Source: Acholoe squamosa
Taxonomy: Eukaryota > Annelida > Polychaeta > Phyllodocida > Polynoidae
Direction of reading: 5' to 3'
NCBI GenBank assembly: GCA_949317995.1
Contig: OX439038.1
Location: 66,055,576 to 66,119,575, forward strand
Length of the DNA stretch: 64,000 nucleotides
A program made the position numbers and the translations under genes. Under the pieces are notes generated by a model. That model saw only the letters and a program-made list of their open reading frames with translations, searched no databases and had not been told where the DNA came from. Numbering within the stretch: the stretch's first letter is position 1; every line of letters starts with the position of its first letter. This document shows positions 1 through 64,000 of the stretch, piece by piece.

Positions 1-722
1 GGAGGTACAAGCAGCATACAGGGAGGTACAGGGAGGAAACAGAGTGCATACAGCGAGCATAAGGCGAGGTATAGGGAGTGTGAAGGGAGCATACAGGGAG
101 CACAAGGCGAGGTATAGGGAGAATACAGGAAGGAATATGGAGGTACAGGGAGTGTACAAGGAGCATACAGGGAGGTAAAGGGAGTGTACAAAGAGTGTAA
201 AGGCAGTGTACAGAATGTATACAGCGAGGTACAGGGAGTATACAGGGAGCATATTGCGAGGTACAAGCAGTGTACAAGGAGTATATGGGAAGTGTAAATT
301 GTGCATACAGGGAGCATACAGCAAGGTACAGGGAGTGTACAGGGAGCATTTTGGGAGTGTAAATGGAGCACACAGGGAGCACACAGGGAAGTACTTGGAA
401 TATGCAAGAAGGTAGAGGGAATGTACAGGGAGCATGCAGGAAGGTACAGAGAGTGTACAAAGAGTGTAAAGGGAGCATACAGAATGCATATAGCTAGGTA
501 CAGGGATTGTACAGGGAGATACAGGGAGTGTACAAGGAGTGTAAAGGGAGAATACAGGGAGCATACAGCGAATTACAGGGAGTGTACAGGGAGCATGTTG
601 GGAGGTATAGGGAGTGTACAAGGGTCATAGAGGGCGGTACAGGGAACATACAGGGCTGAACTTGGAGCATACAGAGAGGGCAGGGAGCATACAGGCAGGT
701 ATAAAGAGGAACAGAGAGTGTA
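1..722. repeat. tandem array, 10-11 bp unit
   Basis: Degenerate tandem array of a 10-11 bp unit close to GTACAGGGAGT / ATACAGGGAGC, repeated from the first base of the window to about 722, so it probably extends beyond it. Plus-strand open frames here (for example 206-415 and 301-630) are peptides of the repeat (YREHTGS-like) and are not credible genes. Confidence 0.9.
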
Positions 723-1615
723 CATGTGACATACTGTTATGTACATCTGACGTACTGTGACGTACAGGTGATGTACTGTGATGTACAGATGATGTACAGG
801 GACATACTGTGACATACAGGGACATAGTGTGACGTACATGTGACCTACAGGGACACTGTGTGACGTACATGTGACGCACAGGAACACACTGTGACATACT
901 TGTTACGTACAGAAACACACTGTGACGTACATGTTACGTACAGGAACACTGTGTGACGTACATGTGACGTACAGGAACACACTGTGCCGTACATGTGACG
1001 TACAGGAACACACTGTGACGTACATGTGACGTACAGAAACACACTGTGACGTACTTGTTACGTACAGAAACACACTGTGTGACGTACATGTTATGTACAG
1101 GAACACACTGTGACGTACATGTTACGTACAGGAACACACTGTGACGTACATGTGACGTACAGGGACATAGCGTGATGTACATGTGACGTACAGGGACATA
1201 GTGTGATGCACATGTGACATACAGGGACATAGTGTGAAGTACATGTGATATACAGGGACATAGTGTGACGTACATGTGACGTACAGGGACATAGTGTGAC
1301 GTACATGTTACGTACAGGGACATTGTGTGACGTACATGTGATGTACAGGGACATAGTGTGATGTACATGTGACGTACAGGGACATAGTGTGACGTACATG
1401 TGACGTACAGGGACATAGTGTGACGTACATGTGACGTACAGGGACATAGTGTGACGTACATGTGACGTACAGGGACATAGTGTGACGTACATGTGATGTA
1501 CAGGGACATAGTGTGACGTACATGTGACATACAGGGACATAGTGTGACGTACATTTTGCGTACAGGGACATTGTGTGACATACATGTGATGTACATGGGA
1601 CATTATGTGATGTAC
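723..1615. repeat. 31 bp minisatellite/satellite array
   Basis: Tandem array whose regular part (about 1140-1560) has a 31 bp period containing GTGACGTACATGTGACGTAC followed by AGGGACATAGT. The 5' part (723-1140) is a more degenerate version with AGGAACACACT. Because 31 is not a multiple of 3 and the repeat lacks stops on the minus strand, minus frames stay open for up to 220 codons. These are repeat artefacts. Confidence 0.92.
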
Positions 1616-1670
1616 TGTGCCTGATGCTTTTGCCTGTACATCACAAAAATAGGAAAAACTCCATTATTCC

Positions 1671-1768
1671 GGCCATTTGGCAGGGGGCCATTTGACATGG
1701 GGGCTATTTGTCATGGGGGCTATTCATCAGGGGGCCATTTGTCATGGGGCTATTTGGTTTGGGGGCCA
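1671..1768. repeat. short array of ~20 bp GGGGGCCATTTGTCATGG-like units
   Basis: About five degenerate copies of a ~20 bp unit (GGCCATTTGGCAGG, GGCCATTTGACATGG, GGCTATTTGTCATGG and similar) directly follow the 31 bp array after a 50 bp spacer. Confidence 0.8.
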
Positions 1769-1799
1769 CGGACCCCAATCCCGTAACCATTACCCCTCT

Positions 1800-2055
1800 A
1801 ATATTGGCCAGGGCCCTTGAATAAAGCATAAGGAGTTTCTAACCATTATCAGGCAGTTGGATTTGACCTTTAGGCCATGGGCTCAAAGGTGCGAAGCAAA
1901 AACTGGGAGAGCCCATAGTTTTGATCACTCTTGAAACTGCCTTAGTACTTCAGCTTATGATAAGTGGGTTTTAGAAGCTAAAATCAGGGGTTATAAATAG
2001 CTTGATATCAATTTCACGTTTTAGTTTGAAAACTATAGAAGGCAATTGGAAAAAA
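1800..2055 (+). repeat. dispersed repeat family, fragments A and B
   Basis: Bases 1800-1940 match 18610-18750 closely (shared CTTTAGG, GGGAGAGCCCATAGTTTTGA). Bases 1985-2050 match 36660-36715 (shared AGCTTGATATCAATTTCAC). They are the left part of a dispersed repeat whose compact copy lies at 36660-39060. No coding capacity is seen. Confidence 0.7.
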
Positions 2056-2829
2056 AATGCAAAACTTTATAGATTCAAAACATTATGGCCTCGTGTAATC
2101 TGCCACATTGAACCCTTCCAAAACATATTTGATTGTCCATGTATCATCAATAGTAATGGAGAAATCAAGGTAAACATGCATAAGCTCGCATAAGCAAGGA
2201 ACTACCATAGAAATGTACTAGGTCAGAATTTGAAAATTGGTTCCAAATGTACCAGTGCCAACCGTAGCCTGGAGTCTCGCCACTGCATGTGTCACAGTGC
2301 TAAAGACCTCAGCATTACACGTACCTTAGACTGTCTGAGATAGAGGTATGATACTTTATATGAAATCAGTAGGATAGGGTCGGTTTTTATCATCATAATT
2401 TTGTAAGGTTGGCATTGATTCATTTGATTGAATGATTAATTTATTCAATGAAACTATTGCTAACACTCACATTTCATCATAGCCTAGAGCGGCTTTTTTC
2501 TGGTAGAATTAAGGTGTAGATAGGTAATCAACTCTTTGAACCCACCTAGAACCATTTCTAACACATGGACCAAAAGGTTTATGAAAAGGGAAGAGTCTTT
2601 CACCTCTGTTGATATGATCATTTCCTGGTGATGAAAATGGAAATGAAAATCCAAGTCAAGGGTTTTCTATTAGACCTTCACATATTCTGATATCTGTATT
2701 ATGACCTAAGAAAGGAAGTTTAATTCCATGCTCATTTAACGTAGTCTGTGGAGCGAATTTTAGAGTGGGATCCATGACTGGTCTTTTTGGGGCATTGGTG
2801 CATGTCCTCAGAGTGCCTAACTATAGACC
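2056..2829. other. no gene seen
   Basis: AT-rich non-coding DNA. No convincing exon, RNA gene or repeat boundary was found by eye. Confidence 0.5.
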
Positions 2830-3500
2830 TTTTTGTCACCCCTCCAAAAGCTATATTTTTATATAAATCCTGAACCCGATCAGGCTTTTTCTCACCTGCG
2901 TATCAAACACCAATGTAAAAAAGGACAGCATCAAAAGGTCATAAATCCCAATAGGGGGTATCTAAGAGTTGTATCTCTCCAACAACTCGTGATGCTCTGA
3001 AAGGTTCCTTTGTTCTTTTATAATTATCCCCATAATCATCTCAGTGTTTGGATTGGGAATGCCAATGGTGAGAAATAGAGGCGACATAACACACTCTTTC
3101 TCCCTTTTCTGGACCCATTTGGTCCTTTTAAGTCCTACTAGGGGGACAATGATGAGTGAAATTGCAAATGTCAGGTGCACTTTCCCTAAAGTGAGTACCG
3201 ATCAAATAATAAAAGCTGTGAGTAGGGGGTGTTTAGCTAGAATCAACAATCTTTTGCCATCCATTTAAGATGGCATAAAAGTAATAACTGATGTGTTATA
3301 ATGGAATCACGTTGTTTCTAATTTAACAGCTAGGTCTGTTTTTTTAATATCATTGGCCAACATGCAGTCCTACTGTGTAATGTATATAGATGCCTTTGCT
3401 TTCTTGTTTCTTGTACAAATCTATAAGAACAATCAAGTGTTATGAAGAAACGTATAACCATTAAAACACAATAGCTCCGGAGCCCCAATACTTAATGTAA
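2830..3500 (+). repeat. dispersed repeat family, fragment C
   Basis: Bases 2830-3240 match 36715-37230 and 18800-19030 (shared CCCATTTGGTCC and GACAATGATGAGTGAAA). Bases 3265-3500 match 37880-38105 (shared TTTCTAATTTAACAGCTAGG). Three copies in one window show a dispersed element or old duplication. Short ORFs in both strands are not conserved between copies. Confidence 0.75.
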
Positions 3501-4201
3501 AAAGGACTGCATCTTAGCACATCTTAGTGCCGGGCATGCGAAGTAAAACTGATTGGAACTAGCAAGATAAAATTGTAGTAGCTGATTGGAACAGATTATA
3601 TTCACTTAACCATGCATAAGCAGATCTGGTCTCCGGAAAACTACAGCTGTATGTCAAAGATCCGTCCAAGTCCTGGAAATATTTAATCAGGTACTGAAGT
3701 CATACATAGAGGTCAAAAATACTCCTAGCTATATGAATGAGTTCTTTGTCACTGCTGGGGCAAAGTTGTTTGAAGATAAGATACAAGGAGGGCTTGACCC
3801 ACAGCAAACTATGTGAGGTTTGGCTGGATACCAGCCTGTATGGTGAGGACATGTATACATACAGGCAGGCCATGCCTAAGAGGTTGCCTGTCAATCATCC
3901 CCTGCTGTCACACTTACTCACAAGGGGGCACCCTTTCACCCCCAAGGTACACGTGAACCCTTTCGGGGAGAAACGGTATGATCGGAAGTGTGTCCCTGGT
4001 TCCGGTGGTGAATATGCGAAAGTCTTTACAAGCGAAAATGGCGCCACGTTAGTGCTTCTCCCCCAAAGACGTAACCCAAGGTACACATGCCTCTCCTATA
4101 CAGATGTTTAGATATATTGCCTGTGATTGGAGATCTAAAACTGCCATCTAGTGGAGTTCAAGTGAAGCTCTCCCCAGGACCTGGGGAAAAAGCCATCAGG
4201 C
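3501..4201. other. unassigned; 124-codon plus-strand ORF of unknown status
   Basis: An ORF at 3737-4111 has a GC-richer 3' half (about 3890-4110, including NPFGEKRYDRK and LLPQRRNPRYTCLSYTDV). I recognise no domain. It lies just upstream of a LINE reverse-transcriptase relic and may be part of the same old transposon. No splice context supports a host gene. Confidence 0.3.
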
Positions 4202-4513
4202 ATGGCCTGTGAGTATATGCCCACAATACCTGCAGGGCACCAGCATAATGTGAAGCCCCCTATTGAAATGTATGTCGAAAGAACATCTACTTTACTTGTT
4301 CAACAAGACACTGTAGTTAAATTGATAAATGATATTAATGTACATAAGCCCTCAGGTATCCAACAAATCCAAGTAAGAGTACTCATGTTAGCATTAAGTC
4401 TTATACCTGAACAAGTCACACACCTTTTTCAGTGTTTTCCTACTTCACAGATATTACTTTGCAATAAACACCTTGATAGTATCCCAATATTTCATAACAA
4501 ATACAATATTTAG
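4202..4513 (+). pseudogene. degenerate non-LTR retrotransposon reverse-transcriptase fragment
   Basis: The 103-codon frame contains a stretch (VVKLINDINVHKPSGI, then RVLMLALSLIPEQVTHLFQC) with the spacing of the N-terminal RT region of CR1/Jockey/L2-like LINEs, whose family pattern is roughly LLxxLxxxKAxGPDGI followed by ...APxLTxIFQ. The usual PDG is degraded and the frame ends after about 100 residues, so this is a dead fragment. No further RT motifs such as the catalytic YxDD were found nearby. The relationship is recognised by eye, so the clade is uncertain. Confidence 0.5.
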
Positions 4514-5190
4514 CTGGCTGATTATCTGTGTTTGCCTGCAATGTTAATAAAGACCCGCATCATACCAATTATCCTAACCTTTCTGAAATTATATCTTACA
4601 GGTTATAAATATATGTATCTTCTCAGCCAAAACACTTTGTGACAGCATGCCTGAAAGACAAACACATTTTTTCTTTCTTTCTATTTTGCTATAGTTGAGA
4701 ATTCACACAAAACCCAACTCTGGCAAGTCAAATTGATGTCTGGTTTTATTTTCCATAAAACAGTTGGATAGAACAGAAATTCAATGAACTTTCTAATATG
4801 TAGAGATGTGATCAACATTTCGGATTCATTGAGAATCCTTCATCGGGATGCTCTCTCTCAAAATCAAATGGGTTTATATCAACTTTAGGATAACATTTGT
4901 ACACTTCCTGTGGTAGTCATGGATGCTGTTGTCAGGGTTACTATTCATACATAATTATTATGGGATGGAGTTGCCAGTGGGTGGCTCCCACAGGATCAAT
5001 TTAATGAACTACATTGGTGGTGGAATAATAGATAGCTTGATCAGGGGCTGACTAGTCTTGTTCAATGAATCATGAATATTATTCAATACTATGTAATATT
5101 ATGTAACGTTATATAACATTGATGATATGCTTTCCATGATTACGGAACTGATATAGTGATCTAGGTTTTATATACTGAGGAGAGATCAAG
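4514..5190. other. non-coding, with a small hairpin motif at 4815-4850
   Basis: No gene seen. On the minus strand at 4815-4850 a 6 bp hairpin (GGATTC...GAATCC) is flanked by GATGA and GAAA. This motif type occurs in transposon tails of many invertebrates. It is not a valid hammerhead (see rejected items). Confidence 0.4.
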
Positions 5191-5335
5191 ATTTATGTCA
5201 TTTAATCAGTACAAGCTTTCCACTCCTTTGCACTAGTATTAATTAAGAGTGACAGTCTGACAGGAGATGTGTGTCATTGATGTAGTATAGGCCCCTCTGG
5301 GAGATATGCAACACAGGAAAAGGTAACATTATGGG
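5191..5335 (+). repeat. dispersed repeat family, fragment D
   Basis: Shares GTAGTATAGGCCCCTCTGGG and flanks with 38325-38445. A looser version is at 17555-17640. Confidence 0.6.
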
Positions 5336-5929
5336 AATTCTTTGCTATTCACAGCCACTAGGTGGCAAAATCCAATGATACAAGAGGGTAATTTTGCTGT
5401 ATCCTATCAGAATACTTTCTGTAGGTCTTCCTGTATATTGGGACACTCAGAGACGCTGAATAATGGGCACATGCATCTTTTACAACAAGAAGTAGCATGT
5501 CCTTATGCTGCACCAAAGCTTGCACCATGGTACATTGAGAGACACAGAGAGACTACTAACAATTGGAGTAAGAGAGACAATTTGACCTCAGGCTCAGGCC
5601 TGTGTTTATTATATATTTAATAATCTGGGTTAGTCATGAGTGATCATGAGTGACTCACCTGTTAGTGTTATCACCATGAATGGCACATGTGATAGATATT
5701 ATCTGTTGCAGACGACAAACAGACGACAAGTTAATACATGTATCTTTATACCACTATTCGGCCACCTGCCTTACTGTTATGCCCTCTCCTACCAGTGCAT
5801 TATGAGAGCATATACGCACATGTGCATTTTTGGGATTTTTGGATATACTTTTTCGAGGTCAAGTTGGACTTAGAATATTTTGGGGGAGTGTTGAGACATA
5901 CAAATTCTGTCTCGCCATTGTTTCAATGT
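5336..5929. other. no gene seen
   Basis: Short ORFs only (up to 92 codons), without recognisable domains or splice-site context. Confidence 0.5.
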
Positions 5930-6008
5930 GAAAAATCTTGCCAACTCGTATGAGGATTGAACCCCGGCCGCAGTGGTGGTAGGCGAAGGCATTAGCCATA
6001 GTGCCACA
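5930..6008 (-). repeat. tRNA-related SINE-like head
   Basis: Read on the minus strand, TGGCTAATGCC (rc 5988-5998) resembles a Pol III A box and GGTTCAATCC (rc 5954-5963) fits the B box, about 25 nt apart. The intervening CTTCGCCTACC resembles an anticodon arm. The cloverleaf is imperfect and no tRNA identity can be given. It may be the 5' head of a tRNA-derived SINE whose body runs toward 5800. Confidence 0.4.
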
Positions 6009-6052
6009 CTAAACGGTGATGAAATCCAATGCGAAAATAAATAAGACCTTGA

Positions 6053-6502
6053 CCGGAGAGGTACCGCATTTTCACACTCACTTTTCGTCTTGATTCCAAG
6101 CTTGTCATGTTATAATATCGAAATCCCAAGAAGTATTCGATCCATAGACGAGGAATGCGTGCTAATTTCTCCATTTTCTTCGATATAAATAAGAATCCAT
6201 TGATTTTCCCAATGTACGCGGGTCGCGGTCCGGCCATTCCCACCCGCCTCCTTGTCCGGCGAAAGTGTGTCAGTGGCCCGGATGTAGATATAGGTCATCT
6301 GCTCGTCATGCAAGGAAGACGCCGAAAATTTCAGACCAGTTTGGAAAATCAATGGATTCTCCTTTATTTTGAATATATTGGACATAATACGTATGGAGGG
6401 ATCATCTAGAATGCCTAAGGATATGTATGTTTTAATTTGAAAACTTGTCATGGTTGGATTCGATATGAAAAGTGACTGTATACACAGCGGTACCTCTCCC
6501 GG
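6053..6502. mobile_element. foldback/MITE-like element with long inverted ends
   Basis: Outer ends CCGGAGAGGTACCGC (6053-6067) and GCGGTACCTCTCCCGG (6487-6502) are inverted copies, and similarity continues inward for about 70-80 bp with mismatches. An inner perfect 18 bp inverted pair lies at 6192-6209 and 6343-6360. There is no transposase ORF. The true ends and any target duplication are not resolved. Confidence 0.7.
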
Positions 6503-6644
6503 CAAGGAACAAAAACAATGGCTTCGCGCAGAGCGCTGACCCGGGCCGTATCGCTTGCTTTTACAAAATGTCTTCTCATGGCTATATTCTGTGGATATCA
6601 GGTAAGAAATTAATACAAAATGGCGGAAAAGGTGGTATAAATGC

Positions 6645-6765
6645 AATATAGCATAAATATGCCAGCACACGGGTGGTATATTGACGATATTGCACTCGGC
6701 CTAACGGCCTCGTGCAATATTCGTCAATATACCACCCGTGTGCTGCCATATTTATGCTATATTCC
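6645..6765. repeat. long near-perfect palindrome (about 57 bp arms, 4 nt loop)
   Basis: Arm 6645-6701 and arm 6706-6763 are near-perfect inverted copies (for example CACACGGGTGGTATATTGAC against its complement), with loop TAAC. The apex (GCACGAGGCCGTTAGGCC on the minus strand) resembles the apex of the palindrome at 19332-19485, so both may belong to one family. Confidence 0.85.
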
Positions 6766-7194
6766 ATTAATATGAGTATTGCGAAGTTTAAATGACTCAT
6801 AGTCAACCTGAATGGTTCTGTATTAACCCTTTAAAGCTAACCCTCTATATGCAACATTACCTGAAATGGCACTATGTTACAATGCCCAATGCTGATATTA
6901 TCTGTTCAAGTTGACAGAAATTGTAATATCCTTAGTTCAGGTATGTCTGTCTCATTTAAGTAATCAGTTGACCGAGATAATATCCAATGAGCATAATAAA
7001 CCATATTTGCTTTAATTGAAATGAGGAGGTGTTCGGGATCATTTTGGTATATTGATCATGAAAACTGACAAGGATATTTGGGGGAAACTTCCTTGACAAG
7101 GTATGATGTAATACCATACACAGCACTGCCGGGGCCTTCTGGTGGCCATTAATAACACTAAATCCCCGTAATGTTACATTTTCTCATGTTTTGT
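6766..7194. other. no gene seen
   Basis: AT-rich non-coding sequence without recognisable features. Confidence 0.5.
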
Positions 7195-7800
7195 CACCAA
7201 TGTTGGGCTTGATGAAAGAGGGTGTTGGGGGAATGTGTTTTGGCTGACCTGCCAATTCAGCAGCTGTCCTCGGCTGTTTCTAATGCATTTACAGCAGAAA
7301 ATAGCCTCCAGGCATGCTCTAATGGAGTTGCAACACATAACACTCTTCAACACACACAAAACTACTCTGCTAATGTATAAAATCCTGCCTGTAAGGAGTA
7401 TACCTTGGAAAAGAATATTAGGTGTGATGTTGGGGACATAAGTTACTCTATCAGAAATAATTTGTGATTAGTTTTTGGTGTATTGAAACAATGGACATTA
7501 GCTAGGATAGAGGAGTCATGTCCATGTTTTAGCTGGCTTGCCAGAAGAGAGACGGTCAAGGTGATGTACGTGTGAGGGTGTTTGGCTGCTCAATACTATT
7601 TTATAAATACAAGTTTTAGGGGGGAAAGTATGCAGGGAATGGAGGCAAGGTATATTGATATGAATTGATGAGACTGTGATGTTAGTCTGAGATGAACAGG
7701 GATTCTATGCTTTGGTGATAGAAATACAGTGGGGAAAATACCTGTGGTGCATGGAACAGCCTGTGAACCTATAGGGGGTCTCATATATGGTGGAGTAAAG
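7195..7800 (+). repeat. dispersed repeat family, fragment E
   Basis: Matches 38430-39050 (shared GTGTTTTGGCTGACCTGCCA, GGAATGGAGGCAAGG-like block and CAGTGGGGAAAAT). Together with fragments A-D it shows that the compact 36.7-39.1 kb copy corresponds to dispersed pieces across 1.8-7.8 kb. Confidence 0.7.
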
Positions 7801-8195
7801 TGCTCTGGACCAATATTTCAGGTTATCCTAAATATCTGAGTTTAGTGAATATTCAACCCTACAGGGTGTATAAGCATGTGTGGGAATACCTACTTGAAAG
7901 ATATAGCTGTACTCAGAAATGAGTTTATAATTTCCCCCAACTGTCAAAATTTTAAAATCTGGCTGTCCCATCAATTGACACACACCCCCTGTTGTCTGGT
8001 CACTGGTCATTTTAAGGAACTGCTCCCACCACCACCCCATTCTCTAATGACTCCAGCCAGCCCAAACTTCACGGATGGCACCCTTAGCCCAGTCATATTC
8101 TAGGTGTACCTAGGACAAATTGCAAATTTTATCTCCCATGGTTTTTCTGGTTCCTTTTAGGTACCCGAACATCATACAAACTATCAAACAAAATC
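7801..8195. other. no gene seen
   Basis: Only short non-homologous ORFs on both strands. Confidence 0.5.
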
Positions 8196-8365
8196 CATTG
8201 AGGGGCAGACCATTTTTGGGGGGTTATTTCAAATTTCAGACCCAAATTCATAGTTTTCATAACACATAAGCTAAAAACGCATATAATTAATTCTTTTTCA
8301 TAAGCAGTATTATAGATACACTCATTGTATGGTAGGAAGTTGATTTCTACTACACAAAGTGTGTT
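8196..8365 (-). repeat. dispersed repeat, inverted relative to 11275-11435
   Basis: The reverse complement aligns with 11275-11435 (shared GTAGTAGAAATCAA, ACTATGAATTTGGGT, CCCCCAAAAATGGTC). Two copies in opposite orientation are 3 kb apart. Nature of the element unknown. Confidence 0.6.
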
Positions 8366-8485
8366 ATTTATATATAAAGGCATTATGTAACTTTTTAGAT
8401 ACCAATATATAGGATTGTATTGCAATATCACTTTCCTTTTTCTATCCATCATAATCAATATGAAACACACTTAAGAATAAAACTA

Positions 8486-9356
8486 CACTGCAAAAATGGT
8501 GTTTAGATTTTAAACATGTTTAGGTCTAAACACGTTTAAAACCTAAACATATAGGTCAGTTAGGTGTCTCATCGACTACACATTTAGGAAATGAACACTT
8601 TCATTCTAACTACATAAACATTTATGCTAAACATGTTTAGATGTTTAGAGTTGAAACAGTTGAATAATAGGTGTTTAGATTTAAACATCAATATGTTTAT
8701 TTACTTGGATGTTGAATCCACACCAGGTAGCAGCACTACCTTTGAATGGACTATCTGCACATTGTTATAATCAATTGTTGTGACAAATGTCCCCAAATCC
8801 CATGCCTATCATGGTTTCATTTCATAGAATGTCATGTGAATAGAAAGGGCAATAGAAAATTGACTAGATTCACCTTATGCCACCATCATTAGCATAAAAT
8901 GATCAATAAGTTCCATGCCTGACACCTATTTGATGTTATTCTGGAATAGATAAGGCAATGTCCTTCCTGCCAAGCTGTTGTACTTTCTCAAGTCTCTTAT
9001 TCTGATGCAGTGTGTAATACATGTACACGTATATAGCTGTGGCTGACATCTTTGGAGACTTTGAGAAGTAAATACCTGCTGATGCCCCCCCCCCCGGTAA
9101 ATGAGAAAACAAACAAAATATATCTCTTTTTTAATGCATACATGTCTGCAAACCTTAACTCTCCATCAAATCATTTAAACACCTAAACACAAAAATTCAT
9201 AGATATCTAAACACAAAGTTTTAACCTAAACACCTACATTTCTAAACACTTGAGCTAAGCACATTCTTTGGCAAAAAGGAAAGTAATGTGCTTACAAAAA
9301 CGTTGCAAGAATATGTTTAGAATTGTGTTTAGGATCTAAACACCATTTTTGCAGTG
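8486..9356. mobile_element. MITE-like DNA transposon, 23 bp TIRs, TA target duplication
   Basis: The left end CACTGCAAAAATGGTGTTTA (continuing GAT) is perfectly inverted at the right end (9334-9356). TA flanks both sides (8484-8485 and 9357-9358), as expected for Tc1/mariner-like or similar elements. Sub-terminal regions are rich in the motif TGTTTAG and its complement. The 871 bp element has no transposase ORF, so it is non-autonomous. Confidence 0.85.
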
Positions 9357-9358
9357 TA

Positions 9359-11274
9359 TTTATCTGTCAGGGTACTACTGTATTAGATTAATAAGATTTT
9401 GAAACATAAAATTGACATTACTCTCATTTGAAGAACCCCCAACCAAAAATGTTGGGCCAATGTTTTTCACTCCTCCTACAGAGTAGGCTTGCCAATGATT
9501 TCCAAGCCTGCCTGCAGCTCCTGTAAATTAGGTCATGGATATATTCAGAGGTGTGTCATTTATCAGCAGTGAACAGCACTAACGGAACACAGATGCACGA
9601 TTATGTGAGACATTAGATATCAGTATTTGCGCCCAACAAAATTCATTTTACCATTTCTTTTAAAACTTGCCAACCAGTTTGACTTTTCCATCAAACATCA
9701 ATTATGATCAGGCTTGGTTAATAATCATGAAAGAAACATGGAAGGGCATTAAGTCACAGATCACTCATTCAATTGCACAGGATTTAGCAGAGATAATGGA
9801 TCTAGATCTAACAGAGCCACTGTTGGTACAATGAGTGAAAGCTGGCAGAAGGCTCTCAACATCAACTTTGCATATCTTTATCAATGCTTTTCAGAAATAT
9901 ACCAGCTGACATCTGAGAAATCAAGTTTGTGTGTTCTTGGTGGTCATGCACACTTACAAACAATACCTTGAGTAAATGGCACGTTTATGTGTGCTTTAAA
10001 TGTACAAACAAGATATTGCTGTTTTTGATGGATCAGCACAAGGCATCTAAAACATGGGATGTACCATTAAAAACATACAAGGTGATCCTTCCTTCATCCA
10101 ACAGCCAAGACTGTTTAGAAGAACAACAGTTTATAAAAGTAGTCAATGCAGGTGAAACAACCCATATCTCAGTGCAAAGTGATAAGGAGAAAAGCATCTA
10201 GACATGTAGACGCATGATTCAAAGAGATTAAAACAGATGCTCCTGCTATTCTGACCTTGCTTGCATTATAGGAGCAAGGTCACAGTACTACTGGGAGTGT
10301 ATTTTCAATGAATACTGGAGATCTCGACCGTCATTGCAGGGCTGCACCCTGCTGTAAAGGTTTTGATCTCCATGTGTTTGACCTACAGATGTGACATGAA
10401 GAATGTCGTTGTCTATTCTCTAATTATAGAAAGGTAGCCCATGTGCTGCTGTATGATAGCCTTGAGTGCATTATATGAGTGTAGTGCACAACTGAGCAAG
10501 GTCACGGCTTGTATATCATTCATGAGGGAAATGTGGAGTTTATAATTACACTTTTCTCTCTAGTCAGTGTGGTGCGAGATATGCACTTGTTTTATAAAGA
10601 CAATAGACAACTCCTTCTTCACATATTGACTCTCTGTTTTCCTATAATGCACTTAGATTTGTTTGTGCATTAATAGGAGGACAGACAGTCTCGACGTCCA
10701 GAAAGTCGTTGTCTATTGGAGACTCCATCATCATGTTTCCATAATAAAACATTCCCAAGGCCTATTTCACATATCTGAATATCTCTATGATGATATTTAC
10801 TGAAAATAAGGAGGAAAGTCTCAGATGACATATATAAGACTTTCCATTGATGTAAAAAGGCATAATTCTGGTACTATGATTTGACAACAGCTGCACCATC
10901 TTAGCAGGAACTGGTTGGTTATGTAGCCAATGTAGTTGGTTTCAGTCAACCGATCACAGCACTAATAATAATACATTGGTTATGCAATAATGCCAAGAGG
11001 AAGAGATAACCCTGGAATCAGAGTTCAATGTGTTCACTTGGTAGAATCCATATGTACATGTGCAAAATGAATTACTAGGGAAGAGGGTATTTTATCTGAT
11101 AACAAGATGTAAATTTTATTTTTCAAAATCTCATAAACCATTTACAGTGGAGCCCAGACAGATAGCTAGTTCTAATTGTGTTTCATATTCATTATGATTG
11201 ACAGAAAACAGAAAGTGTCATTATGATACAACTGCCCTTTAAATCTTAATAATGCTTTAATAGATGTATATTTA
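9359..11274. other. no gene seen
   Basis: Non-coding. The 90-codon ORF at 9929-10201 has no recognisable domain or splice context and is judged a chance frame. Confidence 0.5.
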
Positions 11275-11435
11275 AACACACTTTTTGTAGTAGAAATCAA
11301 AGACTATTTCTATCATATTGTTTATCAAAAAACGGGTTCAAAATATGAGTTGTTCTTTTGCATATAGTCTATGAAGACTATGAATTTGGGTTTCAAATTT
11401 AAGATAACCCCCAAAAATGGTCAAAAATGATCTTG
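11275..11435 (+). repeat. dispersed repeat, partner of 8196-8365
   Basis: About 160 bp inverted copy of 8196-8365 with moderate divergence. No coding frame is shared. Confidence 0.6.
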
Positions 11436-12290
11436 GTTGATACCAAGGTAACAGTCAAATTCCATGTGCATTTTTAGATATAGTGTTGAAAGAAAAGTAA
11501 AGGAAAAATTTGATCTAAATAGTGTTAGACTTTGTTCTTTTTATAAGGCCTGCTCTTTTGTAAGCTAATGACATTTTTGCTGTTTTGGAGATATTTCTTT
11601 TTATCTTGACCTTTGCCAATGTCACAAAATCCCATAGGCCAGTTGAATATATGATATAATTGATATAGAATGCCAAGGAAAAGTTCTAGTAAGGGAAATT
11701 CCCTCATTATTCACTTATAGGTTTTTTTCTATAATTGTAATTATATGCCTAATTTCGATAGATTCAACATAATTTACAACATTTTGTGAATTGCATTTTA
11801 AAAGCACATACCCTAGGAATGATCTGGATGTGTTATCTCATCTTAATTCACATATGTCTGGTTAGTAGAAAAGTTGCAAATATGGAATAATATGCTATTT
11901 TCTATGTTTGAACTTGTAGAATATGACCTTCACCTCAAACAACTCAAACTCAAGTGTTCCAATTTGTGATTTCTATATTGAAGAATCATTATGTCACATA
12001 GCAAAGCACTGGATACAGATTTTATGGATTTATTCAAAAATGTATGTGACCCAACCACTTCAAAATTTATAACAATTCTCGACCATTGACCTTGACTTTT
12101 ACCCTTTGCCCCTTGCTTGATTTTGTTTGATCGTTAGTATGATGTTGTGGGCATATCAGTGAGTAAATGTGTACAGTCTAGACAAATTTGCAGTTATTCC
12201 TGGGTACAGGCCCTTTGGGAGCCCAGTTGACTGGACTACCTGCTAGGCAGTAAACATTAGCATCTCTGTGTGAACCAGTCCACTTAAATT
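11436..12290. other. no gene seen
   Basis: AT-rich sequence without recognisable genes. Confidence 0.5.
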
Positions 12291-12336
12291 AGGTCGTTAT
12301 ACTACTAATATTGCAATATTAGTAGCATAACGACCT
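12291..12336. repeat. 46 bp loopless palindrome
   Basis: AGGTCGTTAT-ACTACTAATATTG is followed directly by its reverse complement, with one mismatch. It would extrude as a 23 bp hairpin. It may be a decayed small foldback element. Confidence 0.85.
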
Positions 12337-12903
12337 TACCCATTTGAATATCACAAGGTATTCCGAGATAAGAACTGTCATGGAAGCGCATACACAGTCT
12401 CTGGAATCCTCACTAGTGACAGCCCAGTGACTGTTGTTCCTGTTCTTCAACTGTAAGCTATGTATTGCAAGGGGGGCTTTTATGACAAATGAATCTGGAT
12501 TGTTTTTCAAACCCAATACCTTTTCTCTTCATAAGACATCCTCAGACATGAGGAATAGTGAGAAAGCCAGCAGCTAGGTCAAAAATACCATCTTACTTTG
12601 GTCATTTCTCATTTGAAAGAAGATTCCAATGCTCAGAGTGGCTGCTAAAGGGTGGGCTGTACCAATGTGTGTAACTGTCATGGTTGTAAAGAAAGGTTCT
12701 ATTAACTTGAGTTGCTCAGGGATGGCACTGGCTCTTGCAAGGGTAATATCCATTGTTGTATTTCGGGTTCGTTCAGTAGTATTACTGAACGCAAAATCAA
12801 ATCAGCAGTATTACTTTTGAAATTTGCCCTGAGGGGGAAAGCAAATGCAGCAGGTCTGAGAGTAACTTCCTCCAGGCAATACATGGATCTTCCAACTACT
12901 AAC
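12337..12903. other. no gene seen
   Basis: Overlapping short ORFs on both strands lack recognisable domains. Confidence 0.4.
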
Positions 12904-13493
12904 ATATGTGACCCATCAAGGGAGAACACCCCTCCGCGGGGGATTTTTCATTCCCCATTTGGCCACCAGGGGGTGTTGGAGAGACAAAATTACTCTAAAA
13001 TCATTATAAAAATACATTAAGCTAATTTCTTATGTAGAATTCAATGGTCTCATTTAAAATGCACCATTTTTGTTAGAAATGGCCCATATTCGGATGGTAA
13101 AATGTTCCTGGTTGCCATGGTAACCATTCCAATATTGAAAATTTGCAGATCTTTATGCCAATTTCCAGGGATACTCACCAAAAACCTAAAACTGAAAACA
13201 GAAATGAAAAATTCCTTCTAGATCAAAATCTATGATAAAAATCACCATATTGTTATGTATTTTTTTATGGAAAAGGCTGATTTATTGTGTTTTTAGATAT
13301 TGTTATGGGTTATAATGTATTTAGACCTTAGTCATCGATTTCAGATCTGAATAACGACCTATGTTCAAGGAGGGGTTCTGACATAACTACATGGAATATT
13401 CAAGCCATTGATGTCTTATTTTCAAGATCTTGAGATGAACTTTGATAATGAATTTTCCTGCAGAGGGGTGTTTTTGCTTGCCTGGTCACATAT
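12904..13493. mobile_element. candidate MITE with imperfect ~30 bp inverted ends
   Basis: ATATGTGACC (12904-12913) and AACACCCCT (12925-12933) are mirrored as AGGGGTGTT (13464-13472) and GGTCACATAT (13484-13493) at the same spacing. About 590 bp, no transposase ORF. Target duplication not resolved. Confidence 0.55.
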
Positions 13494-14815
13494 TTCTTTT
13501 TGACCTTTCTTCTTCCATTCCTACCATCATTTTTGGAAACTCCATGTCCCATGATTCATATTAATATTGAAAATGCAACAAATAAGGAATAGGCGAAAAT
13601 GTTTAGTTCCTTATCTTTACCCATTCGCTACTTTAAGGCATGGTGATACTTGTTATGTTTTGGAATTGATAGTGGAATGAAGATGCATATTAGTTGCACT
13701 TACCTTAAATTCAAAGCTGACTAACTAAAAGTGAAATATGAGAAGGGAACTATCAAAGTGCAGCTTTATAATTATGTAAATCCACAATCATATAGCTTGC
13801 AAAGTAAACTTGATGTCAGTGGCTTTAAAATACATCATATGGGAGGAAAATACATCATGTGTTGCTAAAATGTGTTGCTACAATGAGGATATGCCTCAAG
13901 AGCATAAAAGCTGTGTCAGCTACACTGCTCTTAGATTCCAGTGTAGAAAAAGACAGTGGTTTACGGATAACAGGTCTATGATATAATATATGAATGGTGT
14001 TCTGCCTGACTAGTGCTAGCCAGCATGCCTCCCTGTGTAAGCTCTGTAGATGATGGTCTAACCAACAGCTGTTCAGATGGAGGTGAAGATGGCACCACCC
14101 AGGGATGGATAGCATGCAGTAAAACATCTGACTGATTCCCTATGTGCTTAACCTGCTTGCACATGCAATAAGATATGCAATAGCAAGCTGAGACAATGCA
14201 TGGGTTCATTCTCATTCTCCATAAATACTGTTGCATTGTAGAGCAGTGGCAGATGTTAAATTTGCCTTTGATAGAAGACCACCGTGAAATTCTCCAATGC
14301 CCTCCCCCACCCAGTTTTCAAATTTCTGGATCTGCCACTGGTGCATAGATCACCCTTATTAAGACAGAACTGTTGTTCTTTACCTGAGGTTATAATCTAT
14401 ATTACAGGACAGAATTATGAATTGAGTGCTTCATGGTTTTAGGTGTTATTGTGCTAGCATTTCCAGCTGCACCCACTGGATCAATAGCATATAAATATAA
14501 CTTATTTAAGACATTATGACCATAGGTACTTGTAATGCGTTCATCCTGATTCTAAGTGTACTTCCATTTTATATTCTCTCTGATTTATCCTAAACATCCT
14601 GTGGTCATGTATAGGCATGTCCGTTGTAATGTCAAACAGTAGCAGTTGATGACATTGCTTATAGGGACTCCCTCCATGCAGAAACATGCCCAGGCAATAT
14701 GCCAGGAGATGCAGAACGGATACTGATGTATGTGTATACTGATTGCATAAACTGGAGGCGAGTCAGGATGAGAACACTGAAAACCTGGAAGATCCAAAAC
14801 TAGTCAGCAGTGACG
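13494..14815. other. no gene seen
   Basis: Non-coding by eye. Minus-strand ORFs at 13855-14236 have no recognisable domain. Confidence 0.5.
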
Positions 14816-14831
14816 ACTTTAGGTCCTCAAG

Positions 14832-14966
14832 TTTTGACTACCTAAAACTACAGCTTTAGGTAGTCAAAATGATGACTTTAGGTCGTCATCCTGACGACCT
14901 GAGTCATCAGTATGACAATACTGACAGTACAGAGTCATCATACTGATGACTTAGGTCGTCAGGATG
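14832..14966. repeat. cluster of palindromes built from GATGACTTAGGTCGTC-like motifs
   Basis: A perfect 15 bp inverted pair lies at 14832-14846 and 14855-14869. A second inverted pair with 29 bp arms (CATCCTGACGACCTGAGTCA... and its near complement) lies at 14887-14915 and 14938-14966. The same motif class recurs near 35940-36085. Confidence 0.8.
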
Positions 14967-15359
14967 ATGACTTATAGTCTGCCTAAGTGAAAAAAAACGA
15001 CCAAATTTCTTCTTTTTATATTTTTTGTATTTTTTACAAGTTTCCTGTATTGAATAAATAACATCTGGAGTATCCTAAAGTTATTTTTTGTGTTGTATAT
15101 GATTTGGTACTGGACGTTACATGACACAAAACAAGCAATAAAAAATGGAACTGGATGTCTTAGATTGGTATTTTTTGTTTTTCTAAGCTGAGGAGATGTA
15201 CCTTGACAAATTTGTTAAGGTTACATAAAGTAATTAGAAAATTAATTTTTCAGGGCCTTCATGGGCAAAATCTTACACTTTCTGACGACCTGACCCATAT
15301 GCATGTTGATGAATGGAAAGTTCTTCAGTGCCACTCACTTATAATAGCAAACCACTCTC

Positions 15360-15412
<53 letters not shown>

Positions 15413-17129
15413 CACCCTCTCCCCCCTCTTTCTGGTTCCCGCCCTTGAGCCACTTGATATATGGATCCTCCTGAACTTATCTGGATAAGAGACCTCTCAG
15501 TCAATTCTACCTGAGCTGATGCTCTATAAATAGTATGTGGCTTGAGCTGTGGGCCATGAGCACAAGAGGTGCTAAACTAGGAATATGTTCAATCACTCTC
15601 TCACCATTCCAGAAAAGCCTTTCCCATTGTCAGAGCCACACTGTTGGTGATAGCTCTGGTCTAGAAAGATCCTAAAAGGATTTAAAGCAGGGAAGACAGT
15701 TCAGATGGGTTAAGTTCTCCATTACTGTACAGGTTTGAATTCGTTCTAAATGTGAACTCCATATATGTGCAAGCTTTATTATGTGATAGATGACTAAACA
15801 TTTGTTAGTCAGGGAGATGCTTAAAGCTTCTTCTACTAATGACTGTTTGGCCAATAACAATTTATGGAATTTTCTCCTAATGAAACTTGAAAATTGCTGG
15901 GCGACATCTCTGTCAATATGGTTTCAGTCCCAGGGTTATTTTTCCAATTAGCCATAATGTAAATTAAAATTCCACTTTTCAGTATTTATCCCAAATGAGG
16001 TGGTTCTTACAGGCTAACCACATTTGATTCAACGTTAACCTTCTGTGCCCACTGGGTTCCTGATTTGACTGGACTGCAACCGTACAAAGATAATTCGATT
16101 TGCAGTATTTTTTTTTCTCAGTGTCAACAACATCATCTGAGCGTCTTTAATACCTTCAGCTTTAACAATTGTTGTTGAGACAGTTCGTCATCAAACCAGT
16201 CTTCAACCCAGACCACAGGCTCGATGGACTAAACCTGTGGGTGGAGACGGTGTGAGGTAGTTCTTAAAGGTCTGAGACATGGTGGTTAGCCATATATTGA
16301 TGTTGTGTGGGGGTTTGTCTATGTTGTAAGGGGTCATATTTACTGCACTCACACTGAATAATATCTAGCCTTAGTAGTATGTATCCTTTATGTTCTCATA
16401 CATCTTCTATGAATTAAGTGTAAATTTATTCATGCACTCTTGTCTTATTTCTCCCACTAAATAAGAACATAGTTTGAGATTACTTCACATGTGCCTGCAA
16501 GTCAGAATAGCCCTAGATAACTTCTTGGTATAGGGCCTTCAGAGTGCTGTCACACTCATGGGGCATGAGTATATACATAGGTCCACTTGAAATTAACAAC
16601 TACCATCAACACCACTGATCAGTCACCCTATGCAAATGAGCCATGTGCTTTCAGGACCACACAGTGTTGACACAGAGATGAAGGGAGACTAGCAGTTCAG
16701 TAGCTCAGCCAGGGGCACACCAATTCACATACATTCACTACTACAGGTGGGCACCTGGATGTCTGCCTACTGAACACCCCTGAGTGCAGAGATGACAGTG
16801 CCACAAGAGTGTCACCCCTTCTCTATAATTAGAACACCTACACCCTCCCTCTCCGACCACAGGCTTCCATATGCCCTCTGACCCAGACCGTACTTATTTT
16901 TTTTTCAATTTTACCAAGTTGTTATAGTAATGACATTAAAATCCAATTTGCAAGTTTAAAAAAACTGGCTTGGAATTTCCATTTTATATGCAGTCTTGCA
17001 ATAAATAGACCCTACATTTGTATAAATTCTATGAGTACATATATGTTTCTAAAGCATCATTCTTTTCTATTATTTATTCTCTTTAGAGTGAATGACATCA
17101 CATTTCTAAAACATCGAATTCAATCATGA
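14967..17129. other. no gene seen; contains (CT)n
   Basis: Non-coding region. The only distinct feature is the CT microsatellite at about 15355-15409. Confidence 0.5.
15355..15409. repeat. (CT)n microsatellite
   Basis: About 27 CT dinucleotides with one interruption near the left end. The short frame crossing it encodes SLSLSL and is not a gene. Confidence 0.95.
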
Positions 17130-17645
17130 AGTTTTTCAACTGAAACTGATGCAAAAATAAATTGTGTTGATTGAGGGAATTGAACAATGGTTTTGGTAAG
17201 TGCTATTGTGGATAATGCTATTATGAGATATCACGAGAGCCCCGGCATTATCCACAGTTGATTGCAGTTTCTTAGCTAATTCATAGATACTTTCCATATT
17301 TTTTGCAACAACTTTAAGACTCAAGGAACTAGATAGAATTTGCACAGAATAATGCAATAGTATCTAATTACACTGATCTTGAATTGATATACATTTTTTT
17401 AAGTATTTTCATTCTCCTCTGTTCAGATACAGGGTGTGCATTTCAAGCCATTTATCCACATTCAACCCAGGGACATGTGGCAGATGATATTGTTATGTTT
17501 GTCTTTGAAGGAAGAGAATCCCATCATTGAATGCTTATTCCACTTAATTAATGTTGGCAGTCTGAAGGAGGATGGATGTTTGTGGTGTAGTATAGGCTCC
17601 CCTGGGAGAGATGCAGGAAGGGCTGTTGTTCTGAAGAAATAAGGT
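17130..17645 (+). repeat. duplicated block, first copy (partner 19155-19945)
   Basis: Aligns in order with 19155-19325 (shared CAACTGAAACTG and AGATATCACGAGA) and 19735-19945 (shared TAGAATTTGCACAGAATA, CTCCTCTGTTCAGATAC-like block, TATCCACATTCAAC). The second copy contains an extra palindromic insertion between the two halves. Confidence 0.75.
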
Positions 17646-18609
17646 GTTGTCGAGAGGAAATGCAGACTGACTGCCCTGCCAATTTATCTCCTATCTGCAG
17701 TTGCCTTTTTAAATGTAATTACACCCGGATACAACTTGAAGGCGCATTGTGGAGCCTTTATCCTACAAATTGCCTTTAACCTTCAAAATAGTATCATTTT
17801 GTAGGATAAAGGCCAACATGGGCCAACGAATTTGGCATTTAAGAACAAAATCCTTTATCCCTCAAAAGCCTTTATCCTTTTTCACAAAGTTCTTCATCCT
17901 ATTTTTTTATCCTACAATTAAAGTTTATTTAGGATGAATTGGAAGAACAGCAACTTATCTTCGCTCTTGCACGTTGCCAGAGACCTTCTCCTCAGACACA
18001 GTGAGGTGAGGAACACCAATACTTAATCACTCAAGTACCATTGGATGAGGCGCTCTCTAGCAACAATCAACAATTGGTAATGTGTTATTTTCACACGGAT
18101 GGTGCCTTAGATTGATTTGTTTCTTCCATAACACTACTCCTTGTCTCTCATTAAAGCTATCATTCAAAGTATTCAAAATGATTTTCTAGCTGATGGGGCT
18201 CATGGAGAGAGACTGAGAGCAACATTTGAAGTTCCTTCAAAAGCTTTGTCCCAGACCAGACATTGAGGTAATTCCTTAAGGTTATTAAGTATAATCTGGC
18301 CCCATCATTCCCAGGCCAGACAGAAGCAAAGTCAATATACTTAATAAGATAAGAGACTATCACACAATAGGTGATATTTGACCGCACATTTCTGGCCTTA
18401 ATCTGGGGAGTTACCTTTTATTATGACTTGTTTCTCTTTAGGCTATTTTTCTATAATACCTCACAGATATATGCAGTGGCCTCCCTCTATATTTGTGATG
18501 ATGTAAATTGCAGTGATTCTCAGAGATATCAGAACTAAATAACTAATTCATAAGGGTTTGGCAAGGTGCTTAAGCCTATGTAAGCACTCAGTAGATGGTA
18601 ATTTACCCC
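17646..18609. other. no gene seen; short TTTATCCT-rich segment
   Basis: Bases 17755-17930 repeat the motif AGCCTTTATCCT / AGGATAAAGG in both orientations, suggesting a small decayed palindromic repeat. Otherwise no feature was recognised. Confidence 0.4.
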
Positions 18610-19331
18610 CGAAATACTGTCTAGGGTCCTTGAATTTATAAAGCACAAGGAGTTTCTCAGCATTTTCAGGCAGTAGGATTTCACCTTTAGGTCCTGGGCA
18701 CAAAGGTGTAAACCAAAACCAGGGAGAGCCCATAGTTTTGATTACTCTTGATTTTTGGTAAGGGGCTGTAAGGTATACAATCATGTAAAGTTATACATTC
18801 AAAATGTTGAATCACTCCAACAACTCATGATGTTCTGAAAGGTTGCTTTGTGGCAAGGGTGAGGGATAGAGGAGACATAACACACCCTTTCTCTCCTTTC
18901 TGGACCCATTTGGTCCATTTAAGGCCTAATAAGTGGACAATGATGAGTGAAACTGCAAATGTCAGGTGCACTTTCCCCAAAGTAAATACCAATCGAATGA
19001 TAAAAGCTGTGAGTAGCGGGTGTTAAGTAAGTTTTGACCCTGATCTTGACCTACTTGGTGATAACATGAGCCCACATGTTCCCATAGAACTCAAACCAAT
19101 AGAAATACATTTTTCTTTTCTAGTTTCTTACAAAGTACAATGGAATGTGTTGCCTCTCGAAGTTGTCCAACTGAAACTGGGGCAAAGTTGTTTTGATTAA
19201 GGAAATTGAACAAAAGGTTTAGTAGGTGCTTTTGTAAATAATGGTATTAAAAGATATCACGAGATCCTAAGTAGCATGAAGAGGGGATTGATGTTTCTTA
19301 GTTATTTATTTTCATACCGTTTGCTACATAA
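18610..19331 (+). repeat. dispersed repeat family, third copy
   Basis: 18610-18750 matches 1800-1940. 18800-19030 matches 3040-3240 and 37030-37225. 19020-19165 matches 37225-37345 (shared TTTCTTACAAAGT and GGAATGTGTTGCCT). 19155-19325 matches 17130-17290. Confidence 0.75.
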
Positions 19332-19485
19332 GCAAAGGTTCACGAGTTGGAGGAATGTCGGGGGGTTATCGCACGCGGCGATCAGTTGCCGTATCGCACG
19401 AAGCCCGCAGGGCGGAGTGCGATGCGGCAACTGATCGCCAAGTGCGATAACCCCCCGACATTCCTCCAACGAGTGTGCCTTTGCA
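19332..19485. repeat. long GC-rich palindrome (about 68 bp arms)
   Basis: Arms 19332-19399 and 19418-19485 are near-perfect inverted copies carrying GGAGGAATGTCGGGGGGTTA. The apex reads CGCACGAAGCCCGCAGGGCG. It interrupts the duplicated block shared with 17130-17645, so it is a later insertion. A smaller TTATCGCAC...GTGCGATA inverted pair lies at 19633-19661. Confidence 0.9.
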
Positions 19486-20363
19486 TTTATTTCATGTTAT
19501 TTTCATCTAAAACTGCTGAATTACAATAGAATTTACCAGAATGACTCCCCGTGCGCATTGTTTACATCGCCATCTTGGAGCTATGACGTCACTAAATGGT
19601 CACGTGACCTCGGCGTGTGATATTTTCGCGGGTTATCGCACGGGGGGTGTGCGATACGGAGCTACAAGGGTAAGGCTATGGGCTGTCAGTATCTCGGGCA
19701 TACCAACATGAAATAAAACCTTAAGACCCATAGAACCCAATAGAATTTGCACAGAATAGTGTGTTACCATTGTTTTACACTTACCTTGATTTAACATACA
19801 TTTTTCATACCTTGAGTATTTTCACTCTCCTCTGTTCAGATCCATAGTCTGCACTTAAAGCCATCTATCCACATTCAACTCAGGGCTCGTGTTAAATGAC
19901 AGATGGTCTTGTAATGCTTCACTTTAAAAGAAGGGATTCCCATGATTGTTTGCTTATACCGCTTAAAGGTAAATACTAGGGGGTAAGCAGTATAAAAGAT
20001 ATGTTGCCTTTTGCTTATATCTTGGTATATTATTAGTTTTATGTATAAGGATTTGGGGAATGAAAAGAAAATGGTATGTACCCGAGCTCAATTCTCAGGG
20101 AAATTGATATGAAGAAAGGGAAGTCTTCACTATTGGGACCTATGAGAAAGTTGTATGGTCTTCAACTTCATGCTAATTTGGCCTACATGTTCTGTTTCTA
20201 TTTTCAAATACTTTTGGAATGTGATAGATAGATATGAATAGAAGTGAGAAGTGCAAAAAAATATATATATGTGACAGACCTCATTTTAGAGTATTGGCCA
20301 GATGAAGTAAAGAAACTTTATTGCTGTAGCTGTTGTCCATGGGTAATCCTATCAGTATTATAT
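19486..20363. other. no gene; second half of duplicated block
   Basis: 19735-19945 is the second copy of 17335-17550. The rest is non-coding. Confidence 0.6.
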
Positions 20364-20366
20364 ATA

Positions 20367-20410
<44 letters not shown>
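20360..20410. repeat. (TA)n microsatellite, insertion target of the Gypsy element
   Basis: A nearly pure TA tract ends exactly at the 5' LTR. The right flank of the element (33260-33277) continues as TA repeats, so the element split one microsatellite. The target duplication would be TATA or similar but cannot be defined within the repeat. Confidence 0.9.
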
Positions 20411-20414
<4 letters not shown>

Positions 20415-20774
20415 GGGGCCGGCATCATTGTATATATATTAGTGCCGTTCATCCGAGAGACGTGTTCGTGTGGTGCTTGTTCCTTCTATGCTAGCTAGGT
20501 GTCGCTTTGCGATACCTCGTTGGTACAAGAGGGGGCAGCACCATGCCTCGCGTCCAGCTCCTACTAAGGAGCCGGACGAGCGGCAGAAGGGGACTGGACA
20601 TGGTCCAGTCCAGACGCTAGTACTTTGTCATCAAAGAGATCAAATAAAGTCCTACCCGAGAGGTAGGGGTTTCTGGGGCTTTGCCCAACCCGAACTACTC
20701 GTGTTGTGTTGGTACATCTAGTGGTAAGCGAGCCAAAGAGCCACCCAACATATAAGTCAATACGAACCATTACA
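20411..20774 (+). repeat. 5' LTR of the Gypsy element
   Basis: 364 bp, TG...CA ends. A TATA-like tract (20430-20440) near the start and an AATAAA at 20643-20648 followed by a GTGTTGTGTTGG stretch at about 20700 fit U3/R/U5 organisation. Short frames across it are not genes. Confidence 0.95.
20643..20648 (+). promoter_or_regulatory. LTR poly(A) signal
   Basis: AATAAA within the LTR, followed about 50 nt later by GT-rich sequence. The functional copy in a transcript would be the identical one at 33128-33133 in the 3' LTR. Confidence 0.6.
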
Positions 20775-20775
20775 C

Positions 20776-20787
20776 TGGTGCCGTGAC
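20776..20787 (+). promoter_or_regulatory. primer-binding site, tRNA-His type
   Basis: TGGTGCCGTGAC begins one base after the 5' LTR. It is complementary to the metazoan tRNA-His 3' end (GTCACGGCA plus CCA), recalled from general knowledge of that tRNA. It primes minus-strand DNA synthesis. Confidence 0.75.
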
Positions 20788-20937
20788 CAGTTGGTTCGGG
20801 GGTGGTGCGCGGCCACATTGGCCGAAAGCCTCGGGAAACCCGAAGCGGATCCCCCCAGCCCTGGGCTAGAGGGATTCGAAGAGGATGATTACACATCCCA
20901 GCATCTGTTGTTAGACTGGAAACCCGGTCAACAACAA

Positions 20938-23877
20938 ATGTTTAATCAGGAGGGTGTACGAAATATTTTTTCTACACCCGACCTGATGGACAATGCCACC
21001 AGAGATGGCATCGTAAAATTGTATCCGGCTACACCCCAGACAGGAGTACCGGATACCGGATTGTTTAGGGGTGTGTTAAGACCCCCAACTTTAGACTTGA
21101 GCGATTGGTCCCAAGTTATAACTAGCAGACGCCAGCTAGGTCCTATGGTACCAACAGGCTCGGCTAGCGGCTTGGGTACACCAATTGCACAAAGCCCTAT
21201 GCAGCGTACTGCAACCCCCCAGGGTTCAGCACCAGGTGGTGGAAACGAAGTAGCCCCACTAATGACATCGTCAGATCATGACAGCGACGATGGCAAAACC
21301 AAAAGGGACGCAATAGTCCCAGACGCGAAAGCAAAAAATAAGCCTAGTGGTACCGGACCGAAAAGCTCGGAAAGGCATCACCTAGGCCGATCTCTAGACG
21401 AAGGCTTGTCTGACTCCATGTTTTACCCTGGAGGCAGTCGCAAGTCTATCTACGGACGTCGGATGGGTCCCGGGTATAAAAATACTCAGGCCTATTTGAA
21501 AGCCAAGGAACAGGTGGAGTTACAGGCAAAGAGGCAACATGAACAATTCATGTTAGCCCAATCCAAAATAGAAGAGGAAGCTAAGTCTCGGATCGGAAAA
21601 TTACGATCCGTTGAGCAGGAGGCGATTCTAAAAGAATCCGACCTCAAATATCGTCTATCCTCCGTATCCCATCGGTTGGAGCGGAAGGAGAGAGACGCAC
21701 AGGAAAAAGAAAAAAGGCTGGCTGAGTTGGAAATCGAGGAAGCCAGTAAACTTAGAGCAATCGACAAGGCTAGGGCCGAGGAGGTTGCTAAGGCTCGGGA
21801 TGTAAATAAATTACAAACGGAGTTGCACGCAATGGAGGAGAAGCTTAAGAAACTTCAACTCCGGAAGGCTGAGACAGAAGCCAAGATGGTCTCGGAACAA
21901 GCCGAGATCAGGAAGGAGACCAGTGAATATAACAAGTCTCAGAAAGAGAAGGGTGAAAAGTACCGCCTACTTAAGGATACTTTTAAGCGAGAGGCAATTA
22001 TCGCCCAAGAAGAAAGAAACCGAGCTGTGGCTGAAAATGAAAAGATTCGATCCGAAATCTTGGCAGAAAACGCACAGCTAAGGGAGGAACAGCGAAACCT
22101 GACTACAGACGTAGCTACCCTCACAATAAATAAGTCCGCTATGGAGAGTTATTTACAGGAGCAAGAGCAAACGCATGCCCCTCCGGCGAGTAGGGATACA
22201 AACCCGAACTCGACGTTTGTGAAACAGGGCGACCCGGTCTCCTGTTCTACACCGAAGAATCCGCAGTATAATCCTTTTGTAAATGATAATGCTTCGCGGA
22301 ATGTAGATCAAGGGGGCGTTTACATCAGAACCCAGGATAAGCATGGCCGAACTAGTAGAGTCCGGATAAGTGAGGTGCCCATAGTCCACAACCTGGACCC
22401 GGACTATACCCCTAGAGAGGCTTCCGATAGTAGTGCGGAGACCAGTGGGTTCCACATTCATGTGGATCCTAGTAACGACCCGGGGCTGGGTGCTGGTAAT
22501 GACAACACCCAACCGAATCCATCGAACGATGGCGGCCAGTCAACGGGAAACCAGCCATCCGACGGCGGTTACCAAGGTGCGCAAGGGGGGGGCGGTGCTT
22601 CGGGTGCCACAGGCTATAGCGGTACCTCGGGTACCGGCCCCAACCAGGGTGGTGCGAGCTATACGAACCACAGTGGTACACAGTGGACGTATACACAACC
22701 TCCACCACCGCCTCCACCGGGCAATTCGAGCTTCGGTGGTATAGGGGGCAATCGAACCTTGAATGAAACCAAGGCGATTGAATGGAGCAAACAGCAATGC
22801 ACTAGATTGATGTATGCTCACAATTCTGCCCGAAGGGTAGCCGTTATTCCTAGAGAATATGACGGTACTCGACCATGGAAAGAGTGGTTTGAAGATTTCA
22901 TCGATGTGATGAATTGTAATGGATGGACCCCATACGAGGCCAAGCCACATCTGGTGAGATGTCTGAAAGGAGGGCCGGGTCGCATGGCTGTAGAGCAATG
23001 GCGAACCTGGTACGGCCTCGTTGGGAGTTTTGAGCAGTTAGTAGAAACTGCTAGTGGACTGTTATGCAACATGGTCAAGGAAGACCCGATGGTCCGTTTT
23101 AAGAAACGCACACAGAAGCCGAATGAAGCTTTCAGAGCATACGGTATGGAACTCCATGCCCTGCTAAGTAAGGCCAGACCCGGTACTGAAAACCAGGACT
23201 GGTATATGGACGATTTGATCACACAATTCGTCAAGGGTCTAAGAGACCGAGATGAACAATTAGCAGCGAGGGATGCCTGGAAAGAAGGCATAACACTACA
23301 CGGCATATTTAATGGTATAGATATGGCCGTGAAGAAGCGAGCTATGTTAGCTGGGGACATACCTAATGCCAGCGGCTTGGTACCCCTGGCATCGGTGACC
23401 CAGCTGTCTGAGGTCAATACTCCCTCAGACGACTTCGAATTGATTGATATCGAACAGGAAGACGGCACCTTCTGTTCGATGCAATTAAGGAAGAATACTT
23501 CAGGTAGGAAGTATATTCCCAGGAAATCTTTCAATAAACAAAGGGACTCTAGACCTTCATCCGAGGTCAAGAGTGACCCGAAGGCTGTCGAGAAGGCGGT
23601 CAAGCCCACTGTAAGCACTGACAAAGCGAAGACTCAGTCCCTGGACATGACCAGACTTCTGGAAGACATGTGTAAGAAAATTACAGATGCCATCCAAGCC
23701 AATCGGCAAAGACCCCGGGTGGATCGCCGAACGGTTAAGTGTTTCAGGTGCCAGCGCATGGGACACTACTCATCTGAATGTACCGCTACTAAGCCGGTAA
23801 TGGCTGCCTTCTATGAAGCCGAAGACGACGGCGTAGAAAGGGAGAATGCTACGGATTCCACAGATGTGGAAAACTAG
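20938..23877 (+). CDS. Gag polyprotein with long coiled coil and CCHC zinc knuckle
   Basis: Structural protein of the retrotransposon particle. From the first in-frame ATG (20938) it is 979 residues, about twice the usual Gypsy Gag. The frame is open further upstream (to 20728) without an ATG, and an out-of-frame ATG at 20885 makes a 9-codon uORF. Order: acidic, disordered N-terminus; basic stretch; a predicted coiled coil of about 230 residues (about 184-411, rich in E, K, R, A, L); a Gly/Ser/Thr-rich and poly-Pro linker (about 500-605); a helical capsid-like region (about 615-811, with PREYDGTRPWKEWFEDF); a basic linker; and one CCHC knuckle CFRCQRMGHYSSEC at about 935-948, which would bind RNA. 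The stop TAG at 23875-23877 overlaps pol. The coiled coil is unusual for Gag and may drive particle assembly (inference). Confidence 0.92.
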   Translation: MFNQEGVRNIFSTPDLMDNATRDGIVKLYPATPQTGVPDTGLFRGVLRPPTLDLSDWSQVITSRRQLGPMVPTGSASGLGTPIAQSPMQRTATPQGSAPGGGNEVAPLMTSSDHDSDDGKTKRDAIVPDAKAKNKPSGTGPKSSERHHLGRSLDEGLSDSMFYPGGSRKSIYGRRMGPGYKNTQAYLKAKEQVELQAKRQHEQFMLAQSKIEEEAKSRIGKLRSVEQEAILKESDLKYRLSSVSHRLERKERDAQEKEKRLAELEIEEASKLRAIDKARAEEVAKARDVNKLQTELHAMEEKLKKLQLRKAETEAKMVSEQAEIRKETSEYNKSQKEKGEKYRLLKDTFKREAIIAQEERNRAVAENEKIRSEILAENAQLREEQRNLTTDVATLTINKSAMESYLQEQEQTHAPPASRDTNPNSTFVKQGDPVSCSTPKNPQYNPFVNDNASRNVDQGGVYIRTQDKHGRTSRVRISEVPIVHNLDPDYTPREASDSSAETSGFHIHVDPSNDPGLGAGNDNTQPNPSNDGGQSTGNQPSDGGYQGAQGGGGASGATGYSGTSGTGPNQGGASYTNHSGTQWTYTQPPPPPPPGNSSFGGIGGNRTLNETKAIEWSKQQCTRLMYAHNSARRVAVIPREYDGTRPWKEWFEDFIDVMNCNGWTPYEAKPHLVRCLKGGPGRMAVEQWRTWYGLVGSFEQLVETASGLLCNMVKEDPMVRFKKRTQKPNEAFRAYGMELHALLSKARPGTENQDWYMDDLITQFVKGLRDRDEQLAARDAWKEGITLHGIFNGIDMAVKKRAMLAGDIPNASGLVPLASVTQLSEVNTPSDDFELIDIEQEDGTFCSMQLRKNTSGRKYIPRKSFNKQRDSRPSSEVKSDPKAVEKAVKPTVSTDKAKTQSLDMTRLLEDMCKKITDAIQANRQRPRVDRRTVKCFRCQRMGHYSSECTATKPVMAAFYEAEDDGVERENATDSTDVEN

Positions 23878-26800
23878 TGGGGGTTGTGTCAACGGCATCT
23901 GACATAGCCCCGAGTGGGAACGAATGCCAAAATGCTACCGGGGGTGTCCCGGTGGAAGATTTCGAGTCAATTACACCTGGAGGCCGGGTGGCTGAGGGTG
24001 CGCACCCCTGCACCTCGGCCGGGGCCAGGGACCCTAGTGTTGATATGTGCAGGAGCAATCATATGGGGGCGAGTGGCCGCACTAGGGGAGAGGAAGGATG
24101 GATCAAAGAGTTGATTCGAGTGTGTGGGACACGCCTTCCCCCAAGTCATCCGTGTCTGGAATTCCTGAGAGGACTCGGATTGAATCTTGGTGATTCGGGA
24201 GACTTTCACCAGTTTACCAGTAACCCCTCGCCTTTAGGGGGGAGACGGTGGTATGTACCCATATCTGTGGAAGGCCGGGTGGGGGAATTCTTGGTGGATA
24301 CTGGAGCTAGTCATTCATGTGTGTCCAAAAGATTCTTCGATTCGGTGGCCGGCAGCCATGAGAACCTCAAAACGGGGGTAAATGCTTGCACGGCCGACGG
24401 AAGCAGTATGCGTACATTTGGTAGGACGTTTATGCCTATCCGTATAGGAGGCAAAGAGTTTGTTCTTTCGCCAACTATAGCAGAGGTTAGTGATGACGGA
24501 ATCCTCGGATTGGATTTTGCAAGCTTATACGGGGCCGTCTTGGACCCGAGGGACGGTACGATGGGTATACGGAGCCCGTATGGCTTGCATGTCCAATGCG
24601 TATTGAGACAGGTGTCTTCGGTCGCAGCAGTGGTACATACGGTGAAGATCCCACCGGGTACCACTTGCGATGTCCTTTGTGGCGGGTCCATGGCTCAGAG
24701 GAATGAAACTGGAGTCTACGAACCCGACACGGTGTATTTGTCAAGCATCGGGTTAGACTCAGTGGATACATTAGTGGCTAATGCAGCTTGGTCTGTATTA
24801 CCCATAACTAACCGAAGTGGTTCGGTGGTTTATTTGAGGCGAGGCGACAGTGTTGGAAGGATGAGTTCGGTAGAACATGTCGCCGAGGCTAAATTTAACA
24901 AACCACTAAACCCAGTTAGTCAGCATCCCATGGATGAAGAATTCCAAAAGCTGATTGATCAGTCAGATTTAAAGAATACGGACGATAAGGATTGCCTAGC
25001 GAGACTTCTACAAAAGTACGAAGGTGCTTTTGGTAGGGAAGGAGGCCCGGTGGGTAGATCCGATAAGGTGTTGCACACCATAGATGTGGGCAACGAGAAA
25101 CCTTTTAAAATCCCGTATCGTAGACTTCCCCTCAAGAAGAAGTTAATCTGTGAAGAGCAAATACAAAAACAGTTGGACCTAGGGGTAATCGTGCCTAGCT
25201 CGAGTCCCTGGTCCAGCCCTGTTTGTATGACTACTAAGAAAGACGGTACAATCCGCTTCTGTGTCGACTACCGGAAATTGAACGGTATAACAAAGAAGAA
25301 CTCGTATCCTTTACCAAGGATAGACGAGACTTTAGATAGCTTGGGCGGAAACCAATGGTTCTGTACCTTGGATTTACAGTCCGGATATTGGCAAATACCA
25401 ATGCACCCCAATGACAAGGAGAAGACAGCATTCTCCAGTCATATGGGGCTATTCGAGTATAATGTCTTACCCTTCGGACTGTGTAACGCCCCCGCTACAT
25501 TCGAGGCTATGATGGAATCCTTACTGAGTGACCTTTTGTGGAAGAAATGCCTGGTTTACTTGGATGATGTGGTCGTGTTCGGCAAGTCATTCAAGGAATG
25601 CCTGGCGAATCTGCAATTAGTCCTCGACCGGATACTATCAAACGGTCTTAAACTTAAACCCAAGAAATGTAATTTGTTTAAGAAAACCATTACATACTTG
25701 GGAAGGATCATTACTCCTTACGGGGTGAGTGCGGATCCGGAAAAATTAGAAGCTGTAGAAAATTGGGAAAGACCCATGAGTGCTAAGGAGGTGAGATCAT
25801 TTTTAGGATTTTGTTCCTATTATCGTGATTTCATACCGAATTACTCTCGTGTCAGCTTCCCCATGCAGTGCTTAGCTCACTGGACCCCGGGTAGGGCACG
25901 GGACCCATTCCCATGGACCAGCGAGCAAGAAGAGTCTTTTAATAAAATAAAAGATTTATTTAGGAATACACCCGTGTTGAAATATCCCACTCCCGAGGGA
26001 CATTTCATCTTAGACACCGATGCGAGCAATGATGCGATTGGGGCAGCTCTCTCTCAGGTCCAAGAGGGAGTCGAAGTGCCAATAGCATTTGCTAGCAACA
26101 CGTTAAGCAAGACACAGCGAAATTATTGTACCACCAAGCGAGAACTCCTCGCTGTGGTGGTGTATACGAAGAAGTTCAAGCATTTCCTTTGGGGAAGTGA
26201 CTTTACTTTAAGAACAGACCATTCGTCTCTTAGGTGGCTCCTCAACTTTAAGGACGCCGAGGGGATGATTGGACGTTGGTTAGCTCACCTATCCGAATTC
26301 GGATTAGAGCATAAACAAATAGAGCACCGACCCGGTGCTAAACACATCAATGCGGATGCCTTGTCAAGACGGCCTATCCGAAGGTGCCAAAATGCCACAT
26401 GTGAAGACTGCGGGGCCCACAATGCTGTGGTAGCCGGGCTGGTATTTAATTATACCACCCCCCGTATCCCCTGGGAGGAGGCTGTATGCAGCTATCTCGA
26501 TTGGTCCCCGGAGACCATCAAGAAGTTTCAACAGTCAGACCCCACCACTGCGCGCATAATGGAATACCTACGGTCAGGCATTAAACCGGCAAGGCCTCTA
26601 GTTTCCCTGGAGGATAGGGAAGCGAGGCGGTTGCTGGCTCAATGGACCGAGCTAGAGATCCGAGACAGCATACTATGTAGGTGGAAGACAACTCCCACCA
26701 ACGGTAGGCTGTTGCAAATAGTGATACCCGCCCCGATGAGGAGGGATATCATGTATTATTGCCATGGCCACCAAACGAGTGGCCATTTCGGTAAGAGAAG

Positions 26801-28112
26801 GTCGATAGAGCGTCTACAAAGGCGTTACTACTGGCCCGGTATGAGAGGCGACCTGCTCCGGTGGATCGCCACTTGCCCGGATTGTTGTAAAAACAAACCG
26901 GGACCCGGCCTGGGTAAGCAACCCTTATCACAGGAATTGTTTGGTGTCAGATTTGCTCGAGTAGCGATAGACATCATCAGTGGGATTAAGACGACGCCGC
27001 GAGACAATACTTGTATGATGGTCGTAACCGACTATTATACTAAGTACACTCGGGTGTTCCCCCTTCCTAACCACAAAGCCGCCACATGCGCGGAGGCATT
27101 TGTGAAAGGCTGGGTGCTGCATTTGGGTGTTCCTCTTATGATGCACAGTGACCAAGGAAGGGAGTTCGAGTCAGAACTTTGGCAGGAAATGTGCCATTAC
27201 CTAGCCATTTGTAAGACCCGAACAAACCCGTACCGACCACAGTCGGATGGGCAGGTAGAGCGCTTCAATAGAACCCTCATACAAGTACTAAAGCCCCTGG
27301 TTAATACCCACCAGGATGACTGGGATGAACAGTGCAAGTTTGTAGTACATGCCTACAACAACACTGTCCATTCATCAACTAACTGCACCCCAAACATGCT
27401 AGTGTTCGGCGAGGACATCATAATGCCCGCCGACTTAGTGTATGGAGTGGTTGGAATAGACCCGGAGGCGCCCTGCACGGTGCTGTTTGTAGAGTCATTA
27501 AGGGACCGGTTCAAACAGGCATACGAGGCCGTTCGGAAAGAACTGCTGAAGAGTGCGAAGTGGCAGAAGGTGGGCTATGACACCAATGCTAAACGAATTC
27601 GTTTTAATGTTGGGGACAAAGTACTAAGGTACTACGAGCCGCTGGATAAGCTGAAGCTCGTAACGCCTTGGGAAGGTCCGTTTAAAATCGTTCGTGTCAT
27701 CTCCGAGTCCACGGTGATGATAGAGGACTGCCTGACGGGTAGGAAATGGAAGACAAATGTCGGAAAACTTCGGCCCTGGAAGGGGCGCGAAGAGGCGGAG
27801 AGGGAGTTCGGCTACAAACCACCTGTATCTGTCCCTAGTGGACCGAGCGTGGTAGTACCGACGAAGCGCCCTAGAGGCCGGCCGAGAAAGACGCCGGGAG
27901 ACGAGGTTATAGTAAAAAAGAAGACGAAGGCCAGGAAACGACCTAATCGTAAGAAATGGAAGAAAGTCTCGCTGAGTGAAGGCATTACGTATGGGAAGGG
28001 TCCCGCTTTGACTAAGCGAGATCCAGAAAAGGCCGTACGTAAAGCCGGGAAAAATAAAATGCTAACCGAAGGCGTTAGACGCAGCCCCCGGTTGAGGTCT
28101 GCTGTAACCTAA
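23817..28112 (+). CDS. Pol polyprotein: protease, reverse transcriptase, RNase H, integrase
   Basis: Enzymes for copying and integrating the element. The frame opens at 23817 after a TGA and overlaps the gag end by 61 nt in the -1 frame, with no ATG, so it is probably made as Gag-Pol by -1 frameshifting; the non-canonical GGAAAAC at 23868-23874, directly before the gag stop, is a candidate slip site. With residue 1 at 23877: aspartic protease DTGAS at about 141; RT with catalytic YLDD at about 561-564; RNase H beginning DTDASNDAIGAAL at about 711; integrase HHCC finger (HGHQTSGHFG to CPDCC) at about 962-1004; DDE core with VAIDIISG, HSDQGREFE and DGQVERFNRT (about 1027-1130); then a GPF/Y-type module (WEGPFKIVRV). 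The tail has an AT-hook, KRPRGRPRK (about 1330-1338), and a lysine/arginine-rich NLS-like stretch. No chromodomain is seen. No disabling mutation is seen. Confidence 0.96.
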   Translation, partial: SRRRRRRKGECYGFHRCGKLVGVVSTASDIAPSGNECQNATGGVPVEDFESITPGGRVAEGAHPCTSAGARDPSVDMCRSNHMGASGRTRGEEGWIKELIRVCGTRLPPSHPCLEFLRGLGLNLGDSGDFHQFTSNPSPLGGRRWYVPISVEGRVGEFLVDTGASHSCVSKRFFDSVAGSHENLKTGVNACTADGSSMRTFGRTFMPIRIGGKEFVLSPTIAEVSDDGILGLDFASLYGAVLDPRDGTMGIRSPYGLHVQCVLRQVSSVAAVVHTVKIPPGTTCDVLCGGSMAQRNETGVYEPDTVYLSSIGLDSVDTLVANAAWSVLPITNRSGSVVYLRRGDSVGRMSSVEHVAEAKFNKPLNPVSQHPMDEEFQKLIDQSDLKNTDDKDCLARLLQKYEGAFGREGGPVGRSDKVLHTIDVGNEKPFKIPYRRLPLKKKLICEEQIQKQLDLGVIVPSSSPWSSPVCMTTKKDGTIRFCVDYRKLNGITKKNSYPLPRIDETLDSLGGNQWFCTLDLQSGYWQIPMHPNDKEKTAFSSHMGLFEYNVLPFGLCNAPATFEAMMESLLSDLLWKKCLVYLDDVVVFGKSFKECLANLQLVLDRILSNGLKLKPKKCNLFKKTITYLGRIITPYGVSADPEKLEAVENWERPMSAKEVRSFLGFCSYYRDFIPNYSRVSFPMQCLAHWTPGRARDPFPWTSEQEESFNKIKDLFRNTPVLKYPTPEGHFILDTDASNDAIGAALSQVQEGVEVPIAFASNTLSKTQRNYCTTKRELLAVVVYTKKFKHFLWGSDFTLRTDHSSLRWLLNFKDAEGMIGRWLAHLSEFGLEHKQIEHRPGAKHINADALSRRPIRRCQNATCEDCGAHNAVVAGLVFNYTTPRIPWEEAVCSYLDWSPETIKKFQQSDPTTARIMEYLRSGIKPARPLVSLEDREARRLLAQWTELEIRDSILCRWKTTPTNGRLLQIVIPAPMRRDIMYYCHGHQTSGHFGKRRSIERLQRRYYWPGMRGDLLRWIATCPDCCKNKPGPGLGKQPLSQELFGVRFARVAIDIISGIKTTPRDNTCMMVVTDYYTKYTRVFPLPNHKAATCAEAFVKGWVLHLGVPLMMHSDQGREFESELWQEMCHYLAICKTRTNPYRPQSDGQVERFNRTLIQVLKPLVNTHQDDWDEQCKFVVHAYNNTVHSSTNCTPNMLVFGEDIIMPADLVYGVVGIDPEAPCTVLFVESLRDRFKQAYEAVRKELLKSAKWQKVGYDTNAKRIRFNVGDKVLRYYEPLDKLKLVTPWEGPFKIVRVISESTVMIEDCLTGRKWKTNVGKLRPWKGREEAEREFGYKPPVSVPSGPSVVVPTKRPRGRPRKTPGDEVIVKKKTKARKRPNRKKWKKVSLSEGITYGKGPALTKRDPEKAVRKAGKNKMLTEGVRRSPRLRSAVT
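27861..27896 (+). other. AT-hook in the integrase C-terminal tail
   Basis: Encodes TKRPRGRPRKTP. The RGRP core flanked by basic residues is the classic AT-hook, known to bind the minor groove of AT-rich DNA. It follows the GPF/Y module, the place where other Gypsy integrases carry targeting modules such as chromodomains. Confidence 0.8.
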
Positions 28113-28628
28113 CTCAGTACACAACGAGCTGCTGCGTGTTGTCCGCCATAGGCAGGCAACATACGTTCCACGGCTAGAGATGTCGAACGCGCCCTCCCCG
28201 GGTGGCTGTATCCCGTGAGTGGCGGTCGGATTAACCGGTACATTCGCTTTGAAGCGTTGTATACACCGCCAAGCTCCAGACGATAGCACCCGGGTAGTAG
28301 GCCGCGTCTCACATGTCGAGTCGAATGTTGGTTCGGATCTAGTTCCCTAGGTGGCGCTGCTGGTGTGGCGGGAAAGCGCGGAACTAGGTCACCGGATAGC
28401 CATGGCGGGATCTCGCGAGACGAGAGGTCTGACGTCATACTGGTCATAACTAGAGCGGACTCGTGGTGGTTAGACGCCACCCGTTTTTGCTCTAGTTATT
28501 TGTCGGTGGTTATACAGCCTGTAGCTGTCGTGTTAGCCTAGCTAACCCAAAGCCTCTCTGTTGGACGAATCCTTCGGGAGGAGTCCAACAAAACTTGCCA
28601 ATTTATTTTGGAAGTCGGACCCGGTGCC
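28113..28628 (+). other. pol-ORF3 spacer with a UUCG-capped hairpin
   Basis: 516 nt spacer. At 28560-28589 the RNA would fold as a 7 bp GTTGGAC/GTCCAAC stem, a purine internal loop and a 3 bp TCC/GGA stem closed by a C(UUCG)G tetraloop, 40 nt upstream of the ORF3 ATG. It may help translation, splicing or packaging (inference). Minus-strand frames here are shadows. Confidence 0.5.
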
Positions 28629-31600
28629 ATGGCACAGGGAACGATTGACGCTGCGCGTCAAACTGCCAACATTCCGTTGGAACAAGACGAGGACCAGAAG
28701 GTCTCGTCTCGGGTCGAGGAATCTATGGATTCTTCGACAGAGGAGGCCGCCCGGACGCTCTCGGCTATGGCCGAGGCAACCGACCGGGAGAGAATGCCAC
28801 CTCCACCACCGCCACGCCCGGAGCGCCCGTCTACAACAGCCGCTTCGGGTAGCAAAGTGGATGTCCTGGACATTCCAATGTATCCTCCGGGATTCAGGAC
28901 TCAGATCAGACGTCTAGCACACGTTGATCGCCAGGAAGGTATCGTGTACACCTCCTGGGGTACGTACATCCCTATGCACGCCTCCATGTTCGGATGCGGG
29001 CCCATGGCGGTGGAAGAGGGCGTGCCCGAGCCCATACCAGATGATCTTAAGACTATGGTAATGGACTCGTGCAGTGACGAGCTGGCTGACAACATGCCAG
29101 TTTCTTGGCTCCGCAACTATCTAAAGTTGGCGGAGAATATGGCGACTAACGAGAATTTAGCTCGAGCCGTCTTGATCTCTGCGGGCATCATCCAGAAGGC
29201 CGCGGAGTTAAGGGAGTCCGAATCCGACATGGATACAGACTCCACAGTAACCTTGTCGTCGGTGGAAACCGACCGGGTCAAGCGATTGACCCGTAAACCT
29301 GCACCCAAGGGTCCTCTCACTGAGAGCGATCTGGAGGCTGAGGATGTCCGCATCGCCGTCGAGAGGTCCACAACCGAGACCGACCCAGCTGCCGACATCC
29401 CGGAGGCACCTGGCGAGATCTCGGAAGAGGACATCTCGCGCCAGCAGGCTGCTGTAGAGGCAAAGCGAGCCGAGCTTGCCAAGCAGCAGAAGGAGCTCAC
29501 CGCGGCTCGCCGGGCCCATCGCAAGCAGCAGGCCCAACGAAAATCTGAGATCTCTTCCGACTCTGACTCCCCGGTCAGCGGAAGGAGGAGCCCTCGGACA
29601 GTGGACAGGAGCCGACGCGAGTCGGATTCCAGTCCCGAAGTTCCGGCCCAACCGACTAAGGTTGTGCGCCGGAAGAAAAAGAATGGAGCGAAAGCGTCTC
29701 CGGCAGAGCCCACGCCCCCCACCAAGCCGAGGGGTAAGGGCAAACCGAAGACGCCCGCTCCCACTACTACAACCACCACGGTAGCCACCTCGGTTACTGC
29801 ATCTTCTGCAGCCAGCACGTCGGGTGCAAAGGCGAAGTCCCCTACCAAGGCTCCGACTAGTACTACCACCTCCAGCCGAGCCAGCCGTAGGGGAGCTAAC
29901 ATATACACGGACAGTGAGGAAAGCGAAAGCGATCCAGAGCTGCCCGAGTCTGCCAAATCTGATTTGGAGTCCGTGACAACGTGGGAAGAAACGACCACGG
30001 ATGTTCCCAAGGACGACAATCAGAAGTGGATGTGGAAGAATGCAGCCGAGGTGTTCAAGGAACGGACTCCCCGCTGCTTCGCGGACTGTGCTTACGACAC
30101 AGTCCACTATATGTGTCCGAGCGCCGTCAATAAGGACGGTGACAGCGATGACGAGGAGTGGATGAAGTCCGGCCCCTCGGATACGCCAGTAGGCAAGTTC
30201 TACCTGATTTGGATTGACCAGCTCAAGTCCAAATTAGGCTCAATCTACAGCTACAAGGCCCGGACGAAAGTCCAGTGGGCAATGACCCAATGGGGACCAA
30301 CCGGCAACCGCCGAAGGTGCCAGTTCGAGTCTTGCCAGCTGGCTCTCACGGGTGAGAAGGTGTTCGAGACGAAGCCCCGCTTCGCTCGGCACATCGTCGA
30401 GTACCATATGCATCACAAGCCTGTGATGATGTGTGTGCTCGGGGACCGCCCGAGTAAACATTGTGATGGCTTGTTCAGCACTCACCGGCGCCGAGACATG
30501 GCTCTGCATTTGCAGAAGGCCCATGGCATCGGCCTGGAGAAGACCAGGAAACGAGCCATCAAGTGCTTCAGCGAGCTCCTTGCTAATTGGTCCGCGCTGA
30601 GCATCAAAGAAGTGAAAGAGCAGGCATTCGAGACCGGATTCTGCTCGTGGAAGAGCGGCAACTTACTGATGTACTTCCAGACGAACTCCTCGTCCACGAA
30701 ATTCGGGATGCCCAGTGAGGTGCACCTGAAGGTGAAAAAGTGGCGAGGAGACGACAAGCGAGAGAAGGCCAAAGCCCACTCTAAAGGTCCAAACGGAGGC
30801 ACAGTCACGACTACTGCTTCCAAGAGGACCCGAGCAGACCGGTCCGTGAGCCCTTCGGGTGGCAAGGACCAGCCCAGACCAGCCAACCCAGCTGATCGTC
30901 GCGAGTCGGGACAACAAGTCTCGGCTCTAGAGATGCCTGGCAACCAGGCCCGCAGGTCGGGTAGCCAGGCGACCGCACCGGCGACTCCAGCCACCTCCAC
31001 ACCTGCACCCGCGGAACAACGCCCGGGCGAAGCCTCTGGCGGCCTGGATGATGGGGGCGAACTCTTCGCTCCCCCATCCGGGTATTCTACTTGGTGGGCT
31101 GGAGAGGGATCCTCCGGCAAGCGCCCCACGTACAGCGAGTACGCGGCGAAGTTCCCTTCAATGGGACCGGCTGGACCCGAGTCGCAGGTCCTTACCTCCT
31201 TGGGCCGGGCCAAAACCCGTGGTAGGGGCCGCGGTGGGCTGGAGTCCACCCGAGGCTCCCCGGGTGGTGGCCGAGGCCGAGGAGGCATTACGGTGGAGGG
31301 CCCGTCTGCCCCTCCAACAGGCACCCCGCCTGTCTCAGTGGAGGCCCCAGCGCCACCACCAGTGATAGTTCCACCGACGGGTCCTCGGGTACCCCTAATG
31401 GAACTGATCTCCGGTACCCTGTCAGGTCTTCAGGATCCGAATACGTTCGTCGACCACCGCGATGTCCGAACGGTTCAGATCCAGAATGACCTGATGGCAG
31501 AATGGCAGGCATTGCACCGCCAGAAGTCTGTTGACTACTGGCGTGTGATGACTGAAGCCACCGTCAATCTGGTCTACGAGATCCAGAGGCGGGAGGAAGA

Positions 31601-32138
31601 GAAAATAAGGGAGCTGGAAAGGAAGAAGGTCGAGGAAGCCCTCGAGTCCTGCCGGCGGAAACAGAAGGAAGCCGAAAAGCTTAAAGAGTTTCACGAAGCT
31701 GAAAACTCCAGATATATCCATCGATTTAAGGAGGCTGACCTCAAGTTTTTCCTGGCATTCGGGAAACATCTGGAGGAGTGGGACGGCTTACCGTCGTCTC
31801 TTATCTTCGTACCAGATATACCCCCGGATGCCCCGCCAGCCCCGGCTACTCCACCGGTTCTGGCCACTCCACCGGTCCCGGCTGCTCCGCCAGTTCCGGC
31901 AGCTCTCTTGCTCCCGCCCCCCACTTGGAACACCCGGGCTGTCCCAACTGCCACGGTTGCTGCACCAGCATCCGAGGCAATGGACAGTCCGTCCGCAGTG
32001 ATGAGGGCCTTGAGCTTGGGGAGCGAGACTCCCAGCGAGGCTTCAGCGGCGCTCTCTACGAGCAGCTGTAGCAGCTCGGCTCCATCTGCCTCAGTGGAGC
32101 CGGCTGAGAAGATGGACACAGATCCTGAAGATCTTTGA
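28629..32138 (+). CDS. third retrotransposon ORF: large zinc-finger protein, not an envelope
   Basis: 1169 residues from the first in-frame ATG (28629), which has a good context (GTGCCATGG). I do not recognise a named family. Order: short N-terminus with poly-Pro; a compact region at about 80-200 (DIPMYPPGFRTQIRRLAHVD onward); a long Ser/Glu/Lys/Pro/Thr-rich disordered region (about 200-450) with basic clusters; two C2H2-like fingers at about 562-597 (CQFESC ... HIVEYH) and 601-634 (CVLGDRPSKHC ... HLQKAH); a second disordered region with an RGG-like stretch RGRGRGG/GGGRGRGG (about 860-893); a charged coiled coil at about 981-1031; and a Pro/Ala-rich tail. No signal peptide or transmembrane segment is seen, so it is not Env. 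It may bind nucleic acid or chaperone the RNA, or guide integration (inference). Probably made from a spliced or internal-start mRNA. Confidence 0.9.
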   Translation: MAQGTIDAARQTANIPLEQDEDQKVSSRVEESMDSSTEEAARTLSAMAEATDRERMPPPPPPRPERPSTTAASGSKVDVLDIPMYPPGFRTQIRRLAHVDRQEGIVYTSWGTYIPMHASMFGCGPMAVEEGVPEPIPDDLKTMVMDSCSDELADNMPVSWLRNYLKLAENMATNENLARAVLISAGIIQKAAELRESESDMDTDSTVTLSSVETDRVKRLTRKPAPKGPLTESDLEAEDVRIAVERSTTETDPAADIPEAPGEISEEDISRQQAAVEAKRAELAKQQKELTAARRAHRKQQAQRKSEISSDSDSPVSGRRSPRTVDRSRRESDSSPEVPAQPTKVVRRKKKNGAKASPAEPTPPTKPRGKGKPKTPAPTTTTTTVATSVTASSAASTSGAKAKSPTKAPTSTTTSSRASRRGANIYTDSEESESDPELPESAKSDLESVTTWEETTTDVPKDDNQKWMWKNAAEVFKERTPRCFADCAYDTVHYMCPSAVNKDGDSDDEEWMKSGPSDTPVGKFYLIWIDQLKSKLGSIYSYKARTKVQWAMTQWGPTGNRRRCQFESCQLALTGEKVFETKPRFARHIVEYHMHHKPVMMCVLGDRPSKHCDGLFSTHRRRDMALHLQKAHGIGLEKTRKRAIKCFSELLANWSALSIKEVKEQAFETGFCSWKSGNLLMYFQTNSSSTKFGMPSEVHLKVKKWRGDDKREKAKAHSKGPNGGTVTTTASKRTRADRSVSPSGGKDQPRPANPADRRESGQQVSALEMPGNQARRSGSQATAPATPATSTPAPAEQRPGEASGGLDDGGELFAPPSGYSTWWAGEGSSGKRPTYSEYAAKFPSMGPAGPESQVLTSLGRAKTRGRGRGGLESTRGSPGGGRGRGGITVEGPSAPPTGTPPVSVEAPAPPPVIVPPTGPRVPLMELISGTLSGLQDPNTFVDHRDVRTVQIQNDLMAEWQALHRQKSVDYWRVMTEATVNLVYEIQRREEEKIRELERKKVEEALESCRRKQKEAEKLKEFHEAENSRYIHRFKEADLKFFLAFGKHLEEWDGLPSSLIFVPDIPPDAPPAPATPPVLATPPVPAAPPVPAALLLPPPTWNTRAVPTATVAAPASEAMDSPSAVMRALSLGSETPSEASAALSTSSCSSSAPSASVEPAEKMDTDPEDL

Positions 32139-32895
32139 GTGTCCATCTGTTGGTGTCTCCTTGTACCCGAGGGTAAATGCATTTAGTATGCCAGAGGCAC
32201 TGTTCCTTACGCTGGACTCCTGATACCTGGAACGTAACCTGCAGCGAGGATGGACGCTAACCCGAACACCCAAAGGACTACAACATCTAACTGGGTCTCC
32301 ATCTTCCCATCTTCATCAGGGCACATCATAACAGCAACGTGGTTTGCCACCACACATATGTCGCCGGGTGGAGCTGCAGAAACCAGTCGTTCCAGGTTCG
32401 CCGGAAGTCCGGTATATTGTAAGGGTGATCCTGCTACCCTGGTAGGACACCTATATTTCATATTTTGTATAAATCTATTTTTATATCGTATATTATATTC
32501 TTGTAAGGAAAAGTACTCAAAATTTTTTCGGGTTATTTACCCCACCTCGGGTCGGTAAAAACATTGTAAAAATTTATTAATATCACCTTACTACACATCC
32601 AATATTCTTCGTCGCGTCTCATGTTTAATAATAACACACTTGTAACATTACCACCATAGGTCGATGGTCCATAAGGGGCCACTTCCTATTTTTGTTATTA
32701 TTTATAAACACTTCGGGTTATATACGATGATGCCTTATTGTGTACATATAACTTATAATGCCCCTTAAATGTTCTATATTTAATACGAACTGTGTATATA
32801 TAGACTTACCTATTTATTTATAACACCACTGTATAAAGTCAACAATAGTTACTTATTAATTACACCCAACCCTAGGTAAAGTCTAGTGGGGGTGG
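32139..32895 (+). other. 3' untranslated region of the Gypsy element
   Basis: 757 nt without a credible ORF, AT-rich in its last 400 nt. It ends in the purine-rich AGTGGGGGTGG (32885-32895) directly before the 3' LTR. Confidence 0.7.
32885..32895 (+). promoter_or_regulatory. polypurine tract of the Gypsy element
   Basis: AGTGGGGGTGG abuts the TG of the 3' LTR. It is the expected position of the plus-strand primer, although two T residues interrupt the purines. Confidence 0.65.
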
Positions 32896-33259
32896 TGTAG
32901 GGGCCGGCATCATTGTATATATATTAGTGCTGTTCATCCGAGAGACGTGTTCGTGTGGTGCTTGTTCCTTCTATGCTAGCTAGGTGTCGCTTTGCGATAC
33001 CTCGTTGGTACAAGAGGGGGCAGCACCATGCCTCGCGTCCAGCTCCTACTAAGGAGCCGGACGAGCGGCAGAAGGGGACTGGACATGGTCCAGTCCAGAC
33101 GCTAGTACTTTGTCATCAAAGAGATCAAATAAAGTCCTACCCGAGAGGTAGGGGTTTCTGGGGCTTTGCCCAACCCGAACTACTCGTGTTGTGTTGGTAC
33201 ATCTAGTGGTAAGCGAGCCAAAGAGCCACCCAACATATAAGTCAATACGAACCATTACA
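32896..33259 (+). repeat. 3' LTR of the Gypsy element
   Basis: 364 bp, same length as the 5' LTR, with one difference seen (GTGCTGTTC here, GTGCCGTTC in the 5' copy). Contains the AATAAA at 33128-33133 that would end transcripts. Confidence 0.95.
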
Positions 33260-33277
33260 TATATATATATATATATC
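33260..33277. repeat. right part of the split (TA)n microsatellite
   Basis: TA repeats immediately follow the 3' LTR and continue the tract found before the 5' LTR. Confidence 0.9.
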
Positions 33278-33285
33278 CCAGATAA

Positions 33286-33765
33286 CCCTACTGTCCTACA
33301 TGTAGGACGCCTAGGTGACATCATGGGAAGAGGTCTAGTCTATATCGGCAAGTAAACTTTACAGATATGGAATTTAATGTTGCATCCTATAGTTCTAGGC
33401 CTAAGGCTTAAAAAAATGCTCCATATGTGTTTTCTTAGGTACTTTTATGGCATTACACACGTCCCAAAACACTTAGGACTACTTAGGAAATTACCTTCTG
33501 GTAAAGATTTGGACCTTTTTAGAAGAGACAGACATCCAAAGTCCTACTGTCCTACATGTAGGACTGTGCTGGTCTCTGGATCCACTATAGTTAAAGCTTT
33601 GAAATTTCTTGTATGGCATAAATGGCCATATATAAGCCTATATGTCAGTTTTCGGCACTCTTGTACAGGAATTGTGGTTTCCATGGCAACCAAAAGAACA
33701 CAAATCTCGAAGGACAGCAGTCCTAAGTCCCACTGCCTACATGTAGGCAGTAGGACTTAAAACAA
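33286..33765. repeat. region with three TACATGTA-centred palindromes
   Basis: GTCCTACATGTAGGAC occurs perfectly at 33293-33308 and 33549-33564. A variant CTGCCTACATGTAGGCAG is at 33733-33750. AGTCC/GGACT motifs flank them. They may mark an element with internal and terminal palindromes. The 127-codon plus-strand frame across it has no domain. Confidence 0.6.
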
Positions 33766-34185
33766 CTCTGTAGGATTTAAAACAACACTGTACCATTATA
33801 TGCTCCAAGAATGACAGGTGATTATGAATAATTATTCCCTTTTGCAATGGTTCTGCCAACTGGTGAATACTACACATTACATACATAGGTCTTACAAACC
33901 CATAATATTCCCTCTATAGCATGCATAAATTAAAAAGACAGTTGTATGGAACTATCATACAAGCGAAGATCCTACCATGTTATGCTATAGAGGGAATCTA
34001 TTGGGTTCTATTCAATTGGACATTTTGGCTGATAATACTATATACACACAGCTACCTTCTCTCGTTGTCTGATAATTATATCAATTGTAATTCATAGAAT
34101 ACCAAGATATTGATACAATCAGCTAACAATGTTTTCTGTTGTGTGGATTGTCAACCTTTACCACTTAACTACACAGAGGAAATAA
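33766..34185. other. no gene seen
   Basis: AT-rich non-coding sequence. Confidence 0.5.
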
Positions 34186-34254
34186 GTGTGTGTTAGTGAA
34201 GGATAATGACATGAGGCCTACAGCCTCATGTCATTATCCTTCACTAACACACAC
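34186..34254. repeat. perfect palindrome, 32 bp arms, 5 nt loop
   Basis: Arm 34186-34217 (starts GTGTGTGTTAGTGAAGG) and arm 34223-34254 are exact inverted copies around loop CTACA. The apex GAGGC...GCCTC resembles the palindromes at 6645 and 19332. A perfect 32 bp inverted repeat with a 5 nt loop suggests recent origin. Confidence 0.92.
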
Positions 34255-34333
34255 TCGTCATGAGTTATCCATTGGTTACTTGTTCAATAACACACACACG
34301 TCATGAATTATCCATTAATTACTTGTTCAATAT
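34248..34333 (+). repeat. two tandem copies of a 43 bp unit
   Basis: GTCATGAGTTATCCATTGGT and GTCATGAATTATCCATTAAT, each followed by TACTTGTTCAATA, are separated by AC repeats. The first copy overlaps the right arm of the palindrome. Confidence 0.75.
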
Positions 34334-34938
34334 CATGTCAGAAAGTATACATTTTGCCCTTTTGACTGCTTGGAATCCCAGGTCAAACAGACCAGTGGTT
34401 GCCGAGATATCACATTTTAATGCAAGTTGCACCATCAAGATTTACAGTACTTCTCTGATTTCTAAGAATGCTGAAGAGCCTTATGACCAGTTGCTCTTAG
34501 TTGGGAGTGGATGCAAATTGAAGTTAGTGGTGTCGACTACCAGCCTGACTAATGTAAACATCAAATGGAAGAGAATGCCAATCCTGAGAACTTCTTTTTT
34601 TAACTTTTTGTTATTGCCTTTTAGACTGGAATGGTACACCCTGGAAAAAGACAGGGTTGATTGCCTTGTCCAATATGGAACCTGAATTTGAGTGACCTTT
34701 GATCTCTGCTCAAGGTCATTCAATGTCAGCTGTTGTGATATCAGCCAGAAGCACTGCCTTGACCTATTGCTTGACTACAAGTTGCAAACATATGAAAGAG
34801 ATTCATCAAAAGCTCTTTGAATGGTGGCCTCTGGCCCTAACAGGCCTTTAGGGGTGTTGAAGCCTGAATTCCGGCTTGTGGGGATGTTAGAGTTAAGAGT
34901 TATCGGATTATCTCAATAAACTATTGTAAGATTACTGC
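34334..34938. other. no gene recognised
   Basis: A 141-codon plus-strand frame (34260-34685) begins inside the tandem repeat and shows no recognisable domain. It could be a chance frame or an old element. Confidence 0.4.
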
Positions 34939-35092
34939 TGTAGGGGTTCGTTCCCCCGTCGGGTGCGCAGAGCCTTCAGAGGGACTGTTCACTTGGTTGT
35001 GTCACTCCCCCTATGTATACCATACCGATCCAGGGTAGTTGGAAGGTGGAAATGTCAGTGGGGCCGTGTTGGTGACAGGGTATGTCAGGCCA

Positions 35093-35163
35093 GGGGATGT
35101 AGCTCAGTGGTAGAGCGCTCGACTTGCAAGCAAGAGACCCGGGTTCGAATCCCGGTGTCTCCA
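35093..35163 (+). tRNA. tRNA-Ala(UGC)-like gene inside the 5' LTR
   Basis: 71 nt cloverleaf. Acceptor GGGGATG/TGTCTCC pairs fully with wobbles, including G3:U70 (35095:35160), the main alanine identity element. D arm GCTC/GAGC, anticodon loop CTTGCAA with anticodon TGC (35125-35127), 4 nt variable loop, T arm CCGGG/CCCGG with TTCGAAT, discriminator A, no encoded CCA. The anticodon stem CTCGA/GCAAG has two mismatches (C:A and A:G). A box TAGCTCAGTGG (35100-35110) and B box GGTTCGAATCC (35142-35152) match consensus. It may be a real Pol III gene or a tRNA-like domain of the element RNA; decoding ability is doubtful in this copy. Confidence 0.85.
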
Positions 35164-35169
35164 GAGACG

Positions 35170-35173
35170 TTTT
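35170..35173 (+). terminator. Pol III terminator after the LTR tRNA
   Basis: TTTT lies 7 nt beyond the tRNA end and inside the LTR, before the PBS. A Pol III transcript would stop here, giving a primer-sized RNA and not a genomic RNA. Confidence 0.6.
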
Positions 35174-35188
35174 CACTGACCACTACAG

Positions 35189-35202
35189 TGGTGGAGACAC
35201 CG
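35189..35202 (+). promoter_or_regulatory. TRIM primer-binding site, complementary to the element's own tRNA
   Basis: TGGTGGAGACACCG equals the reverse complement of CGGTGTCTCCA (35153-35163) plus CCA. It starts one base after the LTR. It is flanked by GACCACT (35178-35184) and AGTGGTC (35203-35209), which could pair and display it in a loop. Confidence 0.92.
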
Positions 35203-35388
35203 AGTGGTCCTGCCTCGCATGGGGGACCTTTAGAGAGCTCGGTACCTGGGCCGGTATGGTATAGACAAGCGCTTCAACTTGCTAGTGCTGAGGGACTTGG
35301 AAACAGATGGGCTGTGTGTGACTCAGTACTGGTACCGTTCAGACTGGACTGGAGGACCGGTTCTGGCAGGATACGGTTGAAGCTGGTT
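35203..35388 (+). other. TRIM internal region, non-coding
   Basis: About 186 nt between PBS and PPT with no ORF start-to-stop of interest. It presumably holds the packaging signal if the element is mobilised in trans (inference). Confidence 0.6.
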
Positions 35389-35396
35389 GGGAGGAG
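35389..35396 (+). promoter_or_regulatory. TRIM polypurine tract
   Basis: GGGAGGAG is pure purine and abuts the TG of the second LTR, the canonical site for plus-strand priming. Confidence 0.85.
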
Positions 35397-35645
35397 TGTA
35401 GGGGTTCGTTCCCCCGTCGGGTGCGCAGAGCCTTCAGAGGGACTGTTCACTTGGTTGTGTCACTCCCCCTATGTATACCATACCGATCCAGGGTAGTTGG
35501 AAGGTGGAAATGTCAGTGGGGCCGTGTTGGTGACAGGGTATGTCAGGCCAGGGGATGTAGCTCAGTGGTAGAGCGCTCGACTTGCAAACGAGAGACCCGG
35601 GTTCGAATCCCGGTGTCTCCAGAGACGTTTTCACTGACCACTACA
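35397..35645 (+). repeat. 3' LTR of the TRIM
   Basis: 249 bp copy of the 5' LTR with two differences, followed by the CTGC target duplication. Confidence 0.95.
35551..35621 (+). tRNA. tRNA-Ala(UGC)-like gene inside the 3' LTR
   Basis: Same as the 5' copy, but the anticodon stem reads CTCGA/ACGAG, giving four paired positions and one A:A mismatch next to the loop, so this copy folds better. Anticodon TGC is at 35583-35585 and G3:U70 is kept. A TTTT follows at 35628-35631. Confidence 0.87.
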
Positions 35646-35934
35646 CTGCTATAACTTATGAAAAAGGCACTCTTCTATTATTATATAACTATGGCGATGT
35701 AGCAAATATCTTAAGGTCAAATCCAACTATGCAAAAGAAGTGGTTCTCAAATGTTTGTGAATTTGGATATTGGCAGCTCTAGAATCATGTCAATTTATTA
35801 AATCCCATGGATTATCCTATTCTGCCTAGATCACACAATAGCTAATATTTGACAGCACCTCTCTAGTTTGTAACAGTTAAAGTCTTTAATCTGTCGGGAG
35901 TTACACTGAAAATGTGGGCCTCTATGAAGGTGAT
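35646..35934. other. no gene seen
   Basis: Begins with the CTGC target duplication. Otherwise non-coding. Confidence 0.5.
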
Positions 35935-36090
35935 CAGAATTGATGACTTAAGGTCCTCTTTCCATCTTCATGACCTGAGGTGATCATGTTGATCACCTTG
36001 GGTCATCATTTTGATCATCCAAGCTCACCTTGGGTCATCAAGGTGATCACCCAAGGTGATCATGTTGATCACCTTGGGACATCACTTTCT
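35935..36090. repeat. palindrome cluster rich in GGTGATCATGTTGATCACC
   Basis: The 19 bp palindrome occurs twice (near 35976 and 36055), with CACCTTGGGTCATCA and its complement between them. The ATGACTTAAGGTC motif at its left end is shared with the cluster at 14832-14966. Confidence 0.8.
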
Positions 36091-36437
36091 GCCACCAGGG
36101 GTGTTTATAAAATGGAAGGTGTAAAGATTATTATCACACAGGAATATTGATTGATAAAAAAGAGAAATTTTGGCAAAATTATCAAAGGCATAAGCATGTT
36201 TGAAGATGGACACCTCACTTGTCACAGAAACTATAGTTACAACCATGGGGACTAGCTGGCACTTGTTTTATAAACATCTAATGTGCCTCATCAGGGTATA
36301 CGTTTGCTGTTAGTGACCACAATAAAGACTTGGTTGTGGGAGGAGGGCGGGGGGTAATTATGTAATTGCTTAAAAATGCTAATTTAAAAATATTAATGAC
36401 AGAATGACAATTTACCTGCTTCGTTTTGATCCAGTCA
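36091..36437. other. no gene seen
   Basis: Non-coding sequence between two palindromic elements. Confidence 0.5.
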
Positions 36438-36558
36438 AACAGGTACTCTGTAGTGATCACCCAGGGTGATCGCATGTGATCATTTTAAAAATCACCGGGT
36501 ACTCTCCCCACGGATCATCAGTAAGATGACAAAAAGTGTTCACTACAGAGTACCTGTT
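36438..36558. mobile_element. 121 bp MITE-like element with perfect 19 bp TIRs
   Basis: AACAGGTACTCTGTAGTGA (36438-36456) is exactly inverted at 36540-36558. The interior contains GATCACC palindromes like those at 35935-36090. No clear target duplication. Confidence 0.8.
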
Positions 36559-36659
36559 TTACCCTTACATTTTCTGTGTACTCCCTAATATGATTTGGCT
36601 TATTATCACAAGGTCATTAGCACTTATTAGACAATAATTATTATCTGTCAAATATTGTC

Positions 36660-39060
36660 TAGCATCGGGGGCTGTTAGTAGCTTGATATCAATTTCACTT
36701 TTCCGAAAACTGTAGAACTTTTTGTCACAAAAACTATAAATCAATTTGATAAATAATGAACCTGATCAGGCCTTTATATGCCTGCATACCAAAACCACAA
36801 AAAGTGCTGCATTAAAATGGTATGAACCTAATGTCAAAGTTTTTCTGTATGCTCTGTAAATTTTGCAAAAATATCTAGAAGTATTTGAAATTATTCCCGA
36901 TTCTTTTTGGGAAGGCGCTGCAAGTTATATGTGTTAAGGTATACATTCAAAATACCATTCTTGAATTTAGTCCATCACTTGACAACTTTCACTCTGAAAT
37001 GTTAATTTTTGCTTGTATTATCCCCAGAATTATCTCAGTGTTTGGATTTGGAATAGCAAGGGTGAGAGATAGTGGAGACATAACACACCCTTTCCCTCTT
37101 TTCCAGACCCATTTGGTCCGTTTAAGTCCTACCAAGTGGACAATGATGAGTGAAATTGCAAATGTCAGGTACACTTTACCCAAAGTGAGTACTTATCATA
37201 TATGATAAAAGCTGTGAGTAGGGGCTGTTGAGTGAGTTTTGAACATGACCTTGACTTACTTGGTGATGACCTGATCCTTCAAACCACTAGGAATCCAGTT
37301 TTCCTTTCCAGTTTCTTACAAAGTTGCAAATGGAATGTGTTGCCTTGCATTCTACCTTATTGGGAACATTTCATGTTCTATTTCTCCAATTATGAGCTGT
37401 CATATTGCACATGGGACAATGATTTTGTTTCTTATTGTAATATTGAAATTCCATCTTGAAACACAACCTTCTTCATCTTAGAGGCTCTGAGAGCATTAAC
37501 ATCTTTTTTTTTTAATCATAGTTAGAATCAGCATTGTCCAGGATGTGAATTGACAAAGTACTCTTAGCCTGATTTCCTGATCAGCGACTGCTGCTCATTT
37601 TTCATTATAACCTCATAAACCTGCCTTAAGCAAAGGAATCGCCCATCAAAATGACCAATGGACTTTTTAAGAATTATGGGCATTGAAATAAAGGTGTTAA
37701 AAGAAGGAAGGGACTTTTTGAGGTCTTCTAATTTAAAGGGGAGACAAGCCATGTTGAGCTGCCACAAGAAAAGTTGGTACTATATTCATTTTTGTTGGCA
37801 ATCACAAAGATTAGCAGGGATTTTACCTTGAGAGCCAATGCTGATTAGTGCTTACTGACTGAAAGCTTCTTTTGCCATTCAGTAAGGACGGCATAAAAGC
37901 AATAACAGTGTTACAATGGAATCACATTGTTTCTAATTTAACAGCTAGGTCAGTTCTTTAGTATCATTGGCCAACATGCAGTCCTATTCTGTAATGCAGA
38001 CAGATGCCTTTTGTTTCTTATTTCTTTTACAAATCTATTAGAATAATCAAGTGTTATGAAAGAAATGTATAACCATTAAAGCAGAGTAGCTCTGGAGCCC
38101 CAATATTTAATGTAAAGAGGACTCTGTGTTTTTTCATTTGGGGATGCTCACATAAAGTTGTCATTCTGGACATTCACTTCAATTATGGGCCGACAGATAA
38201 TTGCAAAATCAGAATAAAATGAGGCAACTAAAGGTGAAAAATGGCTCAAATAAATTATATTGTTTTGAATATAGGCCTATTTTTGTTGTCTATGGAGGAG
38301 ACATTAGGACCTGTTTTATTTTATCAGTCCAAACTTTCTGCTCCTTTACACCTGTATTGGTTAAATGACAGTGACAGCCTGACAAAAAATGGGTGTCAAT
38401 GGTGTAGTATATAGGCCCCTCTGGGAGAACTACAGCAATGGTGGGCCTGAAGAAAAAGTGTTGGGGGAAATGTGTTTTGGCTGACCTGCCAATTCATTGG
38501 CTGTTTTATAATGTATTTATAGCAGAAAGCGGCCTCCAGGCATGCTCGGATGGAGCAATAAACCCTCTCCAACACAAAACTACTCTGTCAACATGTAACA
38601 CAGTATCTGAAACTGTAAAGACTATTCTTTGGAACAGATGGGGGTTTCTAGTAATGTGAGTGGTAAGCCGGAAAATAGTTACTTTGCCAGAGATAATTTA
38701 TGAATGCATGGTTTTGGGTGTATTAAAACAAGGAACTTTTGCTAATATAGAGGAGTCCTGTCCATGTTTTACCTGGTATGCCAGAAAAGAGGTGGTTGAG
38801 GAAGTGGGAGTGTGAGGGTTAGTATCGACTGCCGACATGCATTTGGCTAAAAGTGAATTGGGAATGGACACACCGGCAGCTCAATGCTATATTATACAGC
38901 TTATGGGGAGTATATGATGGGACTGGAGGCAAGGCATATTGAGATGAAACGATTGGGAGCTGTGATGTTAGTGTGAAATGTATAATGATATCCTGCATTG
39001 GTGATAGGAAATCAGTGGGGAAAATGTATGTGGTGTATGCTTAAAGGATAAAATAGGGAA
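36660..39060 (+). repeat. most compact copy of the dispersed repeat family
   Basis: Contains, in order, blocks matching 1985-2050, 2830-3270, 19020-19165, 3265-3500, 5191-5335 and 7195-7800. This indicates a 2.4 kb element or old duplication, copies of which were later broken up by insertions. No long ORF survives. Confidence 0.7.
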
Positions 39061-39269
39061 TAGTAGACCTTTCTTGAAACACATTCTAAAAAAGTGATTA
39101 AACCTATGGGGCTCTCATATTCAACTTGAGATAAATGCGTTATCATATAGATTCCTCCATTTGGTATTAATTTCTTACCTTATAACCCCGTTATAGGTCA
39201 ACATGTTTTCAAAGTCCAAGCGATCCTCGCAGGCTAGCTTGGCCATGGCCTTGTTCGTCGTTTGTGCAT
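39061..39269. other. no gene seen
   Basis: Short non-coding spacer. Confidence 0.5.
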
Positions 39270-39667
39270 GACTCTACCTCTGGCTTTGCACACATATTTT
39301 CCATAGGATCAAAGATTGGTATGTTAACATTTATTAATTTATCCAATTTCCAGCAAATATATTATTTATAGATGATGTCTGCATAGTCTTTTTGTCCATA
39401 ACATATGAAGTATAGGAGGATTCAATCAATTTTTTATGAATTTTCAAAGCAAATTTTTGGGTTGATATAGGTCACGGCTTTGAACAAGGAAGACGACACA
39501 CTTCGCTTTGAAAATTCATTGAGTGCTTCTATATTTCAAATTCTATGGAGAAAACCAGTATGCGAACACTATCTTTGATATCTAAGGATACATATGTGTT
39601 AAGCCTTTAATGTGACACACTTGGATTCTATGGAAATATGTGTGCAAAGCTGGTAGACAGGTGAGTC
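39270..39667. mobile_element. foldback element with nested inverted repeats
   Basis: GACTC...CTTTGCACACATATTT at the left is mirrored near the right end (39625-39667). An inner perfect 13 bp pair GAATTTTCAAAGC / GCTTTGAAAATTC lies at 39438-39450 and 39505-39517. No coding capacity. Confidence 0.7.
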
Positions 39668-42600
39668 ATATTTACATTCACATTGGATTCTACCAGCCGC
39701 TTGGTAGTATAATGGATAAGGCCCCTGTCGGGGGTTGCTTCCCCATAGGGCCTCAATGATTTTAATTGGAAATGTATTGCGAGGTTGACATAGTTCAGAA
39801 AATTACCTCTTGGACTGGATTGATAGGTTTCAGAATGAGGTTATTCCTGCATAATGCACGCTGGTTATCAGGAAAAAAGCACGGTAGAGGCCATGATTGT
39901 GAGATAATGTAGAATATGTAATTTTGATCCATAATATTGGTCATAGGGCTTGGTCAACCAACATCCCAAAATACAGGGAGACCAACTTCTTTTGCTGTGA
40001 TGTTGAGAAATAAGATAGCAAACTCAAACTCAGTAAATACTTATGTGTTATTATGAAACTCCCCCAGGCAATAGTTCTGGTCACTCAGGGCTAGGCCTAG
40101 GCCAATACCTTTTAGCCATACTTTTAGTAGCAGGGTAGCCTCCTCATATAATAGAATAATTAACTTTTCTAATGCACCTTCTTCAAAATGAAGTTTTGCA
40201 TAAAATTGAATAATGAGACAAATAAAGAAAAGTATTATAAGTATTAAAAGTCATATAATAGGTATCAAAGTGAAATAATAATTTGTCTTTGGTGGTGCAC
40301 ATTGATAGCACCTCTGGTTTGGCTCCTGGGGTATTGTGCACTCAGCTGTGACCAGGCCCTTTACCCAATGGTACAGCTAGTTAGCAGTGTGGGAGCAGTG
40401 GGGGCATGGTGATAAAAAAAACACAGGGCTGGCCCAGGCGGTATATTCCAATACAGCCTGGGGGTCAGAGGCAGAGGCCTAGTGGACTATGGGTGTTAGG
40501 GCACTACACATGCAGGCAGAATCAGCGTTGAAAGGTCTGTAAGGTCTTAGGATTGCAGGGAGTATGGCTATTACAATTATATAGCACATTTCAGACCAAA
40601 TATTACTAAATGACAGCAAATGGAATGTTTTGGTAACTATGGTTATGGCCCATGTCAAAGGAGAAGATCAAAATAACACATGGTCTTATCAACGAATTGA
40701 TACTATTGTGAAATAATGTAAAACCTTCAAATAATTTCTGGGCACGAAAGGGTTAATTGAATCAGACTGTTGAAAAGAACCATAGTAGACTGAAATTTCT
40801 TTTTAAGCAATGTTCTTAATACATAGTAATGAGTCAGGAAAATATCGTCTTCCTCTAAATAGTGAATAGGCTTTAGGAATCATTGCATGCCACACAGAAA
40901 CACCATGAAGGGTTTGTTGTGAAGTGTATAGTCAGTGTATAACGGTGAAATGGCCTGTTCATCTACTTTTTTGTCGCCCTTTTGCACAGAGTTTTGAATA
41001 TGCACACACCCCATGTAAGCGCCAGGATTGAGGGTGTCTTGAAAGAAATCTTTTTGACTGAAAATATAACTTGTGCTCTAAAGTATATTTGATGGATAGG
41101 AAAGTGAAGTTGTTTCTATAAGACTCGGATTTTGGCCTTAACCAGGGGCGGGTTATGATGTCACCGTTCTAGCCCAAATAGATTGTAGCACTGGATAAAT
41201 CGGGGGTTTAACCTACCTGAAAGTTTTCTTAAATTCATGCTTGGATATTTCCTAGCAAGGATCCTAAAAACTGAAGGGAAAATTGTCCTCAGTGGCAACC
41301 ATCTTGGATTTTGAATGTATGCCAAAGGATTAGGTGTAGGCATACGACAGATTTGAATTAGGCATGTTCAAATTACCCTAATTCAACTCTGAAAATATCT
41401 CTACCCAAAAATGGCTATATCACCTCTTTATTAAGCATCCTCTGCACATTTGGCTCTAGACTATGGAAGGATATTCAAAATGTTGAAGAGACTGAAGATT
41501 CATGAAGGTTGTTAAGTTTGTGATTCTCACCAATCACGTACTATGTGATAAGACATGCGTACCTTAGAATACTCTTTTGAAATGTTCTATTCAGTTAATG
41601 TGGTGTTATTCATGAAACTGACTTCAGGACACTTTGTAGGTATCCTAAGATGTCAAATCAACTGTTTTCCTATACCTCATAGAAAACTTGTTAAACAGAA
41701 TAGTAATAACTGTTGCCAGAATTCAAGTCTGGCATGTATTTCTTTAGAATTGCACATCATTTTAGAATATGGAAACTTGCCAGAAAATTCATTCATTTCA
41801 CACAGAAATTAAGAATACTTGTCAACTTCATGAATATAGGCTTTCAGAGCAGTTCACCTCAGGATTACATTTCCTACTCGCTATTATTACATATACACCC
41901 ACAGGACCAGCACAATATAACGTTGTTGATAACCTTGCTCTAAAGTAAGGTTCATGGATTGGTCTGACCAGTATGCAGACTTCAGCATCAATCCCAGACG
42001 AAAACATATTAGTTATTCTGGGATGTTCGTCAATAAATCTCCCCAAGAGATCAAACAACTGAGAAAAAAAGAACTTCCTGTAGTTGACAAAGGCGTTCCT
42101 ATATTGCTGCTGCCCTTCTAAGCAGGTCAATAATGCCCTGTTTTTTTTTCTGTGACTCGGTGCTACATTTTCATATTGTCACCATAGGTTCAGACCTCGT
42201 GTAGAGACATTTACACTCAACAATTCATCAACAGATTATTTTGATCCTTTGAATGAATGTTGAATGTATTCGATAGACAGCAATTTTACTCTTAAAATGG
42301 TAGCATTGATGAAATTCAGCATTCAGATATGAATATGATTTGCCTTGTTACACTGGTCAATTCTGGTTTATAGTGAGTGAGTAATAGATGTTTAACGCCA
42401 TTTCGATAGCTATGGTCATATTCATGGCGAGAACTACATTACACAAATTCACAGAGAAACGTGTCAGTGCCCACGCATATGTGCACCATACATATCTGAA
42501 GGGATAGGAAAGAGGAGATATAGACCCTTTTAAGTGGGCTAGGGAACCCTGTCTGGTTTATAGACATCTTAGGACAAAGTTGGGCCCAATCGTCAAATTT

Positions 42601-43278
42601 AGTAATATAAATTTAAGCTTGATATTTCATAAATGGCCCCTCTTAATATCATTTGTGCGTTTTTATTAGGCAGGCAAAATCCAACATGGCCGCCCAATAA
42701 TCAAAATCTCATCTGCCAGAATAACAAAATTTCTCATAGGAAGATGCAACTACCACCCCATAATTGTACACAAGGAATGGGCTGATGTCTTTGGCTTGTT
42801 GCTCAGACAACAACGTTTTTCGCATTAATAACCAAAGCTTGCTATGAGAGATTCCATTGGTGGGAACTGACAGAGCGTCATATACAGGTCCTGAGGAAGG
42901 CTGACGGACAACCACTTGAGATTTTGTGATACAGATGACATTTTCTAGTGGATTGGAATCTCTGTATGGTGTGAGAGAATGGAAATGTCATATGAAACAC
43001 ACTCTTGTAGTATAAACCTCACAGTGTTGGGGGCAAATGTCATCAGGTCGATTCATCTGTGGAGGCAAAGGCTAGGCCAACGATAACTGATGGGAAGTTG
43101 ATCGACTGCTAGGTAGTCACTCAGAAGGATATGAAACTAAATTGAGCCAGTCCCCTGAGAACTGAGGGCGGACTTGAAAGGACCCTTAGATTTTTTTTTT
43201 TACATCTTGGGACATTTGTCTTGTACGACAAGATTTACATGGTTGCTAAAATTAAGATACATGATGGGTGCTAGGCAT
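39668..43278. other. no gene recognised
   Basis: Long non-coding stretch. ORFs up to 100 codons (for example 41828-42130 on the minus strand) show no domain. It may be intron or intergenic sequence upstream of the exon at 44661. Confidence 0.45.
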
Positions 43279-43543
43279 GAGTCTAATGGTCTTCTGGTGT
43301 ATCAAAACTAAATGTTAACGATATTGCCAAAGAGTCTAATGGTCTTCTGGTATATCAAAACTAAATGTCAACGATATTGCCAAAGAGTCTAATGATCTTC
43401 TGGTGCATCAAAACTAAATGTTAACGATATTGCCAAAGAGTCTAATGGTCTTCTGGTGTATCAAAACTGAATATTAACGATATTGCTAAAGAGTCTAATG
43501 GTTTTCTGGTGTATCAAAACTAAATGTTAATGATATTGCCAAA
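43279..43543. repeat. five tandem copies of a 53 bp unit
   Basis: Exactly 265 bp, five copies of GAGTCTAATGGTCTTCTGGT... with a few substitutions each. Confidence 0.95.
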
Positions 43544-44660
43544 GGGACACGGCTGTCAGTATCCTTTGTCTCTAGTTTACTTTCTACTGCGCATGTGCAC
43601 ACTCAAGCTTTAATATGGATACATTTTCTATAGATCACAAACCGCTATATGACACTAACATGATTTTATATTCTCATACTGCATGGTAAGTTCGGTTGAC
43701 ACCTATTACATATATAATCTGAGTAGAATGTCTTAATAAAAGCAAGAAAGGAGATGTTGCACACCAATCCAAGTTACAGAAAGTTTCTATTGTGACTTTT
43801 GGGGTATGTCAATTGCCCTCTTGATATCACCCATCTATACGAAGATGTGCTTGAGTGCATGTCCGGTGAACGATGATGAAAATCATGATAAGTGTATTCG
43901 TATTAAATGGTATATCAATAAATAGCACCCATGGTCCTGACTATCACAAGGTTTTGCTGAGCAGACAATTGTAGGTAACTATACATTTATGATGAAAGTG
44001 TTGTACATTCTTGGTTAATATTTTCAGGGGTTTTGATGAATGTTATTTAAAATCGTGTGTATCATTTTGAAAAGATAAACACTCCTTTTTGTATGGGCCT
44101 CTCACAGCCATAAAGTTGACCTTAGTTTACCTGAGACGTCTAAATGTATGGTGTACACCCAATCGTAGAATGTATGCCAGGAGTATGTAAGTGTATTAAG
44201 TTATCAGTGTCTGTATGCAATCATGCCTTATTCGTAGTGTCCTTTGTGTCATAGATAAGGATAGGACTGTGGCTTTTTAAGAAGAAAGCTCTGAACCAAA
44301 TTGTAAAGCTCATATTCATGTATATACGTACATGGTGCGTTCGACCCTCAGCTAGCCATAGCTTTATAAATATTGCCATGATAGCATGACCAATAAAACA
44401 CATATATAGAGTGCTAGGCTGCGCAATAAGTATCATATCAAATGTATGAGTAACCATGATCTATGCCGCATGTATATGGTCCCCTGGAACCACATTCTAT
44501 ACTTTCCAAAGGTTCTGTTTGCAAATCCCAGGGTTTGTTACTCTAAACAAGGGAAGTACGTGAAATTTGGAACCTTTTTGAGAGGAATCCCAAAACCCAC
44601 ACATTAAATGCTGATATCATTTTAAATACTAATCACACCCCCATTCCCCAACTGTTGCAG
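43544..44660. other. no exon recognised
   Basis: Non-coding by eye, probably intronic because an acceptor site ends it at 44660. Confidence 0.45.
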
Positions 44661-44905
44661 GTCGTCGTGAGGAGGAGATCAAGTTATTCCTCTACAGTGA
44701 GGTGTGTTCTGCAGACCGTGCTGCCACCACGCGTCATGGACGTTACCGTCTCATTAACGGCCAGAATACAGCTGCTGTCAAACCACCTCCATCCTCTACT
44801 ACTGGTAGTGCCACCGCCTCAACTACCACTACTACCAATGTGTCCACAGAGCTACACTCCAGTATGCACGAGCACAAGGCCAGGACAGAGTGCAGCCATG
44901 TATAG
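44661..44905 (+). CDS. last coding exon of an unidentified gene (partial)
   Basis: A pyrimidine-rich stretch and ACTGTTGCAG precede base 44661, giving an acceptor. The frame (two bases completing a split codon, then RREEEIKLFLYSEVCSADR, a stretch ending RYRLINGQ, then a Ser/Thr-rich low-complexity tail) ends at TAG 44903-44905, and an AATAAA follows at 45069-45074. The charged start looks like genuine coding sequence, while the last 45 residues are disordered. I do not recognise the protein. Upstream exons were not found in the window, so they may lie far upstream or be too short to see. Confidence 0.5.
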
Positions 44906-45068
44906 GGCTATTGATACTGAGATTGGTAGTAGTTTTGGTAATGATACAAATAGTAGATGGGACTATTGATTTTGACCTCTGACATTCCTGGCTCCAGTAT
45001 GTTTTTAAGCTCAGTGCATAATTATTATAAAGGGCATGATATATTTCTGGGTTTTTTTTTCACAAGTA

Positions 45069-45074
45069 AATAAA
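45069..45074 (+). promoter_or_regulatory. poly(A) signal
   Basis: AATAAA 164 nt after the stop codon of the preceding exon, a normal 3' UTR length. Confidence 0.5.
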
Positions 45075-45379
45075 ATGTGTACCAGTGTATCTTAAGAAAA
45101 CTACTTTCCATGATAGATAGTGTTTCAAAGTATAGAGCAAGACAAATTGCCCTCCTCAACCTGCCTTCATTACCACTTTGAAAATCAATTGGGTAGGGTT
45201 AAAGGCAGCAGCAGTATCTTTTCCATTAATAACTTCACTTAAAAATCCAACACTTTAAATTTACAGCAGGCCCATAGTAACATCTTGTATACTTATAGAG
45301 TGTGGTTTTGTGCTTTAATATTATAGAATGCATGATTCCCCTCGAATTCCCTCAAATAAAAACATGTTTTGGAACATAG

Positions 45380-47135
45380 GTGCATTATTGCACTTGTGAC
45401 AGTTGTTCTCATGTCTGTCACTTCCCCAATTTCCCATGGTTACATCCTCAATTCCCTATGGTCACTTCCACATGGTCACTTCCTCCCATGGCCACTTCCT
45501 CAATTCCCCATTGTTACTTCCCAATGATCGCTCCCCCAATTCCCCATGGTCACTTCCCATGGTCACTTCCTCCATTCCCCATGGTCTCTTCCCAATGGTC
45601 ACTTTCCCAATTCCCCATGGTCACTTCCTCCAATGGCCACTTCTTCCATTCCCATGGTCTCTTCCCCATGGTCACTTTCTCAATTCCCCATGGACACTTC
45701 TCCAATTCCCTATGGTCGATTCCCCATTGTCACTTTCTCAATTCCCCATGGTCACTTCCCAATGGTCCCTTCCCTGATTCCCCATGGTCACTTCCTCAAT
45801 TCCCATGGCCACTTCCTCAATTCCCCATGGTCTCTTCCCTATGGTCACTTTCTCAATTTCCCATGGTCACTTCCCCAATTCCTCATGGTCACTTCCCAAT
45901 GGTCACTTCCCCAATTCCCCTATGGTCACTTCCCCAATTTACAATGGTCACTTCCCCATGGTCACTTCCTCAATTCCCCATGGTCATTTCATCAATTCTC
46001 CATTGTCATTTACCAATTGTCACTTCCCATGTTCACTTCCCCAATTCTGCATGGCCACTTCTCCAATTCCCCCATGGTCACTTCCTTCATGGTCCCTTAC
46101 CCATTCCCATGGTCACTTCCCCATACCCCATGGTCACTTCCTGATTTCCAAGGTCATTTTCCCATTCCGAATGGTCCCTTCCCCATGTCACTTCCCTTAT
46201 TCCCCATGGTCACTTCCCTATGGTCACTTCCCCAATTCCAAATGTCACTTTCCCATGGTCACTTCCCACAGTCACTTCCCCAATTTCCCATGGTCCCTTC
46301 ATGATGGTTGCTTCCCCATGGTCTCTTCCCAAATTTCTCATGAACACTTCCTCATGGTTACTTCCCCAATCCCCCATGGTCACTTCTCCCCATGGTCACT
46401 CCCCATGGTCCCTTCCCTGAATTTCATGGTCACTTCCCCAATTCCCCATGGTCACTTCTCAAATTCCTTATGGTCGCTTCCCCATTGTCACTTTCTCAAT
46501 TCCCCATGGTCACTTCCCAATGGTCCCTTCCCCGATTCCCCATGGTCACTTCCTCAATTACCATGGCCATTTCCTCAATTCCCCATGGTCTCTTCCCTAT
46601 GGCCACTTTCTCAATTCCCCATGGTCACTTCCCTAATTCCTCATGGTCACTTCCCCATGGTCACTTCCTCAATTTTCTATGGTCATTTCATCACTTCCCC
46701 ATGGTCATTTACCAATTGTCACTTCCCCATATTCACTTCCCCAATTCTGCATGGCCACTTCTCCAATTCCCCCATGGTCACTTCCTTCACGGTCCCTTAC
46801 CCATTCCCATGGTCACTTCCCCATACCCCTTGGTCACTTCCCAATTCCCAAGGTCATTTCCCCATTCCCAATGGTCACTTCCTCATGTCACTTCCCTGAT
46901 TCCCGATGGTCACTTCCCTATGGTCACTTCCCCAATTCCTAAAGGTCACTTCATTATGGTCACTTCCCCACAGTCACTTCCCCAATTTCCCATGGTCACT
47001 TCACAATGGTTGCTTCCCCATTGTCTCTTCCCAAATTCCTCATGGACACTTCCCCATGGTTACTTCCCCAATTCCCCATGGTCACTTCTCCCAGGTCACT
47101 TCCCCAGTTGCCCATGGTCACTTCCCTATGATGTA
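45380..47135. repeat. 1.75 kb CCATGGTCACTTCCC minisatellite
   Basis: Degenerate tandem array of a 15-23 bp unit (CCCCATGGTCACTTCCCCAA with variants). Strong strand asymmetry: C/T-rich on plus, G/A-rich on minus, with an internal CCATGG palindrome in most units. Three overlapping plus frames up to 371 codons (HGHFPNSPWSLP-type) are repeat artefacts. It starts about 300 bp after the poly(A) signal of the upstream gene. Larger blocks are duplicated inside it (about 45700-46190 resembles 46450-46900). Confidence 0.93.
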
Positions 47136-50100
47136 TCATTTGAAAGTTCCCAAGTCATAGTTTCAATGGTAACATCATTCCTAATGTCCTAATGTGAATA
47201 CTGGTTTGTAATAGTAACAATGGTGACATTTTGTGAACGTTCAATATGTCCCCAGCCCAGGACCAGGTCCGGTGGACCACATCTATGTACGTGCTCATAC
47301 TCTAAAAGATGTGTGTCCCTTTCAGATGTCATGTCAGCATGTAGAGCTATTTGGAGGTGCCAGTCTGTCTATTACTTTGTAGAAAGGTCTCAACAAGACA
47401 CCAGCATGATTTGCAGAGCTACTTCTGACAGGTGCTGGTCTGTCTGCTCCAATTGTTACATTGTAGACACAGCGGCTGGGATAATTATTACCCAAACTAG
47501 ATACACATACCACAATATATTTTTCATTTAACTGAGAGAAAATTAACTCCTAATTAACCTGCCTCTTTTATACTCTAATATTGAAGTTTTGAGGAAAAGA
47601 AAAGAGCATAGGGTTTTTTTTTTGTTAACTAGTACATGATAACAATAGATGAGCCTTAAAAGAAACTCCAGTGATAAGGGCATGTGTCTAGTGTTACATA
47701 TTCAAGATTTAACACTGAGGTCTATGAGAAGGAAGACCTTTATGGCATTTGTCTTTTCCTAAGCAGAATCTATACTAAAGAGATGATAGAAAACAAAGAA
47801 AATTACATGTTTAGGGAAAGTTTATCTATTATAGAGAACAATAGAACACATGTTTTGGCTCTTCTATTCCTCATTTGCATGAAATTAGACCTGGGAAATG
47901 CCTCTACAAAATCCAAAAACAGACCCCCACACCCATAAAAGTGTGGTTACATAGGAGCTTACAAATCCTAACAGCAAAACCACACTCTAATTTGGGATTC
48001 ACGGTGATGTGCATGGGGGGGGGGGGGTTCTGAGCGTGCTAAACGCATCTATTCCGAAGGATAATGAAAATGGTCTGTAAGAATATGCCTTGAAGTGCCA
48101 AGAAATCCTGGGTAAGGACTTGGGCCTAATGTAGCTATTGTACAATTTATACGCTCTGCAAGAAATGGCTTAAAGAGTACAAATGGTTATTGCTGTTGAT
48201 AGGTTGTGAGACTGACACCTCTTGGGCGGACAAAAGTAAAATTTTAAACTATCATGGGCGTTTGCTGTAGATAAGACGAGATGACGCCGGGATGGGCCTG
48301 TCACCTTTGTACTTTGAATGACTTCATTGTGTATATAGCTTCAGCAACAGTTAGATTCCGCCTTTTAAAGAGAAGACTATTTCAGATCTCCACTTTTACA
48401 AGGGATGGCACCACTGTCTGTGTGCTCACACGGGTATTCAGGCCTGCTAAAGTGTACACATGCATGAGCGGCCATGCCCAGTATCATATGCTGTACTATG
48501 CTGCCCTGTTGACGACTCTGGATTTCACCAACTGTACATATATAGTGATGTAAATGTCATCTGTTGTATGTAATTATGTTCCTGGAAATATATCATCAAG
48601 CCCCATTGATTTTTTAAATGGGTTTTCATGTCAATGAAATCACTGGGCAACAGATTCAATGGATTGGGTGGCCAGTGTGACCTGTGAAATGTTGTTACAC
48701 TAGAAACTGCCATAGAAGAACCCTGTATACTCTAAGCCTAAGTCTAGTGTAGCTTTTGACATAATAAGTCAAAGTCAGTAAAGCCGTGTGACACAGAGCT
48801 TAATTAATCAATACAACGTTAGTGTACTTCTATAGGCTTCAGTTTGGGGGACGGTGGCAAAATCATTACCTTATAAATTAGGGCTAGAGCTAACTATCCA
48901 CAATGATTTAAGATCAGTTCCTATGATTAGGCTTCAATTGAAGAAACGGTTGTCTGGAACTAAACTGTTAAGTACCTAAACACGTCGGCCAGATATTAGA
49001 TTGGATTCACACTAGATTAACCATGAGTACCTCATTCAAAGTGTATCATCAATGTGTATTTGTATTGATTAATGTCAAGAAGAAAGGATAGACTGTCCAT
49101 TAAAGCTTATTCCACATTCCCGACTGCTGGCATTTTACGACTGATTACTCAGCATTCCATCCTATTTTTTATTCAAATATCGAAATCACTTGAAAATTGT
49201 GGGAAGACTGATGACAGCTGAGAGAAGAAGAAAAATAGATGTACTAAGGAGGATGCCCCCTCTACTACTATAAAAGAATCGATGATAATTCTACATAATC
49301 CTTTACCAGACATCCAATCTAGAACTAAAACAGAAACAAATCAATGACAGATATTTAATCGATACTGACTCTACCTTTTAATTCATTGTGATTCAAGTAG
49401 ATATCATGCATTCTATTTCATCAAAACTCTCTTGTTATCTCAGAAATCGGTGCTCGTGGATTCTAGTCTTAAGACTTTGTTTGAGCTGTAATCCACCTTG
49501 GCTGGTAATCCTTTAATCATCAAGCATATGTGTGCATTGATTGTTGACATCATGGATATAATGGATTCACAGAACACACAGGGATGAATCTTTAGGACAG
49601 ATACTCTTGCATTTAACTAATACCCCTAATTGGTAGCTCCAAAAGATAGTGATAATAATGCTACAATGGTCTTACAATTCTCAATAGTAATGGCGGTGTC
49701 TTGCTTAATATACCTAATATTCAAATTGTTTCTGATGCATCCAACCTCATAGCACTGTGAGAAGGTATACATTTATTAATCCTGAGGGTAAATTGTGTCT
49801 TTAATATCATTATGACAGCAGATGGTGCACCCCATTAGAGTAAATGACGACTGATTTATACCCGACAGCTGTTGGAAATCAGTTCGGCAGACAAGGGGTT
49901 GGGTTTAATGGAAAGAAATTTATGAAGGAGTCGGTGACATTTTTGAAACACAGAGATTAATTACTGCCAACTGAATTTTGTGTGAAATAGAATCTGTTCC
50001 GTCTTGAAAATGTGATGCCTAACAATTGTAAAGATTTCTAAGACAGATTCCCCATGTCAACTTAGAGATACACAAGAAATGAGAAAAAAATAAATGTCTG

Positions 50101-51490
50101 GTGGTCGCTCAATTCTGTTGCATAGCCTTATCAATGTCCTAATGATATGATTGGATAATTTGACTGAATAAATGAGAGGTGCATATATATCCCTGTGATA
50201 GATTCTATATGTGTAATATTATTAAACATACATCTTCATGTTTTAAATCATCTGGCATTGGCGTGAATCTTCTGGCGTGGGAGTGAATGACTTGTATTTC
50301 TCTGGGCTTCTCCCGTTTGAACTATCTATTGTGGTAAAATGTATATACTGTGATGTGAATGGACAATAAAGAGAGCAATTTAATGTTTAATTTCTGTGGT
50401 TTCACTCATTATATCCCCAAATGGTGTTCCTGAATTTTAAAGAGATTATAATATAAAGGAAACTTGGTGGTATTACCTAAATGTTTACATGAGAAATGGT
50501 TCATTCTGTGATCAGGCACTGTCTTCCCTAAATAAAGTGTCCCAAAAGATTGAGGAAATCATACTGGACGCTTGGTGCAACCCATATTTGTTGACATGTG
50601 AAAGGGTTCATGCCCTCCCTAAATATCTTCATAACATATCATGCATATATATGCAGTCCGTCAGATATCTGACTAGAGAATAAAGATATTGCATTTTTCC
50701 TTTGGTGAATACTGATTCAGATTAAGGGCTAGTTCCACTGCTGTGGAACCAGTTCTTTATCCATGGGAATGTGAAATAAAAAGGTGCCATGATCAAAATC
50801 GCTCAACATTTGCATCTCACTATCTTGCAAAATACCTAGTCCCTACTTTGCTCAACATAATGGTTTACTTGTCGGTTAATAGGATTTGTCTCAAAGTGCG
50901 CCAGCAACAAAACTTGCTCATTTCTAGGATAAGCGCACGGGCTGTCACAGACTGTCACGTTCCTATGAAATTAATTATCTCTCCCCATGGACTGATCTTA
51001 ATAATAATTATGAGCATGAGAAGAACCATGTGGCAAACAAAGGAATCATACAGCACGTGGTATCTGTATTAATCATATCACCTATCCCCAAATCCCTTAG
51101 CTGTGTTAGGTTGGCTGTAATTAGTCTGATTAGACTTTCACGTGCAGCTCTAGCCCTCACAATTACTGCCATGTTACTCTGGCTATTATCCCATAATGGC
51201 ATGAATAAGCTGCTCTGTGTGAGGAGCTCCTCATGAGCCACTCAGAATGTCTACTCCTGAGAACCTCCAAATTAACCTTTAAAGGCTGAATAGTTTGTTG
51301 ATGTATCATAACCATTTGTTGTCATGATGCACAAAGACGTGCTAGTGAGTGACTCACCAGGGCTGCATTCATGCATCACAGACCCTGCAGGTTTGATACA
51401 GTTGGCATGATGCCCCAATGCAGTGCTGGAAATGACTTGGGAACATGGCATTTGAGACACCGCCTGGTCTGGAAATGTTTATCATAAACA
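47136..51490. other. no gene recognised
   Basis: Non-coding. A (G)n run lies at about 48016-48027. ORFs at 47220, 48281 and 50743 lack domains and splice context. Confidence 0.45.
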
Positions 51491-51578
51491 GCCGCACAGG
51501 AAGCGGAAGGACGACATCGGATGTATATAAGAGGCACCCGGATGATCACAGCTTCCGCAATTAGTGAGAAGGTCTGTC
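51491..51578 (+). promoter_or_regulatory. candidate TATA promoter and non-coding first exon
   Basis: A TATATAA box (51524-51530) is preceded by two ETS-like motifs (CAGGAAGC, CGGAAG, 51497-51509) and followed about 25-30 nt later by a TCACAGC initiator-like site. A possible splice donor (GTCG|GTGAGG) lies at 51578/51579. No coding exon was found downstream, so this is a weak call made from motif arrangement only. Confidence 0.3.
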
Positions 51579-53101
51579 GGTGAGGATTTGGTACGATCTC
51601 CCTATGTCCAGATGGTATTGTGGACGCTCTTCTATTGATACTAGTACATTAGAATGAAGGGCCCTGAGGGCATAACCGGGGAGGGGGGCTGAAAACAGGG
51701 CAGGTGAGAGTGGGGGTATTTGGTAAGAGTGTCTATGGTAGTTGGTATCTAGACTAATGCAAATGAAAGCTGGATGAACTACTTGATTAATGTATAGTCA
51801 TTAATGTATAGTAACCTGCCAAACCCACGGTATGATATCTGGTACACAATTATATCATACAACATTGAACATAATATTCTACTGTCAATATAGATACTGC
51901 ACTGCCCAACTCAAGATATGCTAGTTTCTTATTCACTGCAATATGGGTTCTGTGGAGTTCTATAAATAGTAAATTGCCTGATCCAAGGTGGAGCACTTAA
52001 GAGTAAAATGATAATATTACTTGCATGAAAAGTTAATATGCCATGGAGAACTACCTTCTTATCGTGACCACACACCTGTATTAGCTGAAAGAATGATGTC
52101 CAGTGATCTCTCCATCTAATTAGCCGCTACAGGTTAGCTACCCATGGTTCACTAAGTATGCCCCGAAATGGTAGGTGATAGAAACAAAAATTCCCAAGCA
52201 CTTGTAAGTATTATATAGATACTAACATGGACGTATACCTTACGGATTGATTCCATAAAAAAGGCAGTAGGCATGCAACCGCATAACCTACCTGGTTTCT
52301 GGATGGACTAAACTGAAATATTAAGTGTTATGCCTTGACCAGAGGCAAAGTGTCTTACCTTTTAGTGGAGCCTGGAGGTCTCTGGCTAGGACATATCCTA
52401 TATCTTCAACCTTGAAACATTTGCATTGTTTTTACATGAGCATAATCAAATCAGTGTTCAGATGTCCTCTGACGACTTTCCAAGGACAAAAGCATCCATG
52501 TATGAATCAAGCCCAAAGTTGTAATGCCTAAGGGCCTTCATCAGCAGAGGCAATACATATTTTGCAACCAAGTCGGTCATTTGAAGCCCAAGTGGACGAG
52601 GCTATCTTCTTTAGTCAGAGTAACCAACTTCCCAGGAATAAGCCGCTCCAACCAATTTGGAATCTGACGTACATGGCAGTTTTTATTTTTAGGCACCGAC
52701 CTTCATGGACACCCCATACACACTGTGCTTATTTTTACAGGGTAAACTCACTCAGGCAGAACACCATTAACAATCAGGTTGCTGTCCTGTGTATAGAACT
52801 CTGGTCATGGTTCACCGACGCAAAACATTCAAACCAATAGTGTAACGGCCACTGATTGTTTCTATATATAGGCCTCTGTGGGCAAACACACCAATGCACT
52901 TGCAATTAGTACACACATGGTAATTATGTTCATATGGCCTATCCTGTGGGTAAGATTATACAATAATATATTAATATTCTGCAACAAGGGGGGTGGCACT
53001 TATATGTGTGAACAACTATCCAGCTAGTCAGATTCCCCAATCCTCTCACAGACATGATCCCGGGCTTGATGGGGAGTACTTGAGTCTGCAGCTGCAGATC
53101 A
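51579..53101. other. no gene recognised
   Basis: Non-coding by eye. Confidence 0.45.
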
Positions 53102-53745
53102 TAGATAAATTCTCATTTATTGGAGCTGGTGGTTCATAGGTGACTACTCAATTAGCTGATACTAACATTTCAGAAATAGATATTCATTTACCTGGAGCTG
53201 GTAATTCTGAGATAAATATTCATTTACTTGGAACTGGTAGATCAGAGATATATACTATTTTAGTTGAGACTGGTGTAGTCTAAAGACTTAGCCAACTCAT
53301 TAATCTTAGTTTGAGCTGGTAGATGTGAGAAAAATACTCATTAAACTTAGTTGGATCTTCTGAATAGAGGATGTCTACTCACTTAGCTGGAGCTGGTAGA
53401 TCAGAGATGAATACTCATTTAGCTTAAGCTGGTATATCAGAGAAAATACTTATTTAGCTAGAGCTGGTAAATCAGAGATAAATACTCACATAGTTAGAGT
53501 TGGTAGATTAGAGATAAATACTATTTTGGTTGGACTCGTAGTTCAGGGATGAGCACTCATTTACTTGGAACTGGTGGATCAGTGATACCCATTTAGCCTA
53601 GTTGTTCAGAGATATATTCTCATTTAGTTGGAGCTCCTAAATCAGAAATAATTTATCATTTAGCTGGAGCAGGTAGATCAGAGATGGATAGTCATTTAGC
53701 CGCAGCTGGTAGATCAAAGATGGTTAGTTATTTAGCTGAAGCTCG
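53102..53745. repeat. degenerate 36 bp tandem array
   Basis: About 17 units of GGAGCTGGTAGATCAGAGAT followed by AAATACTCATTTAGCT, with heavy divergence and a few indels. Confidence 0.85.
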
Positions 53746-56503
53746 TCCACTTACCCGCCAGACCACACACGATAGAAATCATATTATAGATACATTTTCT
53801 TCTTTTTTTTTTCAAAAGAAAGATCCTACTGCCTGTATGTGTGTCTGAATAGTTTATGGCTTGGGATTGGTTTGAATTTTAGACATTTTCTCTTTTGAGT
53901 AGTTACTCCATAACAGGGAATGATAAATGTGACATGATGGAAAATAACATTATAATGATATCTTTACTACCCGCTGAACTAAATTGTGACCTACAGTTTC
54001 ACAGCAAAGAGAGCATTTGTGATTTGAAGTGTGGAGAGTGTTGATCCTCTAAAGATTCTGACGTGAGCGGTGGAATCATTGTATGTAAACTCATTATTGA
54101 TTATTCTGTAGTTACACCATCGAGTAACATCTGATTACTCCATGTTAGAGCGACAATGTAAGGTTATAAAGAATTCGAGATGGGTTCAGATACTAACAAG
54201 TATGATTATCATGCCATGCTAGAGTTATCAAGTGAGGTCCACCCATATAGGATCATTTGAGAAATATGAACATCTCATAGTCACTGCCATAAATGATCTC
54301 TGCAGCTGCAGACAGAATATTTGAGTGCAACTTGAGAGAAAAGGAGCATAATACATATCAGTCCTTTCACACCCCACCCTACCCTACTCTGGCTAAGGAA
54401 AATAAAATAAAGATAAATCAGACATTCTCCCTCCATTACCATTGGTAGAAGAGGACAGACAAGACCCCAAGGCAGGTTGTGCCTATCTCTTTGTAATCTG
54501 CTCCCATCAGGTCTTTTGGCTGTTCCAACTGCTTAAGGCTTCTATAGCCAGTGAGCAGCTCATTCCAGCTCCTGTGTCTCAAGGAGCTGCTACCTAAAGG
54601 GAAAGCATCCATTTCTGGGAACTGCTCGCCAATGCTCACTGCCATATCCTATTAGGTCACGTTCCGATGAGTGTGAGCAGCGCATGTGCAGGTAGAGGCA
54701 TCAAGATCGGAACCACTCATAGCTGAGGATTAGTAGTTGTTGAACAGACATGTTAGTCCTAAAGCCAAAGCCATTGGGATACCTGATTTATTTTGAGTAA
54801 AGGGTAATCCACTGCATGTATGGGACTTCATGTTCCAAGGATGTGTCTAGTAAGAAATAGTAAACTTGTTGAAAGAAAAGAAAATACTATTTGTAACATA
54901 CAAGTTTGCACGTATCAATCTTTTATTTGTTACGTTGATGCACTAAGGGAGTGTGAACATAGCATCTCTCCACTATATTGAGATAATTCTGATATTAAAT
55001 AAAGGTCTGTACATCGTCTTAATAAGAGCATATGCCGAGGTCTTTGCATCAACAGGCTGCCTGCATGGTGATCCATTACCTTTTATAACTTCTACAGGTA
55101 CTGGCAGAACAGCAGTATTTATAGATAGATTTCTAGGAAGCCAGTTCTTATTGTATGCAACACCTGTGGTCCTCTCATGTGGTGATATAAAAGTTATGGC
55201 CTGTGAGACTCTGGTTTGGACAAAGAGTATTCGATACAGAATGCATATAGACATCGTATAGGTATCGTGTTTTCTTTTTCTTTTATCTGGGAGAAAACAG
55301 ACTTATTAACCAAATGTGATCCCAATAATCATTGCCCTCTCTAGAACAATAACCCATTTTTATATTCATTTGTATCTGTCGAACTGGGGTCTGGTAGACA
55401 GTATTTATAAGACACAGTCACTCAGTGCTTGTATTCATAGTGTACACATCAATAGGTGCTGTAGATAGCCTAGCATTTTACTAATAAGCAGATAACATAG
55501 TATTATAGCTTTGAGGGTGTTAATTCCAGTTCTATATTTACAGGTACAAAAGCGAACGTCAAACAGCTAGCCTATGTTGAGCCAGACTTTTCAAAGTTCT
55601 TCAACGAAACCAGCATTTTGAGAAATAGATTATTGATTATTTTAAACAGGAACCTTTCATATTTCCAAAAGTCATGCCATGACTTAGGCGTATGCCATAA
55701 GTTTTATTATACAAGATGCAATGGAAATCCTTAGATATCAATAGGAAGGTGCAATTCACATGTTTCATTAGGTGCCTCCCTGCAATGCCAGCACACCTGT
55801 GTGTCCAGTTACTGGTGTGCAGGTGAGGTTGTTGTGTGTATGCCCTCTACTAATTGATGCCGGAGTCAACCATATAACTATCGACCACAACTGACATGCG
55901 AGAAGTTTTGAATTGTTGCAAAGAATAAAACCCAACAACCTGACCTTCAGTACTTTGTTTACAGTGACCACTTGGTGGCTAAGAGTAAGAGTTAGAGTTG
56001 TCTCTAACTTCTAATGGACTGAGAGTTTAAGAACCCCCACTATGTGTTCACACATTGACCCCCGTCATAACTTTCCAAATATAGGTTAGGAAAATTACTA
56101 AATAAAGTATTCATTAATTATTGAAAATGGACGCTCTTATCTTTCATCACTGATTTATTGTAAACTAGAAATTGTCAAAGGGATAGGAGAACCCTGAAAC
56201 AATGGTGGATATTTCTTCTTTCTTCCCCCCCTTTTTGTGTTTTTGTCTTCGTTTTTTTTTTGTTTTTCTGTTGTTGTCCTTTCTTCATTTTCCTTCAGTC
56301 TTAAGTATCAAACTGTTTGTCTGTAGCCATAAAACAGGAAGAACTTGATTATATTGATTGTAAAGAGGTGATGAATAATGATTGACACAGTCTAACCATA
56401 TTGCATGGTCACATGGATTCACAACATATGATTGTGGCAATCCCAGCAGCAGCGGACACCTTGAGAGTTCAATTTATGATACATTCATTTTGTCTAGTCA
56501 GCC
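53746..56503. other. no gene recognised
   Basis: Non-coding. Minus ORF 54436-54645 contains SSLRHRSWNELLTGYRSL, possibly a transposon relic, not assignable. Confidence 0.4.
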
Positions 56504-56998
56504 CTGCGAACAGAAATCATGTGCCTGTAGCTAGCGCCACCGATCCCATGTTGGCCGTAGTGCTATGGGGAATAAGATCACTTGTAGTGCTATAGGCAGG
56601 TGATCTGGATCAGCCTGATGCTAGAAGCAAGTGATCTCAGCGAGCCTCATTTCAGATCCAATTAGGTCATGACATCATGACGCCACATGCAGTGATGGCG
56701 GCCGGCTGGCTGCTGGAGCCGGCCGCTGGTGTGCAGTGATAGTGGAATTAAAAGATTAGGGATTAATAGTAAACCAAATAATCATACTCTAATATAACTA
56801 GAAACAATACAAGGGCTAATGATAGTGGCCCTACACCGTTTATCAGTGACTGACGGCCGTCAGTTGGCCGTGAACTGGGGATTTGTTGTGTATACAAATC
56901 TAAGGTCAACTGCCTATAGCAATACATAGTGATCTCATTCCCCATAGCATTACAGGATCAGTGGCGCTAGCTACAGGCGGCTTACATTCTGTTCAGAG
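56504..56998. mobile_element. 495 bp foldback element with ~95 bp inverted arms
   Basis: Left arm 56504-56603 (GCGAACAGAA, GCCTGTAGCTAGCGCCAC, TGCTATGGGGAA, GCTATAGGCAG) is mirrored with gaps at 56906-56998. A central GC-rich hairpin GCGGCCGGCT/AGCCGGCCGC lies at 56698-56707 and 56717-56726. No transposase. Target duplication not resolved. Confidence 0.8.
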
Positions 56999-58526
56999 GG
57001 GACATCTAGTTGTAGATTTAGTTGGTGGTTTTCCCTAACAATGTGGGGAAATAAATTCATTATTGGTACCGTAAATCCTGGCATTTAGGATGCATCTCAC
57101 GTCTAAGATGCACCAACTTAAGACTTACTTAAGATTATAAAATGACCTAACTTTTGCTTAACTTCATGGACTTTCACAATCAAAGACCCATTGGTATCTA
57201 AGAGCTCGCCATCTTACAAACTACAGGTTTTGGCCAAAGCGTTGGCCAGAGCCTTGTCAGAGATTTTATGCCCCTTCCTTTCTCCATCTGACTATGAATG
57301 ATTTATAAGCCACGCCTCATACGCAATAATTTCGGGGTTTGATTATTTGTACATAGATGGGAATTCACAGATCAGTGTATTATTTTGTGTATACAACAAA
57401 AGGTGCTGGTGGGTTGTGATACTGAAAGAGAACCATGTGACACAGGGTTTGGTAGACACATGAAAATAGAGTATACTGTATCCTCCCTAGTAGACGGAAT
57501 GCTGATTGGCGGTTTGGATAGAGGAATTGTAGGGAAGAGTTATGGATAATATTTATTAGATGTGATAGATTAATTTGGATAAAGGTAGTGACATGCAAGA
57601 TTTGTTGGGGTTATTCTTCTTCTGATATTCCAGTAGGACCTGCCAGTATGTGTGACCCCCGCAGTATCAATATCATCAGATCATAGCAGGGATTGTAAAA
57701 TAGTAAAGATAAAAGAATGCTATATCCGTACAAGGATTGTCGTGAATAATTCTATTTTGATCAAATCTCCAAATTCCTCACCCAGATCATTTTCTTTTTT
57801 TTTTATTCAATTCTGTTCACATTATGGTATATATAACATACCAAATAATTGAATCATTTGTTTGATTGTTCTGATCTATATAAAGCAGTGAATATGCACA
57901 GTGGGCTTACCATAGTATTACTTTCTTGGGAATGCTTCTGTTGCAGTCATAGGACTGTCTACAATATAGCACATTTTGATACACACAGATATTAAGAAAT
58001 TTGTATATGGGATTCCTTGTTCTCCAACCCTGCTGTTGATAAACAATGACCATTGCCTAATTCTGTTGATAACTTCATGATATAACATAATTGTTTCAAA
58101 TTCTGTTACCTAAGCATCAAACTAACATTCCTGAATTTTACTAAGAAAAATTGTTCGTCAATTTCGAGCTAGCTGGATTACTCCCTTTAACATGAAGAAT
58201 TTAAACACTCATCGTGAAGTATAACGTCATGAACTCTTTTGACGTAAAAACCCTTGGAGCGTCTGATGTGGCTTGTCTGCGGTCCTTGTCTGCTCCATTG
58301 TGATGTGATGTCGTGACATCCAGTGTTATAGCCGTGTACAAATTTTGATGCCGTTGTGGTCTGAGTACATGTTTTCAGGTCCGTTTATTTCAATGCTTTT
58401 CTCCTCTGCTAATGGCTGTGGTAGAAAACAATAATAATTGTATACATAGCCTAGTTCTATACAACAATCATATTATATCACATTGCCCTTACCAAACTAC
58501 TAACTAAGTTCTACTCCCATAGGCCT
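56999..58526. other. no gene recognised
   Basis: Non-coding. A TTTATT (58385-58390, AATAAA on the minus strand) could serve the SLC5 gene as a distal poly(A) signal, but it is 640 nt beyond the stop. Confidence 0.4.
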
Positions 58527-58703
58527 GGGCCACCCTTAAAAAATATGTCCGTTTCCTGTCAAGAGGGTGGGATTTTTCAAACCCATGAGGGAGGGAGGGA
58601 AACAAAAAAAATTCAGAACTCAGGAAAAAAAATTCCTTTTCTCACAAAAAAAAAATCCACCAGGCCTCTGGACAGGAAACGAAAACATTTTTAAGGGTGG
58701 CCC
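58527..58703. mobile_element. 177 bp MITE-like element with ~34 bp TIRs
   Basis: GGGCCACCCTTAAAAAATAT... (58527-58560) is inverted, with a few mismatches, at 58671-58703. The A-rich interior is non-coding. Confidence 0.8.
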
Positions 58704-59030
58704 TAGTCTTAATTCTTCTTGTAGCAAGTCGGGGGTTTCCTAATATGAAATCTAATAGGAAATCTAATTGGTTTTCTAATAGGAAATCAATAGAGGGCGA
58801 CTGCCTCATCTATTTCTCAGAATATTCCTTTTATAGTATGGTGATGCTGTGCTGGCAATGGATGCCTTTTTCGGATCCACACCCCTTTTCATTGTCTATA
58901 TTTATATCTGGTAGCATGCATGAAAATGATTTAAGTACATAATTCTTTCTATGGATTTTTTTAAAGGAAAAAAGAAAAAAAGAAACATAAAAGTGAAAAG
59001 TAAACATAAAGTGAAAAGCTGAATATTTGA

Positions 59031-59206
59031 TTACATATCTATGCCTACCTTGAGTCCTTGGCCGAGTCCTTTCACATCACTGTTTTGTGATTCTTTGACT
59101 GGCCACCAGGTGTCTCCACACTGTTCCCCTGAACAACTGCAGCAGCACTTACCGCCATACGAGAACACTAGTTTGGGGTCCAACGCAGGCTGGCCTCGCC
59201 TGAAAC
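59031..59206 (-). CDS. SLC5 exon (last seen): cytoplasmic tail
   Basis: Starts after TGCACAG. Encodes [18 protein letters not shown], then a Cys-rich KCCCSC segment, ending ...GIDM and TAA at 59031-59033. A GTAGGC donor-like site at 59043-59048 could instead splice this exon onward, so the true C-terminus is uncertain. Confidence 0.8.
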
Positions 59207-62200
59207 CTGTGCAATAGGTAGAAAAGGAAGAAGTCAGCTATGTTAGGGCGGTAAGGTCATGAACAGAAGGCCTATATCATATCAAAAGTATGGTACATAG
59301 AAACATGGAAAAGAACAGACAGTATTGTCATTATTTTATCATTGATAACAAGTGTTGTATCAATCAACTGTTAGCAAGCAAGTAGAAATGATATTCCGGA
59401 GACTTCCTATGTTAATGAAGAACTGTAGTATTGCTGTATTTTTATTGTAGTATTGATGGGTTTAAAACAGACCTACCTGTAATGGCACTGACAAGGAGTC
59501 CCACAAGGATTGTTGTAAGAACCGACACAGTACCATACCACATGTAGGATATTCTATACAGCTCAAAAACTCCTGGTTCTGGTATACTGAAAGTGTAACA
59601 ATGACACATAGGCCCAAGTTATAGTATAGTGAGTATTATCAGCAAAAGTGAAATTTGATATTTTTGCTGCCTAAGCAGCTTAACCAGTATCATCTGGCAC
59701 TATGATACACATTTCCTCTCCCTCTGCAGAGCCCCCATATATATGCCGTCACTGTGTAGGAATATATAACATAATGCATGTCATCTGCACTAGAATTACC
59801 TTTCTATTATCCTTTCTGTGGTGACATACATTTCTGTAGAATTGACAGTTGTATGACTTGTGCAGTTGGCATAGTGTGGTGGTAGTCGAGTTGGGCTCAC
59901 ACCTATGGTAATGGCACCGATGTTAATCCAGTAGGTAAAGATGATACTGGTCAACAGCCCAACCCCGGCACCCTGGAGGATGATATTGAGTTTGGTTAGT
60001 CAGTACTAAGACTAGGTAGACCAAAAGGACACTAGAAACTCACCACTATATCTGTAACAGTGCTAAAACTCCCAACAGTATGCATATGGTACATACTATT
60101 ATATCAGGAGTGCAGAAGGGGTCTAAATCCATATAATAGTGTAGAATTTCATTTGATTCACCAATTCAAATTGTCTATTTCGATAGTGAAAAGATTCCTA
60201 ACACTGACTTTTCTCTGTAACATGGGACAGCTTTTCTGGTAGGATTAAGGTCTAACTATCTAATTATTATAGACCACCCCCCTTGAGAGGGGTGTATTTG
60301 TAGTGATATTTGTCAAAATATTTATGTTCATGAGACATTGGTGTTATGAAAGAACTATATCATTGGTAGGTGATATTGGGTATTAGTGGTACATATATGC
60401 AGTAGGGGCCAGCACCTCCTTGCTCCTGATCAAAAGGAGAAAGGTAGTTCCCTGTATTTGGCCAGAGGATTTTTGGCAGGTATCGCTGGGCCATAAATCT
60501 ATTTTGAAAAATGATAATAAATCATCCAAACAAGATAGGAATGAACAGATTGTAGATGTGGATTGCAATAGATTTCATCTAACTCAATCTATTATTATGT
60601 TATATTCTGTAGATCCCTCAGAAATATGTTGTTCTATCTACTAAGACTTGTGTATAAGCAGGAGGGAGCGTCCGCTGGAGGACTTTTCACAAAATGCTAA
60701 TAAGCATAATTGTGAAATGCCCTTTCCTTAGTCTGCTGCGGCCATACAATATTGTAGTCATTTATAAAGGTTTGATAGATTAAAGAATGACCAGACATCA
60801 ATATGATCTATTTAACAAAAATCCTCAGTACAAGTGAAAATATCATCCAAGTTAACTCACCCATGAATTGGCACATGGAAAGAATATGGCTAAGGTAAAT
60901 AACCCAAATAATGGGCCACCAGCAGTTCCTAAAATACTCAGTGCAATCTGGATGAGGAATGGGCCCAGATACGGTGAGATGTACGATAGGCCAATTGTGA
61001 GGAGACCAAAGAACAGGGCTACAAATGAAAGGAAAATTATCGGTTTATGATTGGAACTTGCAATGAGGGTTGAAATAATATGGTTATGAGCATGAAGCCA
61101 TGGGTGAACGCCTTGAGTTTTGTGCAGAAGTGGCTCGTTTATTGCCCTAGAATGGCTTTGATTTTAATTAAAACGAAATGACATGTATTTTTGGAAACCA
61201 ATTTTTCAAACAATTCATTTGGGATAACTGTCACATTGGGCATAAAGAAACCACCTCCCCTTTATACATCTGTGAAATGCTCTATTTTTACGGTTGGTTT
61301 TGTTTTATAGGAGGGAGGTTCTATATACTAAAAGTATTACTTCTGAGTCGATACAAGACTGAAATAGGGCATGTGGGACCATTCCCCATTGTTGGTAGAC
61401 TGCTGAATTTAGGGAATGCTCTTGAACTAGACTGGTGTATTAGAGTAAGTCACTGTGGCTCACTTTGTGGCCATAGTAGTGTTTGTATATAGAATGGTCA
61501 AAGTTCATGATGTAGAATTGACTTTCCAAGGAAACTTTCAAGGTTTTTAAGTAGACACCTAGTCTACACAAAGAAACAAGACTCGATGAAAGAAAGAGAC
61601 ACAACGAGTAACCAAAAATGAGCGAGTGCCATGACACAAGCATTGCAGCATATTATTAAGCATTGCTAACTACTTTTTCAGTGACCTTAATTTATTTTTG
61701 AGGCTTCAGAGTTTGTATCCATATACTTTTTTCAATGTTTTCATAGCTCTTTTTTGAGGATAAACCCCCATGTGACTAAACATGATATTCCTCCATATCC
61801 AAGGTCAAAAAAAAAGAAAACCTTCAACCCACTCAATCCTTTTTGGACATTTATAGATTTCAAACACCTTGTAGAATGTGGACGAACTGCTAGAAGGACC
61901 AACCAAGAGTTTTCAGAATGACTCTACTTTTAGATGGCCATAGGAAGGAGCAGTCTTGGTTTATCTTAATGCTAAATCCGCCATTTAATATGCCTACCTA
62001 GACCTTTAGCAATCCAGATAGTGATTCTTTCTGACATTTCCTTCAGGTTACAATGGAGGTACAAGGGCCGGATAATGTCGTCAGTGAAGACTGCAGCCAG
62101 GGCCTGTACAGCCGATGACACTGTGCTGTCAATGTAACCAAATGTTTTAAAAGGAAATTGTTATTAACTTAATTTAACTTATTGGTAAAAAGAAAGTATA

Positions 62201-64000
62201 AACAAGATTCATTTTCAATGATCTGCTGAGGGTATATATTAGGTCTATTACAATTATTAGGAAAGGGCCTATGATACATAATTGAAAGAACATTGTATTT
62301 TCATGAGAATGGCATCTCAAATTTTAATGGCGTCACACATTTGGACTGCATATATCACAATGCACCTTTTCCAGGTATCTGTAGTACGGCAGTAGTCTTG
62401 GTCAAAATCCCTCATGACCCCCCTCTAATCTGGATCTTACCAGTACCCACACTGTTACAATTTAACTACTGACCACCCTTAAAGATATGTCACAATGTGT
62501 GAAGAAATTTACTGTTGACCAACTATAAGGCGTACCTGAGGGATGCAGCAAACACACTGGCAGTAAATAGACCAGGTAGACCGTGAAGGTGTCCCATCAC
62601 CTCCATCATGAACATAGGTACCACCTGAAGGAGATGCAAAACAACCAGGCTATTATACTGTGGTCTGTGAAGAATGGTAAAGGATTATACATTGTACATG
62701 TATTCATACAATAATTGTGTCTTGAGCCAAGAAGAGTACAGTAGACTATACACTTCTTGCTTCAGCTACACAAGATGGTAAAAAAAATAGTGATTTTCAA
62801 ACAGTCAGCTTTATTTTCTGTGGAAGGCATAATCAATTATCAAGATTTATTTGATATATCATAAATGGGCTGCACAATACACAATAATCCCTTGTCATTA
62901 TCATACAACCTGTGGTAACATCAGAAAGCCATGCCTGTTGATTTTAGCTTAGTACCAAGCTCATTGGGTTTAGGCTGGTATATCCAAGATTTGGCTTAGT
63001 ACAATTAGAGGTTTTAAACTCAGCTAATAATCAAAAAATAACATTTGATGGATAATGCTTACCTACATAGTAGAAGCATAACCCAGGAATCCATTTCTGT
63101 GACTTAAGACTGGTTTAGTGAAAACACATCACACAGAGTTTAAGCTTACCTCTTCAGCCCTTCTGCCCTGTGACACTGGGTCACAGTCGTAGTAAGCGTA
63201 AATGACGAGACCCAGAAGTCCACACAGGACAATACATACATAGCCCCCAGACAGAGCCAAGTAGATGGAACTGTAGGGATAATAGATAAAAAGTACAATA
63301 AATAGAGTACAATACGTAAATAGGTCTTTTCAACGATTTTGCAAGGTGGAGGGTTATGCATCGACTCTCCATGATGTAATTGCAATCAATATGAGTTTTT
63401 GGTGTGGCTCAAAGTGGGCTGGCCACTTTCCATCTGCCTCCACAGTTGCAAGGAGACAAAACATATTCCTAATCATAAAAGATAGAAGGCCAAGAGAATA
63501 ATAGTAGAATCCGATAAAAGTAAAAGGGTAATTCTTGCATATATCTCCTAGGTCATATAATGCTTTAGCTTTCTGTTAGTTGCACCTTTTAACTGATAGG
63601 TGTGACTTACATCTGTGCTTCCTTGACAGTCCTTACAGAGAGGTATCTCTGTATGACGATCTGGTTTCCTGCTATCAGTGTGAGGGTGTTAATGGTCACC
63701 CCTATAGACTGTGTCCACCAGGTGTGCCGCTCACGGGGGTCAGGGGAGATACTGAAAGGAGGTGGATATCTATATATGTTTATTACCTTTCCTGTTCATC
63801 TGTAATACATGAATTCACACTTGTAAAGTGAGAGCAGTACACCTTGTTAGAAATGTAATAATTATTTTGCAAACATAGGTACATTTTTTTCTTTTAAGTC
63901 AGTATTAGTCACTTTCTGATACTAGTAGTATAGTATGTATCGGAACGGGACTATAGTTAAGTACTGTTTATTACTCACTTGACCTGCAGCCAATCAGAGG
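59031..64000 (-). CDS. SLC5-family sodium/solute symporter, 3' half (nine exons seen)
   Basis: Membrane symporter that couples Na+ entry to uptake of small solutes. The sequence most resembles the invertebrate SMCT/SMVT group (SLC5A6/A8/A12-like); substrate cannot be told. Joined exons give about 335 residues from the middle of the protein to the C-terminus (family length about 600): [15 protein letters not shown] and [18 protein letters not shown] (the family QRY motif), then hydrophobic transmembrane segments including [33 protein letters not shown] (the STxSSA sodium-site motif), [40 protein letters not shown] and [17 protein letters not shown] glycosylation-prone loop ([11 protein letters not shown]) lies before the last helix. 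All eight introns seen are GT-AG and phase-consistent. The 5' exons lie beyond the window. Confidence 0.93.
59477..59586 (-). CDS. SLC5 exon: last transmembrane helix
   Basis: 110 nt, acceptor CTTTCAG, donor GTAGGT. Encodes [20 protein letters not shown] and [15 protein letters not shown]. Confidence 0.93.
59800..59972 (-). CDS. SLC5 exon: helix and extracellular loop
   Basis: 173 nt, acceptor CCTCCAG, donor GTAATT. Encodes [20 protein letters not shown] and a loop with N-glycosylation sequons. Confidence 0.93.
60861..61018 (-). CDS. SLC5 exon: two transmembrane helices
   Basis: 158 nt, acceptor ATTTGTAG, donor GTGAGT. Encodes [19 protein letters not shown] and [20 protein letters not shown]. 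Confidence 0.95.
61998..62125 (-). CDS. SLC5 exon: sodium-site motif
   Basis: 128 nt, acceptor TTGACAG, donor GTAGGC. Encodes [20 protein letters not shown], containing the serines that coordinate sodium in the family. Confidence 0.94.
62536..62624 (-). CDS. SLC5 exon
   Basis: 89 nt, acceptor CCTTCAG, donor GTACGC. Encodes [20 protein letters not shown], matching the family LPGLFxAS signature region. Confidence 0.94.
63150..63270 (-). CDS. SLC5 exon
   Basis: 121 nt, acceptor CCCTACAG, donor GTAAGC. Encodes a helix [20 protein letters not shown] and the loop [15 protein letters not shown]. Confidence 0.94.
63611..63751 (-). CDS. SLC5 exon with QRY motif
   Basis: 141 nt, acceptor CTTTCAG, donor GTAAGT. 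Encodes [15 protein letters not shown] and [18 protein letters not shown]. Confidence 0.95.
63979..64000 (-). CDS. SLC5 exon, cut by the window end
   Basis: The last 22 nt of an exon before a strong GTGAGTAA donor. Splicing to the next exon restores ...SDWLQVN-ISPDPR in frame. Confidence 0.8.

Follow-up and report, generated by a model that had tools for sequence, protein, structure and literature searches.

The window analysed here, a stretch of 64,000 nucleotides of the Acholoe squamosa genome, carries a 707-bp element (34939-35645) made of two long terminal repeats (LTRs) and a short internal region (Table 1). The LTRs are 99.2% identical and have the ends TGTAGG...CTACA. Two stop-to-stop frames of 188 aa and 110 aa span the element, and no Pfam match was found in either of them. 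A sequence-only reading of this DNA had described the LTRs, the CTGC target duplication, a tRNA in both LTRs and a primer-binding site (PBS), all of which we found as stated by sequence comparison, ARAGORN and Rfam. The purine tract that it also reported is present before the 3′ LTR but is only 8 nt long. Two further repeats were noted: a 19-nt inverted match (89%) between the LTR (35016-35034) and the internal region (35245-35263), with a weaker counterpart in family B described below, and an adjoining imperfect inverted repeat with 54-nt arms (35970-36082), probably an unrelated small DNA repeat.

Table 1. Layout of the element, in window positions
Feature	Position	Strand	Basis or remark
Target-site duplication CTGC, left copy	34935..34938	.	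sequence
5′ LTR, 249 bp	34939..35187	+	sequence, repeat comparison
tRNA-Ala(UGC)-like gene, 5′ LTR	35093..35163	+	ARAGORN, Rfam; G3:U70
A box TAGCTCAGTGG of 5′ LTR tRNA	35100..35110	+	sequence; box consensus
B box GGTTCGAATCC of 5′ LTR tRNA	35142..35152	+	sequence; box consensus
TTTT, likely Pol III terminator, 5′ LTR	35170..35173	+	7 nt 3′ of tRNA
Spacer G between 5′ LTR and PBS	35188		1 base
PBS TGGTGGAGACACCG, 14 nt	35189..35202	+	complement of own tRNA 3′ end (11 nt) + CCA
Internal region, 209 bp	35188..35396	+	without Pfam match
Polypurine tract GGGAGGAG, 8 nt	35389..35396	+	sequence
3′ LTR, 249 bp	35397..35645	+	2 differences from 5′ LTR
tRNA-Ala(UGC)-like gene, 3′ LTR	35551..35621	+	ARAGORN, Rfam
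TTTT, likely Pol III terminator, 3′ LTR	35628..35631	+
Target-site duplication CTGC, right copy	35646..35649	.	sequence

Both LTR genes are called tRNA-Ala(tgc) by ARAGORN and score 63.2 and 69.2 bits against Rfam RF00005, for a gathering score of 29; no 5S rRNA was matched in the element by Rfam up to an E-value of 0.1, only tRNA. While the Ala(UGC)-like identity proposed from the sequence alone holds for both LTRs, the anticodon stem is imperfect: pairing in the common family A tRNA is complete in every stem but for 31-39, and the 5′ LTR tRNA has one anticodon-stem mismatch more than the 3′ LTR copy. Folded by minimum free energy, the bare 71-mer fails to adopt the cloverleaf, and its energy is only mildly better than that of shuffled sequences (z about -1.6). 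The gene ends in ..CGGTGTCTCCA and runs straight into GAGACGTTTT, so that CCA is not encoded; with CCA added, the tail would read ..GGTGTCTCCACCA. On the + strand of the element TTTT occurs only 3′ of each tRNA, and likewise only after the tRNA in family B. The absence of TTTT elsewhere is not significant (probability of none 0.60 and 0.65, dinucleotide shuffle) and thus lends weak support to Pol III read-through. We also considered that overrun of plus-strand synthesis had brought the tRNA into the LTR, and rejected this on the reasoning that such a copy would lie antisense, whereas the tRNA lies in sense.

Dispersed copies and two families

The sequence-only reading had called for a genome search with the LTR and for a check of the target duplications. 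In the 1.48 Gb searched (63 contigs), the LTR and internal-region queries gave 2971 and 2058 first-look candidates, respectively, which are not to be read as copy counts. Scoring of 40 LTR candidates yielded 41 matches at 98-100%, so that near-identical copies are dispersed over many contigs. For the 14-nt PBS word there are 267 occurrences in 1.48 Gb, compared with 10 for the reversed-word control. At loci L001-L090, an exact 4-bp duplication, which has a chance of 1 in 256 per copy, flanks 24 of the 35 full copies of the family found in the window (family A) and 15 of the 24 full copies of a second family (family B), LTR or internal matches below 90% length being omitted from this count. The two LTRs are identical in 6/35 full A copies and 6/24 full B copies, which indicates recent transposition; since these loci were picked by similarity, young copies are over-represented among them.

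That the arrangement in the window arose by local tandem duplication or by chance, and is not a mobile element, is extremely improbable. Tandem arrays of the unit do occur elsewhere (C10:55981469-55985814), but the copies on many contigs, the 4-bp duplications in both families and the identical LTR pairs all speak against such an origin, and dispersed copies with their own duplications rule out local tandem duplication. The C10 array itself is built of a 978-bp unit that joins internal region A to an LTR-B-like part.

Family B has an LTR of 252 bp and an internal region of 269 bp (L013:264-515). It has in common with family A the LTR ends, the tRNA region, a 51-bp LTR block, a 41-bp internal patch, the PBS and the purine tract, with 91% identity between the two families over the final 22 nt of the internal region; the rest of the LTR and internal sequences does not align. 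Positions 26-86 of LTR B (L013:264-515) match the beginning of internal region A at 84% identity and include a PBS-like sequence of the type called F below, a trace of an ancestral rearrangement. The family B tRNA (L013:420-491 and other B copies) combines a CGA (Ser) anticodon with G3:U70, the identity pair of alanine, so that serine codons would be misread if this tRNA were charged. A further large family has the tail CGGTTTCTCCA and the trailer AA (e.g. C1:7744308 and C1:7744717), and its members are often paired at about 410-740 bp among the first 100 places listed.

Fit of the primer-binding site to element and host tRNAs

The PBS TGGTGGAGACACCG is the exact complement of the last 11 bases of the element's own tRNA plus CCA (14/14), as had been claimed from the sequence alone. 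Past these 14 nt the usual PBS reads AG where the tRNA has GG, the usual form being 14 nt + AGT, unlike the 18-nt PBS of retroviruses. The match is found well beyond the window. When 137 tRNA tails were taken, 62 had a PBS-like site behind them, and these were complementary over 14 nt exactly in 45 cases, with a one-base difference in 11 and with larger differences in 6; the remaining 75 are 3′ LTRs, broken copies and non-tRNA matches. Among distinct triples of 5′ tRNA, PBS and 3′ tRNA, the 5′ tail and the PBS are exactly complementary in 60/73. The sequence-only reading had also asked whether tRNA and PBS are conserved across copies. In 20 places with the family A PBS (PBS-A), taken in the list order of PBS-word matches minus those already met by the LTR and internal queries, the local tail is exact in 12, differs by one mismatch in four, by two in two and by three in one, and is rearranged in one. 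ARAGORN called a tRNA in 18 of these 20 places, 15 of them Ala. Swapped elements, which count against the reading proposed below, are also present (1+1).

The PBS and the tRNA tail have changed together. In family B the tRNA ends in CGGTTTCTCCA and the PBS is TGGTGGAGAAACCG, again fitting its own tRNA. Altogether, PBS position 10 and tRNA position 67 are found in the states C/G, A/T and T/A in three subfamilies, whose matched tails are CGGTGTCTCCA (A), CGGTTTCTCCA (B) and CGGTATCTCCA (F). In the acceptor stems of A and B, base 6 still pairs with base 67 (T-G and A-T, respectively). A search for PBSs with G or T at position 10 beside CTACA gave 17 places (control 0), of which 15 read GATACC, two GAGACC and none GATGCC, the form that would fit host tRNA-Ala. 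We inspected 11 of the 17 (9 GATACC, 2 GAGACC). All nine GATACC copies, which represent state F, have A at tRNA position 67 (TATCT); these copies are old, and over 14 nt two of the nine match fully, three have one mismatch, two have two and two have a mutated tail end. Both GAGACC copies read TTTCTCC and have a wobble instead of a standard pair.

Over all classes, the varying position is complementary in 76 of 85 distinct junctions, a set restricted to those fitting the search expression, with identical sequences counted once, from which L123, L111, L112 and others may drop out. The nine non-complementary junctions include L103, L105, L114 and L121, and L105 combines a host-like tail, GGCATCTCCA, with PBS-A. 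Fisher's test on the co-change (p 2.3e-9) ignores the kinship of the copies and is not counted as evidence. Because the copies are related, the 76 junctions reflect about two or three independent events. As just one PBS position varies between families, we estimate from these comparisons about two independent co-changes, or three if the ancestor was host tRNA-Ala.

Host tRNA-Ala provides the comparison for the PBS. A host-type tRNA-Ala pattern matched 92 places (control 0), 74 of them in one tandem cluster (C15:5088330-5141531); among the 92 is one apparent LTR-B copy. As read by eye, 84/92 end in GGCATCTCCA, which has two mismatches to PBS-A, and the tail GGTGTCTCCA was found in none of the 92. 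Duplex energies follow the same order: on PBS-A, -29.2 kcal/mol for the A tail and -21.1 to -25.3 kcal/mol for host Ala tails, and on the family B PBS, -26.7 kcal/mol for the B tail and -20.8 to -22.7 kcal/mol for host Ala tails. A-type tails not followed by G were found in 21 places (control 2), a search that cannot show a host gene whose A tail is followed by G. No host gene was found among the eight of these that were inspected (L091, L092, L113-L118), all LTR-derived. The B tail gave 874 places (control 0), the first 100 listed mostly resembling the AA-trailer family, and is uninformative on host genes. As judged by base pairing and duplex energy, the PBS fits the element's own tRNA better than the host tRNA-Ala genes found, tRNA-Ala being the one host isotype compared.

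A putative self-priming cycle and its alternatives

We propose the following cycle. Pol III would read the tRNA from its A and B boxes and would often stop at the single TTTT. Host enzymes would then trim the transcript at the discriminator base and add CCA; this addition is proposed because the PBS starts with TGG, the complement of the CCA that the LTR tRNA genes do not encode. The CCA-tailed tRNA, given its match to the PBS, could anneal one base behind the LTR and prime minus-strand DNA. Since the new PBS can inherit the sequence of its primer in each cycle, as is established for HIV/SIV (PMC4549124), primer gene and PBS would stay matched while the tRNA drifts, and the three matched tRNA/PBS states support such drift in register. 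Genomic RNA would come from read-through past the weak terminator or from Pol II.

Reverse transcriptase and integrase would presumably be supplied by a Gypsy-type element, as suggested by the 4-bp duplications and by LTR ends held in common with a Gypsy. One Gypsy sits in the window itself, 1.7 kb upstream of the small element; its open frames are long, and its LTRs (20411-20774 and 32896-33259; 364 bp each) show one difference between them. These LTRs begin with the same eight bases as those of the small element, TGTAGGGG, and the spacer is again 1 nt long, but the PBS, TGGTGCCGTGACC, differs and is one that we take to be tRNA-His-like. The third frame of this Gypsy (28542-32138, 1198 aa) gave no Pfam match. 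As a helper it is unproven, its PBS being another one.

A few copies may preserve traces of priming. The PBS of L016, TGGTGGAGACACCGGGAT, is an 18-nt complement of its own CCA-tailed tRNA and ends at position 59, just before A58 (the 18-nt converted PBS form is TGGTGGAGANACCGGG). Plus-strand copying is normally stopped by m1A58, and 18 nt is the length expected of such a stop. L016 is a single copy with no clean target duplication, and one substitution and one insertion would also yield its PBS. In L091 and L092 the LTR end is joined to a longer complement of the CCA-tailed tRNA, which in L091 continues into the part of the LTR that precedes the tRNA; L112 resembles them but bears signs of template switching as well. 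We do not take these three copies to prove primer read-through, given that template switching would account for them too, and regard them as no more than compatible with priming.

Altogether, we consider it likely, on the strength of these sequence comparisons, that the element's own tRNA primes its reverse transcription. Three observations support the claim, already made by the sequence-only reading, that the element supplies its own primer: a PBS match that is exact and extends to the CCA, the co-change in three subfamilies and the poorer fit of the host tRNA-Ala genes found. The further step taken by that reading, freedom from the host tRNA pool, is at most a possibility, since host tRNA-Ala might anneal despite its two mismatches.

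Small non-coding LTR elements (TRIMs) with a tRNA in the LTR are known as Helenus in fungi, animals and plants, with families in bivalves, fish and wasp, according to the survey by Kojima (2024; PMC10886601), the one on such TRIMs that we found. It reports that complementarity between LTR tRNA and PBS was sought and none found, and concludes that the tRNA does not prime. Our element could likewise be an ordinary Helenus, whose LTR tRNA is a Pol III promoter only, a host tRNA serving the PBS and the match being due to coincidence or shared descent. This is in line with the result for the surveyed families and with the tRNA-Ala-like character of both the LTR tRNA and the PBS, to which host tRNA-Ala can pair imperfectly; moreover, Helenus families are numerous enough that a single agreement of isotype by chance would be no surprise. 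We nevertheless think it unlikely: of the host tRNA-Ala genes found, none suits the PBS as well as the element tRNA does, PBS and element tRNA have changed together in three families, and no PBS among the 17 that have G or T at position 10 fits host tRNA-Ala. A different route to self-priming would act in cis, the tRNA part of the genomic RNA being cut at its 3′ end, given CCA and put to use as a primer on the PBS of that RNA itself or of a sister molecule; it would be somewhat like that of Tf1, but with tRNA processing enzymes. Tail and PBS do lie about 25 nt apart on the same strand, and the junctions of L091 and L092, the former extending upstream of the tRNA, are what such a route could leave. 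The TTTT directly 3′ of the tRNA favours a separate short transcript, however, and the junctions of L091, L092 and L112 are explicable by template switching between the PBS and the inverted tRNA tail, which have 11 nt in common, L112 displaying a switch in the opposite direction. Priming in cis thus seems quite improbable to us.

Besides the putative primer function, the tRNA carries an 8-base palindrome in its anticodon loop: CTTGCAAG in A and most F copies, CTTCGAAG in B, CTTATAAG in L103 and CCTGCAGG in L122. These differ between families yet remain palindromic, that of B sitting one base off the register of A. Of 133 tRNA-like sequences fitting the frame CTTNNAAG, a frame that itself selects for part of the palindrome, all except 3 have GC, CG or AT at the palindrome centre; 127 of the 133 fall into the two most frequent loop types, with the tails proper to these or close variants. 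The palindromes resemble the kissing loop of retroviruses and are a possible RNA dimerisation signal. More tentatively, and with somewhat less than even confidence, we suggest that a TRIM lineage turned the tRNA of its Pol III promoter into a dedicated primer, with a lock-and-key PBS and palindromes that let the RNAs kiss. If true, one tRNA fold would be promoter, primer and dimerisation signal at once.

Comparison with known elements

Retroelements primed by tRNA are generally taken to borrow the primer from their host. One that encodes its primer could avoid competing for host tRNA, and the presence in one genome of at least three subfamilies with different matched tRNA-PBS pairs would make it a testable system for the co-evolution of primer and PBS. 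The element also serves as a warning: of the tRNA-like genes in such a genome, many hundreds are part of mobile elements. Among known systems, Tf1 primes with the 5′ end of its own mRNA and uses no CCA-ended tRNA, and 5S rRNA is not a CCA-ended primer either. With Tf1-type self-priming elements, which are named in PMC6934838, our element would have in common a primer that comes from the element and not from a host tRNA. The PBS variants of HIV/SIV (tRNA-Lys3/Lys5; PMC4549124) likewise record the priming tRNA, but those primers are host tRNAs and are not virus-encoded. Cassandra and Ajax (TRIMp3 group) also place a small-RNA gene with a Pol III promoter inside a TRIM LTR, 5S rRNA in their case and tRNA in ours, and the PBS of Ajax fits tRNA-Leu (PMC10886601). 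The biv-TRIM of bivalves is, like our element, an animal TRIM with two terminal repeats, but one for which PMC6934838 reports no identifiable canonical PBS.

Closest among the known systems are the Helenus elements. As described in PMC10886601, these are short LTR elements without proteins, about 0.3-1.3 kb in total, a range that includes our 707 bp; they carry a tRNA-derived A/B-box sequence in the LTRs and a PBS and a polypurine tract at the ends of the internal region, and in animals they have 4-bp target duplications like those counted here. The sequence-only reading, which knew of no described equivalent, must therefore be corrected as to the class, since TRIMs with a tRNA in the LTR are known; it stands as to the match, the same paper reporting no tRNA/PBS complementarity. 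We found no description of an element with a self-matched tRNA and PBS in the open-licence PMC literature. While the class is known, the new point is the self-matched PBS: the PBS reported for Helenus is not complementary to the LTR tRNA, whereas here the two match exactly and have changed together.
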